Shown in pieces: positions 1 through 64,000 of a DNA stretch of 64,000 nt. A program made the translations under genes and the position numbers. The stretch is from positions 434,001-498,000 of the forward strand of contig NZ_CP054698.1 of the NCBI RefSeq assembly GCF_014023275.1, read 5' to 3'. Under the pieces are notes generated by a model, which worked only from the letters and a program-made list of their open reading frames with translations, searched no databases and had not been told where the DNA came from. This stretch comes from Nostoc edaphicum CCNP1411 (GTDB lineage: Bacteria > Cyanobacteriota > Cyanobacteriia > Cyanobacteriales > Nostocaceae). Positions within the stretch are counted from its first letter, which is position 1. Every line of letters begins with the position of its first letter.

Positions 1-1357
1 GAATTGCTTGGTCATATTGGTTCAAATTACTGAAAGCTTCACCCTTAGCATTCCAGATTTCTGAGTTGTTATTATTTAATTGTAAAGCTTTGTCAAAAGA
101 GGCGATCGCTTCTTGATATCGCTGTAAGCTTCCCAACACAAACCCCCGTCCGCTCCAAGCTTCAAAATAATCTGGACGAATTTGAATTGCTTTATCATAC
201 GCCGCTAATGCTTCTTTGTATTTTTTTAATTTATACAGCGTTTTACCTTGACCATTCCAGGCTTGAGCATGATTTGGTCGAATATTAACAGCTTTTTCAT
301 ATACTGCTAGCGCGTCTTGATAGCGTTGCAAATCAAAAAGGGTATTTCCTTGTTTAGATAATTCTATGGCATTATTTGAATTAATGTGATTCCAAATCAA
401 TATTGATGCTATTCCGCTAACCCCAACGAAAAATATCGCTAGTAAAACTTTACCCAAAATGCCTTTTTTCGGTTGAGGTTTGTTTATATTTTTTGGTGGA
501 GAAATAGGATTTAAAGCTATTGTCGGTGCGGGTGGTTGCGTTAACTCTTTCAGCGCTTTTAACGCCATCGTTGCCGAAGGATAGCGTTGCCGAAAGTCGT
601 AGCAAACCATTTTATCTAAGAGTTGAGCAAATTCTGGCGTTACCGTGGCTTGATTATGCCAGATAATTTCATTAGTCTCAGCATCTTTTACTATTTCCTC
701 TGGTGATAATCCTGTGAGAGCTTGAATAGCAATTATTCCCACAGCATAAATATCACTGCTTAATTTTGGCGTACCATGAGCTTGTTCTCCAGGAATATAT
801 CCAGGCGTACCTATAGCAACAGTAGCTTGTGTTTGACCTTGGGGAGTAATCACTTGAGTCGCAATTTGTTTAACTGCACCAAAATCAATTAAAATCAATT
901 TGCCATCTGGTTGGCGTCTGAGAATATTTCGAGGGTTGACATCACGGTGAATTACATTCTGTTGATGGACAAATTCTAAGATTGCCAAAAGTTCTTCTAA
1001 AAGTGAAATTACTTGCTCTTGACTTAAGGTTTTGCCTGGTGTTATTTCTTGACTCAGGTCATCACCTTCGATCAATTCTTGTACAAGATAGAATTCGGCA
1101 TTCTCCTCAAAATAAGCTAAAAGTTGGGGGATGCGATCGTGAGTTCCTAATTTATACAGAACTTGTGCTTCCGTATCAAATAAACGCCTAGCTGTCTCCA
1201 AAGTTACTGGATCGCTTGCCTGGGGTTTGAGTTTTTTTACGACACATGGAGGTGAACCAGGTAATTGGGTATCACAAGCCACAAAAGTTTCACCAAAACC
1301 CCCACCTCCCAAGTTCCTAATAATTTGGTATCTTCCTACAAGTGTGTTTCCCAGCAT
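1..1357 (-). CDS. Hanks-type Ser/Thr protein kinase with C-terminal TPRs (3' end outside window)
   Basis: Reads from ATG at 1357 leftwards off the window edge, about 452 codons visible. The N-terminal kinase domain has a glycine-rich loop (GGGGFGET), the ATP lysine in VVKK, the catalytic loop HRDVNPRN and DFG. Then comes a proline-rich linker, one membrane helix (about GILGKVLLAIFFVGVSGIA) and TPR units such as RYQDALAVYEKAVNIRPNHA repeated at least three times. This predicts a membrane-anchored kinase with a TPR sensor or scaffold outside. Oddity: the usual lysine of HRDxKPxN is Asn here, unlike the other two kinases in the window, so activity may be altered. The substrate is unknown. Divergent from the rhomboid-like gene. 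Confidence 0.9.
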   Translation of the reverse strand, partial: MLGNTLVGRYQIIRNLGGGGFGETFVACDTQLPGSPPCVVKKLKPQASDPVTLETARRLFDTEAQVLYKLGTHDRIPQLLAYFEENAEFYLVQELIEGDDLSQEITPGKTLSQEQVISLLEELLAILEFVHQQNVIHRDVNPRNILRRQPDGKLILIDFGAVKQIATQVITPQGQTQATVAIGTPGYIPGEQAHGTPKLSSDIYAVGIIAIQALTGLSPEEIVKDAETNEIIWHNQATVTPEFAQLLDKMVCYDFRQRYPSATMALKALKELTQPPAPTIALNPISPPKNINKPQPKKGILGKVLLAIFFVGVSGIASILIWNHINSNNAIELSKQGNTLFDLQRYQDALAVYEKAVNIRPNHAQAWNGQGKTLYKLKKYKEALAAYDKAIQIRPDYFEAWSGRGFVLGSLQRYQEAIASFDKALQLNNNNSEIWNAKGEAFSNLNQYDQAI

Positions 1358-1421
1358 CTCGTTTGCCTACTTAAGTGCGATGCGATCTGATTTCAATCTT
1401 GCCACAGGTTAAGGAGTGGAG

Positions 1422-1530
1422 AGATGAAGAAGATGAAGAAGATGAGGAAGAAGGAGAAGAATAGGAAGAAAAACTATTGATTATTCTCCCATGCCCCATG
1501 CCCCATGCCCAATGCCCCATGCTCAATGAC
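1422..1530. repeat. Purine-rich tract plus CCCCATG heptamer repeats in the divergent intergenic region
   Basis: A GAAGAT/GAAGAA purine-rich run (about 1422-1472) is followed by degenerate tandem CCCATGC-type heptamers (about 1488-1530). Such short tandemly repeated heptamers are common in Nostoc genomes and recur through this window. They lie between the kinase and rhomboid-like genes, directly in front of the latter's ATG. Confidence 0.7.
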
Positions 1531-1538
1531 AAATCTAT

Positions 1539-2237
1539 ATGATTCCTATTAGTGATAATATTCGTTGTCGAAGTAAGCCGATTATTAATTACTGGTTGAT
1601 TGGCATTAACCTGGCTGTATTTTTATGGGAACTTAAACTAGAATTTAGTGGTCAACTAGGTTATTTCATCAATAGTTGGGGTGTGATTCCTGCCCAGATT
1701 AGTGGAGCAGTTACAAATGCTCTCTTTTTCAACTCTGCTGCTTGGATAATTGTAATTTGGCGATTATTTTCACTACTTTTTGGAATATTTTTGCACGGCA
1801 GTTTTAGCCAAATATTGGGAAATCTACTATTTTTGTGGGTGTTTGGCAAGACTGTCGAGAATATTCTGGGACATAGACGCTATCTCGGATTCTATCTGGC
1901 TGCTGGTGTGATGATAGGGGTATTGCAAATACTAGCTGAACCGAATTTGACAGTACCATTGATTGGGGCAAATGGTGCGATCGCAGCTATTTTAGGGGCA
2001 TACATTATTAAGTTTCCTAAAGCTAAAATTGACACAGTTTTGCCGCTAATAATCTTGTATATCCCCATCGAACTGCCAGCATTTTTCTATATATTTTGGT
2101 GGTTTGTGCAGCAATTATTTTATGGTATAGGTAGTTTAAATATTCCTCCTGTCGGCGTAAATCAATCGGGTGTTGTTTTTTTAGGGCAGGTTGTGGGATT
2201 ATTAATTGGTGCGGCTTTCATGCGATTGAAACGATAA
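1539..2237 (+). CDS. Rhomboid-family membrane protein lacking catalytic Ser and His (predicted pseudoprotease)
   Basis: 232 residues with about six hydrophobic segments and clear rhomboid landmarks: FLHGSFSQILGN followed by LWVFGKTVE, the GxxG/GAY loop (GANGAIAAILGAY) and a final glycine-rich helix. In active rhomboids the loop reads GASG and the last helix carries AHxGG. Here the serine position is Asn145 (GANG) and the histidine position is Gln217 (LGQVVG). A second conserved His in the oxyanion-side helix is Gln91, while His86 and Asn95 are kept. So the fold seems intact but proteolysis should be lost. A binding or chaperone role, as in eukaryotic iRhoms, is inference. It could still be annotated as rhomboid protease by homology. 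Confidence 0.85.
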   Translation: MIPISDNIRCRSKPIINYWLIGINLAVFLWELKLEFSGQLGYFINSWGVIPAQISGAVTNALFFNSAAWIIVIWRLFSLLFGIFLHGSFSQILGNLLFLWVFGKTVENILGHRRYLGFYLAAGVMIGVLQILAEPNLTVPLIGANGAIAAILGAYIIKFPKAKIDTVLPLIILYIPIELPAFFYIFWWFVQQLFYGIGSLNIPPVGVNQSGVVFLGQVVGLLIGAAFMRLKR

Positions 2238-2322
2238 ACTTTCTTTAGCTACTTAGAGGATGTTTTAAAAGTTTTCGACAATAGAATTCTGACTTCTGAA
2301 TTCTTCTTCAATGTAACTTATA

Positions 2323-2426
2323 TATAGCAATCCGAAATCATTCGTGAAAAATTAAATCCCCGACTTCTTCGAGAAGTCGGGGATCTGGACATCGCACATT
2401 TTCACAAGTCATTTAGGATTGCTATA
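2323..2426. repeat. MITE-like nested palindrome
   Basis: Outer arms of about 28 bp beginning TATAGCAATCC (2323) and ending GGATTGCTATA (2426) are inverted and imperfect. Inside is a perfect 11-bp stem CCCCGACTTCT / AGAAGTCGGGG with a 3-nt loop (2358-2382). It lies in the 384-bp gap between the rhomboid-like gene and the histidine kinase. No reading frame is visible. It looks like a non-autonomous mobile element or structured RNA unit. Confidence 0.75.
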
Positions 2427-2621
2427 TGTCTTTTGGCTGAAATACCTAAGCTACGTTTGCAGAAGAAAGCATATAGTTAATAGCTAGAATAATTGCTGTG
2501 GTAATATTTTGAATTTTGAATTTATGTGCCTTTTGATGGATTGCGTTCTTGAGCTAGAAAATACATACTTATTAGACTAGGGTATGCCTACTCTTCAAGG
2601 TAATGCTATTAAGTATAATCG

Positions 2622-5273
2622 GTGTACAAAATGCCAAATGTTGATAAAATTAACTTTCAAATCACTGATAATTTAACAGTTCTGCGGCAGCGAGTAGCAG
2701 AGTTAGAGCAATCAGAAATATTTTATCAACAAAGGCAAGCAGCACTTGAGGAGCAATTAAGAGAACTAAAAAGAAAGCTGCCATTAGAAGTAGAAGATTC
2801 CCATATTAAAGTTGTCGAGTGGCAGATTGAGAAGGATACATCCATATTTATAAATCTACCAATAGATGTGGCAGTAATTTTACAACAACTCCAACAAGAA
2901 ATTGTGGAGCGACAGCAAGTAGAAGTAGTTCTTAGGGAGAGTGAAGAACGGTTGAGGCTAGCTCTAGATGCTTCTCAAATGGGATTGTGGGATTGGAATA
3001 TTGTTACCAATCAAGTAATTTGGTCGGAAAATCATGAAGTGCTTTTTGGTCTGCTTCCCGGAAGTTTTGACGGTAGTTATGAAGGCTTTTTGAAGTGCGT
3101 TCATCCTGAAGATAAGCCATTTGTCATACAAGCGATCGCTCACACTTTGGCAACCCAAACTGATTACAACGATGAATTTCGGATAGTTCGCTCAGACCAA
3201 AGTACACCTTGGATTTCTGCCAAGGGAAAATTTATCTATGACGATCAGGGACAAGCGGTGCGAATGATCGGCGTTTGTATGGAAACTACTGTATGCAAGC
3301 AAGCTGAAGAAAGTACTCGTGAACTAACTACCCAAGTTCAAGAACAGGCAAATATTTTAAATGCCATTCTCACCGCTTCAGTGGATCACATCTACATCTT
3401 TGATCGCCAAGGTTGCTATCAGTATGTCAGTAGTGATGGAGCTACTGTATTAGGTTTAAAACCCCAGGATATTGTCGGAAAAACTTTGCCAGAATTGGAT
3501 TTACCCGCAGACCTGATAACGCAAGTAGATAATCAACGACAAGCTGTAATGAAAACTGGGCAGCCGTTTAAAGATGAATGTAAATATGTTACTGCTGATG
3601 GGGTGCATTATTATGAATATATCCTCACACCATTACGCAATGTTGATCAAACTATTGAAGGCGTAATCACTGTTTCTCGCGATATTACCGAACACAAACG
3701 GGCAGAAAAATCATTACGCGAAAGTGAAGCACGATTTCGGCGTTTGTTTGAATCTAATTTGATTGGGGTCGCTTTTTGGAATGTCGATGGCTTGGTTCTG
3801 GATGCCAATGATGCCTTTCTCCAACTAGCTGGCTTCACTCGTGATGAGTTTGCCACTTTAGATAGAATTAATTGGAGAGAACTTACTCCTGGCGAGTATC
3901 AGGATTTAGACGATCGCGCCCTTTTGGAAGTGCAAACCACTGGAGTTTCCAAAATTTACGAAAAAGAGTATATCCACCGCAACGGAAAGCGAGTACCAAT
4001 TGTTTTGGGGATGGCCTTGCTGAATGACTCCCAAGAACATGGTGTTGCTTTTGTCTTGGACATTACCGATCGCAAATTGGCTGAAAAAGAATGCGATCGC
4101 CTACTAGAATGCGAAAGGACAGCACGTAAACAAGCGGAAATTGCCAACAAAATTAAAGATGAGTTTCTAGCGGTTCTCTCCCATGAACTGCGAACCCCAC
4201 TCAATCCCATTCTGGGATGGTCGAAAATGCTGCGGACTCGCAAGTTTGATGAAAAAACTACCAACCACGCTTTAGAAACCATTGAACGCAGCGCCAAGTT
4301 ACAAACCCAGCTAATTGAAGATTTGTTGGATGTGTCTCGCATCCTCCAAGGAAAATTAAACTTGAATATCTGTCCAGTAAACTTGGTAATGGTAGTTGAA
4401 GCAGCACTAGAAACAGTAAAACTAGCAGCAGAAGCCAAGTCAATTCAAATTCAGACCATATTTGATGCCAATTTGGGACAAGTTATGGGCGACCCAAATC
4501 GACTTCAACAAGTTGTGTGGAATCTACTTTCCAATGCGGTAAAATTTACACCAACAGGAGGACGGGTAGAAATTCGACTCATGGAAACTGCTAACCAGGT
4601 TCAAATTCAGGTCAGCGATACAGGTAAGGGAATTAGCCCAGACTTTTTGCCTTATGTGTTCGATTACTTTCGTCAATCTGATGGCACTACGACACGGACA
4701 TTTGGTGGACTAGGTTTAGGATTAGCGATCGTGCGTAAGGTTGTAGAAATGCATGGGGGAAAAGTTCAAGCCGAAAGTTCTGGAGAAGAATCGGGTGCAA
4801 CTTTCACTGTTGATCTACCGCTTTTAGTCAGAAATGAACAGGTTTGGCGTGAGGAAAATCAGTCTTTAGATTGTCAGCCGGAATCCTCGCTTCTTTCAAA
4901 CACTCAAGTTCTGGTTGTGGATGATGAACCAGATATCCGCGATTTAGTCACCTTCATTTTGCAAGACTACGGTGTAGAAGTAACCGCCGTAGCATCAGCA
5001 CAGGAAGCACTACAAGCGCTTTCTGAGTCGATCCCAGATGTTTTAATTAGTGATATTGGAATGCCAAAGACAGACGGTTATATGCTGATGCGTGAAGTGC
5101 GATCGCGATCGCCCCAACAAGGAGGAAGCGTACCAGCGATCGCTCTGACAGCTTATGCGGGGGAAATGAATCAGCAGCAAGCATTAGCAGCAGGATTTCA
5201 AATGCATATTTCTAAACCAGTAGATCCAGATGTATTGGTAAAGGCGATCGCTGATTTGATTAATCCAAGCTAA
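2622..5273 (+). CDS. Hybrid sensor histidine kinase with PAS domains and receiver
   Basis: 883 residues, soluble. Order: N-terminal coiled coil (about 20-105), PAS with PAC (about 107-225, LRLALDASQMGLWDWN), second PAS (about 237-355, starting near AILTASVDHIYIFD), third PAS (about 365-485), HisKA with phospho-acceptor His521 (SHELRTPLNP), HATPase with N box (NLLSNAVKF), G1 DTGKGIS and G2 GLGLGLAIV, then a REC domain with phospho-acceptor Asp811 (ISDIGMP) and the conserved Lys in SKPVD. No membrane segment or chromophore cysteine is evident, so the signal is cytosolic and unknown. The first possible start is GTG at 2622; ATG at 2631 is an alternative. No partner regulator is adjacent. Confidence 0.93.
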   Translation: MYKMPNVDKINFQITDNLTVLRQRVAELEQSEIFYQQRQAALEEQLRELKRKLPLEVEDSHIKVVEWQIEKDTSIFINLPIDVAVILQQLQQEIVERQQVEVVLRESEERLRLALDASQMGLWDWNIVTNQVIWSENHEVLFGLLPGSFDGSYEGFLKCVHPEDKPFVIQAIAHTLATQTDYNDEFRIVRSDQSTPWISAKGKFIYDDQGQAVRMIGVCMETTVCKQAEESTRELTTQVQEQANILNAILTASVDHIYIFDRQGCYQYVSSDGATVLGLKPQDIVGKTLPELDLPADLITQVDNQRQAVMKTGQPFKDECKYVTADGVHYYEYILTPLRNVDQTIEGVITVSRDITEHKRAEKSLRESEARFRRLFESNLIGVAFWNVDGLVLDANDAFLQLAGFTRDEFATLDRINWRELTPGEYQDLDDRALLEVQTTGVSKIYEKEYIHRNGKRVPIVLGMALLNDSQEHGVAFVLDITDRKLAEKECDRLLECERTARKQAEIANKIKDEFLAVLSHELRTPLNPILGWSKMLRTRKFDEKTTNHALETIERSAKLQTQLIEDLLDVSRILQGKLNLNICPVNLVMVVEAALETVKLAAEAKSIQIQTIFDANLGQVMGDPNRLQQVVWNLLSNAVKFTPTGGRVEIRLMETANQVQIQVSDTGKGISPDFLPYVFDYFRQSDGTTTRTFGGLGLGLAIVRKVVEMHGGKVQAESSGEESGATFTVDLPLLVRNEQVWREENQSLDCQPESSLLSNTQVLVVDDEPDIRDLVTFILQDYGVEVTAVASAQEALQALSESIPDVLISDIGMPKTDGYMLMREVRSRSPQQGGSVPAIALTAYAGEMNQQQALAAGFQMHISKPVDPDVLVKAIADLINPS

Positions 5274-5274
5274 T

Positions 5275-5315
5275 GCGTCTATAGGAGATAGCCTCTGGTG
5301 TCCTCCTATAGATGC
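5275..5315. terminator. Hairpin between convergent genes
   Basis: Stem GCGTCTATAGGAG (5275-5287) pairs with CTCCTATAGATGC (5303-5315) with one wobble position. It sits just after the histidine kinase stop, between two convergent genes, so a bidirectional transcription stop is likely. A strong U-run is lacking. Confidence 0.5.
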
Positions 5316-5354
5316 ATCTTTGGTTGATTCTGTCAACTACTCTGTGTCAATTAC

Positions 5355-5849
5355 CTAAACCATCTCAAACTCTAATTGATGACTCTTAAGAAAATCATGG
5401 GTGAAATGATCCACCATATTTGTATCAGCTAATTCCAAATTATAAAAATCCACAGCTTCATGGTCAAAATAGGGGCCAGCGTGCCAAGTACCCTCATGTA
5501 GCTTAATAAAACAATTCCCCGGAATCCGGAAAGCAGCCATCTCTTCTAATGTTGGTTCATTCACATCATTATCAGGAGGACAAACTGCAATTAACCAATC
5601 CTTCCCTTCCAAAGAACCCAGACATTGAGTGCATTGCAGATGGCGAGTAATTTTGTGAAACTTTCGCCCTCTCTTTTCCAACCGCATAATATAAAATCGT
5701 GGAATCCCGTTTTGCAGGTTTAATTGGGCATCTTCTCCATCGTAACTTTTGCCATCAAGACTTGCAAAAATCACCTGTCCATAACGCTGAAAGTTTTCAG
5801 AAGTCACCCATTCTAACTGCAATTGTTGCACTGTTTTTGATATGCTCAT
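5355..5849 (-). CDS. Ureidoglycolate lyase (AllA) family protein
   Basis: 164 residues, a compact cupin-type protein. Conserved family features include FQRYGQVI near the N-terminus, the middle segment HKITRHLQCTQCLGSLEGKDW and the signature KLHEGTWHAGP near residues 122-132, where the histidines would bind metal. AllA releases urea from ureidoglycolate in purine/allantoin breakdown. Cyanobacterial members are often isolated, as here, with no other allantoin genes nearby, so the true substrate is uncertain. Start ATG at 5849. Convergent with the histidine kinase. Confidence 0.8.
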   Translation of the reverse strand: MSISKTVQQLQLEWVTSENFQRYGQVIFASLDGKSYDGEDAQLNLQNGIPRFYIMRLEKRGRKFHKITRHLQCTQCLGSLEGKDWLIAVCPPDNDVNEPTLEEMAAFRIPGNCFIKLHEGTWHAGPYFDHEAVDFYNLELADTNMVDHFTHDFLKSHQLEFEMV

Positions 5850-5967
5850 ATCAAATCTTCGAGAGAGATTAGTTAGGTTTATTTTCCCCCAAAATGACTG
5901 AATTTTATACAGTCATGATGGTGAATTCCTGAGTTTAAATACCCTAAACTATCGTAAAAAAATAACC

Positions 5968-6987
5968 TTAGCTAGCTAGATAACTACGTACTTGTTCCTT
6001 TTGGCGTCGGAGGAGACTGAGAGCTTTTTGCTCTATCTGGCGCACCCGTTCTCGACTAATACCCATGCGATCGCCAATCTGTGCTAAAGAAAGTTCATAG
6101 CCATCAGTAAGACCAAAGCGCAAGGTTAATATTTCTCGCTGCTGGGGAGACAGCTTTGCTAACAAGTCTTGTAAGTCTTGATGCAGAGATTCTTCAACAG
6201 CATAGTCTTCGGGAGAAGGGCCATCATCCTCCAGTATGTCCTGCAATTCTGTATCCTGTTGTTCACCAACTCGCGCCTCTAAGGAGAAAGGTTGGCGGGC
6301 CAAGTACAAACACTCTCTAACTTGGCTGGGTGTCAAAGATAACGCGCTGGCAATTTCCGCAGTAGTGGGAACGCGGCCCAACTGTTGAGATAATTCTCGC
6401 TGCACCCGTTTAATTTTGTTCAGTTTCTCAAAGACGTGGATAGGTAAACGAATTGTCCGTCCTTGTTGAGCGATCGCTCGTGTAATTCCTTGACGAATCC
6501 ACCAGTAAGCGTAGGTTGAAAACTTATAACCAAGAGCGGGATCAAATTTATCCACTCCTCGCTCTAAACCTAAAGTACCTTCTTGAATTAAATCCATAAA
6601 TTCCAAGTTGCGGTGCTGGTATTTCTTCGCCACTGCTACCACTAACCGGAGATTAGCCTGAATCATTTTCTGCTTGGCTTGGTGTCCTTGACTTAGCTGT
6701 TGCTTTAACACCTCAACACTAGACTCCAACTGATCTGCCCATTCTTGCAGCGTTGGTTCGTGATTTAATTTCACAGCCAATTCTTCCTTAGCAGCTAATA
6801 AATTCATCATTTGCTGCACCTGTTGGGCAAAAATAACCTCTTGTTCGCGAGTCAACAAATCTACACGCCCGATCTCTTGCAGATAACTACGCACAATATC
6901 ATCTGTAACTCGAGGCTTTTTATCTGCGGCTAAACTTTTTTTCTTCGTTTTTTGAACTTCGGTAGGTGGAGATGTTAAGTTGCTCAT
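5968..6987 (-). CDS. Group 2 RNA polymerase sigma factor (sigma-70, SigB/C/D/E type)
   Basis: 339 residues. Region 1.2 (DDIVRSYLQEIGRVDLL), region 2 with core binding and -10 recognition (LRLVVAVAKKYQHRNLEFMD, then FSTYAYWWIRQGITRAI), region 3 (LPIHVFEKLNKIKR) and region 4 helix-turn-helix (LAQIGDRMGISRERVRQIEQ) are all present. The long region 1.1 and spacer of the primary SigA are absent, which marks a non-essential group 2 sigma factor, typically responding to nitrogen, light, carbon or stress. Start ATG at 6987 is preceded by a GAGGAG-type ribosome site. Which Nostoc sigma letter it is cannot be settled from the sequence alone. Confidence 0.93.
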   Translation of the reverse strand: MSNLTSPPTEVQKTKKKSLAADKKPRVTDDIVRSYLQEIGRVDLLTREQEVIFAQQVQQMMNLLAAKEELAVKLNHEPTLQEWADQLESSVEVLKQQLSQGHQAKQKMIQANLRLVVAVAKKYQHRNLEFMDLIQEGTLGLERGVDKFDPALGYKFSTYAYWWIRQGITRAIAQQGRTIRLPIHVFEKLNKIKRVQRELSQQLGRVPTTAEIASALSLTPSQVRECLYLARQPFSLEARVGEQQDTELQDILEDDGPSPEDYAVEESLHQDLQDLLAKLSPQQREILTLRFGLTDGYELSLAQIGDRMGISRERVRQIEQKALSLLRRQKEQVRSYLAS

Positions 6988-8093
6988 GGTTATTTGCTCC
7001 TCTGTAACCTCATCAATTTATTGGTATCAAGTCTAGATATTCAGACCCATAGTCATTTCACACTGCTAATCAATGCAATTGGCAATACTGATGAATTTAG
7101 GTCTTATGATACATTACAAGTTAATTGTTGGAGATAATAAACCCAAAATCAACCCACCCTTTAATACTAACATCATCACCAGTCACAAATCAATTACCTA
7201 AAGTATTATCAGCATATAATTTGAAGTAATTACACTCCTTTTTTCTGGATTTTTGCATATTTTCAAACACGAATTATGTTTAGTCTAATTATCCAATGCA
7301 TTTACTGGAAACAATAACAAGCTTACCAAGCAACAATTTTATTACCTAAGAGATAAATTATTAACAGCAACTATCCAAATAAATCAGAATTATTAAACAA
7401 CAAAAATATTATTTATTTAAATATTAATAGTCTGGTCAGAATTTGTCTCTGTAAATCTTATCAGATATCCATTTTTTACCTCCATTTTTTACCTCTATTT
7501 TTTTACGAGATAATCCAATCATCATGAAGCTGAGTACATAGCAGGCGATTGTTAAACACAAAACAAAGCCCCTCTCCTGCTCAAGCACAGCTTTCTTTAG
7601 CAGTTTGGTCAAATACTTGTCATTTGGGCTTTAAGATAACAAAGACGCAGATATCTGTGACAATTGCACTTGTGTCATACTGCACGCAGATATCTGCATT
7701 AGATGCGGTATTATCAATTTGATTGCTTTTGGAAACATTTTATAGACTAAAAGTAGTAACAGTGGTCACATTAACACCAAGGATAATACTTGGCAAGACA
7801 CCAACACCCGCGATCGCCACTAATATCCTGTTGAAGCGAAAAGATTTTTGTTTAGGGATGGGTAGCTGATTGTTGTACAGCACAACTTGAACAGCAAGAT
7901 TACCCACTTTTGGAGAAGTCGTAAATAATCTGAGACTTGTAACAAAGCAACATCTCACAGTTTTCTCGCTTACTCGTTCTCACCTTAAGTTGACACAAAA
8001 GCACAGTTATGCATCAATACAGATGATTGACTTATCGCAAAGATTTTTGGAAAAATGGCACTATATTAAGGTCTTAATCTAACTCTTCACCCA
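6988..8093. other. Long AT-rich intergenic region
   Basis: About 1.1 kb upstream of the sigma factor gene, strongly AT-rich. Apart from short direct repeats (cagatatctg near 7651-7700) I see no convincing gene. A 72-codon frame at 7740-7958 lacks any recognisable feature. The part next to 6988 must hold the sigma factor promoter. Confidence 0.5.
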
Positions 8094-8373
8094 TCATTGA
8101 ATCTGTTTAAGTGCGTCAGCCTCAGCATGGTTTTTTCCCGGTGCCCGCGTGTATCCTTGAGCTACTACCTTTTGGGCATCTATGATTACACAGACTACTG
8201 GTGGGTTCGGCAAACATTCCGGCAAAGCTTTTCTGCTTTGAGCTAAAGCAGCTAGTACCGCAAGGCGGAATTAAAAATTAAAAATTAAAAATGAATACAG
8301 CGTAAGGGTTTTGTTGATTGGGAATGGGTGGTTTATTTCCGCCGTGCTGTACTAGCATAAATATTTCATCCAT
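8094..8373 (-). pseudogene. RibD-like deaminase fragment interrupted by a MITE
   Basis: Reading leftwards from ATG at 8373 gives MDEIFM, then the MITE 8256-8351, then a continuous frame ALAQSRKALPECLPNPP followed by VVCVIIDAQKVVAQGYTRAP and GKNHAEADALKQIQ to TGA at 8096-8094. This matches the N-terminus of RibD-type zinc deaminases (PNPxVGxVIV, then HAE zinc ligand and catalytic Glu). Removing the element plus one CTAG copy restores one frame of 59 codons. The PCxxxGxTPPC zinc site and everything after are missing, so the gene was also truncated at its 3' end. Not functional. Confidence 0.75.
8252..8355. mobile_element. MITE copy 1 (96 bp, CTAG target duplication)
   Basis: Element 8256-8351 has terminal inverted repeats TACCGCAAGGCGGAA / TTCCGCCGTGCTGTA (13 of 15 match) and is flanked by CTAG on both sides (8252-8255, 8352-8355). 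The centre carries about three AAAAATT heptamers. A near-identical 110-bp copy lies at 51996-52105, longer by two heptamers. It has no coding capacity, so it must be moved by a transposase elsewhere; a YTAR-type 4-bp target suggests an IS5-family enzyme (inference). Confidence 0.85.
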
Positions 8374-8445
8374 ATTTGAGCGTAAATTATCTAGATAAAT
8401 TACACTACCGAGAATTAGTTATCTATTGTTAAAAAAGTTCCTATA

Positions 8446-8838
8446 TTAAAATTGAGTAACTGTCACCCTAAGACCAGAATCCAGCTTAGGAACCTTGAAA
8501 TACTCAATTGGCTCAGTACTTTGAGAACTTTCGGTATTTGCTGGCTTCTGACATTGCTTAAAGAAAGACTCTGGGTTATTGATGAACTCAATCGGGTTAA
8601 TCTTTGGGCATCCTGGCTCTTGCACTAGCGAAATTGATTCAGTAGTTTGTTTGGGATTATTAGTCTGTCCGATAAAATTACTCCATGTAGCGTTAATCGT
8701 GGCTGGTTCTGTCAATAAAACTCCAGCCTGATTGCGATCATCTGTTGTCATGGGAACATTCTCTTGGTTAGCATAGGCACTCTGGGAGAGAGCAAGTGCG
8801 CTAATCACAACGACTAAGATAATAGAAGAGGATTTCAT
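8446..8838 (-). CDS. Small secreted hypothetical protein
   Basis: 130 residues with a clear Sec signal peptide: basic start MKSS, hydrophobic core IILVVVISALALSQS and a likely cut after AYA (about residue 23). The mature part is polar, rich in Asn, Gln, Pro and Glu, with two cysteines (GCPKINP and KQC) that could form a disulfide. I recognise no family. Start ATG at 8838 has a GAGAG-type ribosome site. Function unknown; location periplasmic or extracellular. Confidence 0.65.
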   Translation of the reverse strand: MKSSSIILVVVISALALSQSAYANQENVPMTTDDRNQAGVLLTEPATINATWSNFIGQTNNPKQTTESISLVQEPGCPKINPIEFINNPESFFKQCQKPANTESSQSTEPIEYFKVPKLDSGLRVTVTQF

Positions 8839-10315
8839 AATTCAATCTCTCAACATTTAATGTCAGTTTAATAATTACAATTGGCTAGATACAGAAACCA
8901 AGAAATAGCAATCTAGTTTGGGTACTTCAGATTAACACAGGTAGTAAGAAGTATGCCTAAACTTCATTAAAAATATAGTGAGATATAGAGTACATTGTCG
9001 CGAAAATTTGCCTACTTTTAACAAGAGGCTTAACCCTGATTGTTCACCACATCTTTCAAAGCCTTATAAAACCTAGATTTATGTGTTTTCCGATAAACAG
9101 GCTCAAAACCTGCTCTGGGTAAAGATTACGAAATTGGCGATCGCAAAGCTTGTGAGAAATACGGGTTAAGCACCTTGTCTGCTTAATTGGGATAGTAACT
9201 GGATTGTAGCAGTACTGTACTAGCCTGATGTTGACTAATCTATCCTACTTACCCGTACTAAATAAGTCAGCCTAAAAATTTGTCATTGCGATCAAGCAGA
9301 AAACAGAAGGGAAAAGGGTTTTAGCCTACTTTATCTTTATTTACATACTTTAGTTTTACTATGTCAACTTACTTACTAGCCGTTTATCTATCATGCGTGT
9401 TACCCTGTAGTTACACGTATAAGACAACATATATATTCTTAGAGAAATCTTGGAAGTAGTATTTTGCCTGAATTGCAGAATACAAGTAAGGTAATTGCAA
9501 ATTTACAGGCAAGCCAAAAAAACCGGGATATACACCCAAGGACGGGCACTGTGTTGTAATTTTCACACATCAAGCTACATCAAAAAAGTTTTTCACCAGT
9601 CTGGGCAAATTAAATTGCTCACGAATCCTTAAAATTTCGATACTAAAATCACACAATTTTATTGTTGCCAATCCCGTATCATTTCCAAGATTGGCTATTA
9701 TTCAGAGCAAGAATTAATTGTTGCTGAAAACTTTGAAGTCACTTACGTAAATATCCATATAGTCTTTCTAAATGTCTCTTTTCACTGCACAAAGCTTATC
9801 TCTAAAGTGGTTTCACTGCTTGTAGGCTGACACAATTGTTATATTCCTTACCCTGAAGGAATTAACTCCTCTTGTCTTTTCAAAATCAGTAAACCGATAG
9901 CGAATATACCAGCTTTTTGTATGAATTTTTTGTAAAGTTATCAAATTCAGTGTTCTTACATAATATGATGTTGAGTGTTAGATTACTAATCAATACTTGC
10001 ATCAGTAACAACATAAAACTAAGTTAACCAAAGTTAACCAAAAGAATGAAAAGCCAGTGAATCAGGGAGAAAGTTGTGAGTTATCCTGTTTTCGATGTCA
10101 GGAGGATATCAAAAAATCTAAGTCAAAATTGAGACTACTAAAACTATTAGTTGACTTCAGATATTGAACAATCTTAGGAAAAAAAGCATTAGGTGACAAT
10201 CAACGCAAATATTACCATCGCAAATTAGACTACAGTCCTACTACCAGTAAAATACTGAGGAAAATCTCCTGCAAGTAAATAGTCTGTTTTTTATAAAAGA
10301 AAGTTTGTATATATT
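8839..10315. promoter_or_regulatory. 1.5-kb AT-rich leader region of the polysaccharide cluster
   Basis: No convincing gene in about 1.5 kb. One short open stretch at about 9093-9182 on the plus strand reads protein-like for 29 codons but has a stop directly upstream. Direct repeats AAGTTAACCA (about 10021-10040) occur near the end. The promoter for the co-directional cluster beginning at 10316 must lie here; I could not pin a -10/-35 pair with confidence. Confidence 0.4.
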
Positions 10316-12520
10316 ATGACAATGGAATCTTTACCCAACTTTGAAGAAGTAAATATTCAAAAATACTTAGAAGTTATACAACGGCGCTGGTTACCTCTAG
10401 TAGGAATTTTTAGCATAGCTGTTACCTTTGGATGCTTGTATGCATTTTCATTAAAACCCTCATACAAAGCAGAAGGAAGTTTGATGATTAAAACAAATCG
10501 ATCTTCCTCACTCACAGGGTTACCGCAAGACATAGGACGCCTAGAGGCTTTGAATGTAAACGACAATCCTCTGGAAACTCAGGTGAGGGTTATTGGATCA
10601 AATCCAGTGATTGAGAAAACAATTAATTCCCTCAAGCTCAAAGATAGTCAAGGCAAACCCTTATCGATTCCCGTCCTGGCAGAACAACTAAAAATAGAAG
10701 GAATCAAAGGTACTGATGTTGTACAACTTTCTTATAAAGGCGGCGATCCAGAACTGGCTGCCAAAATCGTCAATGAAGTTATCGACAGTTATATCGACCT
10801 AAATATCAAGGCTAATCAGAATGAAGCATTGACAGCCAAACAAGTTCTCGTAACGGAAGTACCCAAAGCTGAGGAAATTGTCAGAAGAGCCGAATCAAAA
10901 CTGCGACTATTTAAAGAAACGAATAAAATTGTTGTCCTGGAACAAGAAGCAACCGCAGCGGTCGATACGATTTCCAAGTTAGGAAACCAAATTTCTCAAG
11001 CTTTAGCTCAATTAGATGATGTCAAAGGTCGTTTGGAACAGTTACGTAGTGAAGCTCAAGTAGATTCACAGCAAGGTGTCATCGCATCTGACTTGAGTCA
11101 AGCACCTGGGGTTCAAAAAGTGCTTATTCAACTTCAAGAAACAGAAAGTCAACTAGCACTAGAGCGAACTCGTTTTGAACCTGAACACCCTACAATCACT
11201 AACTTAGAAGAAAAGGTCACAGCTCTTAAAAGCTTGCTAAAAGAGCGGGTAGGACAAGTAGCGGGTACAGCGCAGATAACAGAGGGAAGTTTACAGGTTG
11301 GACAACTGCGCCAAAGCCTAATTGCAGATATTACTCGTGCTCAGGCACAACGGGTTGGTCTAGAAAGACAAATTGGCACACTCTTGCGACAGCAAGATGC
11401 CTACATCAAACGAGCAAATAATTTGCCAAGGCTAGAACAAAGCCAACGAGAGCTAGAACGGAAACTGCAAGCGGCTCAAACGACTTACGAAACACTCTTA
11501 AAGAAACGCCAAGAAATTGATGTTGCACAGAATCAAAAGATTCCTAATGCTCGTGTGATTTCCTATGCCTTAATTCCCGATAAAGCAGAAGGACCTCGCA
11601 AAATCTTATTTATTGTTGGTGGAGGGGGAATTGGTCTTTTCTTAGGTATCATTGTCGCCTTTGGTTTAGACTTAATAGACCGCTCGGTGAAGACCGTCAA
11701 AGAAGCTAAAGAAGTCTTGAGATATAGTGTTTTAGGAGTAATTCCGACACAAGGCAGAAATGCTAAAGATCCTTCTTCTATAGCAGGACTCGATAGAGCT
11801 ATTCCCAAAATTATTGGCAGAGATATTCCTTACTTCCCTGTTGGTAATGCATACCAAATACTACAAGTTAACTTGAAGTTTCTCTGTTCTGATAAACCGC
11901 TCAAAAGCATTGTAATTACAAGTTCCGTTGCCAAAGAAGGAAAGTCTGACGTATCTGCAAATCTAGCTGTGACTATGGCTCAGGCAGGGCGTCGGGTATT
12001 ATTGGTGGATGCAGATATGCGTCATCCCATACAGCATCATATCTGGGGGCTACCAAATGCAATGGGACTAAGCAATGTAATTATTGGACAAGCATCTTTA
12101 GATACGGTAGTACAAGAAGTGATGCCTAATCTTGAGGTTCTTACTTCTGGAGTTTTACCTCCCAATCCAGTTGCAATGCTAGATTCTCAACGCATGGCAA
12201 CATTAATTAGTAGCTTTGGAAGAGATTATGATCTGGTAATATTTGATACTCCTCCTCTGTCGGGAATAGCAGATGCTGCTGTTCTAAGCACACTCACTGA
12301 CGGTATCTTATTAGTTGTTCGTCCTGGAGTAGTTGACCTTAACAGTGCGAATGCAGCTAAAGAGTTTTTAACTCAGTCAGGTCAGAAGGTATTAGGGATA
12401 GTTATCAATGGTGTGAATACTAAAAATGAACCTAATAATTATTTTTATGACAATAAGAAACGACAAATTGAACAAGATTTAGTATCTAGCAGCCTAACAA
12501 AATTTTCCAAAGAGCGTTAA
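10316..12520 (+). CDS. Polysaccharide co-polymerase / BY-type tyrosine autokinase (Wzc-like)
   Basis: 734 residues. N-terminal Wzz chain-length domain with a first membrane helix (about 29-50), a long periplasmic coiled coil (about 190-410), a second helix (about 425-447, IVGGGGIGLFLGIIVAFGLD) and a cytosolic ATPase. Walker A is KEGKS (about residue 541), Walker A' VLLVDADMRHP and Walker B LVIFDTPP. In most BY-kinases the residue after GKS is Thr; here it is Asp. The C-terminus has only two Tyr (YFY) rather than a long tyrosine cluster. It controls length and export of the polymer made by the genes that follow and is first in the cluster. Confidence 0.92.
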   Translation: MTMESLPNFEEVNIQKYLEVIQRRWLPLVGIFSIAVTFGCLYAFSLKPSYKAEGSLMIKTNRSSSLTGLPQDIGRLEALNVNDNPLETQVRVIGSNPVIEKTINSLKLKDSQGKPLSIPVLAEQLKIEGIKGTDVVQLSYKGGDPELAAKIVNEVIDSYIDLNIKANQNEALTAKQVLVTEVPKAEEIVRRAESKLRLFKETNKIVVLEQEATAAVDTISKLGNQISQALAQLDDVKGRLEQLRSEAQVDSQQGVIASDLSQAPGVQKVLIQLQETESQLALERTRFEPEHPTITNLEEKVTALKSLLKERVGQVAGTAQITEGSLQVGQLRQSLIADITRAQAQRVGLERQIGTLLRQQDAYIKRANNLPRLEQSQRELERKLQAAQTTYETLLKKRQEIDVAQNQKIPNARVISYALIPDKAEGPRKILFIVGGGGIGLFLGIIVAFGLDLIDRSVKTVKEAKEVLRYSVLGVIPTQGRNAKDPSSIAGLDRAIPKIIGRDIPYFPVGNAYQILQVNLKFLCSDKPLKSIVITSSVAKEGKSDVSANLAVTMAQAGRRVLLVDADMRHPIQHHIWGLPNAMGLSNVIIGQASLDTVVQEVMPNLEVLTSGVLPPNPVAMLDSQRMATLISSFGRDYDLVIFDTPPLSGIADAAVLSTLTDGILLVVRPGVVDLNSANAAKEFLTQSGQKVLGIVINGVNTKNEPNNYFYDNKKRQIEQDLVSSSLTKFSKER

Positions 12521-12595
12521 GTTATTCGATGAATTGCGAAAGCGAATCTGACTACAACCATCTAAACCAAATTTTTTGACTGTAGGACTAAATTA

Positions 12596-13537
12596 ATGAC
12601 GTTAAGCAAAAATCTCAAGCAATTCGTAAAATCAAATACTCCATTAGCTAAATGGAAAGGCTCTATTTACACAAAGGCAATAATTCTCAAAAATCATGTA
12701 AAAAACTATGACATATATCAGCAAATATTATCTCCTCAACAGAGTAATGAATTAGTTACCAATCTTATTAAAGATAGTAAACCTTTTATGATTTCTCGCT
12801 TTGGTAGCACAGAAGCTTATTGTGTACATGAATACCTAAAAGGAGGTTATAAGGGATCTATATTTGAGTCAATATCTAATGATTCTGGGTTTTTCCCAGC
12901 AGATGAAAAACATCTAGATCGATTTAGTCAACTTTTTCTAGAATCGTCAAAATCTATAGATGTTCTAGGAGTATGGTTTCAAATTGGAGAACCAGAAATT
13001 ATCAGAAATTCTTGCCCAAAAGCTTCTTTTGTGGAATTAAATACGCTTGAACCTTATTATCACAACGACCCTTGGAGCAAGAATCTTGAGGGAAAAAAGG
13101 TTTTAGTCATTCATCCTTTTGCAGAAACAATTTCATCACAATATAAAAACCATAGGAAGTTACTTTTTGAAAACCAAAGTATTTTGCCTGAATTTGAACT
13201 AATTACCTTCAAAGCAGTACAGTCTCTAGCGGGAACTCAAACTCAGTTCAATACTTGGTTCGATGCTTATGATTGGATGTGTAACAAGATTAAAGATCAA
13301 GATTTTGACATAGCTATTATCGGATGTGGTGCTTATGGACTTCCATTAGCTGCTTACATTAAATCTCTTGGTAAACAGGCTCTCCACCTTGGAGGAGCAA
13401 CTCAAATTCTTTTTGGCATTAAAGGCAACCGTTGGGATAAAATTCCGTTTTTTCAGTCTCTTTATAATGAATCCTGGGTTAGGTGTAGACCTGATGATGT
13501 CCCTACAAGTCCCTCAAAATATCCGGCCTATTGGTAA
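12596..13537 (+). CDS. Putative GT-D-like glycosyltransferase / polysaccharide biosynthesis protein
   Basis: 313 residues, soluble. Two stretches recall the GT-D fold family: FMISRFGSTEA (about 63-73), similar to the RFGDGE nucleotide-sugar motif, and IIGCGAYGLPLAAYIKSLGK (about 240-259) ending in LGGATQILFG, a Rossmann-like segment. Position just after the Wzc-like gene supports a role in the polymer, probably sugar transfer. The donor and linkage are unknown and the GT-D link is tentative, since the DGE triad reads STE. Start ATG at 12596. Confidence 0.55.
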   Translation: MTLSKNLKQFVKSNTPLAKWKGSIYTKAIILKNHVKNYDIYQQILSPQQSNELVTNLIKDSKPFMISRFGSTEAYCVHEYLKGGYKGSIFESISNDSGFFPADEKHLDRFSQLFLESSKSIDVLGVWFQIGEPEIIRNSCPKASFVELNTLEPYYHNDPWSKNLEGKKVLVIHPFAETISSQYKNHRKLLFENQSILPEFELITFKAVQSLAGTQTQFNTWFDAYDWMCNKIKDQDFDIAIIGCGAYGLPLAAYIKSLGKQALHLGGATQILFGIKGNRWDKIPFFQSLYNESWVRCRPDDVPTSPSKYPAYW

Positions 13538-13592
13538 TTATTGGTTCCAAAAATATTTTCGTCTTATTTTGTTATCTATTGAGGCATTTTGT

Positions 13593-14546
13593 ATGGATAA
13601 AAATAAAATAAAAACATCTTGTTTAATTAATAATTACAATTATGCTGAATTTCTCTCAGAGGCGGTTGATAGCGCTTTAAATCAAACAGTTAAATTTGAT
13701 GAAATTATTATTGTTGATGACGCATCCACAGATAATTCAGTAGAAGTCATAACCAAATTTACTCAAGTAGCTAATGTTAAATCTGTCTTGAAAGAAAAAA
13801 ATCAAGGACAACTATCATCATTCAACGAAGGTTTTTTAGCTGCAACTGGAGACATTATATTTTTTTTAGATGCCGATGATATTTATGAACCTCAATATTT
13901 AGAAACAGCATTAAATTTTTATAAGAGACGTAGTGAATGTGATTTTGTTTTTTGTGCGTATAAAAAATTTGGAGCATTAGAAGAAATATTTCAAGCTGAT
14001 GCTATCGATTTAGATTTGGGTTATTCAGTAATCAGAACTTTATATAGTGGTGAATGGATTGGCTCCATAACTTCAACATTATCAATCCGTAAAGAAATAA
14101 TTAGAAAATTTTTGCCTATTCCAAATGTAGAAGATTGGCGTGTAAGGGCTGATGACTGTCTGGTATGGGGAGCTTCTTTGGTAGGAGCTAAAAAGTTTTA
14201 TATATCTAAACCTTTAGTGATGTATAGAATACATAAAAGTAATCAGTATCATAACAAAATTTTTTTAGACATAGATAACAACTATGAGTATAAGAGATTC
14301 TGGAAACGCAATTCCTTATTTAATTACATTCTGCAAAAAAATAATTTGAGTTTACCATTATTATTGGCTTTCACATCTCTAAATGAGTTAAAAACAATAC
14401 CATGTCCAAAATATCAAGATTTTATTTCATATTTGAAAATAATATTTTTGTTTGAGCATAACTTTTTTTGGAAAATAAAAGGCATTGTTTTCTTATTTAG
14501 CTATTTTTTGAAAACTTTGATGACTGGGAAATTAAAAGTATTGTAG
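13593..14546 (+). CDS. Glycosyltransferase family 2
   Basis: 317 residues from ATG at 13593. A longer in-frame start at 13368 would overlap the previous gene by 170 bases, so I reject it. GT-A fold motifs: nucleotide site LINNYNYAEFLSEAVDSAL, DDAST (about residue 43) and the metal-binding DxD in FFLDADDIYEP. The C-terminal third has hydrophobic stretches (YLKIIFLFEH, GIVFLFSYFLK) that could sit on the membrane. Visibly more AT-rich than its neighbours, as often seen in polysaccharide loci acquired horizontally. Donor and acceptor unknown. Confidence 0.88.
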   Translation: MDKNKIKTSCLINNYNYAEFLSEAVDSALNQTVKFDEIIIVDDASTDNSVEVITKFTQVANVKSVLKEKNQGQLSSFNEGFLAATGDIIFFLDADDIYEPQYLETALNFYKRRSECDFVFCAYKKFGALEEIFQADAIDLDLGYSVIRTLYSGEWIGSITSTLSIRKEIIRKFLPIPNVEDWRVRADDCLVWGASLVGAKKFYISKPLVMYRIHKSNQYHNKIFLDIDNNYEYKRFWKRNSLFNYILQKNNLSLPLLLAFTSLNELKTIPCPKYQDFISYLKIIFLFEHNFFWKIKGIVFLFSYFLKTLMTGKLKVL

Positions 14547-14595
14547 GCAATATTGATAGGGATAGAGAACGTTGCATGATTAATTCATAAAAATA

Positions 14596-15918
14596 ATGTT
14601 AAGTAAACTAAAAATTAAAAACTTATCAAAACTTAAATCTCGTTCTGGACTGCGTGCAATTATTGCCAATACAAGTTGGTTGTTTGCTGACCGTATTCTA
14701 CGTATGGGTGCAAGCTTAGTCGTAGGAGTATGGATAGCACGCTACTTAGGAGTACAGCAGTATGGTGTCTTTAACTATGCTTTAGCTTTTGTTACCTTAT
14801 TTAGCCCAATTTTCACTCTAGGACTGGACGACGTAGTAGTTCGCCATCTTGTGCGTCAATCATCAAACAAAGAGGAAATTTTAGGAACTACTTTTTGGCT
14901 AAAGTTGCTGGGTGGAATTGCTTCTGTCTTATTGGCAGTTAGCACTATGTTTTTCTTAGGTGAGCAGGAAACACTGAAGATATGGCTAGTTGCAATTTTA
15001 GCAATGGCAGGAATTTTTAGGGCGGCTGATACTATTGAACTGTGGTTTCAATCACAGGTGCAGTCAAAATACACTGTGATTGCTAAGAACACAGCGTTTC
15101 TGCTAAATAGTGCTATCAAAATCGGACTAATTTTAACAAAAGCACCATTGTTAGCTTTTGCTTGGGTAACATTAGCAGAATTTGCGATGAGTGCAATTGG
15201 ATTGCTGATTGTTTACCAAGTCAAAGGGTCTTCGTTGTGGTTATGGCGTTGGAGTTTTTCTGCTGCCAAAACTCTTCTGAAAGAGAGTTTACCTCTCATT
15301 TTTTCGGGGTTCGCTATCCTGATTTTTATGAAAATAGATCAGGTGATGTTAGGCCAAATGATCGGAAATAGTGAGGTTGGAGTTTATACTGCTGCTGTTA
15401 GGGTTTCTGAAATTTGGTATTTTATTCCGGGGGCTATTGTTTCTTCTGTTGCTCCTGCAATTTACGCAGCTAAGGAAAAGTCTGAAAGTCTTTACTATCA
15501 GCGAATTGGACAATTACTCAGTCTAATGACATGTATATCTTTGGCAATTGCTCTTCCAATGTCATTTCTGTCTGACAAGATAATTATGGTGATGTTTGGA
15601 AGTGGATATGCAGAAGCAGGATCAATATTAGCAGTTCATATTTGGACTTCTTTGTTTGTATTTATGGGTCTAGCAACATCACCTTGGTTTATTGCTGAAG
15701 GTTTGAACCACGTTTCTTTAGGTAAGACTTTGTTTGGGGCAATCCTAAATATTATTCTTAACTTATTCCTTATTCCTAAGTATGCAGGACTTGGGGCTGC
15801 GATCGCAACAATCATCTCTCAAGCTGCTGCTGCTTTTGTGTGCAACGCATTTGACCCAAGAACACAAAAAATATTTAAAATTCAGGTGCGATCGCTTATT
15901 CCTTTTTACAAGTATTGA
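14596..15918 (+). CDS. Wzx-type polysaccharide flippase (MOP superfamily)
   Basis: 440 residues, about 12 membrane helices. The start, with RSGLRAIIANTSWLFADRIL and RMGASLVVGVWIARYLG, and the FNYALAFVTLFSPIFTLGLD segment are typical of the polysaccharide transporter family. It would flip undecaprenyl-linked repeat units to the periplasm, where the polymerase at 16899 would join them. Start ATG at 14596. It ends 22 bases ahead of the next gene. Confidence 0.92.
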   Translation: MLSKLKIKNLSKLKSRSGLRAIIANTSWLFADRILRMGASLVVGVWIARYLGVQQYGVFNYALAFVTLFSPIFTLGLDDVVVRHLVRQSSNKEEILGTTFWLKLLGGIASVLLAVSTMFFLGEQETLKIWLVAILAMAGIFRAADTIELWFQSQVQSKYTVIAKNTAFLLNSAIKIGLILTKAPLLAFAWVTLAEFAMSAIGLLIVYQVKGSSLWLWRWSFSAAKTLLKESLPLIFSGFAILIFMKIDQVMLGQMIGNSEVGVYTAAVRVSEIWYFIPGAIVSSVAPAIYAAKEKSESLYYQRIGQLLSLMTCISLAIALPMSFLSDKIIMVMFGSGYAEAGSILAVHIWTSLFVFMGLATSPWFIAEGLNHVSLGKTLFGAILNIILNLFLIPKYAGLGAAIATIISQAAAAFVCNAFDPRTQKIFKIQVRSLIPFYKY

Positions 15919-15940
15919 TCATTATTATTTAACCTTGATT

Positions 15941-16870
15941 ATGATGGAAACACCAGTAACTTTTATTGTTTTTAAGCGCCCACAAACAACAGAGAAAGTT
16001 TTTGAAGCTATTCGCCAAGCCAAACCAACAAAACTTTTTGTAATTGCAGATGGCCCACGCACTGACCGTGAAGATGAAGCAGAAAAGTGTGAAGCGACTC
16101 GGGCAATTATTGAGAGAGTTGATTGGGACTGTGAAGTTATCAAAAATTATTCTGATGTCAACTTAGGTTGTGCCAAACGAGTCTCTAGTGGTTTAGATTG
16201 GGTATTTAATAATGTTGAAGAGACAATTATTTTAGAAGATGATTGTATCCCTCACCCAACATTTTTTAGATTTAGTGAAGAACTGTTAGCAAAATATAGA
16301 AATGATACCCGAATCGCCACAATCTCGGCTCAAAATCTTCAGTTTGGACGAAAACGCACAAATTATAGTTACTATTTATCTCGTTACAATCATTGTTGGG
16401 GCTGGGCAAGTTGGAGACGTGCTTGGCAACATTATGATTTGACGATCAAACTCTGGAAAGAGGTGCAAGCAGAAAACCTTTTACATGATATTCTTGTAGA
16501 CCCAAAAGCAGTAAGTTATTGGCGACGAATATTTCAGTCTGTTTATAACAATCCTACAGGTATAACCTGGGATTACCAATGGACATTTGCTTGCTGGATA
16601 CAGGGTAGCTTAAGCGTTATTCCCAACGTCAATTTAATCTCTAATGTTGGTGTTGGTGCAGACGCGACTCACTTCACTTCCAACCAAGAATTTTCGTTCA
16701 TTAATATGTCCATGCAAGCGATGGAATTTCCCTTAAAACATCCACCGTTTATTGTGAGGAATATAGAGGCAGATAATTTTACGCAGAAAACAGTTTATAA
16801 AGCAACTGCATTGGATATTTTCAAAGAGGAAGTAAAGAAAAGATTGAATTACTCAACCATAAAAAAATAG
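15941..16870 (+). CDS. Glycosyltransferase (GT-A fold, nucleotide-diphospho-sugar transferase family)
   Basis: 309 residues from ATG at 15941; the upstream extension to 15782 overlaps the flippase gene in another frame and is unlikely. Starts TPVTFIVFKRPQTTEKVFEA, then FVIADGPR, and has an acidic metal site ILEDDCIPHPTFFRF (about residues 101-115). Further family marks are HCWGWASWRRAW and ITWDYQWTFACW. Related proteins are sometimes labelled hemolysin-activation or family-2-like. Cytosolic; adds a sugar to the repeat unit. Specificity unknown. Confidence 0.8.
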   Translation: MMETPVTFIVFKRPQTTEKVFEAIRQAKPTKLFVIADGPRTDREDEAEKCEATRAIIERVDWDCEVIKNYSDVNLGCAKRVSSGLDWVFNNVEETIILEDDCIPHPTFFRFSEELLAKYRNDTRIATISAQNLQFGRKRTNYSYYLSRYNHCWGWASWRRAWQHYDLTIKLWKEVQAENLLHDILVDPKAVSYWRRIFQSVYNNPTGITWDYQWTFACWIQGSLSVIPNVNLISNVGVGADATHFTSNQEFSFINMSMQAMEFPLKHPPFIVRNIEADNFTQKTVYKATALDIFKEEVKKRLNYSTIKK

Positions 16871-16898
16871 TGATATATTCAGTAAATTAAGAAATTAA

Positions 16899-18128
16899 AT
16901 GTCAGCGATGAAGGTAAAATTAACAGAAAAAATATTAACTATTTTGCTATTACTTATTGCTGTAGGAGCATTAACAATACATCCTGCACAAGAAGTTTCT
17001 ATGTCTACCCTGGGAGGTGATAAGGTAGATACTTTGTTCAATATAGTTTCATATTTAATCCTATTTTATTTTTTTATTTCATACTGGAAAGGTTTTATTT
17101 ATGTAATTACTAAAAGTCCATTGCAGTTTTTTTTACTAGCAATAGTTCTATTTTCTGTACTGTGGTCAGAAGACATAAATTCTAGTCTTAATTATATAAA
17201 AGGTCTAATCAGAATATATTTTATTGCCATCTATTTGGCAATGCGTTATCCTCTTAGGGAACAAATGAGGCTAATAGCTTGGGCGCTTGGTGCAGCTACA
17301 TTATTATCTATGATATTCTCTGCATTCGTACCAGGTTATATTCACACAGCACCTGAATTATTAGATATGTGGAGCGGAATTTATGGTCATAAAAATGAAT
17401 TAGGATACATGATGAATTGGAGTGCAGGAGTTTTTTTGCATCTTGCCCTTAGTAGTCATCGGTATCGCTGGTTGATGTGGTCAATCTGTGGCGTATCTGT
17501 ATGTCTAATTATCCTCACGCGTTCCACAACATCTTTGGCGATTTTATTGACAATGATATTACTTTTACCTTTCTACCAATCCTTCAAAAAGACTAATTAT
17601 AAATTACAAGTTATTATGATTACTACAGCTTTAATGTTACTCATTATTGTTTCAATGTTACTAATTAATAACGCTGAAACTGTAGTTGGTACTTCTGGCA
17701 AAGACCTTACCTTAAATGGACGTTCTGATCTTTGGGAATTAGTAATAGCTAAGGTTTTGGAAAGACCTTGGCTAGGTTATGGATATTCGGCATTTTGGAC
17801 TAGTAATGCTGCATCTAATCTGAGAGCTACTTATGATTGGGCAAGTAATGCTCATAATGGATTTTTAGAACTATTGTTAGAATTAGGATTTTTGGGTTTC
17901 TTGACTTTTGCCGCAGGATTTATCCGGTTCTTTGTAATGGCACTGACTCGAATCGTTTCAGTGGCAAAAAAACCGGAAGATTATTGGCCAATGCAGATGC
18001 TAGTTATTATCGTCATAGTGAATTTCTCAGAAGCAAGGTTATTAATCCCTGGTTGGAATTGGTTAATGTATCTCACCACTTCTCTATCTCTGACTCTTAG
18101 TTTTCAGCGAGCACCAATATATAAATAG
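16899..18128 (+). CDS. O-antigen ligase / Wzy-type polymerase family membrane protein
   Basis: 409 residues, about 10-12 membrane helices. Family marks: the loop GHKNELGYMMNWSAG, DLTLNGRSDLWELV (Arg in NGR), the large-loop GYGYSAFW and NAHNGFLELLLELGFLGFL, the classic O-antigen ligase/polymerase motif with a catalytic-type His. In a cluster with Wzx and Wzc-like proteins a Wzy polymerase role is more likely than ligation to lipid A. Start ATG at 16899 (a second ATG follows two codons later). Confidence 0.87.
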   Translation: MSAMKVKLTEKILTILLLLIAVGALTIHPAQEVSMSTLGGDKVDTLFNIVSYLILFYFFISYWKGFIYVITKSPLQFFLLAIVLFSVLWSEDINSSLNYIKGLIRIYFIAIYLAMRYPLREQMRLIAWALGAATLLSMIFSAFVPGYIHTAPELLDMWSGIYGHKNELGYMMNWSAGVFLHLALSSHRYRWLMWSICGVSVCLIILTRSTTSLAILLTMILLLPFYQSFKKTNYKLQVIMITTALMLLIIVSMLLINNAETVVGTSGKDLTLNGRSDLWELVIAKVLERPWLGYGYSAFWTSNAASNLRATYDWASNAHNGFLELLLELGFLGFLTFAAGFIRFFVMALTRIVSVAKKPEDYWPMQMLVIIVIVNFSEARLLIPGWNWLMYLTTSLSLTLSFQRAPIYK

Positions 18129-18169
18129 GTAAATAATTTACATACTTGCATAATTGAAAGGATAAAAAC

Positions 18170-18997
18170 ATGAAAAAGTTAAATTTTGGATGTGGACACA
18201 GATTTTCTTCTGAATGGATAAATATAGATTTTAATTCTGAGCACCCTGACGTAATTGCCCATAACTTACTGCAACCACTTCCATACCCTAAAGATTATTT
18301 TGATGTAATTTATAGCAGTCATGTCCTAGAGCATTTCTCTAAGGAAACGGGAGAAATGTTAGTGAAAGAATGCTATAGAGTTTTAAAACCTCAAGGAATT
18401 TTACGTATAGTTGTTCCTGACTTAGAACGAACATGCCGTGAATATTTAAGAATTATCGATAGTATTGAAAATGAAGAATCAAGGAAACAATATGAATGGA
18501 TTATTATTGAGTTAATTGACCAATTGGTTAGAACAGAACATGGCGGATTGATGAAAACTTATTGGCGACAAGTGCTTGAGAATAATGATGAATCATCTAT
18601 CAACTATGTAGAAGCAAGAACAGGTGTAAATATCAAAGAAGAGGTAGCAACAAATAATACTGTTTCTTTGTTGGAAAAGGTTTTTAGTCTCAATCACAAT
18701 AAACTCAGAAACAAATTTAAATATCTTTATATTGACATGGTAAAAAGGTTAATACCACGGTATGTCCGCAAGTCTATGATTGATGAAACCTCACTGGGTG
18801 AAAAACATAAGTGGATGTATGATAGCCATAGCATGAAAACGCTCTTTGAAAGAGTTGGTTTTTCGGATATTAAATTGTTAGATGCTCATACAAGTGATAT
18901 TCCAAACTTTAGTAATGAAGTATTAGATATAAATGCTGATGGAACGGTATATCTACCAGGCTCGTTATATTGTGAGGGCATCAAACCAAACAAATAA
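18170..18997 (+). CDS. SAM-dependent class I methyltransferase
   Basis: 275 residues. Motif I LNFGCGHRF (SAM glycine loop, here GCG), then WINIDFN, acidic site DVIYSSHVLEHF and post-motif YRVLKPQGILRIVVPDLERT. This is the Methyltransf_11-type fold. In this setting it probably methylates a sugar of the polymer. A middle insertion (about 105-200) of charged helices is longer than in minimal members. Start ATG at 18170 with an AAAGGA ribosome site. Confidence 0.87.
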   Translation: MKKLNFGCGHRFSSEWINIDFNSEHPDVIAHNLLQPLPYPKDYFDVIYSSHVLEHFSKETGEMLVKECYRVLKPQGILRIVVPDLERTCREYLRIIDSIENEESRKQYEWIIIELIDQLVRTEHGGLMKTYWRQVLENNDESSINYVEARTGVNIKEEVATNNTVSLLEKVFSLNHNKLRNKFKYLYIDMVKRLIPRYVRKSMIDETSLGEKHKWMYDSHSMKTLFERVGFSDIKLLDAHTSDIPNFSNEVLDINADGTVYLPGSLYCEGIKPNK

Positions 18998-19039
18998 TAT
19001 TGTTATCAAGCATGTTTTTTAAAGTTAAATAGTACTAAT

Positions 19040-20311
19040 ATGAACGTCTTGCTCCTTAGCACCCAGGATGTAGGTGGTGGTGCGGCTCGTGCTGCATATC
19101 GCTTGCACAAAGGGTTACAAAATATTGACTTACAATCACAAATGCTGGTGCAAGAAAAATCTACTGATGACAAAACAGTAATTGCACCTAATATCAGATT
19201 ATTTCAAGGCATCGCCAAAGCAAAGTTGACATTTGAAACTTTGCCTTTAAAGCTTTATTCTCAAAAGCAAAATACTCCGTTTTTTATTCAATGGTTGCCA
19301 GATAGAGTAGTTTCTCAAGTGGCTCAGATTAATCCAGACATAATCAATTTGCATTGGATTAGCGCAGCTTTTATGCAAATAGAAACTCTTGCGAAACTAA
19401 AGCGCCCTTTGGTCTGGACAATTCATGATATGTGGGCATTTACTGGGGGATGTGGCTATGCTGGAGATTGCGATCGCTACCAAATATCCTGTGGAGCCTG
19501 TCCTCAACTAAACAGCAAAAAAGATTCGGACTTATCCCACTGGGTATGGCAACGTAAAGCCAAAGCTTTGAGAAATTTAAATATGACAATTGTTTCACCA
19601 GGTTCTTGGTTAGCCGAATGCGCCAAGTCTAGTTCTCTTTTTAAGAACTTGCGAATTGAAGTAATTCCGAATGGACTGGATACTCAAAAGTATAAACCTG
19701 TTCATCAAAGTTCAGCACGGGAATTACTCAATTTACCTCTAGATAAACAACTTATTCTATTTGGAGCATTAGATGCAACTAATGACCATAGAAAAGGCTT
19801 TCATTATCTGCAACCAGCACTACAAGAATTAAGCAAATCTGGCTGGAAAGATAAGTTGGAGATCGTTATCTTCGGTGCATCTCAACCCGAAAATTCACCT
19901 GAATTGGGTTTCAAAACACACTATTTGGGACACTTACACGATGATATATCTCTAGCAACTGTTTACTCAGCAGCTGATGTGATGCTTGTACCGTCTCTAC
20001 AAGAATCTTTTGGACAGACAGCTTCAGAATCACTTGCTTGTGGTACTCCAGTTGTGGCATTTAATTCTACTGGCTTAAAAGATATTGTTGATCATCAGCA
20101 GAACGGCTATTTGGCTAAACCTTATGAAGTTGAGGATTTTGGCAAAGGAATTACCTGGGTACTTGAAAATGAACAGAGGTTGCAAAAGCTGTCATTTTAT
20201 GCGCGTGAAAAAGTCGAACAAGAATTCACTCTGGAACTTCAAGCACGTCGTTATTCAGCTTTGTTTCAGGAAATATTGATGATCGCAAAGAAATCTTCAT
20301 TTAGTAATTAG
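19040..20311 (+). CDS. Glycosyltransferase family 4 (GT-B)
   Basis: 423 residues. N-terminal acceptor domain begins VLLLSTQDVGGGAARAAYRL. A cysteine-rich segment after TIHDMWAFTGGCGYAGDCDR (GACPQL) is typical of WcaC/Bme-type GT4 enzymes. The C-terminal donor site reads SLQESFGQTASESLACGTPV, with the E(x7)E motif. Retaining transferase acting on lipid-linked intermediates at the inner membrane face. Specificity unknown. Confidence 0.9.
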   Translation: MNVLLLSTQDVGGGAARAAYRLHKGLQNIDLQSQMLVQEKSTDDKTVIAPNIRLFQGIAKAKLTFETLPLKLYSQKQNTPFFIQWLPDRVVSQVAQINPDIINLHWISAAFMQIETLAKLKRPLVWTIHDMWAFTGGCGYAGDCDRYQISCGACPQLNSKKDSDLSHWVWQRKAKALRNLNMTIVSPGSWLAECAKSSSLFKNLRIEVIPNGLDTQKYKPVHQSSARELLNLPLDKQLILFGALDATNDHRKGFHYLQPALQELSKSGWKDKLEIVIFGASQPENSPELGFKTHYLGHLHDDISLATVYSAADVMLVPSLQESFGQTASESLACGTPVVAFNSTGLKDIVDHQQNGYLAKPYEVEDFGKGITWVLENEQRLQKLSFYAREKVEQEFTLELQARRYSALFQEILMIAKKSSFSN

Positions 20312-20335
20312 TTTAGTAAATCAATACTTCATAAT

Positions 20336-21352
20336 ATGTCAATACCTATAGCTTTTATAATTTGTACAGAACCAGGCCGTTTAGAAGGTCAATCCTTGAT
20401 GCTTGCAGAAAGTATTCGTAAATTCTGCGGTGAATTGAAAAATACACCTATATATAGCTTTCATCCCAGAGTAGGTGAACCTATATTAAAGCAAACTCAA
20501 CAAGCGTTTGAAGCGTTACAGGTGATCCATCAACAAATTCCGATAAATCAAGAATTTCATGAATACTATTTAGCTAACAAACCTCTAGTTTGTGCCTATG
20601 CAGAAAAAAATATCGATGCAGAAATATTAGTTTTTTTAGACAGTGATAAATGCTTTTTTTCGGAGCCAAAAGAATTTTTGTTGCCAGCAAACTGTAATGT
20701 ACGGGTGCGTCCTGAGTATGGTCAAGGAATTGGTTCTACAGGTCTACAAGATCCTCAAGAATGGTATTGGCAAAAACTATATGAAGTGCTGGGAGTAAAG
20801 CGTGAGGTATTTGTTGACACACCAATTGGTAATAAGAGAATCAGAGGCTATTGGAATTCTGGTTTGGTTGCTGTGAGAAGGAGTGCAGGTATATTTACAA
20901 CTTGGAAAGAGAATTTTGAAAAAGTAATGCGCCTAGATATTACTCCTCCTCAGGGTATTTATTTTGTTGAGCAGTCTGTTTTGTCTGTAACTTTATGTGC
21001 GTTGGAAGAAAACGTCGAACATCTTCCTTCTAATTATAGTTATCCATTACCTTTACATAATCGGTTATCAACAGAACTACAAATTAAACATTGGGACGAT
21101 ATCATATCCATTCATTATTTCAACTTATTCTTCTATAACGATTGGAATGCACAAATAAAAAGATTGAAAAAATTCAATATCAATTCAGATAAATATCGAT
21201 GGTTATGTCAAGAAGTTGTCAGACTTAATATGCCTCGTGTATCAGTTTGGCATAGATATATGTTGGTGGTCAGAAGAATGGAACAAAAACTAAAAAACTT
21301 TAATTTAGATATTAATCTTAGTGGTTGGATAGAAAAGATGGTTAAATTTTAA
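20336..21352 (+). CDS. Putative GT-A-fold glycosyltransferase of unknown family
   Basis: 338 residues, soluble. Starts AFIICTEPGRLEGQSLMLAE, has an acidic metal-type site ILVFLDSDKCFF (about 97-108, DSD) and a later YWNSGLVAVRRSAG, a pattern seen in GT-A transferases where NSG lies near the acceptor site. I cannot name the family. Location between a GT4 and a GT2 gene in the polysaccharide cluster supports sugar transfer. Start ATG at 20336. Confidence 0.6.
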   Translation: MSIPIAFIICTEPGRLEGQSLMLAESIRKFCGELKNTPIYSFHPRVGEPILKQTQQAFEALQVIHQQIPINQEFHEYYLANKPLVCAYAEKNIDAEILVFLDSDKCFFSEPKEFLLPANCNVRVRPEYGQGIGSTGLQDPQEWYWQKLYEVLGVKREVFVDTPIGNKRIRGYWNSGLVAVRRSAGIFTTWKENFEKVMRLDITPPQGIYFVEQSVLSVTLCALEENVEHLPSNYSYPLPLHNRLSTELQIKHWDDIISIHYFNLFFYNDWNAQIKRLKKFNINSDKYRWLCQEVVRLNMPRVSVWHRYMLVVRRMEQKLKNFNLDINLSGWIEKMVKF

Positions 21353-21485
21353 AATTACATAAAAATATACAGAAAGTAAAAATTTGATGTTTGGATTATA
21401 AAGGTAAATTTATAAAAATTGCATAAAAGTGCATTATTCTTATGACTATTTTTGTAGATAGTAGATATTATATGAGGGAAATTAA

Positions 21486-22379
21486 ATGAAGCAAGCAAAT
21501 CTAGCTGTAATTATGACATGTTATAACAGGCGGAATACAACTCTTGCCTGTCTAAATGCTTTGTATCAGCAAAACAATCATTGTGATGTTTATTTAACTG
21601 ATGATGGTAGTTCTGATGGGACTACAGAGGCTATCAAAGCAGAATATCCAGAGGTAAAAATACTTCAGGGTAATGGCAATTTATTCTGGGTAGGAGGGAT
21701 GCATCTCGCCTTTGGTGAGGCAATAAAACATCAATATGATTATTATCTGTGGTTAAATGATGACACATTTCTGGAAGCCAACGCTGTGAGTAAACTATTG
21801 CAGGTTCATCAAAATTTGACAGAACTTGGTTATCCAGACTCGATTGTAGTTGGTTCAACTAGAGACTCAATGACAGGAAAAGCAACCTATGGAGGAGCAG
21901 TAAAATCTAAAAAGTGGTATTCTAACAAGTTTGAATTTTTAGAACCAAGTTCTGTTATCCAACAATGCGATGCTATGTATGGTAACTGCGTGCTAATCCC
22001 TAAAAGTATTGCCATAAAAGTTGGCAATATTGATACAGCCTTTGTTCACAGTTTAGGAGATTTAGATTATGCCCTGAGAGCGCGTAAAATGGGTTGTAAA
22101 ATATGGGTAGCCCCTGGATATATTGGTACTTGTAATAGAAATTCTATCCGCAATAGCTGGGTCGATACCAATTTAAATATATTAGAACGCTTGAAAAAGG
22201 TTCTGCAAATTAAAGGATTTCCATTGAAATCATGGACTATATTTTGTAGCAGACACTCTGGACCATTTTGGATATTTTACTGGTTCTTACCCTATATCAG
22301 AGCAATTATTGGTTATAAGGATTTGGCAATTTCTCCCACATTTGCTGAGGACATCAATCAAACTAACTCAGAAGTTTAA
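21486..22379 (+). CDS. Glycosyltransferase family 2 (rhamnosyltransferase-like)
   Basis: 297 residues. Begins AVIMTCYNRRNTTLACLNAL; donor site YLTDDGSSDGT; metal site YYLWLNDDTFLEANA; acceptor-side GDLDYALRARKMGCKIWVAPG (the ED/DxDYxxR motif). The NGNLFWVGGMH segment is typical of rhamnosyl- and galactofuranosyl-type GT2 proteins. Start ATG at 21486 with GAGGGAAATTA upstream. Preceded by about 130 bases of AT-rich spacer. Confidence 0.88.
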   Translation: MKQANLAVIMTCYNRRNTTLACLNALYQQNNHCDVYLTDDGSSDGTTEAIKAEYPEVKILQGNGNLFWVGGMHLAFGEAIKHQYDYYLWLNDDTFLEANAVSKLLQVHQNLTELGYPDSIVVGSTRDSMTGKATYGGAVKSKKWYSNKFEFLEPSSVIQQCDAMYGNCVLIPKSIAIKVGNIDTAFVHSLGDLDYALRARKMGCKIWVAPGYIGTCNRNSIRNSWVDTNLNILERLKKVLQIKGFPLKSWTIFCSRHSGPFWIFYWFLPYIRAIIGYKDLAISPTFAEDINQTNSEV

Positions 22380-22484
22380 TATTCACACGAAAGTCATTAG
22401 TCAATAGTATTTGGATAATTTATAAATATCTTAATAATTTGACAAAGGCAATTTTGAATTCTTAGATTACAAAATAATCATTTT

Positions 22485-23636
22485 ATGGGTAAACGCTTAC
22501 TAATTGTCTCAACACTCGATTCTAGTCAACCATTTGGTGCATTTACTAGACCTTTTTATCTAGGACAATATCTGACGGAATATTTTGATGTTTTTCAGCT
22601 AGGTTTAGATTGTTCATCTGTTAATTATGCACCTTCTTTTTCGATTGCTTCAAGAAGCTTAAAGTCATACATTAAAGCTATAGAAAAGTGTATCGACGAG
22701 TTCTGTCCAGATATTGTGTATGCTCAAGAAACACTACCTGGATTGGCTGCTTTAATTTCACTAAAGCTTAGAAAATACAGTAGTTCCTCTCTTGTATTTG
22801 ATTTTCATACATTCTCGCCATACGAATACTGGATGCGCTTGTTTTCAGTTGCTAATCCCTTCAAAGAGTTTGCACAATGTATTAAAACATATATTGCTCA
22901 GGGGACTTTGATATTCTCTGGCAGTCCAATTATTGCAGCAGGTGAATCCATTCCTAGACTAATTTCCCAATGGTATGGTAAAACTCCACAGCAAATTTAT
23001 TGCATCGGAAATGGAGTGACTGAAGACTTACTAAATACTGAAGATTTTCCCGATAAAGATCCCTATCAAGCATTCAGACCAGCTAAAATAGTGGTTCTTA
23101 TTGCTCCCAAAACATTTCAATTTCCAACTAATGATATGTCTGTATCAATGGCTATTGAGGTTGCTAAATCCCTTGAAAGCCATGAAAATAAATTACATTT
23201 TATTGTCATTGGTAGGGATAGTAGTGATATTTCAGAACCAATACCCTCTAATATCTCTTTTTTAGGATTTTTACCTAGGAGAGAAGATTTTGTTGACCAT
23301 CTTAAATATGCAGATATCGCTTTGCTGCCATTTTCAAAACAAGCCGTAGCAGGAGGTGCTCGCAATAAAGCATTAGATTATTTTGCTAGTAAAAAGTTAG
23401 TTGTATCAACACCAGAAGGCTTGCGAGGGTTAGAAGAATTTCGCAACTTAGAACATCTGTTAGTAACAGGATACTCTAGCGAAGAAGTTGCTAGCACAGT
23501 GCTGGATGCTGCTTCAAATATTGATAAATATCAATCACTTGTAGATACAGCTTATACGTTAATTACAGAAAAATATTCCTGGAATGCAAGAGCGCAAAAT
23601 ATCGCGGAAATACTCATGAGAGTCAGTCCTTCTTAG
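22485..23636 (+). CDS. Glycosyltransferase family 1/4-like (GT-B)
   Basis: 383 residues. Starts RLLIVSTLDSSQPFGAFTRP, with DIVYAQETLPGLAALISLKL and FDFHTFSPYEYW, typical of GT-B acceptor domains; the donor half has IGNGVTEDLL, FIVIGRDSSD, ADIALLPFSKQAVAGGARNK and LDYFASKKLVVSTPEGLRG. The E(x7)E motif is modified compared with the GT4 at 19040. Sugar specificity unknown. Start ATG at 22485. Confidence 0.82.
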   Translation: MGKRLLIVSTLDSSQPFGAFTRPFYLGQYLTEYFDVFQLGLDCSSVNYAPSFSIASRSLKSYIKAIEKCIDEFCPDIVYAQETLPGLAALISLKLRKYSSSSLVFDFHTFSPYEYWMRLFSVANPFKEFAQCIKTYIAQGTLIFSGSPIIAAGESIPRLISQWYGKTPQQIYCIGNGVTEDLLNTEDFPDKDPYQAFRPAKIVVLIAPKTFQFPTNDMSVSMAIEVAKSLESHENKLHFIVIGRDSSDISEPIPSNISFLGFLPRREDFVDHLKYADIALLPFSKQAVAGGARNKALDYFASKKLVVSTPEGLRGLEEFRNLEHLLVTGYSSEEVASTVLDAASNIDKYQSLVDTAYTLITEKYSWNARAQNIAEILMRVSPS

Positions 23637-23789
23637 TTAGATTTGTTTTTTAACATATTTAAACTAAGAAAAATTAGTCGGTTTAAATATTTCAATCCTG
23701 AAGTATTTAAACATTGCTAAAAACTAATTTTAAAATATCCCCCTTTATCATGAGATAACATCTAATACTGATCATAAGAAAAACAAGAC

Positions 23790-24614
23790 ATGAAAAATCG
23801 ATTCTCTTATAAACTTCTGGGTGCTAAAGTAGATGCACTCTCTATGCTCGACTTAAATTTATTGATTCAAGAATCTATTGATAAGAACAAGAAATGGATT
23901 ATTGCTAATCACAACTTGCATAGTCTTTATCTCTTCCATAATGATCCAGAAATGCAAGCTTTTTATGCCAAGGCAGAATATACCCATATTGATGGTATGC
24001 CTTTAGTGTTAATTGGAAAGCTGTTGGGTTTTCCAATTAAACGAGAACAAAGAGTAACCTATGCTGACTGGGTATGGTCTCTGATGGCGGAAGCTGCTAA
24101 TAAAGGCTGGCGTATATTCTATTTAGGTTCAAAGCCAGGAGTTGCTGAAAAAGGAGTAAGTATTTTGTGCCAGAAATTTCCTGGTTTACAGATTGCTTGC
24201 GCTCATGGTTACATTGATATGGATAAAGATAGTCAAGAAAATCTCGCTACTCTGGCTGCAATTAATGCTTACAAACCCCATGTATTAATGGTAGGGATGG
24301 GTATGCCACGCCAAGAGCATTGGATTTCTGAAAATCTTGAACATATTCATACCAACACTATTTTGACTAGTGGAGCCTGCATGGACTATGTAGCAGGAGT
24401 AGTACCTACTCCTCCACGCTGGATGGGAAGATTGGGATTGGAATGGTTGTATCGTTTGTTGTCTGAACCTAAAAGACTTTGGAGACGTTACTTACTTGAG
24501 CCTTGGTTTGTTGGCACATTATTTTTACGAGAAATTTGGAGTATCTCAAGTCAACAAAAAAAAAATAAAATGCTGCTATTTCTAAGTACAAGATTTCACA
24601 AGTTTATCGCGTGA
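23790..24614 (+). CDS. WecG/TagA/CpsF family glycosyltransferase
   Basis: 274 residues. Diagnostic motifs: IANHNLHSLYLFHNDPE, HIDGMPLV (the conserved Asp-Gly), VTYADWVW, RIFYLGSKPGV, MVGMGMPRQEHWI, and the C-terminal VPTPPRWMGRLGLEWLYRLL followed by EPKRLWRRYL, a basic membrane-contact tail. Enzymes of this GT26 family transfer ManNAc or ManNAcA (or related sugars) to lipid-linked GlcNAc, usually the second step of a repeat unit. The final gene of the cluster. Start ATG at 23790. Confidence 0.92.
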   Translation: MKNRFSYKLLGAKVDALSMLDLNLLIQESIDKNKKWIIANHNLHSLYLFHNDPEMQAFYAKAEYTHIDGMPLVLIGKLLGFPIKREQRVTYADWVWSLMAEAANKGWRIFYLGSKPGVAEKGVSILCQKFPGLQIACAHGYIDMDKDSQENLATLAAINAYKPHVLMVGMGMPRQEHWISENLEHIHTNTILTSGACMDYVAGVVPTPPRWMGRLGLEWLYRLLSEPKRLWRRYLLEPWFVGTLFLREIWSISSQQKKNKMLLFLSTRFHKFIA

Positions 24615-24810
24615 AAGAGCTTCTTAAAGCCTTACCAGTGGGTCGCTCAATTCATCCAGAATTTATGAAATACTGTACTAAGGCTTAATCATTAATTAGT
24701 CAGTGCATCTTATTCAATTTTCATGTTTGTGAGTAGCGAAGAACATCGCCACATACTTCGCTTAGAATAATTTTTAAAAAGAGCTATTTTCGCTTGGGTG
24801 GAGTATTAAG

Positions 24811-25956
24811 TTAACTGCTGAAAGCCTTGGCAATAGCATTGCGGGCAGGTTTAGGTTGCAGGTTCTCATCAAAGGGGAGTGGACGCAGAAATTTCCAGAG
24901 ACTTGGATTGTCTCTAAAGGTTTTTCCTGGCATCCAGTCAGGATGACGTATCCAGGTATGACGGTCGGTAATCCCCCATGTAATGACAGTATCAACTTTA
25001 GCAGCAAAGCACAGATCAAGATATCGCTTGTAACTGTCGGCTACCATCTGGTCTAGTTTTTTGATACTATCAGGCAATGGGGTATCAATGATAATATCTA
25101 ATTCTGTAATTATTGGTTTTACCTCAAGATCATTAAGCCGTTTTAAGACGGAATTAAATCCTTTCTCATCAAAACCGTATGCAGTAGAAAACCATAGATG
25201 CGACTGGATGCCTGCCCCATCAATTTTAACGTCACTATTCTTCAGATATTCGATCATTTTTAAGAATCGATCTGACTTCCATGTAGCGCCTTCGATGCCA
25301 AAATCGTTTAGATAAAATTTCTTGCTGCTATCAACTGAAGCAGCAATTAAAAATAAGTCTCGAATCAATTCTCGTTTTACCCCTTTACGCAAACCGTAGG
25401 TGGCATTGTCGGCTTCATTTTCATTATCAGCAATAATTTCATTGGCAATATCCCAAGACTTTAAAACCTTGCTCTTACGATAATGACCCATAACTCCTTT
25501 AACATGGCGTTCGATCATCTTCAGTGTAGGGGGATAAGGAAGCCAGTCTGGTCTTCCCATGTGCCAAAAAAGGGTATGCCCGTGCATTTCTATATTATGC
25601 TTTTCGCAGAAATTAGCGATCGCATCTGCTGATTCAAAAGTAAATTTTCCTGGCTGTGGTTCTGTGGCGTTCCATTTCAATTCACCATTCGGTGTCACAA
25701 TCGAACATTCACGAGCAATCAGGTCAGCGTAATCCTTCTCTGTTTGCAAAAATTCACTAGAAATTGCTGCGCCATAACGCTTTCCTTTGGCCGCAGCTAA
25801 TTGCCGAAGAGGAGAATTTACATTTGGATAATTTGCTGCAATTTCATTGGTAGTCTGGTCTTCTTTTTGCTTATCCTTCTGTAAAAACCCCATAGTCAAT
25901 AGGGCAGAAAGGGTTGTATATCCCGCTCTTGTTAAAAATTTTCTCCGGTCAGGCAT
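24811..25956 (-). CDS. GH10 endo-1,4-beta-xylanase-like glycoside hydrolase, Tat-exported
   Basis: 381 residues. N-terminus DRRKFLTRAG plus a hydrophobic stretch is a twin-arginine signal (RRxFL). The GH10 barrel shows GHTLFWHMGRPDWLP (about 126-140), acid/base Glu173 in WDIANEII, QSH (251-253), nucleophile Glu285 in ITELDI and a final WGITDRHTW. All key residues are kept. GH10 enzymes cut beta-1,4-xylan and some related glucans. It converges on the polysaccharide cluster, so trimming or remodelling the cell's own polymer is possible (inference). Start ATG at 25956. Confidence 0.9.
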   Translation of the reverse strand: MPDRRKFLTRAGYTTLSALLTMGFLQKDKQKEDQTTNEIAANYPNVNSPLRQLAAAKGKRYGAAISSEFLQTEKDYADLIARECSIVTPNGELKWNATEPQPGKFTFESADAIANFCEKHNIEMHGHTLFWHMGRPDWLPYPPTLKMIERHVKGVMGHYRKSKVLKSWDIANEIIADNENEADNATYGLRKGVKRELIRDLFLIAASVDSSKKFYLNDFGIEGATWKSDRFLKMIEYLKNSDVKIDGAGIQSHLWFSTAYGFDEKGFNSVLKRLNDLEVKPIITELDIIIDTPLPDSIKKLDQMVADSYKRYLDLCFAAKVDTVITWGITDRHTWIRHPDWMPGKTFRDNPSLWKFLRPLPFDENLQPKPARNAIAKAFSS

Positions 25957-26168
25957 AAATTTTACTTAATAAAAACACACGTATTATTATATTACAGAAT
26001 AAGTTTTGATACTTTTGAAGCTTAGTTCTGATTCCCACAATCATTGCATCCTAAAGAGCCAAAGCTAAACTTTGTCTACCTTTTCAGTAAACTTTACTGT
26101 GGAACGTTGCACCAACACTTACTAAAAATTGATGATGTATTACATCTAGCGCAAAACTAGGTTAAACT

Positions 26169-26187
26169 ATAACGCATGTTCGATTTA
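26169..26187. promoter_or_regulatory. Candidate TetR operator 1
   Basis: ATAACGCATGTTCGATTTA resembles the site at 26240-26258 in direct orientation, 71 bp apart. The shared core is ATAACG, three variable bases, then GTTC. It lies about 85 bp ahead of the TetR start. Confidence 0.45.
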
Positions 26188-26239
26188 AATCAATTAGCTA
26201 TGATTTTACACCTCAGCATTAAAGATGTTATTTTAATGT

Positions 26240-26258
26240 ATAACGAGCGTTCAATATA
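26240..26258. promoter_or_regulatory. Candidate TetR operator 2
   Basis: ATAACGAGCGTTCAATATA contains the near-palindrome AACGAGCGTT, a form typical of TetR/AcrR operators. It ends 13 bp before the TetR ATG, so binding there would block the gene's own expression. Confidence 0.5.
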
Positions 26259-26271
26259 AATAACCTGAGTC

Positions 26272-26865
26272 ATGCCTAAGATTGTTGACCATGAGCAATA
26301 CCGTAAAGAACTGCTCGACAAGTGCTTTGATTTATTTGCCCAAAAAGGCTATGGTTCCATTACTATGCGCCAAATTGCCGAAGGATTAGGGGTTTCTACT
26401 GGTACGTTGTACCACTATTTTCCTAGCAAACAAGCTTTATTTGAGCAATTGGCCCAAGAAATATGTGAGCAAGATTTAAGTGCAGCATTGGCTGAATTGG
26501 AAGGAGCGCAAACCCTACAAGAGGGGATGGAAGCACTAGGAAGATATCTAGTAAAAAATGAAGATTACTTTATTAAGTGGACTTATATATGGATTGATTT
26601 TTGTCAACATCAAGACTCTAAAGAAATGTTGAGTAATAGTGTTTTTAAGCGGACTAATCAGCGTTATCAGCAGGCAGCCTGTGATTTTGTAGGTATTCAA
26701 GATCCGGTATTAGCTTCCTTCGTCTTGAGTTTTGTAAATGGTTTAATTCTGGAGAAATTATGGGGTGATGAAACAATTGATTTTATGGAACAATGTGCGC
26801 TATTAGGCAAAATGCTCACGGCATATTTGCCGCAACATAAGTCAGGAATTAGGAGTTATATTTAA
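26272..26865 (+). CDS. TetR/AcrR family transcriptional repressor
   Basis: 197 residues. The helix-turn-helix is textbook: FDLFAQKGYGSITMRQIAEG then VSTGTLYHYFPSKQALF (about residues 13-52). The C-terminal ligand-binding part is family-specific and unknown. It precedes a DevBCA-type exporter with 125 bp spacing and on the same strand, so it probably controls both itself and the exporter, with the exported compound or an analogue as inducer (inference). Confidence 0.93.
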   Translation: MPKIVDHEQYRKELLDKCFDLFAQKGYGSITMRQIAEGLGVSTGTLYHYFPSKQALFEQLAQEICEQDLSAALAELEGAQTLQEGMEALGRYLVKNEDYFIKWTYIWIDFCQHQDSKEMLSNSVFKRTNQRYQQAACDFVGIQDPVLASFVLSFVNGLILEKLWGDETIDFMEQCALLGKMLTAYLPQHKSGIRSYI

Positions 26866-26990
26866 TAACTCAATAAGTTGTAAAATTAACATATATAACA
26901 ATCATGAATTAATTGATTAGTAAGAAGTATTTCCTACCAATATTAGCTAAGTTGATGTAGAAAAAATTATTTTTTAGGAGAGTAAAAGAG

Positions 26991-28280
26991 ATGGTTCAAA
27001 AGCTATCAAAAAAGACTTCCAATAAATGGTTAGTTGCATTAGTAATTGCCGCTACTGCTGTTACAGGTGGAATTGTTGTTTATGGGATTTCTCAATTTGG
27101 GTTAGTTAGTCAAGCTGAGAAATCTGAGCCAGTAGAAACCACGCCTAAAAGTCAAAAAGTGGCTGCATTAGGACGACTAGAACCGGAAGCAGAGGTAATT
27201 AGCTTGTTTGCACCCTTGGCATTGGATGGCGATCGCATTGCTCAAATTTTAGTCAAAGAAGGCGATCGCGTTAAAGCCGGACAGATGGTGGCAATTTTAG
27301 ACGCCCGCGATCGCTTACAAACTGCTGTACTACAAGCCCAACAACAAGTTAGAGTTGCTCAAGCTAAACTCGCTCAAGTTGAAGCTGGAGCAAAAGTAGG
27401 AGAAATTAACGCCCAGCAGGCAAGTGTTGAACGCCTCCAGGCTCAATCCCAAGGAGACAAAACAGCGCAACAGGAAGCGATATTTCGCATAGAGGCACAG
27501 TGGGAAGGAGACAGAATCGCGCAAGAGGCAACCATTAAGAAGCTAGAGGCAGAACTCAAAAATGCCGAAGCCGAATATCAACGTTATCAGCAGCTATATT
27601 CTCAAGGTGCAGTTTCTAATTCTTTATATGACAGCAAAGGCTTAACTGTAGAAACCGCCAAACAGCAAGTAGACGAAGCCAAAGCAGTTCTCAACCGCAT
27701 TAATACCACTGCTAGCAAACAATTATCTGAAGCAAAAGCAGCACTCGCCCGTACTAACGCCACTGGTAGCAAGCAAGTTAGTGAAGCCAAAGCCACGCTC
27801 ACCAGTATTGCAGAAGTCCGACCTGTAGATGTAGCCGCAGCCCAGACAGAAGTTGAAAATGCGATCGCTACACTCAAACACGCCCAAACCGAGTTGGCTG
27901 GTGCTTACATCAAAGCACCGATGACAGGACAGATCATCAAAATTCACACGCGAGTTGGAGAAAAAATTAGTGCTTCTGGTATTGCAGACTTAGCGCAAAC
28001 AGACCAGATGATGGCAGTAGCAGAAGTTTATCAAACCGATATCGGTAAAGTGAAATTAGGACAACAAGCAGTGATTAGCAGTCAGGCATTTGCCAGTGAA
28101 CTGCGAGGAACCGTTGCCCAAATTGGCTTGCAGGTGAATAGACAAAACGTTTTTAGCAACCAGCCAGGGGAAAATCTTGATAGCCGAGTAGTTGAGGTGA
28201 AAATTCGCCTCAATCCTGAAGACAGCAAGCGAGTTGCAGGTTTCACTAACTTACAGGTACAAACAGCGATTGAAATATAG
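26991..28280 (+). CDS. devB: DevB-like periplasmic adaptor (HlyD family) of an ABC exporter
   Basis: 429 residues. One N-terminal membrane helix (WLVALVIAATAVTGGIVVYG), lipoyl half (GRLEPEAEVISLFAP), a long coiled coil (about 105-290) rich in Ala/Gln/Lys, second lipoyl half (GAYIKAPMTGQIIKIHTRVG) and a beta-barrel end with the DevB signature SRVVEVKIRLNPEDSKRVAG. The family links an inner-membrane ABC pump to TolC. The best-known cluster, devBCA, exports heterocyst glycolipids; this is probably a paralogue, because it comes with a TetR regulator. Ribosome site AGGAG ahead of ATG 26991. Confidence 0.9.
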   Translation: MVQKLSKKTSNKWLVALVIAATAVTGGIVVYGISQFGLVSQAEKSEPVETTPKSQKVAALGRLEPEAEVISLFAPLALDGDRIAQILVKEGDRVKAGQMVAILDARDRLQTAVLQAQQQVRVAQAKLAQVEAGAKVGEINAQQASVERLQAQSQGDKTAQQEAIFRIEAQWEGDRIAQEATIKKLEAELKNAEAEYQRYQQLYSQGAVSNSLYDSKGLTVETAKQQVDEAKAVLNRINTTASKQLSEAKAALARTNATGSKQVSEAKATLTSIAEVRPVDVAAAQTEVENAIATLKHAQTELAGAYIKAPMTGQIIKIHTRVGEKISASGIADLAQTDQMMAVAEVYQTDIGKVKLGQQAVISSQAFASELRGTVAQIGLQVNRQNVFSNQPGENLDSRVVEVKIRLNPEDSKRVAGFTNLQVQTAIEI

Positions 28281-28312
28281 GAGGGTAGGGAACAGGGAAT
28301 AGGGAATAGGAA
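28281..28312. repeat. GGGAATA-type heptamer repeat
   Basis: Short tandem GGGAACA/GGGAATA heptamers immediately after the DevB stop codon. Same repeat class as other sites in this window. Confidence 0.65.
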
Positions 28313-28424
28313 AGAAAGCATAGATCCGTACTGAGTCTTTTTCAAAAATTAAATAGGGGTTCTATATAGAGTTGTTGTTTGTTGTCTCGTGTATTCCAGC
28401 ATTTTTTATAGGGTGAATTCAATC

Positions 28425-28760
28425 ATGATTAAAGTCATATACCTTTTGCTTTGTATACTTGGCTTCGTTCTACCTTACTCTCAATTTGTTCCATTTGTCT
28501 TAGAGCATGGTCTTGATATAAAGCTGTTTTTTGAACAACTCTTTGCCAACAAAATTTCTGGCTTTTTTGGTATGGATGTTATTGTTTCATCGCTAGTTTT
28601 ATGGACATTTGTATTTTGGGAGGGAACACGTCTGAAAATGCAAAATCTCTGGGTTTACATTGCCTGTAATCTTTTGGTTGGTGTGTCTTTAGGTCTTCCC
28701 TTATTTTTGTTAATGCGACAGCGCCAGCTTGAACAGCAAACTGAAACACTGAGTTATTAA
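28425..28760 (+). CDS. DUF2834 family small membrane protein
   Basis: 111 residues from ATG at 28425 (a GTG at 28389 is possible but poorer). Three hydrophobic helices: VIYLLLCILGFVLPYSQF, DVIVSSLVLWTFVFWEG and YIACNLLVGVSLGLPLFLLM. These match the DUF2834 pattern. The family has no known role. It sits between devB-like and devC-like genes, 14 bases ahead of devC, so it is likely translated with the exporter and may be an accessory subunit. Confidence 0.75.
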   Translation: MIKVIYLLLCILGFVLPYSQFVPFVLEHGLDIKLFFEQLFANKISGFFGMDVIVSSLVLWTFVFWEGTRLKMQNLWVYIACNLLVGVSLGLPLFLLMRQRQLEQQTETLSY

Positions 28761-28774
28761 GGGTTTTTTTTAAT

Positions 28775-29941
28775 ATGTTTTCTAAACTATTTCGCAAAAC
28801 GCCGTTAGCATGGCGGCAGTTAATGAAAGAAAAAACCCGTTTGGCTGTTGCAGTCGCAGGTATTACTTTTGCCGATATGCTGATGTTTATCCAATTGGGA
28901 TTTGAAAGTGCGCTTTTTGATGCTGCTGTGAAACCTCATCGCAATTTACAGGCAGATTTGATTTTAATTAATCCCCAATTTCAAACTTTATTTTCGGTAA
29001 AAAACTTTTCTAGAGAACGACTGTATCAAGCATTAGGTTATGAAGGTGTTCAGTCAGTTAATTCTGTCTATATCAGCACCGGACAGTGGCGAAATCCTGA
29101 AACACGTCTTGAGCGTGCCATTTTGGTTTGGGGTGTTGATCCGGTACAACCCGCATTCAAATCGCCCGAAATTAACCAAAATCAGGATAACCTGAAACAG
29201 TTATATCAAGTTCTATTTGACCAAGCAGGTCGTCCAGAATACGGGGCGGTTGCCGATATCTTTAAGAAAACAGGCAAATTTGACACAGAACTGAATAGCA
29301 AAGCCGTCTTTGTTAAAGGCTTGTTTACTGATGGTGCTTCCTTTGCTGCCGATGGTAATGTGATCACCAGTGACTCTACCTTTCTCCAGCTATTTCCACA
29401 GCGTAAACCCGATCGCATCGAAGTTGGGTTAATCACACTTAAAACAGATGCCGATGTAGAAAAAGTGCGATCGCAACTTGTTAACGGATTACCTAAAGAT
29501 GTCAGAGTTCTGACTCCAGAGGAATTTGCCAAAGTGGAGAGAACTTACTGGGAAGAAGGTACTGGCATTGGTTTCATTTTCGGTTTAGGGACTGGAGTTG
29601 GCTTTATTGTTGGCATCGTGATTGTCTACCAAATCCTTTACTCTGATGTTTCTGACCACTTGCCAGAATACGCCACCCTGAAAGCAATGGGATATACCGA
29701 TAACTATCTCTTGGGAGTTTTAATTCAAGAAGCATTGTTATTAGCTGTTTTAGGTTTTCTGCCTGGATTCTTCCTTTCTTTTGGGTTGTATCAAGTCACC
29801 TACGCTGCGACAATGCTTCCTATTTTTATGAAAATGGAACGGGCGATACAGGTTTGGATTTTGACCGTGATCATGTGTAGCGTTTCTGGTGCGATCGCAA
29901 TGCGGAAATTACGATCTGCTGACCCTGCCGATGTTTTTTAG
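28775..29941 (+). CDS. devC: DevC-like ABC exporter permease (FtsX/MacB type)
   Basis: 388 residues with four membrane helices: one near 24-45, a large periplasmic domain (about 60-265), then three C-terminal helices (IGFIFGLGTGVGFIVGIVIV, LLLAVLGFLPGFFLSFGLY, IQVWILTVIMCSVSGAIAM). The start LAWRQLMKEKTRLAVAVAGI and ADLILINPQFQTLFSVK are DevC hallmarks. Works with DevB and DevA; a TolC partner is not encoded here. Start ATG at 28775. Confidence 0.92.
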   Translation: MFSKLFRKTPLAWRQLMKEKTRLAVAVAGITFADMLMFIQLGFESALFDAAVKPHRNLQADLILINPQFQTLFSVKNFSRERLYQALGYEGVQSVNSVYISTGQWRNPETRLERAILVWGVDPVQPAFKSPEINQNQDNLKQLYQVLFDQAGRPEYGAVADIFKKTGKFDTELNSKAVFVKGLFTDGASFAADGNVITSDSTFLQLFPQRKPDRIEVGLITLKTDADVEKVRSQLVNGLPKDVRVLTPEEFAKVERTYWEEGTGIGFIFGLGTGVGFIVGIVIVYQILYSDVSDHLPEYATLKAMGYTDNYLLGVLIQEALLLAVLGFLPGFFLSFGLYQVTYAATMLPIFMKMERAIQVWILTVIMCSVSGAIAMRKLRSADPADVF

Positions 29942-29947
29942 TTTTTT

Positions 29948-30001
29948 AGACGCGATGAATCGCGTTTGTACAGAAGAAGACGCGATGAATCGCGTCTCTA
30001 C
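29948..30001. repeat. Two tandem GACGCGATGAATCGCGT palindromes
   Basis: Palindromes at 29950-29965 and 29980-29995 with ACGCGAT stems around a GA centre, separated by 14 bp. They lie between devC and devA. The related form ACGCGATAAATCGCCGTC occurs at 55349 and 63540. Structured-RNA or REP-like repeats. Confidence 0.65.
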
Positions 30002-30040
30002 AAGAATTATTTCCCTATACCCAATGCTTTATAAAATCCT

Positions 30041-30805
30041 ATGTTGCAAAAATCTTTGCCAGTAAATTCCGATTCAACGCTTTCTACTTTAGAATCTGTA
30101 ATTTCTGTTAGTAACCTCAACCATTACTTTGGTGAAGGTGGGCTTCGTAAACAAGTATTATTTGACATTAATTTAGAGATTAACGCTGGGGAAATCGTGA
30201 TCATGACTGGCCCCTCTGGATCGGGTAAAACCACCTTGTTGACTTTAATGGGTGGATTGCGTTCTGCCCAAGAAGGTAGCCTTAAAATCTTAGGAGAGGA
30301 AATTTGTGGTGCGAAAAAGCAGCAGTTAACTAAGCTGCGTCGCCAGATTGGCTATATTTTCCAGGCGCATAATTTGATGACTTTTTTGACAGCAAGAGAA
30401 AATGTGCGGATGTCCTTAGAGTTGCATGACGATTTTCTCAATCAGGATATCAACGCCAAAGCGATCGCTATTTTGGAAACTGTCGGGTTAGCTGATCGTG
30501 TAAATTATTACCCAGAGAAACTATCTGGAGGGCAAAAACAACGGGTTGCGATCGCTCGTGCTTTGGTTAGCCATCCTAAAATTGTTTTAGCAGATGAACC
30601 CACTGCTGCACTTGACAAAAAATCTGGGCGCGATGTCGTGGAAATAATGCAGAAGCTAGCTAAAGAACAAGGTTGTACGATTTTGCTAGTTACCCACGAT
30701 AACCGCATCCTTGATATTGCCGATCGCATCATTTATATGGAAGATGGTCAGTTGAAGACTGATAGCACAGAATCTACACTACAAGCAAGTAATACCAATT
30801 CGTAG
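30041..30805 (+). CDS. devA: DevA-like ABC transporter ATPase
   Basis: 254 residues. Walker A GPSGSGKTT, Q-loop GYIFQAHNL, signature LSGGQKQRVAIARAL, Walker B IVLADEPTAALD and H-loop THD are all present. The GEGGLRKQVLFDINLEI start is typical of DevA/LolD/MacB ATPases. Powers the DevC permease. Start ATG at 30041. The spacing of 99 bp to devC is filled by palindromes, so readthrough may be tuned there. Confidence 0.93.
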   Translation: MLQKSLPVNSDSTLSTLESVISVSNLNHYFGEGGLRKQVLFDINLEINAGEIVIMTGPSGSGKTTLLTLMGGLRSAQEGSLKILGEEICGAKKQQLTKLRRQIGYIFQAHNLMTFLTARENVRMSLELHDDFLNQDINAKAIAILETVGLADRVNYYPEKLSGGQKQRVAIARALVSHPKIVLADEPTAALDKKSGRDVVEIMQKLAKEQGCTILLVTHDNRILDIADRIIYMEDGQLKTDSTESTLQASNTNS

Positions 30806-30883
30806 TTCGTCAACTTACTTAAGTAAGTCGGCAGGAATAAACCAAATTATGTCACGAAACGTAAACAGCCTTAAAACCCTTAC

Positions 30884-30911
30884 CAATGACTAATGACTAA
30901 TGACTAATGAC
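30884..30911. repeat. AATGACT heptamer repeat
   Basis: About four tandem AATGACT copies directly downstream of the DevA gene and abutting the end of the next minus-strand gene. Confidence 0.65.
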
Positions 30912-30914
30912 AGA

Positions 30915-31817
30915 TTATTGGCAAAACCTTGCCAACAATTCTTCACGAGATAATTGCAAACATAAAGGTGTAAATTCCTCTGGTGGGAACTGTAACAAAC
31001 TATCGATGACTTTCGACAATTCCTCGTCCACAGAACCAAATCTGTATCTCAACAAATTTTCCACAACTAAACGTTGTCCTTGCCGTACTCCTTGCTGTAC
31101 TCCTTCTTGTACAGCCTGCGCTCTTGCTTCTTGATAAGCTTCCGTTAAATTCATAATTAGCTCTTGATCGTCTTCAGTTAAGTCTTGCTGGATAATTACA
31201 CTGATACGCCATCTGTAAATTATTTCTAGAACATTACGGCGTACAAGGTTCTCTGGTGGAAGGGCAACTAGTTCTCTCACTGCTTGCTGCTGAACAGTTC
31301 CCCTGCCGAGAAGCCTAAACCACAGCGTGTCTAGAGTCACAGGTAACTCGTTAATCGCTAGTATCGCCGTTCTAAAAGATAAAGGTAGAAAATATACCCC
31401 TCTCATCCAGTTTTCTAGCTCTAGTTTAGCGCCAAAACTCTCTAGCAATGCCGGGGAGGCCGAAGGTGCTAAAATCCATAACCGAGCTAAATCACTCTCT
31501 GGTAAACTTGTATCTTCTCTTTTGGCTTTGCGTTGCGAATCTGCGATTACAGTAAACAGCTTTAGAAGGCAGTTTCGTACTTCTGTCTTACTGGGTTGAT
31601 TGCGGTATGGTTCTAGCAAGGCTGTACTCTGCAAAGCAATTCTTCCTAGTAGTCCTAGATTTTGCGTTTGCGCTTGAGATGTAGGTGCTGGTGAAAACAA
31701 AACATCTACTTGCCGAGTCTCATCAACTACTTCTTTATTGGCTTCTACCTTGCCCAAGGGTGATAGTAGCTCCTCTAAAAACTGCTTGGCGAACTGATCG
31801 TGAGGTTTACGGGTCAT
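30915..31817 (-). CDS. Rpn-family / PD-(D/E)XK-like protein of unknown role
   Basis: 300 residues. The N-terminus DQFAKQFLEELLSPLG, with VDVLFSP, resembles cyanobacterial Rpn/YhgA-like nuclease-related proteins, where the Asp would belong to a PD-(D/E)XK core. The middle holds FLPLSFRTAILAINELP. The end is a Q/G-rich helix (AQAVQEGVQQGVRQGQRLVV) followed by LLRYRFGSVDEELSKVIDSL, a DUF4351-like tail. Such genes are multicopy in Nostoc and often labelled flagellar-assembly-like or transposase-like. No function assigned. Start ATG at 31817. Confidence 0.7.
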   Translation of the reverse strand: MTRKPHDQFAKQFLEELLSPLGKVEANKEVVDETRQVDVLFSPAPTSQAQTQNLGLLGRIALQSTALLEPYRNQPSKTEVRNCLLKLFTVIADSQRKAKREDTSLPESDLARLWILAPSASPALLESFGAKLELENWMRGVYFLPLSFRTAILAINELPVTLDTLWFRLLGRGTVQQQAVRELVALPPENLVRRNVLEIIYRWRISVIIQQDLTEDDQELIMNLTEAYQEARAQAVQEGVQQGVRQGQRLVVENLLRYRFGSVDEELSKVIDSLLQFPPEEFTPLCLQLSREELLARFCQ

Positions 31818-31934
31818 ATTTCATGCGTCAACTGTATTGTATTATATGGAAAAGCTGATAAGCCTGAAAACTGTGCTTACCGCAGATGTCTTTGAGCGAT
31901 CGCCCTTGGTTTTGAGCTTGAATCTTAAAGGATG

Positions 31935-32262
31935 TTTAAAAAGTCCTCTTGTCAGTATCAAAAATTTTAGATCCCGCTAAATCCCCCGATAAATTGGGGG
32001 ACTTTGATTCCTAATTCCCCCAATAAACAGCTACTGTGTATACACAAGTCTGAAATAGCTGATTAATCAAGGTTTTACCCCACCCTAACCCTCCCCTTGC
32101 AAAGGGGAGGGAACTAGATTTTCTATTTCCCCCCTTGGCAAGGGGGGATTAAGGGGGGTAATTCGACTTGTGTATACACGGTAGCTTTTTAAGGGGGGTT
32201 AGAGGGGATCTAAAAGTGCCTAAAGTCACAGCGAAACACTTTTCAAATAACCTCTAAGAAAC
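31935..32262. repeat. Outer palindromic element, interrupted
   Basis: The left arm (about 31935-31990, with AAAAGTCCTCTTGTC and TTTTAGATCC) and right arm (about 32203-32262, with GGGATCTAAAAGTGCC) are inverted, imperfect copies of each other. They enclose C- and G-rich sections. The element at 32030-32185 lies inside it. No gene. Confidence 0.6.
32030..32185. mobile_element. 156-bp MITE nested inside another palindrome
   Basis: Terminal inverted repeats of 21 bp (GCTACTGTGTATACACAAGT at 32030 and its complement ending at 32185) differ at one base. The inside holds C-rich and G-rich complementary blocks and no reading frame. A decayed relative of the end may lie near 40392-40407 (GTGTACACACAAGT). 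Confidence 0.75.
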
Positions 32263-32354
32263 ATCAGCACTTGATTACGGTGATCTTAATAGCAGCATTT
32301 AAGAAGTCATTTATAAAGTAAAAGTAAAGATAAAGTCGAATTTAATCAGCAAAA

Positions 32355-32545
32355 TACCTAATTGCTTTCTCAAAATGCCTGATTGCTTAATCAAAAAGCT
32401 TAAATGCTTTCTCATTTCAGTGGATTCAGCAAGTAAAAAGGTATTTTGCTTAATCAAAAAGCTTAAATGCTTTCTCATTTCGGTAGATTCAGCAAGCAAA
32501 AAGGCATATTGCTTTCTCAAAATGCTTGATTGCTTTCTCATTTCA
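32355..32545 (-). repeat. 63-bp tandem repeat (21-codon units), locus 1
   Basis: Two 63-bp units start at 32384 and 32447 and differ at few bases; partial units flank them. On the minus strand one frame is open from ATG 32541 to 32311 and reads LLAESTEMRKHLSFLIKQ-type peptides twice. Related units occur at 55441-55680. Whether it is translated is unknown; the region may be only a minisatellite. Confidence 0.75.
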
Positions 32546-32759
32546 GTAATTCACGCATTCATTTTGGTATATCGTTGAGCCGATCGCTTTCGATTCATTC
32601 AGCAAGAATTTTGCAACGGCTTACTGCTGTCTCTACTTGCTCATGGATTCAATATCAGTGAGCATCAAGGGTTTGAAGCGATGAACTAAACATTGAAAAC
32701 CAAGGCAAAACAGCTTGACAATTTTAAGTAAGATATTTTACTCTTTATAGAGTGTGTTG

Positions 32760-32958
32760 AAGTTCATCTACACACCTCGCCCGATCCTTGAAAACCGCAT
32801 AATTCCGTTGAGGTGTGTCGATTGCTCTTGTAGCAAGGGTTTCAGCCGACAAAATCACAACTTTTTTATCAATAAGCACCGTTTTATTGACAATGAAAAA
32901 AGGTGTGTCGATTAGGGGGTTCCAAACCCGCTCCTGGTAAGGTTTCCAAAAGGTAACT
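32760..32958 (+). promoter_or_regulatory. Probable CRISPR leader
   Basis: About 200 bp ahead of the first repeat. Holds an inverted pair ACACACCTC (32770-32778) / GAGGTGTGT (32810-32818) and a repeated GGTGTGTCGATT motif (32812 and about 32901). The array's degenerate repeat is at the other end, so this side is the leader. Confidence 0.55.
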
Positions 32959-33356
32959 CTTTACATAACCACTTCCCCTAACGGGGATGTAAACTAATTC
33001 TTGCATTTACTAGTACCCCACCTAAACCGACTTTACATAACCACTTCCCCTAACGGGGATGTAAACAATTTTGCTCGTTGGTAGTTGTGCTACCAAATTG
33101 ACTTTACATAACCACTTCCCCTAACGGGGATGTAAACCAGAATAAAAGCGCCCGCTAAATTTTTCCCGCCACCCTTTACATAACCACTTCCCCTAACGGG
33201 GATGTAAACGAATAGGACGTAGTTCCTTCAACCATGTCTTGGTAAACTTTACATAACCACTTCCTCTAACGGGGATGTAAACACTTTAAGAAGAGTGTCT
33301 CCATCGAATGCAGTTTCAGACTTTACATAACTCCTTCCCCTAACGGGGATAAAAAC
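32959..33356 (+). CRISPR. CRISPR array, 6 repeats and 5 spacers, no cas genes in window
   Basis: 36-bp repeats start at 32959, 33031, 33102, 33174, 33247 and 33321. Each begins CTTTACATAACC and ends GGGGATGTAAAC. Spacers are 36, 35, 36, 37 and 38 bp and all different. Repeat 5 has one mismatch, and the last has four, marking the leader-distal end. Within the repeat CCCC/GGGG form a stem and the outer TTTACAT/ATGTAAA can also pair. The type cannot be fixed without cas genes; spacer length and repeat size fit type I or III systems. Confidence 0.95.
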
Positions 33357-33720
33357 GAGATAAAAGCCCGACCCCATACCCCACAAAAAATAATCAATTA
33401 ACTGAAAGCTTTATCTAATAAGTGCTTTAGCTATTGAGTACATTATTAATACATATTAATAGACGCAGTATTTCGGATGAGATACTAATATATGAAGTAT
33501 TTATTTAAAGTTAACTAAAGAGCCGAAAATCATTGATAAATTCTTAGTAAGAATTCACCACCCAAAAGTCAGAAGTCAGATTTTGAAAGGAATCCAGCAT
33601 TATTAGTACATTTATGTATAAATTTTTTTCCTAATTCTTTGACTATTCTGAATTCTGAATTCTGACTCCTGAATTCTGCTCTTACTATTAACACTGAGAG
33701 ACGGGGACAAAAATCCAATT
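33357..33720. promoter_or_regulatory. nifJ upstream region
   Basis: 364 bp, AT-rich, between the CRISPR array and nifJ. Contains tandem GAATTCTGA-type repeats (about 33645-33678) and must hold the nifJ promoter. I see no clear NtcA site (GTA-N8-TAC) and no gene. Confidence 0.4.
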
Positions 33721-36700
33721 ATGAACAAAACCTTTGCAACCATCGATGGGAATGAAGCTGTCGCCCGTGTTGCTTACAAACTAAATGAAGTGATTGCCAT
33801 TTATCCCATCACCCCCTCTTCAGCAATGGGTGAATGGGCAGATGCTTGGTCAGCAGAAGGTCGTCCTAACCTCTGGGGGACTATTCCCAGCGTCGTGCAG
33901 ATGCAAAGTGAAGGAGGAGCGGCTGGTGCTGTGCATGGGGCATTGCAAACAGGTTCTCTGAGTACCACCTTCACGGCATCTCAGGGATTATTGTTGATGA
34001 TACCCAACTTCTACAAAATTGCTGGTGAGTTGACTAGCGCCGTGGTTCACGTTGCAGCCCGTTCTTTGGCTACTCACGCTTTATCTATTTTTGGCGACCA
34101 TAGCGACGTGATGGCAGCTCGTGCAACTGGTTTTGCCCTGCTGTGTTCCGCTTCGGTGCAGGAAAGTCAAGATTTTGCTCTCATCGCTCATGCTGCTACC
34201 CTAGAGACGCGAGTCTCCTTTATGCATTTCTTTGACGGCTTTCGCACCTCCCATGAAGTGCAGAAAGTTAAATTGCTCTCAGATGATGATTTGCGATCGC
34301 TAATTCACGATAACTTAATACTCGCCCACCGCAGCCGTGCGTTGACCCCAGACCGTCCTGTATTACGCGGTACTGCTCAAAACCCCGATGTCTATTTCCA
34401 AGGACGTGAAGGCGCTAACCCTTATTACAACGCCTGTCCAGAAATTGTCCAACGGATCATGGATGAATTTGGAGAACGCACGGGAAGGCATTATAAAATC
34501 TATGAATATTACGGTGCTAACGATGCCGATCGCGTTATTGTTCTTATGGGTTCAGGTTGTGAAACCGTCCATGAAACAGTAGATTACCTGAACGCTCGTG
34601 GTGAAAAACTTGGTGTAGTCAAAGTGCGACTTTACCGCCCCTTTGATGTCCAAAGGTTTGTTGCAGTATTACCAACTAGTGTACAAGCGATCGCAGTTCT
34701 CGACCGCACCAAAGAAGCAGGTAGCGCCGGTGAGCCTTTGTATTTAGATGTTGTGGCTGCTATTCATGAAGTATGGGGAATGGGGCATGGGGCATTGGGC
34801 ATTGGGCATGGAGAGAATGAAAAATTACCTCTTTCCCCTCTGCCTAAAATTATTGGTGGGCGTTATGGTCTTTCTTCTAAAGAATTTACTCCGGCGATGG
34901 TGAAGGGGATTTTTGATAATCTTGCCGAAGCTAAACCGAAGAATCATTTTACTATTGGGATTAATGACGATGTAAGTCATACTTCCTTGAGCTTTGACCC
35001 TAATTTCTCTACAGAATCGGATAATGTTGTTCGGGCAATGTTTTATGGATTGGGCGCTGATGGTACTGTTGGCGCTAACAAAAACTCCATCAAAATTATT
35101 GGTGAAGAAACCGATAATTACGCCCAAGGCTACTTTGTCTTTGATTCCAAGAAATCTGGCTCGATGACTGTCTCTCACCTCCGTTTTGGGAAAGAGCCAA
35201 TTCGCTCCACCTATCTAATTGACCAAGCCAACTTTATTGGTTGTCACCACTGGGGATTTCTAGAACGCATAGATATTTTGAAGGCTGCTATTCCTGGGGC
35301 GACTTTGCTGCTTAACAGTCCATACAATGCAGATACCGTCTGGGAATATTTACCGATAAAGGTACAGCAGCAAATTATCGACAAGCATTTGAAGTTATAC
35401 GTAATTAATGCTAGCCAGGTTGCTCGTGAAAGTGGCATGGGTGGCAGAATTAACACCATTATGCAAGTATGCTTCTTTGCTTTAGCGGGTGTCTTGCCAC
35501 AAGAAGAAGCGATCGCTAAAATCAAACAAGCGATTGACAAAACCTACGGTAAAAAAGGTGTAGAAGTTGTCCGCATGAACTTGCAAGCTGTAGACAACAC
35601 CCTAGACAACTTGCATAAAGTAAATATCCCCCAAACAATCAACAATCCAAAATCCAAAATCCAAAATCCAAAATTGCTAGACTCCGCTCCCGAATTTGTG
35701 CAAGAAGTTCTGGGCAAAATCATGGTGTGGGAAGGTGATGACTTACCTGTTAGCACACTACCAGTTGATGGCACTTTCCCCGTAGGTACTGCCAAGTGGG
35801 AAAAACGTAACGTTGCTGAAGAGATACCAGTGTGGGAGCCGGATGTCTGCGTACAATGTGGTAAGTGCGTCATGGTGTGTCCCCACAGCGCCATCCGGGC
35901 AAAGGCTTATCAAGCAGATGAGTTAGTCAATGCACCAGGAACCTTTAAGTCAACTGGTGCAAAAGATAAAGACTTTGCCAATCAAAAATTTACCATTCAG
36001 GTAGCACCAGAAGATTGCACGGGATGTACGATTTGTGTAAATATTTGCCCTGCTAAAAATAAATCTGAGCCATCGCTGAAAGCAATTAACATGGCGCAGC
36101 AGTTGCCATTGCGGGAACAAGAGCGAAAAAACTGGGATTTCTTTTTGAGTTTACCTAATCCTGATAGGCGATCGCTAAAAGTCAACCAGATTCGCCAGCA
36201 ACAACTGCAAGAACCATTATTTGAATTCTCTGGTGCTTGTGCAGGTTGTGGTGAAACACCTTATTTAAAATTATTAACACAACTGTTTGGCGATCGCGCT
36301 GTCATCGCCAATGCTACAGGTTGTTCCTCAATTTATGGCGGAAATCTCCCCACCACTCCTTGGACAACCAACGCCCAAGGACGCGGCCCCGCTTGGTCTA
36401 ATAATCTATTTGAAGATAACGCCGAATTCGGTTTTGGCTTCCGCCTTTCTCTCGACAAACAAGCCGAGTTTGCGGCGGAATTATTGCAAAAATTGGGGAA
36501 TGGGGAATCGGGCATAGGGCATGGGGAATTGGGAATACCTCACGAGTTGGTACAATCTATTCTCAATGCCAAACAAAACACTGAGGCTGATATTTGGGAA
36601 CAACGAGAACGGGTAGCGCTGTTGAAACAAAAGCTAGATGAACTTTTAGAAAAAAGGAATTACCACTCCCATGCCCCATGCCCTATGCCCCATGCCCAAA

Positions 36701-37389
36701 TCCAAAATCTCAAATCTCTTGCAGACTACTTGGTGAGAAAAAGCGTCTGGATTGTTGGCGGTGATGGTTGGGCTTATGATATTGACTTTGGCGGTATCGA
36801 TCATGTAATTGCTAGTGGTCGGAATGTCAACATCTTGGTAATGGATACAGAAGTATATTCCAACACAGGCGGTCAATCTTCCAAAGCTACGCCAAAAGCC
36901 GCAGTTGCTAAATATGCCGCCAGTGGTAAGCCTGCACCAAAAAAAGACTTAGGGATGATTGCCATGACCTACGGAAATGTCTACGTAGCGAGTGTAGCCC
37001 TTGGCGCTAGAGATGAACATACCCTGAAAGCATTTTTGGAAGCAGAAGCTTATGATGGCCCATCACTGATTATTGCTTACAGCCATTGCATCGCCCACGG
37101 CATCAACATGACCACAGGGATGAATCATCAAAAAACTCTGGTAGAATCAGGTCGTTGGTTGCTGTATCGGCATAATCCAGAGTTGCTTAACCAGGGTAAA
37201 AATCCATTGCAATTGGATATGCGATCGCCTACGCAATCTGTAGAACATTCCATGTATCAAGAAAATCGCTTTAAAATGCTCACCAAGAGCAAACCCGACG
37301 TTGCCAAGCACTTGTTAGAACAAGCGCAAGCTGAGGTTGATGCACGTTGGCAAATGTATCAATATCTGGCAAAGCGCGACACTCTTTAA
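33721..37389 (+). CDS. nifJ: Pyruvate:ferredoxin (flavodoxin) oxidoreductase
   Basis: 1222 residues, single-chain enzyme converting pyruvate and CoA to acetyl-CoA, CO2 and reduced ferredoxin/flavodoxin. Seen: N-terminal AYKLNEVIAIYPITPSSAMG; the CoA and gamma domains; two 4Fe-4S motifs (CVQCGKCVMVCP, CTGCTICVNICP); proximal cluster Cys in GACAGCGETP; TPP site GDGWAYDIDFGGIDHV and MDTEVYSNTGGQSSKATPK. Four low-complexity inserts (about residues 352-371, 638-652, 925-940, 980-999) are made of heptanucleotide repeats read in frame. All catalytic motifs survive. In Nostoc NifJ may supply electrons to nitrogenase or to fermentation. Start ATG at 33721. Confidence 0.96.
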   Translation: MNKTFATIDGNEAVARVAYKLNEVIAIYPITPSSAMGEWADAWSAEGRPNLWGTIPSVVQMQSEGGAAGAVHGALQTGSLSTTFTASQGLLLMIPNFYKIAGELTSAVVHVAARSLATHALSIFGDHSDVMAARATGFALLCSASVQESQDFALIAHAATLETRVSFMHFFDGFRTSHEVQKVKLLSDDDLRSLIHDNLILAHRSRALTPDRPVLRGTAQNPDVYFQGREGANPYYNACPEIVQRIMDEFGERTGRHYKIYEYYGANDADRVIVLMGSGCETVHETVDYLNARGEKLGVVKVRLYRPFDVQRFVAVLPTSVQAIAVLDRTKEAGSAGEPLYLDVVAAIHEVWGMGHGALGIGHGENEKLPLSPLPKIIGGRYGLSSKEFTPAMVKGIFDNLAEAKPKNHFTIGINDDVSHTSLSFDPNFSTESDNVVRAMFYGLGADGTVGANKNSIKIIGEETDNYAQGYFVFDSKKSGSMTVSHLRFGKEPIRSTYLIDQANFIGCHHWGFLERIDILKAAIPGATLLLNSPYNADTVWEYLPIKVQQQIIDKHLKLYVINASQVARESGMGGRINTIMQVCFFALAGVLPQEEAIAKIKQAIDKTYGKKGVEVVRMNLQAVDNTLDNLHKVNIPQTINNPKSKIQNPKLLDSAPEFVQEVLGKIMVWEGDDLPVSTLPVDGTFPVGTAKWEKRNVAEEIPVWEPDVCVQCGKCVMVCPHSAIRAKAYQADELVNAPGTFKSTGAKDKDFANQKFTIQVAPEDCTGCTICVNICPAKNKSEPSLKAINMAQQLPLREQERKNWDFFLSLPNPDRRSLKVNQIRQQQLQEPLFEFSGACAGCGETPYLKLLTQLFGDRAVIANATGCSSIYGGNLPTTPWTTNAQGRGPAWSNNLFEDNAEFGFGFRLSLDKQAEFAAELLQKLGNGESGIGHGELGIPHELVQSILNAKQNTEADIWEQRERVALLKQKLDELLEKRNYHSHAPCPMPHAQIQNLKSLADYLVRKSVWIVGGDGWAYDIDFGGIDHVIASGRNVNILVMDTEVYSNTGGQSSKATPKAAVAKYAASGKPAPKKDLGMIAMTYGNVYVASVALGARDEHTLKAFLEAEAYDGPSLIIAYSHCIAHGINMTTGMNHQKTLVESGRWLLYRHNPELLNQGKNPLQLDMRSPTQSVEHSMYQENRFKMLTKSKPDVAKHLLEQAQAEVDARWQMYQYLAKRDTL
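34775..34815. repeat. Heptamer insert 1 inside nifJ
   Basis: GGGGCATT/GGGCATG-type tandem heptamers translated as GMGHGALGIGHGE, between conserved VAAIHEV and the PKIIGGRYGLSS segment. Confidence 0.8.
35644..35675. repeat. Heptamer insert 2 inside nifJ
   Basis: Four AATCCAA heptamers read in frame as NNPKSKIQNPK within the inter-domain linker before the ferredoxin-like domain. Confidence 0.8.
36494..36536. repeat. Heptamer insert 3 inside nifJ
   Basis: GGGGAAT/GGGCATA heptamers read as GNGESGIGHGELGI. Confidence 0.8.
36664..36702. repeat. Heptamer insert 4 inside nifJ
   Basis: CCCCATG heptamers read as HSHAPCPMPHA, complementary in sequence to insert 3, 130 bp downstream of it. Confidence 0.8.
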
Positions 37390-37463
37390 ACATCTACCCT
37401 GCTTTTGGTAACAAAAATCGCGATTTTTCTTAAGGAACTCCAACAAATAAATTATCTAATATT

Positions 37464-37522
37464 ATGAACTGGGCAGGAAAGCCCGCCCAGTTCATAAGGA
37501 TGGGCGAGACGCCCGTCCTATA
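37464..37522. terminator. Two tandem hairpins between nifJ and csbD-like gene
   Basis: First hairpin GAACTGGGC / GCCCAGTTC and second AGGATGGGCG / CGCCCGTCCT stand side by side between convergent genes. A bidirectional stop is likely. Confidence 0.6.
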
Positions 37523-37539
37523 ATAAATATTGCGATATT

Positions 37540-37722
37540 TTAGTCTAAAGTCTTTTTAACTTCATCTTTGATATTCTCAGCGGTGTGACGGACTTGGGCT
37601 TCAGCTTGTTTAGCCTTACCTTCCGCTTTATCTTTAGGATCGCCAGTTACTTCGCCAATAGCCTCTTGTACTTTACCTTCGATGTTTTTAGCAACAGCTT
37701 TTGCTTTATCTTCGATACTCAT
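37540..37722 (-). CDS. CsbD-family stress response protein
   Basis: 60 residues, very hydrophilic, helical. Motifs KNIEGKVQEAIGEVTGDPKD and KAEGKAKQAEAQ are the CsbD signature (AEGKxKExxGxxxGD). Cyanobacteria have many copies, typically induced by salt, desiccation or oxidative stress. Molecular role unknown. Start ATG at 37722. Isolated, monocistronic. Confidence 0.9.
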   Translation of the reverse strand: MSIEDKAKAVAKNIEGKVQEAIGEVTGDPKDKAEGKAKQAEAQVRHTAENIKDEVKKTLD

Positions 37723-38439
37723 ATTCTTTGTTCCTAAAGTATTTTAAGTGTTGATTTGTTATTGCTTGCTCGAAAAGCGCTGCAATGTTTATAGATTACT
37801 TTTAGACAACTTTTAATTCTTCTATCTGACGATGCTTTTATGAAGAATATTTGTGTTCTTTGTACATAGTTATTTAACAGTTAAATTCATCTTGGAGAGT
37901 TCAAGTAACATCCAAAAGAGGGAAAGGTATCATTTTATTGTTCTATCTTGAGACAAAAACATTTATAACTTCAGGTAGACAGCGATGATGTTGAAGGAGC
38001 CAGAAGGCAGGAATAATAAGCTGTAGGGGCAATTCATTCTTTTCGGGTATTGTTTGCTTAAGTCCTGAAAACTACTGAAGCAGGGGGAAGTTATTCTCCT
38101 GCGGCTCGACTGAGCGATCGCTCCGCTTCCTCCTTTTGTTTGCTTTTGTCACAAATATTGCGCGGAAAGAAACATAATTTTTCAAGTTTTAACTGAAGAG
38201 TAATTTAGCTGGTGCAAGAAAGCACAGAAAGGTCTAATCAGTGGCTTTGAAGTGCCTACAGGCAGGGTGCTGAGGCTTCCAAGCATCAAAAATTTGGTGA
38301 TCGATAGCGCAGCGTTATCAAGTCGCAAGCGTTTGGCTCTGCCATGCTGCACTAGTAGAACTTGTGACTAATTTCTGATTAAAGACAGCAGTAACAAGTA
38401 TCCACGTTTATCTCTAGCTTCTTAACTTATTAATATTTA
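37723..38439. other. Intergenic region without recognised gene
   Basis: About 700 bp holding the csbD-like promoter at its left and the 38440 gene promoter at its right. GC-richer patches with short inverted repeats occur (about 38095-38130 and 38255-38350). No protein-like frame. Confidence 0.4.
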
Positions 38440-38679
38440 ATGAAGGTATTTATGCGATCGCATTCTACTACTCAACCAACTACCAACTCCCAATATGTAG
38501 ACTCTAGGATGCAAACTGTTGCATCTGTTAACATTTTCATCGGATGTTCAGTCTTGATTCTAATGATTGTATTTGCAGGGTTTAATATTTATAATAAACA
38601 GCGTGCTGCTGTTCTTTGCCAACAAGTTGCCTCTTTAGAGAAACTGTGGCATTTGAATATTAAGAAAAAAAGAGCTTGA
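38440..38679 (+). CDS. Small single-helix membrane protein, unknown
   Basis: 79 residues with one strong membrane helix, VASVNIFIGCSVLILMIVFAGFN (about 28-50, shown here approximately), and a short basic tail ending KKKRA. An ATG at 38452 is an alternative start. It lies 17 bases ahead of the TPR gene on the same strand, so translational coupling is likely. No family recognised. Confidence 0.5.
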   Translation: MKVFMRSHSTTQPTTNSQYVDSRMQTVASVNIFIGCSVLILMIVFAGFNIYNKQRAAVLCQQVASLEKLWHLNIKKKRA

Positions 38680-38696
38680 AAAAAAGAATATAGACA

Positions 38697-40331
38697 ATGA
38701 AGTACTTATTTATAGTTTGGGTACTGATACTCTCTTTAGTCGCTCCTAGTGCGGCGATCGCTGAAGTAAAACAGCCCTACACCTTAATATCTGGACTTGG
38801 CACAATCCACCATCCAGTTTCTACTGCTAATCTCCAAGCACAAGAGTTTTTCGATCAGGGATTAAATTTAATTTACGCTTTCAATCATGACGAGGCAATG
38901 CGTTCTTTTCAACACGCTGCCAAACTCGATCCGCATTTAGCGATCGCATATTGGGGTATTGCTTTAGCCCTGGGGCCTAATATTAACTCAGCAATAGACC
39001 CCAATCGGGAATTAGCTGCTTACCAAGCAGTACAGCAAGCCTTGGCACTTTCCACCCAAGCATCTACCCAAGAACAAGACTACATTACCGCCTTAGCAAA
39101 ACGTTACTCCCAAGCTCCTGATGCAGACTTGTATCAACTAGCGGTAGACTACGCAAAAGCAATGGCAACCCTAGTCAAGCGCTATCCTGATGATTTGGAT
39201 GCGGCGACGCTTTACGCTGAAAGCTTAATGGATTTGCATCCTTGGCAGCACTGGACTAAAGATGGCAAGCCACAGCCAGATACAGAAGAAATTGTAGTTG
39301 TTTTAGAATCAGTTCTCCAACGAAACCCAAATCATACGGGAGCTAATCATTACTATATCCATGCCGTAGAAGCCTCGCCTTCCCCAGAACGGGCCCTTAT
39401 GAGTGCCAAACGACTAGGAACTTTAGCGCCAGCGGCGGGACACTTGGTACACATGCCTTCCCATATTTATTTTCGTGTCGGAGATTATGAAGGGGCAATG
39501 CAGGTTAACCAGCAGGCGATCGCTCAAGATGATATTTACATCAAAAAATATCAAGTCCAGGGCACTTACCCCATGATGTACTATAACCACAACGTACATT
39601 TTCTCATGGTAGCCAGCAGCATGGCAGGAAAGTATGAAGATGCTCTTAAATCCGCAGAGAAATTAGTCACCAACGTTACTGCTATTGGCCCACATATACC
39701 AATGCTTGAGGGATTCCTGGGCAGCAAAATGCTGATTCAGACACGCTTTCATGACTGGGATGCCATCTTAAAAACTCCTGCTCCCGATGCGAAACTACCT
39801 ACTAGCACAGCACTTTGGCATTTTGCTCGTGGTATGGCAACGGCAGCCACAGGCAAACTTGAAGATGCAGCAAATGAAAGCAGTGCATTACTAGCCGCCA
39901 AACAGGTAATTCCCGCCGAAGCAACCATTGGATTTAGCCCTGCCAGTCGCATTTTAGACATTGCCTCAAAAGTTTTAGACGCCAAAATTGCCAGAAAAAA
40001 GCATGATTATGAATCTGCCATTCAATTACTAAAACAAGCGATAGTAGCAGAAGATGCTCTCGATTACGTGGAACCACCAGACTGGTACTTTCCCACGCGA
40101 GAGTCTTTGGGCGCTGTGCTTTTGGCTAAGGGTGACTATAGAGAGGCTGAGAAAGTCTTTCGTGCCGATCTCAAAAAGTATCCGCATAACGGGCGTTCTC
40201 TATTTGGCTTGCAGGCAAGTTTGCAGGCACTCGGCAAAGATCAGGCTGCTAAACTTGTCAAAACTGAATTGGAAACCGCTTGGAAAGGTGATGAAAAGCA
40301 ACTTGACCTAGCAACTGGGGTTACTTATTAA
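38697..40331 (+). CDS. Secreted TPR-repeat protein
   Basis: 544 residues. Signal peptide MKYLFIVWVLILSLVAPSAA with a cut near AIA (about 23). TPR-like helices follow: LIYAFNHDEAMRSFQHAAKL (about residues 60-80), ALEHALKDP-like units, and at the end YREAEKVFRADLKKYPHNGR. The central region contains conserved HYYIHAVEASPSPERA and HMPSHIYFRVGDYEGAMQ, with several His, as in a group of bacterial TPR proteins of unknown role. Periplasmic scaffold probable. Confidence 0.8.
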   Translation: MKYLFIVWVLILSLVAPSAAIAEVKQPYTLISGLGTIHHPVSTANLQAQEFFDQGLNLIYAFNHDEAMRSFQHAAKLDPHLAIAYWGIALALGPNINSAIDPNRELAAYQAVQQALALSTQASTQEQDYITALAKRYSQAPDADLYQLAVDYAKAMATLVKRYPDDLDAATLYAESLMDLHPWQHWTKDGKPQPDTEEIVVVLESVLQRNPNHTGANHYYIHAVEASPSPERALMSAKRLGTLAPAAGHLVHMPSHIYFRVGDYEGAMQVNQQAIAQDDIYIKKYQVQGTYPMMYYNHNVHFLMVASSMAGKYEDALKSAEKLVTNVTAIGPHIPMLEGFLGSKMLIQTRFHDWDAILKTPAPDAKLPTSTALWHFARGMATAATGKLEDAANESSALLAAKQVIPAEATIGFSPASRILDIASKVLDAKIARKKHDYESAIQLLKQAIVAEDALDYVEPPDWYFPTRESLGAVLLAKGDYREAEKVFRADLKKYPHNGRSLFGLQASLQALGKDQAAKLVKTELETAWKGDEKQLDLATGVTY

Positions 40332-40929
40332 ACCCAAAGAACCCCATCCCGCCAAAGTTACGCTTTGTCTCCCCTTTTCCCAAAAGGTTACAGTGTACAC
40401 ACAAGTATAAAAAAGCTCAATTTCCCTTATTCTCTCGTTTATCTCGTTCATACCTGATCAGAGGCTACTTCCCCCTGCCCCCTGCCCCCTGCTCCCTGCT
40501 CCCCTGCCCCCTGCCTCCTTCAAATTTGTTGCCTGACTTTAGCTTTCGTATTAAAATTTTGGAGTAATGCTTCATGGTTAATGCAGTCAAACGTTCAATG
40601 CGGATATTCTGAAGATGCGCCCCCGTATGTCTGATTTTTTATATCACCCTACAGAATTTATCTTCTTCTATTTCCAACCCTTTTTTGTGGTGGGCAGTAC
40701 TTAGAGTAGGAGGGGGCGGGCGATCGCTTAGGTGCGATCGCATCACTGGTTAACTATCTGTTAACTATCTACTGGATGCAGAGAGTTGTCTCCTATGTCA
40801 TCCTATGATTAGGAGAGTTAATTCAGTGATGTCTTTGGTTTTAGTATTGAAAGGCTTTTTCCTTTTAGTATTTACAGACTTCTCAGAGAAATTAAAATCT
40901 CTACACAGTGATGATTTTGGAGAGAATCG
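40332..40929. other. Intergenic region with repeats and 5' UTR of the RRM gene
   Basis: Carries a decayed GTGTACACACAAGT end (about 40392-40407), a C-rich heptamer run CCCCTGC (about 40468-40518) and GCGATCGC sites. The last 130 bp, ahead of the RRM gene, are probably a long cold-shock-type 5' leader. No gene seen. Confidence 0.5.
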
Positions 40930-41250
40930 ATGTCAATTTATGTAGGTAACCTCTCTTATGACGTTACACAAGAAGATTTAAGTGGTATTTTTGCAGAATA
41001 TGGTACTGTAAAACGAGTTCAAGTACCTACTGACCGTGAAACAGGTCGTCCGCGAGGCTTTGCTTTTGTGGAAATGGGAACTGAAGCTGAAGAAACAGCT
41101 GCTATTGAAGCTCTCGACGGTGCTGAATGGATGGGTCGTGACCTGAAAGTGAATAAGGCTAAACCCAAGGAAGACAGAGGTGATAGAGGTTCCTTTGGTG
41201 GAAACCGAGGAGGATACGGTGGTGGCGGCGGTGGACGCAACCGCTACTAG
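40930..41250 (+). CDS. RRM-type RNA-binding protein with Gly-rich tail (Rbp)
   Basis: 106 residues. One RRM domain: RNP2 IYVGNLSY at 3-10 and RNP1 RGFAFVEM (about 43-50), then a glycine/arginine tail GGNRGGYGGGGGGRNRY. Cyanobacterial Rbp proteins of this kind are cold-induced and often precede rpsU, as here. They bind U-rich RNA and help mRNA localisation or stability. SD GGAGAG ahead of ATG 40930. A hairpin terminator at 41289 separates it from rpsU. Confidence 0.95.
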   Translation: MSIYVGNLSYDVTQEDLSGIFAEYGTVKRVQVPTDRETGRPRGFAFVEMGTEAEETAAIEALDGAEWMGRDLKVNKAKPKEDRGDRGSFGGNRGGYGGGGGGRNRY

Positions 41251-41288
41251 ACCTTGGAAACAAAAAAATTTGCCTAAAGTCTTAAGGT

Positions 41289-41313
41289 CAGACAAGGAGT
41301 CTGTCTTTTTTTT
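41289..41313 (+). terminator. Intrinsic terminator/attenuator between RRM gene and rpsU
   Basis: Stem CAGAC (41289-41293) / GTCTG (41299-41303) with a 5-nt loop, followed by TCTTTTTTTT. Partial readthrough would connect the RRM gene and rpsU. Confidence 0.75.
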
Positions 41314-41460
41314 GTAATCTTACCAAAGCAGTGCTGAGTGTCCAAGAACGATTCCTCGTCCTTATTTCAATCCTCTAGATTTATCTATGGGATCACTCAG
41401 CACTCACCACCCCTGAATGCTTGCCTAGCCATTGATAAAGTCAACTTAGTAGGAGATGTA

Positions 41461-41649
41461 ATGACCCAAGTAATTGTCGGTGACAATGAACATATTGAAT
41501 CAGCCTTACGACGATTTAAGCGAGAAGTTTCCAAGGCTGGAATTTTTCCAGATATGAGAAAGCATCGTCATTTTGAAACACCCTTAGAAAAACGCAAACG
41601 CAAAGAAGTTGCCAAGCACAGACAGAGTAAGAGAAGTTTTCGTAACTAA
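41461..41649 (+). CDS. rpsU: 30S ribosomal protein S21
   Basis: 62 residues from ATG at 41461; an upstream in-frame extension to 41338 has no S21 match. [20 protein letters not shown] then [19 protein letters not shown] is the S21 pattern, with a basic C-terminal tail. Component of the small subunit near the anti-Shine-Dalgarno helix. SD AGGAGATGTA ahead of ATG. Position behind an RRM protein is conserved in cyanobacteria. Confidence 0.96.
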
Positions 41650-41780
41650 GAACTGATATACAGCAGAATTCAGAATTCAGGAGTCAGAATTCAGGAGTAA
41701 AACAGGCTTTCTACCTTGCTTTGAGACTTAGCTTGTTTACTTCACCTTCCTTGAAATCCGCTGTAAATATAAATGAATTG

Positions 41781-41812
41781 CCCTCATACAATCTATGAGG
41801 GTTTTCCTTTTG
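41781..41812 (+). terminator. Intrinsic terminator downstream of rpsU
   Basis: Perfect 8-bp stem CCCTCATA / TATGAGGG with loop CAATC and a T-rich tail (TTTTCCTTTT). Confidence 0.8.
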
Positions 41813-41878
41813 CCGATTTTAAAATCAGGAAACCTCAAGAAACGTTAAAATCAAGTCAGCCTTTGTATTGTAGCGGTT

Positions 41879-43639
41879 GTGTCCCACATCACTCAGAGTG
41901 CGGTTCACTGCATAAATCCTGATTGTCAACGTCCTTATCCTCAGCCTTGGGGAAACAAATTTTGTAACAGCTGTGGCGCACCGCTAGAGTTGCTAGACCG
42001 CTATGTTCCACTTCAGCCTTTGGGATCGGGAGGATTTGCTCAAATCTACACGGTTTGGGATGAAAAAACTCAAACTGAGAAAGTGTTAAAAGTGTTGGTG
42101 GAAGATTCGCCAAAGGCACTGGAATTATTTACCCAAGAGGCGGCAGTTTTATCTAGCTTGCAGCATCCTGGTGTCCCCAAAGTCGATGTCGATGGATATT
42201 TTCATGTAAACCTGTTTAATCCCAAATCGCACCAACTGCCTTGTTTGGTAATGGAAAAAATCAATGGGCGCACTTTAGAGGAGATATTAAAAAAGTTTCC
42301 TCAAGGGTGTCCAGAGGATTTGGTTTTAAACTGGTTTGCACAAGCTCTACAAATTTTACAGGAATTACACAAACGCCAGATTCTTCACCGAGATATTAAA
42401 CCTTCTAATTTAATGCTGGGCACTTCTTCGCCATCTATAACCCCGCCTCAAGGGCAAATAGAGGGCGATCGCCTGGTACTAATTGATTTTGGCGGGGCAA
42501 AACAATTTAGCGCCTCTAAGCTGCGTTCTCAGTCTAGTTCCACGCGATTATTTTCTTCTGGCTACAGTCCACCAGAACAAGTGAGTGGAGGTATTGTTGG
42601 GACAGGAGCCGATTTTTATGCCCTTGGTCGAACAGTAATTGAACTACTAACAGGCAAATACCCGCTAGAGTTGGAAGATCAGCAAACGGGAAAATTGCGC
42701 TGGCGAACTGCGGTAAATGTCAACCCGCAACTAGCCGATTTGTTGGATGAAATGGTGCATGAGGATGTGCGATCGCGTCCAGCAAATGCAGCTATAATTC
42801 AAAAACGTTTGGCGAAGATTTCTCAACCATTACCGCCACCAGGATTATTTGCTCGATTGCGAGACAACGTTAAGCAAGCTTCAATACAAGCTTCCCAGAG
42901 ATTTACACAGCTAACACAAGCTATTGAACAGATTTTGGCTAACTTTAGCCAAGCTGTAACTAAAACCTTTGTTTTCATTGCTCAGACAATCATCAAAATT
43001 CTACAAGCTTGTTTGGCAACGATTTGGGCGATGATCTTGGCTTATGTTGGCGCTTGTTTTGGTGCGATCGCTGGTTTTATTTTGGCATATCGTACCAGCT
43101 TGGGGCCTTTGATTGTGGAATTTCTTGGGAGTCAGCTAAACGAATTAGTGCCAAATACTCAACCCGTCTTCGGGGCAGATATTTTGGTATTCGTCGCAGC
43201 AGGTTGGGGAACTGCTTGGGGACTAACAGTATCCGGGTGTTTTGGTCAACAGCGGCGGTTTTTAGTGGCGTCGCTGATGGGCATAATTAGCTATGGCTTC
43301 GGCTGGTTAATTTTGCAATTAATCACCCCAAAAGACAGTGGCGAGGGCTTAGTGGCAGTGATTTTAGTAGCAGTTTGCCTACTCACCTTGAGCTTAGGAC
43401 TTCGCAGCCACCATATAGTTTACGCTGTGTTCGCTGCCTTTGGTAGTGCGATCGCTTATGCAGTTTTGATTATTTTGAGGTTAGCACCTTCAATTTTCCA
43501 ATTTACTAGTCAACCAGCCTGGTCAGAGTTACAGTTACCTCTGATTTTTTTTGGTTCTGTGGGCTTCTTTATCAGCTTTTGGTTAGGCGTGAGTTACTAC
43601 CTAATTGTCCCTGGATTGCGCTTTTTAGGATGGCGATGA
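41879..43639 (+). CDS. Ser/Thr protein kinase with zinc ribbon and C-terminal membrane domain
   Basis: 586 residues, starting at GTG 41879. N-terminal zinc-ribbon (CINPDCQR ... FCNSCGAPL, about 10-35), kinase domain with GSGGFAQIY, VLKVL lysine, HRDIKPSNL and DFGGAKQ, then an amphipathic linker and five or more membrane helices from about 360 to the end. A membrane kinase whose C-terminal part could sense the membrane or a small ligand. Catalytic residues complete. No partner gene next to it. Confidence 0.9.
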   Translation: MSHITQSAVHCINPDCQRPYPQPWGNKFCNSCGAPLELLDRYVPLQPLGSGGFAQIYTVWDEKTQTEKVLKVLVEDSPKALELFTQEAAVLSSLQHPGVPKVDVDGYFHVNLFNPKSHQLPCLVMEKINGRTLEEILKKFPQGCPEDLVLNWFAQALQILQELHKRQILHRDIKPSNLMLGTSSPSITPPQGQIEGDRLVLIDFGGAKQFSASKLRSQSSSTRLFSSGYSPPEQVSGGIVGTGADFYALGRTVIELLTGKYPLELEDQQTGKLRWRTAVNVNPQLADLLDEMVHEDVRSRPANAAIIQKRLAKISQPLPPPGLFARLRDNVKQASIQASQRFTQLTQAIEQILANFSQAVTKTFVFIAQTIIKILQACLATIWAMILAYVGACFGAIAGFILAYRTSLGPLIVEFLGSQLNELVPNTQPVFGADILVFVAAGWGTAWGLTVSGCFGQQRRFLVASLMGIISYGFGWLILQLITPKDSGEGLVAVILVAVCLLTLSLGLRSHHIVYAVFAAFGSAIAYAVLIILRLAPSIFQFTSQPAWSELQLPLIFFGSVGFFISFWLGVSYYLIVPGLRFLGWR

Positions 43640-43643
43640 AAGA

Positions 43644-43745
43644 GGCAGGGGGCAGGGGGCAGGGGGCAGGGGGCAGGGGAGCATGGGGGAGATAAGGGAG
43701 ACGAGGGAGAAATAAGTAATGCCCCATGCCCAATGCCCAAAAACA
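43644..43745. repeat. GGGGGCA and CCCCATG heptamer repeats
   Basis: About five GGGGGCA heptamers (43647-43680) begin a few bases after the kinase stop; a second tract of ATGCCCA type ends at about 43739. Confidence 0.75.
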
Positions 43746-43746
43746 A

Positions 43747-43785
43747 GATCCCCCTAGTCGTCTTTTTCATCGAGCTAGGGGGATC
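43747..43785. terminator. Strong 11-bp hairpin
   Basis: GATCCCCCTAG (43747-43757) / CTAGGGGGATC (43775-43785) is perfect with a 17-nt loop containing TCTTTTTC. Probable terminator of the kinase gene or a structured element; no U-tract follows. Confidence 0.55.
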
Positions 43786-44004
43786 ACATATATGGTAGTC
43801 TATAATTGGTTCGGTATAGTTCCTTACGAATCGATTCTATAGCCTATATTTCAATTTGAGTAGTCTTACCACTAGAATTTATAGTATTTTTACAGCTTCT
43901 TAATGAATGCTTCATCCCCACTGTTCTTTAGGGATGCTGTATATGTAACTATGACAGTACGCAATGTGCGTAACTTGTCATTTTTGTGGATATCTATAAA
44001 AAAT

Positions 44005-44568
44005 ATGAAATTTAAGATTGTTGCTACCAGCGTCCTATTAGCTTGTTTCGGGTTTGCAGAGCAGAGCCTTGCATTAAATCAACTAGATTTGGATCAGTTG
44101 AAGGCAACAAGTGCCTGTCCTCGGTGTAATTTAAGTGGTGCTGACCTAACTCAAGTAAATCTAACTGGAGCAAATTTACGAGGGGCTGACTTGAGCGGCG
44201 CTACATTATCTCAAGCTAATCTCACGAATGCCGATCTCACTGGTGCAAATTTAGAAGGTGCGGTTCTAAATTCAGCAAATCTCAGTGGTGCTTCCTTAAC
44301 AGGAGCAAATTTGAAATCAGCATCCCTGGAAAATGCCAATTTATCTTTTGCCGGTTTCATCAGCGCCAATTTAGAAGCAGCAAATTTAAAAGATGCGAAA
44401 TTGGATTTTACCAATTTTCGGGGGGCTAACTTCCGACTAACAACTCTAGCTAATGGTGTCGTCACATCTGATAAGCCTTATGGCTGGTCGTTAGAGCGTC
44501 AAAATCTCAGAGAATGTAACGAGTTTCAACCCGAAAATACTCCAGGTACAACCTGTTATTCAAAATAA
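44005..44568 (+). CDS. Secreted pentapeptide-repeat protein
   Basis: 187 residues from ATG at 44005, which begins a proper signal peptide (MKFKIVATSVLLACFGFAEQ, cut near LALA). The extension to 43903 would put 34 residues before the signal and is rejected. From about residue 45 to 150 the A(D/N)LxG pentapeptide pattern repeats (GADLTQVNLTGANLRGADLS), forming a right-handed beta-helix. A CPRC pair lies just before. Periplasmic or lumenal; function unknown. Confidence 0.88.
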   Translation: MKFKIVATSVLLACFGFAEQSLALNQLDLDQLKATSACPRCNLSGADLTQVNLTGANLRGADLSGATLSQANLTNADLTGANLEGAVLNSANLSGASLTGANLKSASLENANLSFAGFISANLEAANLKDAKLDFTNFRGANFRLTTLANGVVTSDKPYGWSLERQNLRECNEFQPENTPGTTCYSK

Positions 44569-44705
44569 ATTGGGGACTGGGGCATGGGGGAAAACGTTTC
44601 CGTTAGCCGTAGCGGGGCGTTTAGCTCGTCCTCAGTAAAAAAGTGAGATTCCCAACTCAGCACCAGCACTCTTGAAGGGCATGGGGCATTTCAAACTCTC
44701 CGCAT

Positions 44706-45197
44706 CTACAACTTCTTGAAGTACCTGGCGATTGGTAACAGCCCAAAACCCAGCTTTTCATAGGTAAAACGTGCCGGGGCATGGCCAGGATCGCCTCCAG
44801 TCTCGACCATAGCAACGGACATTCCAGCAATTTTCATCCAATCAAGAGCGAATTCCACCAGAGCGGTGCCAATGCCTCGACGTTGATAGTCTGGATCGAC
44901 GGCGATCATATAGATTTCTCCCAAGCTGCCCTCCGAGTGGAGTTTCACGGCTACAAAGCCCACGATTGAACTAGAGGCTCCGCCAACGGCGATCGCAACC
45001 CATACCTTTGTGTCCTCTGCCGCACAGGCTTCCTCAACAGAATTTTGCTGGCTTACACGCCAATCGGCAGGATACAGTTCCTGGTACACGTCAAGATCCA
45101 TCGCTTTCTGAATCGAATCAAAGACTGGAGTCCATGCCCGAAGCGAAAGACGAATGACGGCATCAATATGATGGGAGTGGTATGGTTCAATTCGCAT
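44706..45197 (-). CDS. GNAT-family N-acetyltransferase
   Basis: 163 residues from ATG at 45197 (MRIEPYHSHHIDAVIRL); a TTG start 8 codons upstream is less likely. Motif A IYMIAVDPDYQRRGIGTALV binds acetyl-CoA, followed by MVETGGDPGHAPARFTYEKL and GF. Substrate unknown: could be an antibiotic, peptide or small amine. Monocistronic. Confidence 0.88.
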   Translation of the reverse strand: MRIEPYHSHHIDAVIRLSLRAWTPVFDSIQKAMDLDVYQELYPADWRVSQQNSVEEACAAEDTKVWVAIAVGGASSSIVGFVAVKLHSEGSLGEIYMIAVDPDYQRRGIGTALVEFALDWMKIAGMSVAMVETGGDPGHAPARFTYEKLGFGLLPIARYFKKL

Positions 45198-45376
45198 TTG
45201 AGTAGAGTAACTTAAAGTCAAAGCCCACTCTCATACAATAAAATAATTTTGCAAAAGGTCTTATTAATTTTCCCCTGTCTCCTGCCTTCTTTAATCACTA
45301 TCCTTTTATAGCAAAAGCATTTTGTTTGTTAACAGTTCTTTATCATGGGAAAAAAGCCTATAGATTAATTGAATCA

Positions 45377-46561
45377 ATGCTTACCTCTATTAAAGACTTA
45401 GCAGCAAAACTAGCGCCCCGGTTAATTGAAATTCGCCGCCACATTCACTCTCACCCAGAACTCAGCGGTCAGGAGTACCAAACAGCAGCCTTCGTAGCTG
45501 GTGTTTTGTCTTCCAGCGGTCTGCACGTAGAAGAAGGAGTTGGCAAAACGGGCGTTATTGGAGAACTCCAAGGCACTAAGCAAAATGACCGTTTGTTAGC
45601 AATTCGCACCGATATGGATGCCTTACCAATTCAAGAAGGCACTAATTTGGAATATGCCTCTCGCGCAGATGGGATTATGCACGCGTGCGGTCACGATGTC
45701 CACGCCACAGTGGGGTTAGGAACGGCAATGGTGCTGTCTCAGCTAGCAGAGGAGTTGGGTGGGAAAGTGCGGTTTTTATTTCAGCCAGCGGAGGAAATTG
45801 CCCAAGGGGCAAGCTGGATGGTGAAAGATGGAGCGATGGAAAATGTCTCGGCTGTATTAGGGGTTCATGTTTTCCCTTCTATACCCGCAGGATCTATTGG
45901 CGTGCGTTATGGGGCATTGACAGCCGCCGCTGATGATTTAGAAATTCTGATTATGGGAGAATCTGGACATGGGGCGCGTCCCCATGAGGCGATTGATGCG
46001 ATTTGGATTGCTTGCCAAGTAATTGCTGCGCTTCAACAAGCCATCAGTCGGACGCAGAATCCTTTGCGTCCTGTAGTATTGAGTATCGGGAAGATTAATG
46101 GTGGCAGAGCGCCGAATATAATTGCGGATAAAGTGCAGTTATTGGGAACCGTGCGATCGCTCCATCCTGAAACTCGTGCCCATCTCCCGAACTGGATTGA
46201 AAATATTGTATCTAATGTTTGCCATACCTACGGAGCAAACTATCAAGTCAATTATCGCCAGGGCGTACCCAGCGTTCAAAATGATTATACCCTGACGCAA
46301 TTGTTACAATCAGCCGCAGAAGAAGCTTGGAGTAGCGATCGCGTTCAAGTCTTACCCGAACCTTCCCTTGGTGCTGAAGATTTTTCTATGTATTTGGAAC
46401 ATGCCCCCGGTTCTATGTTTCGCTTGGGTGTAGGCTACCAAGAAAGAATCATCAACTACCCATTACACCATCCCCAATTTGAAGTTGATGAATCTGCTAT
46501 TATCACTGGGGTTGTAACTATGGCATACGCCGCTTATAAATACTATCAGCAAAATTTGTAA
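45377..46561 (+). CDS. M20-family amidohydrolase (N-acyl amino acid / hippurate hydrolase type)
   Basis: 394 residues from ATG at 45377; a TTG at 45326 would add 17 residues without family support. Metal site HACGHDVHAT, the acidic catalytic stretch PAEEIAQGASWMV, and SLGAEDFSMYLEHAPG near the C-terminus are M20D hallmarks, with two-metal ligands complete. Removes acyl groups from amino acids, as in IAA-amino acid or hippurate hydrolases. Cytosolic. A terminator follows. Confidence 0.93.
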   Translation: MLTSIKDLAAKLAPRLIEIRRHIHSHPELSGQEYQTAAFVAGVLSSSGLHVEEGVGKTGVIGELQGTKQNDRLLAIRTDMDALPIQEGTNLEYASRADGIMHACGHDVHATVGLGTAMVLSQLAEELGGKVRFLFQPAEEIAQGASWMVKDGAMENVSAVLGVHVFPSIPAGSIGVRYGALTAAADDLEILIMGESGHGARPHEAIDAIWIACQVIAALQQAISRTQNPLRPVVLSIGKINGGRAPNIIADKVQLLGTVRSLHPETRAHLPNWIENIVSNVCHTYGANYQVNYRQGVPSVQNDYTLTQLLQSAAEEAWSSDRVQVLPEPSLGAEDFSMYLEHAPGSMFRLGVGYQERIINYPLHHPQFEVDESAIITGVVTMAYAAYKYYQQNL

Positions 46562-46564
46562 ACA

Positions 46565-46596
46565 AAAACTCCCAGCAGATCAACGCTGGGAGTTTT
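46565..46596. terminator. Perfect 12-bp bidirectional terminator
   Basis: AAAACTCCCAGC (46565-46576) / GCTGGGAGTTTT (46585-46596), 8-nt loop, flanked by A-run on the left and T-run on the right. It serves the M20 gene and the convergent hemerythrin-type gene. Confidence 0.88.
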
Positions 46597-46641
46597 ATTT
46601 AGCTAACATTTGTTAGCGGTTATAGAAAGCCTGAAAGCATC

Positions 46642-47694
46642 CTACACATTTGATTCGGTAACAACACCCAGTTTTTGTTGAATTCGAGTCTTAGCAGCCT
46701 TGAATTCAGTAGCAAGTTGTTCACTTTGCTCAGTGCTTAAGTTGTTGCGAATAGCAGCAAACATTGTGGTTTCTTCTTGACGAATATGATCGCCAAGAGC
46801 ATCCATCAGCTGTTTGACTTTTTCTTTGAATTGCGGTGAAGATGGGCTGAGAGCCTTGATTTCTTCTAAAGCCTGCTTGGCATGAGCTTGTTCATCAAAC
46901 AATTCTTGGGTGTTATCTTGACCGTAGAAAGGACGTACTCTTGGATAGACTGTCTCTTCTTCAGCTTCAGCGTGGGCACTTAGATCCTTGTAAATTTGAC
47001 CGAAGTACTCTTGGATCTTTTGTGGATCGTTGCTTTGTAGTAGTTCGGTGAATAAAGTATTTACCTTGTTGTGATCGAGGCGGATAGCATCCTGGATATT
47101 TAGATCTTTTTTGTCACTGGCTTGGGTAACAGCACTACCTACCACACCACTGACTGCGGCCAAGGCGTCTTGAACACGTGCCCAAATTCCTTGATCTGCA
47201 TCTTGTCCGGTGAGTTCGCGGACACCCAGAATTTCCAGAATGCCTTTGAGTTGCTCTTGGTGAGCGCGATTCTCAAAGTTAATGGTATTCAAAGGTGCGA
47301 TCGCTAGCAAAACGTCAGCACCAACTTTTTGAGCAGCTTTGTGAACTATTAAGCCACTCATTACTAGTTGATGTTTCAGCAATTCATGCTGAGATACTTT
47401 TTCATACAGGCTCAACTCAGAACCTTTGAACAATTCGCGAGCTTTTGCAATGAATTCTGTAACAACTTTTTTGGGTTCAGCCTGAATGCCATACTGACCT
47501 ATTACAGTTTCTAGAACACCAAGATTTTTTTCGTCATCGTTTAGGAAATTACGGATGCGATCGGCAATTTCGGCATCAAGCCCTTGTGTCAAAAGCAATC
47601 GCTCATTTTCGATCACCAATTGTTGGAGTGCTTTAAGACTTGCTAATTTTAGAGCAATAGCATTGCGTTTCGTATCATCTAATGTAGCTACCAT
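46642..47694 (-). CDS. Hemerythrin HHE-domain protein
   Basis: 350 residues from ATG at 47694; the frame extends upstream to 47814 but with unlikely sequence. The N-terminal half (about 1-190) is all-helical and ferritin/DUF-like. The C-terminal HHE domain (about 205-325) has IRLDHNKVN, HAEAEEETVYP, HAKQALEEI and HIRQEETTMF, that is the HxxxE/HxxE pattern of a di-iron site. These proteins bind O2 or NO or store iron, often in stress response. SD-like GGAGAACACG precedes the ATG. Confidence 0.88.
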   Translation of the reverse strand: MVATLDDTKRNAIALKLASLKALQQLVIENERLLLTQGLDAEIADRIRNFLNDDEKNLGVLETVIGQYGIQAEPKKVVTEFIAKARELFKGSELSLYEKVSQHELLKHQLVMSGLIVHKAAQKVGADVLLAIAPLNTINFENRAHQEQLKGILEILGVRELTGQDADQGIWARVQDALAAVSGVVGSAVTQASDKKDLNIQDAIRLDHNKVNTLFTELLQSNDPQKIQEYFGQIYKDLSAHAEAEEETVYPRVRPFYGQDNTQELFDEQAHAKQALEEIKALSPSSPQFKEKVKQLMDALGDHIRQEETTMFAAIRNNLSTEQSEQLATEFKAAKTRIQQKLGVVTESNV

Positions 47695-47968
47695 CCGTGT
47701 TCTCCTCGGCAAAGTATTCGTAGTTCTTACTGATATAACCTTGACATAGAGGTTAGGGATATTCCATCTTTCTTTTGAGTGATCGCGTTCACAACTCTGG
47801 GTAGAAAAAGACAAATTTAGGGTTACAGAATAGAAATAAAAATTGAAGCGATCGCTTCAATTCATGGTTGCAATTCAGATAAATCGATTTAGTATGACAT
47901 CCAAATTGAACAGATTACCTATTTGGCAGCAATCTATATCTTTAGAATGAAAATTAACGTCAAAAAAA

Positions 47969-49429
47969 CTACTTCTTATTCAAGAGGGCAAAATCGTAAC
48001 CAGTTCCAGTAGAGCAAGACTCACAACGCTCAATTTTGACTAGCATTGCTTCTCCTTGACGCTCACCAGAGAGAGAAAACTGAATCATTCCCGTTGCTCC
48101 AGAAGTTGAAAAATTGGGATTAGACAGTACCTTTTGTAATCCTTCACGGGTGTTGTCTTGTTTCAAGCCGGCAATAATTGCTTGGAGTGCATCATAAGCT
48201 CCCGCTGTTCTCTGATTTACCTGTGCATTCCAAAGCTGAAAGGCATTTTCCGCAAAGGGGTTATCTTTATTAGCATCACGATGCCAATACACAGGTAATA
48301 CCATTCCTTCTAAATCCTTGCCATTTTGTAAAGTTGTTGCACTATACATATTTTCAGAAGCAAACAGTGGTTTTCTGCCTTTAACTTCTTGTGCTACTTT
48401 GGTGGCAAAATATATATTTCTGATTGAGGGCATTAGTAAAAAGCCACTTGCATTTTCTGTTTCTATGGCTTGATCTACAAAAGCTCTAGGGTCAAAATTC
48501 TTATCTGCCAAATTGCAAGGTGTACTAATAACGTTGCCGCCATATTTTTTGATCGCTTGAGTGTACTGTTCTACAAGTATCTGACTTGATGAGGAGGTTG
48601 AATTACTTCTTGAACTACGAGAATCACCACAAATAGCAATATTTCTTGCTTGTCGAGCAATGTAGCGAGAATGAGTATCTACTAAATTATCATAAAGCGG
48701 ATTTACATGGAACAAGTAGTTAGTTGTGGAACTATTAGGTTGATTATTTATTGAATTGCTTTCTAAATTTTCTTGATTTTCGACTTGATTTGGTCGCTCG
48801 ACAGGTAAAACTAACACCAAGCGATTCTCACTATAAATTGCGGCGTTACGTCTAACACCTACTGCTGCCACAATACTCTTGTCTTGAACTAATTCATTAT
48901 CTATCCGTGTAGAATCTTCTCTATTCTCAGCACTTGCAATTACAATTTGCAGCTTTTTACCATTAATCCCTCCTTGGTTATTAACTTCATTTTGAGCTTG
49001 AGCTACACCACGCAAAATTTCTTCTGATAAACTCGGATCAAAGTTAATTGGAGCTATGACAGCAACTTTCAGAGGGATCGAATTATCTTGTGCAATTTTG
49101 GCATTGTTTAAATAAATTAAAGTTTCCGGATCATTGGGATTATTTTTTAGAGAAGCAGTGAACTTTTTAACAGCAGTTGTAAAATCTTTTTCAGCAAAAG
49201 CTTTAACTCCATCTGTTTTCTCAGGATACGTTTGCACTTTCACCAAAATCCTTGTACCCAAATTCATTAATGAAGGCTTATTTGTCAACGACGATGAAGC
49301 TGATATGGGGTTTGATGGTGTTATAATGGTCGAAGAAACTTTGCTAATTAACCACAAAATAGCTGCTACCATTACTCCAGCCAGACCTAGAGATATAAGC
49401 AGCCTCAAGTTATCTTTTTTATTTGTCAT
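47969..49429 (-). CDS. Periplasmic-binding-protein-type ABC substrate-binding protein, membrane anchored
   Basis: 486 residues. One N-terminal helix (LLISLGLAGVMVAAILWLIS), a TPR-like unit (about 75-115, FAEKDFTTAVKKFTASLKNN), then a type 1 periplasmic-binding fold starting LKVAVIAPINFDPSLSEEIL, with VNNQGGINGKKLQIVIAS and GFLLMPSIRNIYFATKVAQE. Similar to branched-chain amino acid receptors. No permease or ATPase is near. It follows the kinase at 49502 by 72 bases, suggesting a sensor role: ligand binding outside, kinase inside. Confidence 0.85.
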   Translation of the reverse strand: MTNKKDNLRLLISLGLAGVMVAAILWLISKVSSTIITPSNPISASSSLTNKPSLMNLGTRILVKVQTYPEKTDGVKAFAEKDFTTAVKKFTASLKNNPNDPETLIYLNNAKIAQDNSIPLKVAVIAPINFDPSLSEEILRGVAQAQNEVNNQGGINGKKLQIVIASAENREDSTRIDNELVQDKSIVAAVGVRRNAAIYSENRLVLVLPVERPNQVENQENLESNSINNQPNSSTTNYLFHVNPLYDNLVDTHSRYIARQARNIAICGDSRSSRSNSTSSSSQILVEQYTQAIKKYGGNVISTPCNLADKNFDPRAFVDQAIETENASGFLLMPSIRNIYFATKVAQEVKGRKPLFASENMYSATTLQNGKDLEGMVLPVYWHRDANKDNPFAENAFQLWNAQVNQRTAGAYDALQAIIAGLKQDNTREGLQKVLSNPNFSTSGATGMIQFSLSGERQGEAMLVKIERCESCSTGTGYDFALLNKK

Positions 49430-49501
49430 GAATAATTCCCCAAATTCTACAAAATTTATCTGAAATCAAGAGATTTATGAAAATTTAGCCATACTTATAA
49501 T

Positions 49502-50872
49502 TTAAAAATATTTAGAAAGAAGTTTATTTATTATTTCAGACACACCCACGATAATCAGTGTCAATAAACCTGCAAGAATAACGAGTAACCCTACGAGCAG
49601 CAGACCATTTAGACCAGATTTCAGAAGATTATTGGTTAATAGATTTCTGAAAGTAAATACAATGAGTAGATTTGCTATTATAGCAATAATAATTAAATAA
49701 GTTTTTTCCAGAAGCGGGCGAGATTGAATCAAGACTAACCCTGCTAAAATTATCAACCACAATCCAGAGCTAATCCAAGTAGTTCCGAGAAAACTTATCA
49801 GTGCGATCGCTAAGAACGAACTACCTGATCCAGCAATTATTGCTCCAGACAATAATTTACTATTAGAAAACTGGGGTAGATATCGAGTTAATTTGTGTTG
49901 ATTTTGTGGTTGTGAGCCTGATGGCAGAGTAGGTGGAATAACTGTGGGAGCTAATGTATAACTTAGCGGTGGAAGATTATTCAAGTCTTGTAAGACAGCC
50001 TGTGCAGATTGATAACGTTGTTCATGATTTTCTCGTAGAAACTTATCAAGAATCTTCTCTAATTCCTGACTTATGGGTTGCGTTAAATGCTGTCGCCAAC
50101 TAGAAGTCCAACCATAGCCTTGTTTCATCCACAAAGTTGAAGGAGAAATATTAGTTAGCAGATGAAAGCAAGTTATTCCTAAACTGTATATATCACTAGA
50201 TGGAAAAACTTTACCCACTTGCATTTGCTCAATCGGTGCATAACCTAATGAACCAATAATTGTTCCAATGGCAGTGTTTGTCGGTTCCGTTTTTTGCTTT
50301 GCTACCCCAAAATCAATTAGTACTAACTTCCCATCATTTTGACGGCGAATAATATTTTCTGGTTTAATATCTCGGTGAATTACCTGCTGTTGATGTATGT
50401 CTACTAGCACAGATAATAAATCATTTAAAAAATCTCGAATCTTGGCTTCATCAAAAACCCCCTGCTGTTTTAACTCTTGCAAAAGATTTTGTCCTTCGAT
50501 AAACTGCTGCACTAAATAAAGATATTCATCTTCCTTAAAATATGCATACAAATTGGGAATTTGGACATGTTCCGCTAGCTCTTTAAGACGTTTAGCCTCT
50601 TGTTCAAACAACTCAGTCGCTTTTTGATGTGCTTGACTACCCTGAATACCATAAAATTGACTTAGAACTAGCTGTTTGACAACACATCGTTCGTTGAGCT
50701 TGTCAATATCTTCTGCGATATATGTGCGTGCAAACCCTCCTCTCCCTAATGGTGAGATGATCCGGTAACGATTTCTCAGTAGCGATACCAATGGTGTGCC
50801 GCAACTGAGGCAGAAATTTGCCCCGTCAGGATTTTGGGGATTCTCGCAATTAGGATTTAGGCAGCAGACCAT
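49502..50872 (-). CDS. Ser/Thr protein kinase with zinc ribbon and membrane helices
   Basis: 456 residues. N-terminal zinc-ribbon (CCLNPNCENPQ ... FCLSCGTPL), kinase domain with GRGGFARTY, VVKQL lysine, HRDIKPENII, DFGVAKQ and APIEQ, then from about 350 a set of four hydrophobic helices. All catalytic residues are present. Upstream of the ABC-type binding protein on the same strand and probably co-transcribed. Start ATG at 50872. Confidence 0.93.
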   Translation of the reverse strand: MVCCLNPNCENPQNPDGANFCLSCGTPLVSLLRNRYRIISPLGRGGFARTYIAEDIDKLNERCVVKQLVLSQFYGIQGSQAHQKATELFEQEAKRLKELAEHVQIPNLYAYFKEDEYLYLVQQFIEGQNLLQELKQQGVFDEAKIRDFLNDLLSVLVDIHQQQVIHRDIKPENIIRRQNDGKLVLIDFGVAKQKTEPTNTAIGTIIGSLGYAPIEQMQVGKVFPSSDIYSLGITCFHLLTNISPSTLWMKQGYGWTSSWRQHLTQPISQELEKILDKFLRENHEQRYQSAQAVLQDLNNLPPLSYTLAPTVIPPTLPSGSQPQNQHKLTRYLPQFSNSKLLSGAIIAGSGSSFLAIALISFLGTTWISSGLWLIILAGLVLIQSRPLLEKTYLIIIAIIANLLIVFTFRNLLTNNLLKSGLNGLLLVGLLVILAGLLTLIIVGVSEIINKLLSKYF

Positions 50873-51288
50873 ATAATTATCGCTGTCATTTTATTAATTT
50901 TTAGAATATACCTTACATTTACTCTAGTTGTTTTTCGTAACTACTTTTAAAATATCGCTCAACAGCTACAACAGGATGGTCAAGAGGTTACATAGCAATT
51001 TTAACTTGAATTGGACTGGAGCCACAATGGTACTGGATAGGGCGGCTGAAATTGCCCAACCGTGTGCTTACCAACTAATAGTCTGCCGTTAGCAGTGCAA
51101 TTCACTACTTACATGTGATTGGCTATGCAAATGTTAAAGACTGGAGTCCAATATTAACAATCGCTAATATAGATGAGATGATGAATATTTTAAGCTGTAA
51201 ATTTTTAATGCAATAACTGAGTCAAATTCAGCAAAATATCGGGATGGGGAGCAAGATTTTGCACCCCCTCAGCTATATAGCAACTGTT
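50873..51288. other. Intergenic region, no gene seen
   Basis: About 415 bp between a kinase gene and the DUF2887 pseudogene, both on the minus strand. Includes the kinase promoter. No repeat or protein-like frame stands out. Confidence 0.4.
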
Positions 51289-52194
51289 TTAAGATTTTGG
51301 TTGTGCAGCCTGTCTAACAACTTGTTCGTCTAAACCTAACGCTTGAGCTATCTGCTCAATACTTAAACCTAACCCTAATAACTGGGGTATTACTTCTAAC
51401 TTACCTTCCTGTTTCCCTTCTTGTTTCCCTTCTGCAAAAACATCTTGGTAAAATCTAGTTTGCCTTAACTCATTTGATCCAAACATTTTTCTTATTTCCT
51501 CCTGGCTTAATCTCGGTAACTTGTAGATTAATATCGTCTCTATCAATTGTATAATTTCCCTAATAGTAGCGACATCTAGAATTTGCTGTTGGGCAGTGTT
51601 AACTATTTCAATAGCTCTTGTTGTCGCAGTTAATTCGGGTTCGATAATTAGTTTAACTGTCTCAATGCCGATTGATGATGTCTCAATTGAGCTTAATTCG
51701 TCAAGATAGACGCGAGTGACTCGTTGTGAGTTGAGTAATTCTGTATATCTTTCAGTATCTCCAGTATCAACGCTGCGGTTGGGGAAGATGACAACACCAC
51801 GCCAATTGTTAGTTAATTCGGTTTTGTCAAGATAATTAAAGATTTCGGTGAATAAGCGTGAGTAAAACTTTTTGTCTGGTTGAAATTGCACTTCTGCAAA
51901 ATAGATGGGTAGTTCTGCTGCATTGGGGAGAAAGACGCCATCGATTCTAAAGGACAGTTGCTTGACTTCTACTGAAGAAAATTGGTAAGCACTAGTACCG
52001 CAAGGCGGAATTAAAAATTAAAAATTAAAAATTAAAAATTAAAAATGAAGACAGCGTAAGGGTTTTATTGATTGGGAATGGGTGGTTTATTTCCGCCGTG
52101 CTGTACTAGCTAGTTGCGGCGGTTGGTTAATCAGTTCAAAGAACGTGCTGGGGATACTTTGAAAGATGCGATAAAAGATACTGTCTGTTTTCAA
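51289..52194 (-). pseudogene. DUF2887 / Rpn-like PD-(D/E)XK gene disrupted by MITE copy 2
   Basis: From a TTG at 52194 the frame reads KTDSIFYRIFQSIPSTFFEL INQPPQL and then enters the MITE, where TAA stops it. After the element the same frame continues AYQFSSVEVKQLSFRIDG, VFLPNAAELPIYFAEVQFQ and on to the end at 51289 with an EGKQEGKQEGK hinge. Subtracting the 110-bp element and one CTAG (114 bp) leaves 263 codons in frame, matching the DUF2887 family (RIDGVF ... EVQFQ nuclease core). A GTG at 51891 could begin a 200-residue fragment lacking the first core residue. Probably inactive. Confidence 0.85.
51992..52109. mobile_element. MITE copy 2 (110 bp, CTAG target duplication)
   Basis: Element 51996-52105 with terminal repeats TACCGCAAGGCGGAA / TTCCGCCGTGCTGTA and flanking CTAG at 51992-51995 and 52106-52109. 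Nearly identical to copy 1 at 8256-8351 apart from two substitutions and two extra 7-bp AAAAATT units. Confidence 0.88.
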
Positions 52195-52854
52195 GGGAGC
52201 TTGTTTTACAGTTGATGAACATATTTTACACTGCGATGATCCCGTGGTGAGTCTTGGGATTATACAAAAATTGGCTGGTAAAATCCTGCATATAATATAG
52301 GAATACGGTTCAGTTAAGAAAAATTACTCAAACCGTATTCCTATATATAGGACTCATATTTGATTTCTGAAAAAACTCAGTACAACTAAGAAGCCTTCTT
52401 GACTGTTGCCTGTTGCCTATTCCCTATTGCCTGCCTACGCAAATTAGTTTAGAAATCAAAGCGGATTCCTATATATGTCAACAATTCAATAAATTTTTTT
52501 TTGATTGTATCCAGCGATGATACAAAAAATATTTTTAAAATATTAGGTGTTTAAAGCTGACATTAATATTAGCAATTACCCCCTAGAATTTTAGAAATAG
52601 GGTGTTTTATATTTTAGAGACTGGGGACTAGGTATTGGGGATTGGGTACTGGGGAAAACTATTCCTTAATCTTCAGTTGCTAACCTCCAATCACCAGTCA
52701 CTAAGTTCCTAGTCTCAGATCAAAAAGGGGAATTCCGCCTAAAGGACTCGAAGCCTGCGTAAATCAGTATGGCCCGTGATCAGATGCAAAACTGTGTCTC
52801 GATCATTCGTGGGCGTTGGACTCAATTCCCAATTGGCTAGAGTACGGCAGAGTT
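52195..52854. other. Repeat-rich intergenic region ahead of the extended hyp operon
   Basis: Includes the inverted-repeat elements at 52296-52476 and heptamer-like TTGGGGA/ACTAGGT tracts (about 52620-52690). The promoter of the hyp operon should lie near 52700-52850. No protein-like frame. Confidence 0.5.
52296..52476. repeat. Adjacent inverted-repeat elements
   Basis: A perfect 15-bp pair TATAGGAATACGGTT (52296-52310) / complement (52331-52345), then an overlapping larger inverted pair with arms near 52343-52372 and 52447-52476 (TATATAGGA ends), enclosing TTGCCTA-type heptamers. Confidence 0.65.
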
Positions 52855-53829
52855 ATGACCCCCAGCATTACAGATTCAGCGGTGAAAGCTGCGATCGCAG
52901 CTGTTGCATCGGAGTCAGCCTCAGCAGAGGAAAAAATCCAGATGCTGATTGAGATAGCGCAAGGCTTTCAAAAAAAGCCCAAAGCTGCCCAAGACTTGCG
53001 GAATGCAGTTGGGTTATATTACCGGGCCTATGAGATGTGTGGTGAGGAATATCCCCTGCTAAAAGCCAGGGCTAAAGTGGGCATGGCAGGGACGTTACAG
53101 GCAATACCGGATGCTGATTACCAACTGCTGCTGCAAGCAAAAGCAGGTTATGAAGAGGCGTTGCCAATCTTACAGCAATTAGCCTCACCAGAGGAAGTGG
53201 CAGAGACGCAGATGAATTTTGGGCTGGTGTTGCAGTCGCTAGTGCCATTTAATTTGGCGCGGATAACTGACAGCATCCAGGCTTATCATGAGGCGTTGCG
53301 GGTGTTTAGTTGGGAGGATCACCCCCAGGAATACGCGATTTTATATAACAATATTGCGATCGCTTATCTTTCTATGCCTTTAGCATCGGAACGGGAGTAC
53401 TTGCGTCAGGGGTTAGCAGTGCAGTCATTTGAGGTGGCACTAAAGCATATTAATCTGATCGATCATCCCAGAGAATATGCGATGTTGCAAAACAACTTGG
53501 GTAACGCTTTGCAATACTTAGTGAGTTCCCATCCTGTGGAAAATAACTTGCGTGCGATCGCAGCTTACGATGAAGCGCTAAAAGTGCGTAACTCTAAAGA
53601 TACACCCCTAGAGTACGCTAACACAATTTCAAACAAAGCCAACGCCTTATTCAACTTACCTGACGACTCAGAAAAACCAGAAGCGGGTAATCCTCAAAAT
53701 CTGTTGCAAGCACGTGTGTATTATCAACAAGCGTTAGATATTTTTACGCAAAACCAACAAATTCAACAAGCAGAGATAGTAACCCAAGCCCTACAAGATA
53801 TTGAAGTAGAAATAGCAAATAGTAAATAG
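52855..53829 (+). CDS. TPR-like protein, first gene of extended hyp operon
   Basis: 324 residues from ATG at 52855; a TTG at 52816 is less likely. Helical repeats with recurring pattern EYAxLxNNxGxA: HPQEYAILYNNIAIAYLSMP and HPREYAMLQNNLGNALQYLV, then TPLEYANTISNKANALFNLP. Such TPR-like proteins lie upstream of hypF in heterocystous cyanobacteria (from memory, the extended hyp operon of Nostoc sp. PCC 7120), where a role in hydrogenase small-subunit maturation was proposed. Probably a scaffold for protein contacts. Confidence 0.85.
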   Translation: MTPSITDSAVKAAIAAVASESASAEEKIQMLIEIAQGFQKKPKAAQDLRNAVGLYYRAYEMCGEEYPLLKARAKVGMAGTLQAIPDADYQLLLQAKAGYEEALPILQQLASPEEVAETQMNFGLVLQSLVPFNLARITDSIQAYHEALRVFSWEDHPQEYAILYNNIAIAYLSMPLASEREYLRQGLAVQSFEVALKHINLIDHPREYAMLQNNLGNALQYLVSSHPVENNLRAIAAYDEALKVRNSKDTPLEYANTISNKANALFNLPDDSEKPEAGNPQNLLQARVYYQQALDIFTQNQQIQQAEIVTQALQDIEVEIANSK

Positions 53830-53925
53830 GGCATTGGTTATTCTCCTTGTCTCCCTTACCTCCCTGATCTCCCTCATCCCCCTCATCCCCACTCCCCTAA
53901 TTACTAATAAGGAGAACAAAACAGC

Positions 53926-54192
53926 ATGAGAGATGTTTTCACAAACCCGACTGTAAGAGATTTTCTCACAAGTTTAGCAGATGGTGACTTGAACATAGCA
54001 ACAGGATTAGTCTGGATAGTCATTGCAACAGTCTTGTCTATGGTTGGCGGTGCTATTGGTGGAATGCTATTAGCTGGGAAAGATATAGGCTATAGCTTTT
54101 CAGCAATGCTTGGTGCATTATTTGCTCCGGCTGGTGTAATTCCTGCCATCCTGTTAGGGCTTGCCATACTAAATTTATTGACAAATTATTAG
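53926..54192 (+). CDS. Small membrane protein of extended hyp operon
   Basis: 88 residues, two hydrophobic segments: GLVWIVIATVLSMVGGAIGG (about 27-46) and a second from about 57 to 85 (MLGALFAPAGVIPAILLGLA). Strong SD AAGGAGAAC ahead of ATG 53926. Stops 8 bases before the next gene. Its homologue-like position in other Nostoc suggests an operon-conserved protein of unknown function, possibly a membrane anchor for the maturation complex (inference). Confidence 0.75.
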   Translation: MRDVFTNPTVRDFLTSLADGDLNIATGLVWIVIATVLSMVGGAIGGMLLAGKDIGYSFSAMLGALFAPAGVIPAILLGLAILNLLTNY

Positions 54193-54200
54193 GAGGAAAA

Positions 54201-54425
54201 ATGTTAGAAATTGGATGGTTTTCAGCCAAGTTGTTTGTCAAAGGAAAGTTGCTACGCGACCCGATATATTTTATCCAGCGAACTGCTATTGCTACTGTCG
54301 TAGGTTCATTACTGCTAGTGTTATTTGCACAAGCTGACATTCCCTTTTGCCTACCAATAACATTGTCTAGCTTAGTGACAGGCATGATTATGCCATTTCT
54401 TCTCAAAGATTTCAAAATGAAGTGA
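54201..54425 (+). CDS. Second small membrane protein of extended hyp operon
   Basis: 74 residues; two hydrophobic stretches (TAIATVVGSLLLVLFAQADI and LPITLSSLVTGMIMPFLL). SD AGGAGGAAAA before ATG 54201. Eight bases behind the previous gene, so coupled. No family recognised. Confidence 0.75.
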   Translation: MLEIGWFSAKLFVKGKLLRDPIYFIQRTAIATVVGSLLLVLFAQADIPFCLPITLSSLVTGMIMPFLLKDFKMK

Positions 54426-54447
54426 TTTATCATTTGTCATTGATAAA

Positions 54448-54502
54448 TAACCAATGCCCTATGCCCTATGCCCTATGCCCTATGACAAATGACAAATGAC
54501 AA
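54448..54502. repeat. CCCTATG and ATGACAA heptamer run overlapping a start codon
   Basis: About four CCCTATG heptamers followed by three ATGACAA heptamers (54482, 54489, 54496). The last copy supplies the ATG of the NifU/Rieske gene. Confidence 0.8.
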
Positions 54503-55347
54503 ATCTTGAAGAATTAGTTCAGGAAATTAGCCGCTTTGAGGCAATTATATCTGAGTGGGATGAAAGCCAACGCTGTGTAGCGGTGGGTCTAAAAAGAGCA
54601 ATTGAAGCTTTGCATAAAGCAGCATTGACTAGTTTGATTAAAAGCCTCAAACAAGAATCAATGTCAAGTTTACGTCATGCTGTTACTGATGAAGTAGTAT
54701 ACGCAGTACTGCTTTATCATGAATTAGTAAAACCACCAAAACCACTATTAGCACAGCGCATTCAGACAGCCCTTGAAGAAGTTCGCCCAAGTTTAAAAAG
54801 CCATAATGGGGATATTGAACTAGTGGCAATTAAGCCACCAGATACGGTGGAAATTATGCTCATAGGAACTTGTAGCAGTTGTCCGGCTTCTACTTTGACC
54901 TTATCTCAAGGAGTAGAACAGGCAATCAAAAACCATTGTCCTGAAATTACCAAAGTGGTTGCAGTCAATAACAATCCTACTGTTAACACCACAAATTCTG
55001 GTTTAACTAGTCCATTTTCTCTACAGATAACTTCTAGTTGGGTAAAAGTAGCAACTATTGAGCAAGTTCCTGAATTTGGGATATTGGCAGTACAAATTGC
55101 TGGGACTTCGCTCATTTTACATCGTCAAAGTGCTAGAGTAAGATGTTACCGTAATGCTTGCGCTCATTTAGGATATTCTTTAGAAGAGGGTAAGATTGAA
55201 AACGGTATTATAACCTGTCCTTCCCACGGATTTCAGTACAGATTAGAGACAGGTGAATGCTTAACTGCACCAGATATTTCGCTTCAGTCATATCCGGTAA
55301 AGTTTAAGGAGAATAAGGTTTTTGTGAAACTGCAAAAAGTTTTTTGA
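54496..55347 (+). CDS. NifU C-terminal domain plus Rieske domain fusion
   Basis: 283 residues. About 1-85 helical, unassigned. About 88-155 is a NifU-C/Nfu scaffold: VRPSLKSHNGDIELVAI and the cluster motif CSSCPAST. About 180-283 is a Rieske-type 2Fe-2S domain with CAH (NACAHLG) and CPSH (TCPSHGF). Together this suggests assembly and transfer of iron-sulfur clusters, perhaps for the hydrogenase small subunit (inference). ATG at 54496 lies inside heptamer repeats and has no Shine-Dalgarno site. Confidence 0.88.
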   Translation: MTNLEELVQEISRFEAIISEWDESQRCVAVGLKRAIEALHKAALTSLIKSLKQESMSSLRHAVTDEVVYAVLLYHELVKPPKPLLAQRIQTALEEVRPSLKSHNGDIELVAIKPPDTVEIMLIGTCSSCPASTLTLSQGVEQAIKNHCPEITKVVAVNNNPTVNTTNSGLTSPFSLQITSSWVKVATIEQVPEFGILAVQIAGTSLILHRQSARVRCYRNACAHLGYSLEEGKIENGIITCPSHGFQYRLETGECLTAPDISLQSYPVKFKENKVFVKLQKVF

Positions 55348-55348
55348 T

Positions 55349-55414
55349 GACACGCGATAAATCGCTGTCTTTACAAGAATCAGTCCTTTGTAGAGACGGC
55401 GATTTATCGCGTCT
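55349..55414. repeat. ACGCGATAAATCGC inverted repeat
   Basis: Left arm 55349-55374 and right arm 55390-55413 pair with a few mismatches. Same family as 63540-63600. Directly after the NifU/Rieske stop, so a terminator or REP-type element. Confidence 0.7.
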
Positions 55415-55437
55415 CTTGCCTTAACGAACCGTATTGA

Positions 55438-55682
55438 ATAGACATATTGCTTTCTCATTTTGTTTAAATGCTTTCTCATTTCAGTAGATTCAGCAAGCAA
55501 ATAGACATATTGATTTCTCATTTTGCTTAAATGCTTTCTCATTTCGGTAGATTCAGCAAGCAAACAGACATATTGCTTTCTCATTTCGGTATATTTAGCA
55601 AGTAAACCGCAGTTTGCTTTCTCATTTCGGTGTTTTCCGCAAGCAAATAGACATATTGCTTTTTCATTCTGAATTCTGAACA
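55438..55682 (-). repeat. 63/42-bp tandem repeat, locus 2
   Basis: Two 63-bp units from 55441, then two shorter (41/42-bp) units and a partial copy, built of 21-bp blocks such as TGCTTTCTCATTTCGGTAGA. The minus strand reads LLAESTEMRKHLS again; a one-base deletion shifts the frame in the distal units. Related to 32355-32545. Between two operon genes, in the 461-bp gap before the NHL gene. Confidence 0.75.
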
Positions 55683-55808
55683 TAATTTGTTCTATGCCAG
55701 GGAACGCGTTTTATTTGTTGATAAAAACATAATGCAAATTTGTTACTGTTGTTACATGCTAATAAACATTAATGTTTTTAAATAATTAACAGTGTCTATC
55801 TGCGGTTC

Positions 55809-57023
55809 ATGGATATCCCAATCATAATTAATCCCATATCACAATTACCGTCAGAAACAACAGAAATTTCTCAATATTTACCTCTATCATCTCAGGGTGC
55901 AGAGGTAATTTTAGGCAACATTATTGAACCGCAGCAATTAGTTATACCTGTAGCACCAAGTTCTATAGAAATGTTTGGGCCTCGTGGTGCTTGTTTGTTA
56001 TCAGAAACTGGCCCTTTGTGGGTATCAGATACAGGACATCATCGATTACTGGGATGGCGAAATTTACCAACTAGAGATAGTCAACCGGCTGATTGGGTAA
56101 TTGGACAACCTGACTTTTATCATGAAGGACAAAATGCTAAAGGTACACCGGGAAGCGCAACCTTAAGTGTACCAACTGGGATTTGTGCTTGTGGCGAAGG
56201 ATTAGCTGTAGCAGATGCTTGGAATCATCGGGTTTTGATTTGGAAAAACTTACCAGAGGATAACAATGTTCCAGCAGATTTGGTGTTAGGACAAGCTAAT
56301 TTTATCGATACTGAACCCAATCGGGGAAGTCAACAAGCATCTGCCAGTACAATGCACTGGCCTTATGGTGTTTTTTATCATCAAGGACAGCTATTTGTTG
56401 CCGATACAGGAAATCGAAGAGTATTAATTTGGCATCAGTTACCAACAGAAAATGGTCAACCTGCTGATTTAGTTTTGGGACAACCGGATATGATATCTCG
56501 CAATGAAAATGGCGGTGGTTCTCCAACCGCAGCGAGTATGCGTTGGTGTCACGATATTACCCTTTGGGGAGAGAATCTGGTTATCAGCGATGCAGGTAAT
56601 CACCGAGTGATGATTTGGCAGGGAATACCAACAGAAAATAATGCCCCTTGTGCAGTGGTTTTAGGACAAAAAAGCTTTGATTTTGTGGAAATGAATCAAG
56701 GAGTTTATTTGCCCAGTGCTAGTAGTTTGAGTATGCCTTATGGTGTAGGAGTAACTGAAGATTGGTTAGTAGTTGCAGATACCGCTAATTCTCGTTTGTT
56801 AGGATGGAGAAAGCCAGAATCAATTTTATCACTGCAAGGTTTAGTAGCAGACGGGTTGGCAGGACAAATGAATTTTCAAAGTAAAGGTGAAAATCGGAAT
56901 TTTGGGCTGCCGAAACGAGATAGCTTAAATTGGTGTTACGGGATAAAAATTTGTGGTAATACGGCGGTAATAGCTGATTCTGGAAATAATCGAATATTGC
57001 TGTGGCAGATTAATAATTCGTAA
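55809..57023 (+). CDS. NHL-repeat beta-propeller protein of extended hyp operon
   Basis: 404 residues. Five or more propeller blades with repeated ADTGNRRVLIW / DAWNHRVLIW / DAGNHRVMIW / DSGNNRILLW motifs separated by about 55-65 residues, and recurring ADLVLGQPD-like loops. No signal peptide. NHL proteins give rigid binding surfaces. Its counterpart precedes hypF in other Nostoc; a role in maturation is inference. Start ATG at 55809. Confidence 0.88.
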   Translation: MDIPIIINPISQLPSETTEISQYLPLSSQGAEVILGNIIEPQQLVIPVAPSSIEMFGPRGACLLSETGPLWVSDTGHHRLLGWRNLPTRDSQPADWVIGQPDFYHEGQNAKGTPGSATLSVPTGICACGEGLAVADAWNHRVLIWKNLPEDNNVPADLVLGQANFIDTEPNRGSQQASASTMHWPYGVFYHQGQLFVADTGNRRVLIWHQLPTENGQPADLVLGQPDMISRNENGGGSPTAASMRWCHDITLWGENLVISDAGNHRVMIWQGIPTENNAPCAVVLGQKSFDFVEMNQGVYLPSASSLSMPYGVGVTEDWLVVADTANSRLLGWRKPESILSLQGLVADGLAGQMNFQSKGENRNFGLPKRDSLNWCYGIKICGNTAVIADSGNNRILLWQINNS

Positions 57024-57075
57024 TACTCGCCTCCGGCGAGAAGCAAGCTACGTAATTTTTGAAAGTCAGAATTAT

Positions 57076-59424
57076 ATGGCGAATGAAGAAATTAGAGTTC
57101 GCGGTACTGTTCAGGGAGTAGGATTTCGCCCTACTGTATATCGTCTGGCTAAAGCTTACGGTTTGCGTGGAGATGTTTGTAATGATGGTGAAGGTGTATT
57201 AATTCGGGTATCTGGTAGTGAGGAAGCATTAACAGAATTTGTTGCTAGATTACAAACAGAATGTCCACCATTAGCAAAAATTAACGAACTAACTCGAACT
57301 CCTTACGAAGGTAAATTTAACTTTAATAATTTTGTGATTTCTAGTAGTGTTAATAGTGCAATTAAAACAGAAGTTGTTCCTGATGCAGCTACTTGTCCAC
57401 AGTGTCAACAAGAAATATTCGACCCCTTTAGCCGCTTTTATCGCTACCCATTTACTAACTGCACTCATTGCGGCCCACGCCTGAGTATTATTCGTGCCAT
57501 TCCTTATGACAGATGCAATACCAGTATGTCTGCGTTTGCTATGTGTTCAGAATGTGGAAAGGAATACCACGATGTCGAAAATCGCCGTTTTCACGCCCAA
57601 CCTGTCGCTTGTCATGTTTGCGGCCCCACAGCTTGGTTAGAACGCGCTGATGGTAAATCGGTTACTGCTTCTATGTTTTCCATGTTGGATGATGTCGATG
57701 CTGTTTGTACCTTGTTGCAAAAGGGAGAGATTGTAGCAATTAAGGGGTTAGGTGGTATTCATCTGGCTTGCGATGCAACACAGGAAACTGTTGTACAAAA
57801 ACTGCGTCAGCGTAAAAAGCGCTATCATAAACCCTTTGCTTTAATGGCGCGGGATATTGAGATAATTGAAGAATATTGTATTGTCAACGCCAAAGAAAAA
57901 GAATTATTGACAAGTTCTGCCGCACCAATTGTTTTACTAAAAGTGACAGGTAAAAAAGTAGTAGCGCCATCGGTAGCAGCAGGACAAAATACCCTTGGCT
58001 TCGTGTTACCTTATACGCCCTTACATCATTTAATTTTGCGGCGGATGAATCGCCCAATTGTTTTAACAAGTGGCAATCTTGCCGATGAACCACAATGTAT
58101 TGATAACGACGAAGCAAGAGAAAAATTAGGAAAAATCGCTGATTACTTTCTCTTTCACAATCGAGAGATTATTAATCGGGTAGATGATTCGGTTGTGCGT
58201 GTTGTCGGTGATAAAGTTCAAACAATTCGCCGTGCCAGAGGATATGCGCCAGCAGCAATTAGTTTACCACCAGGATTTAACAATGTACCGCAAATTTTAG
58301 CAATGGGTAGTGAGTTAAAAAATACCTTTTGCTTATTGCGGGAAGGAGAAGCAATTCTATCTCAACATCTGGGAGATTTAGAAAATGCTGCGGCTTTCAA
58401 TGCTTATCAAGAGACTTTAAATTTATACTTAAATTTATTTGAGCATAAACCAGAAGTAATCGCTATTGATAAACATCCTGAATATCTCTCAAGCAAATTT
58501 GGTAAAGAACTTGCAGAAACAAATCAAATCAAAATTCATCAAATCCAACATCATCACGCCCATATCGCTGCTTGTATGGCAGAAAATGGGATTCCTTTAG
58601 ATTCACCTCCAGTATTAGGCATTGCTTTAGATGGTTTAGGTTACGGTGATGATGTTACACTCTGGGGCGGAGAATTTCTTTTAGCAGATTACCGTAAATT
58701 TCAGCGACTAGCAACATTTAAACCAGTAACAATGATTGGTGGTGAACAAGCAATTTATCAGCCTTGGCGTAATACCTACGCCCAATTAATAGCCGCTAAT
58801 CTTTGGGATGATTGCGAACAAAAATATTCTGATTTAGAAATAGTTCAATTTTTGAAAAACAAACCACTAAAACTACTCAATCAACTGATAGAGAAAGGGA
58901 TTAACTCTCCTCCAGCTTCCTCAGTGGGGCGATTGTTCGATGCTGTGGCGGCAGCTATCGGTATTTATAGAGATGAATGTAGCTATGAAGGACAGGCTGC
59001 GATCGCAATGGAAGCTATAGTAGATGTTAGTAGCTTAAATAATGATAAAGAAACGCTAATATATCCTTTTAGTTTTAGCTTTTCAGATAGTATTTATTGT
59101 ATAGACCCGTGTCCAATGTGGCAAGCCTTGCTAGATGACTTGCAGCAACAGATTCCACAACCAGTTATGGCTGCTAAATTTCACAAAGGTTTAGCAAATG
59201 CGATTGTGGAAATGGTTAAGCATCTTTCTCAAGAAAATCTGATTTATCATGTAGCCCTAACAGGAGGAGTATTTCAAAATTGTATATTGTTAGAGCAAGT
59301 TACCAAAGGGTTACAAACATTGGGTATAAAAGTACTTACTCATAGCTTAGTTCCAGCTAATGATGGCGGGTTATCTCTAGGACAGGCAGTTATTACAGCC
59401 GCACAATTAATACATGAGTGTTGA
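57076..59424 (+). CDS. hypF: Carbamoyltransferase HypF
   Basis: 782 residues. N-terminal acylphosphatase (RVRGTVQGVGFRPTVYRLA), two zinc-finger-type Cys sets (Cys107/110/129/132 and 157/160/179/182), a YrdC-like domain (GEIVAIKGLGGIHLACDAT) and a Kae1-like nucleotide-binding domain (HHHAHIAACMAENG; GIALDGLGYGDD; VALTGGVFQN). Converts carbamoyl phosphate to the thiocarboxamide on HypE that becomes the cyanide ligand of hydrogenase. All domains are complete. Start ATG at 57076. Confidence 0.97.
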   Translation: MANEEIRVRGTVQGVGFRPTVYRLAKAYGLRGDVCNDGEGVLIRVSGSEEALTEFVARLQTECPPLAKINELTRTPYEGKFNFNNFVISSSVNSAIKTEVVPDAATCPQCQQEIFDPFSRFYRYPFTNCTHCGPRLSIIRAIPYDRCNTSMSAFAMCSECGKEYHDVENRRFHAQPVACHVCGPTAWLERADGKSVTASMFSMLDDVDAVCTLLQKGEIVAIKGLGGIHLACDATQETVVQKLRQRKKRYHKPFALMARDIEIIEEYCIVNAKEKELLTSSAAPIVLLKVTGKKVVAPSVAAGQNTLGFVLPYTPLHHLILRRMNRPIVLTSGNLADEPQCIDNDEAREKLGKIADYFLFHNREIINRVDDSVVRVVGDKVQTIRRARGYAPAAISLPPGFNNVPQILAMGSELKNTFCLLREGEAILSQHLGDLENAAAFNAYQETLNLYLNLFEHKPEVIAIDKHPEYLSSKFGKELAETNQIKIHQIQHHHAHIAACMAENGIPLDSPPVLGIALDGLGYGDDVTLWGGEFLLADYRKFQRLATFKPVTMIGGEQAIYQPWRNTYAQLIAANLWDDCEQKYSDLEIVQFLKNKPLKLLNQLIEKGINSPPASSVGRLFDAVAAAIGIYRDECSYEGQAAIAMEAIVDVSSLNNDKETLIYPFSFSFSDSIYCIDPCPMWQALLDDLQQQIPQPVMAAKFHKGLANAIVEMVKHLSQENLIYHVALTGGVFQNCILLEQVTKGLQTLGIKVLTHSLVPANDGGLSLGQAVITAAQLIHEC

Positions 59425-59489
59425 CAGTTGACAAACCTTTGTTTAGAAATAATTTCTTCTGCGGTTAGTTTATCTCGACAAATAAAAAA

Positions 59490-59750
59490 ATGTGTTTAGG
59501 AATTCCCGGACAAATTATAGAAATTACCAATGTTAACCATAAATTAGCGATAGTTGACATTGGTGGTGTTAAACGCGAGGTGAATATTGCTTGTATCGTA
59601 GATGAACAACATCCCCCCGAAGCTTGTATTGGGGATTGGGTACTAGTACATGTTGGCTTTGCTATGAATCGAATTAATGAACAAGAAGCGGCGGAAACTT
59701 TACAACTATTCCAAGAATTAGCAGCAGCACAAGTAGGGAATAGGGAATAG
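59490..59750 (+). CDS. hypC: Hydrogenase maturation chaperone HypC
   Basis: 86 residues, begins MCLGIPGQIIEI with the essential Cys2 and an OB-type barrel; VHVGFAMNRINEQEA is the conserved C-terminal part. Carries the Fe(CN)2CO unit with HypD and delivers it to the large subunit. The last residues (QVGNRE) and stop fall in a GGGAATA repeat, so the C-terminal tail was shaped by it. 66 bp after hypF. Confidence 0.96.
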   Translation: MCLGIPGQIIEITNVNHKLAIVDIGGVKREVNIACIVDEQHPPEACIGDWVLVHVGFAMNRINEQEAAETLQLFQELAAAQVGNRE

Positions 59751-60016
59751 GGTTGAAACTCTATTGGTATATGGCTTTATTCTGAAATTTTGTACCTCAT
59801 TTACCTGTAATCTGCTGTAAATAATAGACCTTTTTTGTGTCACACAGAGGGGTAAAGGTGCAGAGAAAGAGTTTAAAAAACATACTTTTTTTCTTTCTTA
59901 TCTACGAGACGCTGCGCGTTCACGTAGTGTCTCACAGAGAAAGCAGTTCGTTAAAAAACTTTCTACCACAAAAGCGAAATTAACTGATAGATAAAATTCA
60001 CTACTCTTAACTTCCT

Positions 60017-61195
60017 ATGAAATATGTTGACGAATTCCGCGAACCGGAAAAAGCTGAAGCGATACGCCGCGAAATCGCTAAATTATGCCGCCAGCTAGAA
60101 AAACCCATCAAAATCATGGAAGTATGTGGCGGACATACCCACTCTATATTTAAATATGGTATCGAAGAAATTTTACCCCAAACCATTGAACTAATTCATG
60201 GGCCTGGTTGTCCAGTATGCGTGATGCCAAAGGGGAGATTAGATGATGCGATCGCAATCTCCCAAAATCATAACGTCATTTTTGCCACCTTTGGCGACGC
60301 AATGCGAGTTCCCGGTTCCAAAACGAGTTTACTGCAAGCCAGGGCACAAGGTGCAGACATCCGTATGGTGTACTCTCCCCTAGACAGCCTGCAAATTGCT
60401 AGAGATAACCCCGACAAACAAGTAGTTTTTTTCGCATTAGGCTTTGAAACCACAGCCCCCAGCACCGCCTTCACGATTCTGCAAGCCGCAGCCGAAGAAA
60501 TTCCTAACTTTAGTATGTTTTCTAATCACGTCCTCGTGATTCCCGCCCTCAAAGCACTATTAGATAATCCCGACTTACAACTTGATGGATTTGTTGGGCC
60601 TGGCCATGTCAGCATGGTAATTGGCACTGACCCATACCAATTTATTTCCCAACAATATAATAAGCCAATTGTCGTCTCAGGATTTGAACCTTTAGATATT
60701 CTCCAATCAATTTGGATGCTGTTGCAACAGCTAGTAGAAAATCGTTGCGAAGTCGAAAACCAATATAACCGAATTGTAGAAAAAACTGGAAATACAGTAG
60801 CGCTGCAAGCCATAAACAAAGTTTTCGCCGTCCGAGATAGTTTTGATTGGCGCGGCTTAGGTGACATCCCTTATTCAGGATTACAAATTAAACCTGAATA
60901 TGCTCAATTTGATGCCGAACTTAAATTTACCATTCCTAACCTCAAAGTAGCCGACCATAAAGCTTGTAAATGTGGAGAAATTCTCAAAGGAGTCTTAAAG
61001 CCTTGGGAGTGCAAAGTATTTGGTACAGCTTGCACACCAGAAACACCAATTGGTACTTGCATGGTATCTTCCGAAGGTGCTTGTGCAGCCTATTACAAAT
61101 ACGGGCGACTCTCCACCATTGCCAAAAGAACAATCGCCCAAAAACCAAAAATAACTCAAGAACCCCTCCCCGCCTGTGGCTTCTCCTCAGAATGA
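60017..61195 (+). CDS. hypD: Hydrogenase maturation protein HypD
   Basis: 392 residues. CGGHTHS (about 35-41), HGPGCPVC (about 62-69), DxAI and the C-terminal CKCGEIL, CKVFGTACTPETPIGTCM and SSEGACAAYYKYG with the 4Fe-4S and redox cysteines. Scaffold of the Fe(CN)2CO assembly together with HypC. The gap of 266 bp after hypC holds repeats (CTACGAGACGCTGCGCG) and may contain a secondary promoter. Start ATG at 60017. Confidence 0.97.
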   Translation: MKYVDEFREPEKAEAIRREIAKLCRQLEKPIKIMEVCGGHTHSIFKYGIEEILPQTIELIHGPGCPVCVMPKGRLDDAIAISQNHNVIFATFGDAMRVPGSKTSLLQARAQGADIRMVYSPLDSLQIARDNPDKQVVFFALGFETTAPSTAFTILQAAAEEIPNFSMFSNHVLVIPALKALLDNPDLQLDGFVGPGHVSMVIGTDPYQFISQQYNKPIVVSGFEPLDILQSIWMLLQQLVENRCEVENQYNRIVEKTGNTVALQAINKVFAVRDSFDWRGLGDIPYSGLQIKPEYAQFDAELKFTIPNLKVADHKACKCGEILKGVLKPWECKVFGTACTPETPIGTCMVSSEGACAAYYKYGRLSTIAKRTIAQKPKITQEPLPACGFSSE

Positions 61196-61253
61196 CACTC
61201 AGCGTACCTCTGCGCTTCCCTTTGCGTTCCTTTGCGTTTAAAAAAATTTTAAT

Positions 61254-62357
61254 ATGAATTTCCCCCCCACAAACTCAATACAAAATCCCCTATTCCAAAA
61301 AATAGAAAAAGTCCGCCGCCGCCAAAGTAAAGTGCAAGACACTCATATAACTCTCGCACATGGCAGTGGTGGTAAAGCCATGCGTGATTTAATAGATGAT
61401 ATCTTTGTCGGCAATTTTGATAACCCAATTCTCTCCCAACTAGAAGACCAAGCCAGCTTCAACTTAGCCCCTCTCCTCCAACAAGGAGACAGACTCGCAT
61501 TTACAACAGATTCTTATGTTGTAGACCCGTTATTTTTCCCCGGTAGTGATATAGGAGAATTAGCCGTCAACGGTACAGTTAATGATTTAGCTGTCAGCGG
61601 TGCTAAACCTTTATATCTAACTTGTAGCGTAATTTTAGAAGAAGGATTACCTGTAGAAACCTTACGCCGTGTCGCAAACAGTATGAAAGCAGCCGCAGAA
61701 AAAGCGGGTGTTCAAATTGTCACTGGTGACACAAAAGTTGTACATCGTGGTGCTGCCGATAAACTCTTTATTAATACTGCTGGTATTGGTATCATCCCAC
61801 GAGGAATTAGCATTTCAGCCCATAATATTAAACCTGGAGATGCCGTAATAATTAATGGTGAAATAGGTAATCATGGGACAGCAATTTTAATTTCCCGTGG
61901 CGAATTAGCCTTAGAAACTAATATTGAAAGTGACTGTCAGCCGTTGCATAGTTTAGTAGAAACTATTCTCGAAGTATGTCCCCAAATTCATGCTATGCGA
62001 GATGCTACACGCGGTGGTTTAGCCACAGTATTAAATGAATTTGCCCTCAGTTCCGATGTGGGCATTCGTCTCTATGAAGAATCTATTGCAGTGCGAGAAG
62101 AAGTCAACGGAGTTTGCGAAATTCTTGGTTTAGACCCATTGTATTTAGCTAATGAAGGTAAGCTAGTTGTAGTGGCTCCAAAAGAGAATGCTGACAAGAT
62201 TTTAGTAGCGATGAAATTACACCCAGCAGGCAAAGATGCTTGTATCATTGGCGAAGTTATTCCTTCACCCCCAGGTATTGTATTGTTAAAAACAGTTTTT
62301 GGTACTGAAAGGATTGTTGATATGCTAGTAGGCGATCAATTGCCACGAATTTGTTAA
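61254..62357 (+). CDS. hypE: Hydrogenase maturation protein HypE
   Basis: 367 residues. ATP-binding AIRS/PurM-like fold with AHGSGGKAM, AVNGTVNDLAVSGAKP and MRDATRGGLATVLNE. The C-terminus ends PRIC with the terminal Cys that receives carbamoyl from HypF and is dehydrated to thiocyanate. Start ATG at 61254 adds a short tail ahead of the usual HypE beginning. Confidence 0.97.
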   Translation: MNFPPTNSIQNPLFQKIEKVRRRQSKVQDTHITLAHGSGGKAMRDLIDDIFVGNFDNPILSQLEDQASFNLAPLLQQGDRLAFTTDSYVVDPLFFPGSDIGELAVNGTVNDLAVSGAKPLYLTCSVILEEGLPVETLRRVANSMKAAAEKAGVQIVTGDTKVVHRGAADKLFINTAGIGIIPRGISISAHNIKPGDAVIINGEIGNHGTAILISRGELALETNIESDCQPLHSLVETILEVCPQIHAMRDATRGGLATVLNEFALSSDVGIRLYEESIAVREEVNGVCEILGLDPLYLANEGKLVVVAPKENADKILVAMKLHPAGKDACIIGEVIPSPPGIVLLKTVFGTERIVDMLVGDQLPRIC

Positions 62358-62377
62358 TATTTAATAGATTTTATAGT

Positions 62378-62719
62378 ATGCACGAACTTGGAATTACCCA
62401 AAATATTGTGGCAATTGTGACTGAAAACGCCAAAGGCGCAAAAGTGCAGCGAGTTTTATTAGAAATTGGCAAACTTTCAGCCATTATGCCCGACGCTATC
62501 CGATTTTGTTTTGATATTTGCACCCAAGGTACAGTTTTAGAAGGGGCGATATTAGAAATTTTAGAAATTCCTGGATTAGCAAAATGTCGCCAATGTGGTG
62601 CAGAAATTGATTTAGATAAACCATTTGGTATCTGTAGTTGTGGAAGCGTGCAATTAGATTTAATTACTGGTGAAGAACTGAAAATTAAAGAAATAGAAAT
62701 AGAGGAATTATGTGTGTAA
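62378..62719 (+). CDS. hypA: Nickel metallochaperone HypA
   Basis: 113 residues from ATG at 62378 (MHELGITQ, whose first residues bind nickel); the in-frame ATG at 62351 overlaps hypE. Zinc site CRQC ... ICSCGS. The second pair is Cys-Ser-Cys instead of the usual CxxC. Works with HypB to insert nickel. Its stop overlaps the hypB start by 10 bases. Confidence 0.95.
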   Translation: MHELGITQNIVAIVTENAKGAKVQRVLLEIGKLSAIMPDAIRFCFDICTQGTVLEGAILEILEIPGLAKCRQCGAEIDLDKPFGICSCGSVQLDLITGEELKIKEIEIEELCV

Positions 62720-63531
62720 CCTGCGGCTGTTCTGATGATGGCGAAACCAAAATTACCAATTTAGAAACAGATGAAACGGAACATAACCATCATCACCATA
62801 CTCATACTTTACCAGATGGTACTGTCATTACTCATTCCCACAGTCATGATACTCACATAGAAGCGCCTCAAATTCACGCCAAAATACACAATACAACGAT
62901 ATCCTTAGAACAGGATATATTGGCAAAGAATAACCTACTAGCTGCTCAAAATCGCGGATGGTTTAAAGGTCGAAATATTCTCGCCTTAAATTTAATGAGT
63001 TCTCCGGGTTCAGGTAAAACAACTCTTTTGACGCGAACCATTAATGATTTAAAACATCAATTATCTATTAGCGTCATTGAAGGCGACCAAGAAACTGCTA
63101 ATGATGCCAAAAAAATTAAAGAAACAGGTTCTAAAGTCATCCAAATAAACACCGGAACAGGCTGTCATTTAGATGCCTCAATGATAGACAGGGGTTTACA
63201 ACAACTAAATCCGCCACTGAATTCAGTTGTGATGATTGAAAATGTGGGAAATTTGGTTTGTCCAGCCTTATTTGATTTGGGAGAAAATGCAAAAGTCGTG
63301 ATTCTCTCCGTCACAGAAGGAGAAGATAAGCCGCTAAAATACCCGCATATCTTCCGCGCTAGTGATGTAATGATTCTCACGAAAATTGATTTGCTACCTT
63401 ATGTAGATTTTGATGTGCAAAAGTGTATAGAATATGCTAAACAGGTGAATCCCAAAATTCAGATTTTTCAGGTTTCTGCAACTACTGGTGTAGGTTTAGA
63501 TAATTGGTATAAATGGGTAACTAAAAATTAA
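62710..63531 (+). CDS. hypB: Nickel insertion GTPase HypB
   Basis: 273 residues. N-terminal CVTCGC metal motif, a His-rich stretch (HHHHTHTL and HSHSHDTH) for nickel storage, then a G domain: Walker A SSPGSGKTTLL, EGDQETANDA, GTGCHLD, VIENVGNLVCPA and TKIDLLP. Supplies nickel with HypA. ATG at 62710 inside the hypA end. Last gene of the operon. Confidence 0.97.
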   Translation: MCVTCGCSDDGETKITNLETDETEHNHHHHTHTLPDGTVITHSHSHDTHIEAPQIHAKIHNTTISLEQDILAKNNLLAAQNRGWFKGRNILALNLMSSPGSGKTTLLTRTINDLKHQLSISVIEGDQETANDAKKIKETGSKVIQINTGTGCHLDASMIDRGLQQLNPPLNSVVMIENVGNLVCPALFDLGENAKVVILSVTEGEDKPLKYPHIFRASDVMILTKIDLLPYVDFDVQKCIEYAKQVNPKIQIFQVSATTGVGLDNWYKWVTKN

Positions 63532-63539
63532 GACAAGAA

Positions 63540-63600
63540 ACGCGATAAATCGCCGTCAAGACGAAAGACTGATTATTGTAGAGACGGCGATTTATCGCGT
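63540..63600. terminator. 18-bp perfect inverted repeat after hypB
   Basis: ACGCGATAAATCGCCGTC (63540-63557) / complement (63583-63600), 25-nt loop. Same repeat family as 55349-55414. Closes the hyp operon; no U-run. Confidence 0.65.
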
Positions 63601-63654
63601 CTTAACCGAACCGTATTGAAAGCGATCGCACCATACCCTACAATCATGAAAAAA

Positions 63655-63690
63655 TTACACCCGAAACTCAAAAATAATTTCCGGGTGTAA
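63655..63690 (-). terminator. Hairpin terminator for the minus-strand RTX gene
   Basis: TTACACCCG (63655-63663) / CGGGTGTAA (63682-63690). On the minus strand it is followed by AATTTTTTC, an intrinsic terminator for the gene ending at 63740. Confidence 0.75.
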
Positions 63691-63739
63691 GTTTGTTGGC
63701 TTCAAATTATGAACTTATCAGACTAATTTCTCGAAAATT

Positions 63740-64000
63740 CTAGATCAGTTGGATGTCCAAACTAACCGCGAAATTAGTAGGCTTATTCTCAAGAGTTGCA
63801 AATTGAGTTCCTTGGAATAACAACGCACCAGTAGCGTCATTGTAGCTGAAAGCACTAACATCAGTAACACCAAATCCAATTTTAGAAATCTGAATCTTGT
63901 CACCTTCCACCCGACTGAAGTCCTTGATAATGTCAAGTCCTTCAAGTTTGGAATTGAAGACAAACTGATCCGCACCAGCACCACCAGTCAGAATATCATT
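63740..64000 (-). CDS. RTX-type calcium-binding protein, C-terminal end (5' part outside window)
   Basis: The last 86 residues, entering from the right edge. It starts in NDILTGGAGADQFVFNS, the typical end of a hemolysin-type GGxGxDxxx nonapeptide block, and ends in a beta-rich module (FEGLDIIKDFSRVEGDKI-like, SLDIQLI then stop at 63742-63740). Such tails are common in type I secreted cyanobacterial proteins. The function depends on the missing N-terminal part. Confidence 0.85.
   Translation of the reverse strand, partial: NDILTGGAGADQFVFNSKLEGLDIIKDFSRVEGDKIQISKIGFGVTDVSAFSYNDATGALLFQGTQFATLENKPTNFAVSLDIQLI

What the first reader, a model, noticed from the sequence alone, without database searches (positions are those of the whole stretch)
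51289..52194. Second copy of the same MITE breaks a DUF2887 nuclease-like gene
The 110-bp copy at 51996-52105 also lies between CTAG repeats. Excising element plus one CTAG gives Pro-Gln-Leu-Ala-Ser-Ala-Tyr-Gln-Phe in frame across the junction and a 263-codon gene with RIDGVF and EVQFQ motifs. Two independent insertions with the same CTAG duplication and near-identical sequence indicate recent movement of one element family.
Basis: partly seen in the sequence, partly recalled or inferred. Interest (0 to 1): 0.72.

Follow-up and report, generated by a model that had tools for sequence, protein, structure and literature searches.

The report
CTAG-inserting MITE breaks an Rpn-family gene
A 110-base non-coding jumping element, one of dozens of near-identical copies in this Nostoc-type cyanobacterium, has landed in and broken a nuclease-like gene; it has the ends of a transposon of the IS630/mariner family that appears to duplicate four bases (CTAG) instead of that family's usual two.

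Summary
The 110-bp element (51996-52105) lies between CTAG direct repeats in a DUF2887/Rpn-family gene. In 29 of 29 relatives' loci examined the site holds 4 bases (CTAG in 23) where the window has 118, so the insertion is real, precise and absent from those relatives. The genome carries about 80 copies (157 ends, control 0); of 69 that I extracted, 61 have CTAG on both sides. CTAG-flanked ends occur in 52 of 53 genomes of the genus, own included. The suggested IS5 partner is not supported: relatives carry a ~1.32-kb IS with the same kind of ends and an IS630-type transposase (DDE_3, NF033545) split into two overlapping frames at a C-run. In the window's genome the search found one close copy, a deleted 873-bp remnant. 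Unexpected: where a flank is not CTAG, 15 of 70 paired copies still show identical 4-bp repeats (CTAC, CTAA and others). That favours a 4-bp duplication over the TA usual for IS630/Tc1-mariner, though other pairs fit TA. The transposase has a D-E spacer of 65-66 residues, against 34-37 in five other IS630s of this genome.

The parts
51996..52105 (+). MITE copy, 110 bp, non-coding
   Evidence: absent at the orthologous site in 29 of 29 relatives' loci examined
51992..51995 (.). left copy of the CTAG direct repeat
52106..52109 (.). right copy of the CTAG direct repeat
51996..52010 (+). left terminal inverted repeat TACCGCAAGGCGGAA
52091..52105 (-). right terminal inverted repeat TACAGCACGGCGGAA; with the next bases TACAGCACGGCGGAAATAA it equals one end of the IS630-type element in L213 and L215
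52011..52045 (+). array of five TTAAAAA units; 1 to 6 leading units among 55 classified copies, and identical cores carry 2 to 6 units
52110..52194 (-). cut-off 5' part of the DUF2887/Rpn-family gene (TTG start)
51289..51995 (-). remaining part of the same gene; 51289-51891 is an open frame from an internal GTG
8256..8351 (+). other copy of the MITE in the window, 96 bp, CTAG at 8252-8255 and 8352-8355

Best explanation
The feature is a MITE, a non-autonomous relative of an IS630-family insertion sequence, that inserted into a CTAG in an Rpn/DUF2887 gene of a Nostoc-type cyanobacterium, duplicated the target (most likely all 4 bp; I put that part at about 0.7) and stopped the reading frame after 35 codons. 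Shown: the insertion, the single-CTAG empty site, the family of about 80 copies, and an IS of about 1.32 kb in relatives with the same kind of ends and the same CTAG flanks. Inferred: the transposase of that IS, made by frameshifting at a C-run between an HTH frame and a DDE frame, binds the similar ends of IS and MITE and pastes the element into CTAG. In this genome the one close copy of that IS that was found is internally deleted, so the family may now be stranded here. The confidence given is for MITE plus IS630-type source, whatever the duplication length.
For: Empty sites: 29 of 29 relatives' loci examined, 29 different genomes. Copies: 157 ends at up to 2 mismatches, reversed-pattern control 0; 61 of 69 extracted copies have CTAG/CTAG and one has CTAAG/CTAAG. 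Distribution: 52 of 53 genus genomes, own included; exact right-end matches under nine genus names of Nostocales. Partner: in 7 of 10 loci examined (L210, L211, L212, L213, L215, L216, L219, seven genomes) both ends lie 1.32-1.45 kb apart with CTAG outside; L116, where it was first seen, is the same place as L210. Frame A has HTH_23/HTH_29/HTH_32 and frame B DDE_3; both match NF033545 IS630, frame B above and frame A below its cut-off. The C8 run is kept in 6 of 7 junctions found among 16 loci; L212 has seven C. The copy in the window's genome lies on contig C5: 873 bp between ends, its 201-aa frame 97% identical to L211's, flanked by CTAC/CTAC.
Against: No transposition was observed, and cross-mobilisation by another transposase cannot be excluded. 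The MITE's left end (TACCGCAAGG...) is less like the IS ends than its right end, and the IS ends themselves vary. ISY100, an IS630-family IS of a cyanobacterium, duplicates TA (34 of 39 products normal; PMC2170065, passages seen), so the 4-bp part is unusual. Of the 70 pairs, 12 GTAG/CTAG (6 in one repeated target) and 5 more (GTAG/CTAA 2, GTAG/CTAT 2 at one site, TTAG/CTAT 1) fit a TA duplication.
Confidence: 0.87

Rival explanations
1. The MITE is mobilised by an IS5-family (or IS701/IS4-type) transposase, whose known target YTAR includes CTAG (YTAR is recalled).
For: MITEPsy1 of Pseudomonas syringae, ascribed to an IS5-type IS, duplicates CTAG or YTAA (PMC3189936, passages).
Against: In the window's genome 18 of 18 loci with PF13546, 30 of 69 with PF01609 and 3 of 3 with PF13359 were scanned (scans). 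They gave single matches with 5-6 mismatches only, apart from a neighbouring MITE in L167. The other 39 PF01609 matches were not scanned. An IS630-type IS with the ends exists.
Confidence: 0.04
2. Same element and partner, but the duplication is only TA as in other IS630/Tc1-mariner elements; the element then is 112 bp, G...C, and the CTAG on each side is target C/G plus element G/C.
For: Family rule: TA duplicated, and a CTAG target for IS630 itself (passages and reference titles). In CTAG targets the two models give the same sequence. 12 GTAG/CTAG pairs and 5 pairs such as GTAG/CTAA fit it.
Against: 15 of 70 paired copies with a non-CTAG flank have the same four bases on both sides (14 sites). 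Chance agreement is about 2% per copy (rough). CTAAG/CTAAG in L004 and CTAC/CTAC around the own IS copy also fit a longer duplication. Six of the GTAG/CTAG pairs lie in one repeated target.
Confidence: 0.25
3. CTAG is part of the terminal inverted repeat (as in GTAG-tagged REP elements moved by RAYT-type enzymes, recalled), not a duplication.
For: CTAG is its own reverse complement and the left end could form a small CCGC-AAG-GCGG hairpin (by eye).
Against: The empty sites keep one CTAG, and non-palindromic flanks repeat directly (CTAC...CTAC, CTAAG...CTAAG), not inverted.
Confidence: 0.02
4. Ancestral sequence with deletions in the relatives, or an assembly error.
For: None found.
Against: 29 of 29 relatives' loci examined lack it precisely, the element is multi-copy, and 24 of the 29 have an open frame of 259-329 aa through the junction.
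Confidence: 0.01

Closest known systems
IS630-family insertion sequences / Tc1-mariner (ISY100 of Synechocystis, IS630 of Shigella)
   Same: The partner IS has a DDE_3 catalytic domain and an HTH region and matches NF033545; inverted ends; CTAG target as in the title on IS630 by Tenzen and Ohtsubo 1991 (seen only in a reference list).
   Different: Apparent 4-bp duplication in place of TA; [quoted passage not shown] transposase split in two frames.
Sailor (DD82E), a group of the IS630-Tc1-mariner order with 4-bp TATA duplications (PMC8533490, passages)
   Same: A long D-E spacer goes with a 4-bp duplication.
   Different: Target TATA not CTAG, and a spacer of 82; no sequence comparison was made here.
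MITEPsy1 (PMC3189936, passages)
   Same: 100-bp MITE that duplicates 4 nt, CTAG or YTAA.
   Different: Other ends, other host, and a suggested IS5-type partner.
BrickBuilt of Porphyromonas gingivalis (PMC4596501, passages)
   Same: A bacterial MITE with a tandem array inside.
   Different: 23-nt unit; unrelated host.
Nezha and the MITEs of Anabaena sp. 90 (the Nezha paper was seen only in reference lists; Anabaena 90: PMC3542288, passages)
   Same: MITEs of Nostocales; those of Anabaena 90 break genes.
   Different: I could not compare sequences; the Anabaena 90 MITEs were reported without a matching IS.

Membership tests
MITE | short, non-coding, terminal inverted repeats, many copies | tested here: met
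   82-117 bp in 67 of 69 extracted copies, the other two 62 and 214 bp; 15-bp ends; 157 ends
MITE | target duplication and empty site | tested here: met
MITE | ends shared with an autonomous IS | tested here: met
   (right end identical over 19 bases to an end of L213 and L215; left end less alike)
IS630 family (partner IS) | IS630-type DDE transposase | tested here: met
   PF13358 E 5.2e-29 for frame B of L116; NF033545 E 6.4e-31, 107.9 bits against cut-off 100, for frame B of L211; frame A 72.3 bits, below the cut-off
IS630 family (partner IS) | TA target duplication | tested here: inconclusive
   CTAG contains TA; 15 concordant CTAC, CTAA, CTAT, GTAG and TTAG repeats favour 4 bp, 17 other pairs fit TA
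IS630 family (partner IS) | D-E spacer of about 34-36 (recalled; 34-37 in five own-genome proteins) | tested here: not met
   65 in 7 and 66 in 1 of 8 loci
IS5 family | IS5-type transposase with these ends | tested here: not met
   no such ends at the 3 PF13359 loci or the 18 PF13546 and 30 of 69 PF01609 loci scanned; own genome only
Rpn / DUF2887 gene | family profile match | tested here: met
   PF11103, TIGR01784

The most novel reading that the evidence does not exclude
In Nostocales there is a distinct branch of the IS630-Tc1-mariner order with a D-E spacer of about 65 residues, a two-frame transposase joined at a conserved C8 run, and a 4-bp CTAG (rarely CTAN) duplication in place of TA. 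It has seeded MITEs with a variable heptamer array in nearly every genome of the genus examined, and in the window's genome the MITEs outlast their deleted source.
Probability: 0.55. Interest if true: 0.55.

Novelty: new variant of a known kind. Interest (0 to 1): 0.4.

Why it matters
As a gene disruption this is ordinary. It becomes useful because partner, target and empty sites can all be read from sequence. The long D-E spacer together with an apparent 4-bp duplication parallels Sailor and makes the link between catalytic-domain insertions and stagger length testable in a small bacterial element. The family is also a ready marker of recent movement and of 7-bp array slippage across Nostocales.

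Tried and rejected
IS701-type (PF13546), DDE_Tnp_1 (PF01609) and IS5-type (PF13359) transposases of the window's genome were tested as partners. Scans for the ends found single matches with 5-6 mismatches and one neighbouring MITE; 39 of the 69 PF01609 matches were not scanned. A pair of ends 1.6 kb apart at C6:681349/682926 looked like a larger element, but the main frame in between reads (by eye, recalled) as a prohibitin-like protein, not a transposase. Other IS630s of the window's genome: 30 of 58 DDE_3 matches were fetched, and only the C5 copy has these ends as its own; 28 were not inspected. A MITE search of plasmid records gave 7 records and no annotated feature under the match. The fold of the single strand is only moderately better than shuffles (z -2.42, 3 of 200 as good), and no terminator-like site and no promoter-like site beyond chance was found around it. 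No solved structure matched frame B by sequence.

My first pairing of non-CTAG ends favoured concordant partners when choosing among candidate ends. It was replaced by a pairing on end sequence alone. All 116 such ends (51 + 65) were fetched; 113 are distinct, the other 3 repeating a local sequence seen in another genome. Of the 113, 70 were paired and 43 had no partner end within 300 bp at up to 2 mismatches. The 70 are: 44 with CTAG on the other side, 15 concordant, 1 with a 5-bp repeat, 10 other. The chance rate is crude. Before counting 69 own copies I dropped two double-called rows (L063 and L066, minus strand); ten printed ends without a right end were also left out (three run off their locus, two places are listed twice, one is a chance match by eye). 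The remaining copies behind the 157 ends were not extracted. One search used 80 of the 88 named loci; 54 gave a left end (48 CTAG), 26 did not.

The PADLOC scan failed on a wrong coordinate and was not repeated. Papers: no description of this element was seen in the listings or in the passages read; the library holds only open-licence papers, and ISfinder was not available.

Full report
Observation. The element is 110 bp, with imperfect 15-bp inverted ends (TACCGCAAGGCGGAA and TACAGCACGGCGGAA, 2 differences), CTAG on both sides, and five TTAAAAA units after the left end. Against shuffles the ends are far from chance. As found, the gene frame reads 35 codons and stops at TAA inside the element; with the element and one CTAG left out it reads 263 codons.

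The insertion is real. A search with the gene region in 53 genus genomes (own included) gave flank matches that abut in the relatives. Of the 29 relatives' loci that were fetched, 29 have 4 bases at the site where the window has 118: CTAG in 23, and CTGG, TTAG or GTAG in 6 (in L141, L156 and L158 the aligner left 1, 2 and 8 query bases out, and the gap is again 4 once these are counted). In 24 of 29 an open frame of 259-329 aa from the first start codon runs through the site; L132, L141, L146, L150 and L155 have shorter frames (128-223 aa), so the gene seems broken or shortened in other ways there. The relatives' loci that were not fetched were not examined.

The family. The genome (8.32 Mb, 6 contigs) has 157 ends with CTAG at up to 2 mismatches and none for the reversed pattern. 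From the loci I fetched, 69 copies were extracted: 61 with CTAG/CTAG, one with CTAAG/CTAAG, 7 with one altered side. Lengths mostly step by 7 bp (89, 96, 103, 110, 117). In 55 copies with a TTAAAAA array the number of leading units is 1-6, and six copies with one identical core have 2, 3, 4, 4, 5 and 6 units, so the array seems to change faster than the core. Other subfamilies have other 7-bp units at the same place (TTCAAAA, GTCAAAA, TTCGGAA). In the genus 52 of 53 genomes have CTAG-flanked ends, 1030 in all (summed). Exact matches to the right end occur in 88 stretches, under the names Nostoc, Desmonostoc, Rhizonema, Spirirestis, Roholtiella, Scytonema, Westiellopsis, Calothrix and Dolichospermum.

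The partner. One genus locus, L116, holds two such ends 1.32 kb apart around two overlapping frames; it is the same place as L210. Frame A matches HTH domains and frame B DDE_3; in L211 both match NCBIfam IS630 (frame B above, frame A below the cut-off). With frame B as query, 38 of 53 genomes have a match at E 0.001 or better, but many of these are weak matches to other IS630s. In one search, 7 of 10 loci, from seven genomes, have both ends 1.32-1.45 kb apart with CTAG outside; L224 has them 431 bp apart, and in L214 and L217 that call did not find both ends (with a looser pattern, did). The MITE's right end shares TACAGCACGGCGGAAATAA with L213 and L215. The frames meet at TTAACCCCCCCCTG in 6 of 7 junctions found among 16 loci (L212 has seven C); frameshifting is described in the IS630 family (PMC5009743, passages). 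In the window's genome this query found two matches (7 of 7 candidates scored), one of them strong, on contig C5: 873 bp between ends, frame A missing, and its 201-aa frame 97% identical to L211's. Of 58 DDE_3 matches in this genome 30 were fetched, and no other has the ends as its own. Frame A was not searched for on its own.

Duplication length. In a CTAG target, TA and CTAG duplications look the same, so I collected every end in the 53 genomes whose outer four bases differ from CTAG at the first base (65) or the last base (51) and whose 15-bp end is otherwise exact. Paired by end sequence alone, 70 copies remain. 15 have the same four bases on both sides: CTAC 7, CTAA 4, CTAT 1, GTAG 2, TTAG 1. 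Two of the CTAA copies (L244, L333) are one orthologous site, and a third genome's copy there (L245) reads CTAA/CTAG. One further copy has the 5-bp CTTAG on both sides; it is the own copy L004 seen from the other strand. A rough chance rate is 2% per copy. The own IS copy is flanked by CTAC/CTAC. Against this, 12 GTAG/CTAG pairs fit a TA duplication, though 6 of them sit in one repeated target sequence, and 5 more pairs (GTAG/CTAA 2, GTAG/CTAT 2 at one site, TTAG/CTAT 1) fit it too. TTAG/CTAG (13) and CTAA/CTAG (10) are about equal, as mutation would give. I take 4 bp as more likely than TA, not as settled; a mixture is possible. [quoted passage not shown] five other IS630 proteins of this genome have 34, 34, 36, 36 and 37. 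Sailor, another long-spacer group, duplicates TATA (PMC8533490, passages).

Judgement. The finding is right, and it is an ordinary MITE insertion with unusually clean proof. The correction is the partner (IS630, not IS5). The point of interest beyond the finding is the apparent 4-bp duplication by an IS630-type element with a long D-E spacer. I found no description of it in the searches listed under Tried and rejected, which cover only an open-licence library.

Noticed in passing
L131, L132, L134-L139, L142-L145, L147, L149, L152, L153, L157 (orthologues of window 51289-51546): In these 17 of 29 relatives' loci, one or two further frames (up to 117 aa stop to stop) that repeat the C-terminal end of the DUF2887/Rpn protein lie beside the full-length or longer frame, downstream of it. 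No such match was seen near the gene in the window. They may be small separate proteins; function untested.
   Followed up: partly
L011, L015, L058, L065, L079, L082, L090 flanks: Several MITE copies lie against another repeat beginning CTAGT(G/A)GTCTGTC or close to it, so the element often uses the CTAG at the end of a second repeat family (by eye).
   Followed up: no
L277, L294, L296, L360, L369, L374: Six GTAG/CTAG copies sit in one repeated target (atccagttatgga...ggtat.gg and similar), probably a second interspersed repeat carrying the MITE.
   Followed up: no
window 1488-1522, 30885-30911, 34773-34811, 35644-35674, 40471-40519, 43644-43688, 54454-54484: Several 7-bp tandem arrays with unrelated units occur outside the MITEs, so heptamer slippage may be a general trait of this genome.
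   Followed up: no
L062 (C6:2146070-2146291): A MITE copy of 214 bp with about 100 bp of other sequence, including other 7-bp units, inside it.
   Followed up: no
window 51404-51433: 12-bp tandem repeat coding for a GKQEG-type repeat in the DUF2887 protein; its length varies among relatives.
   Followed up: no
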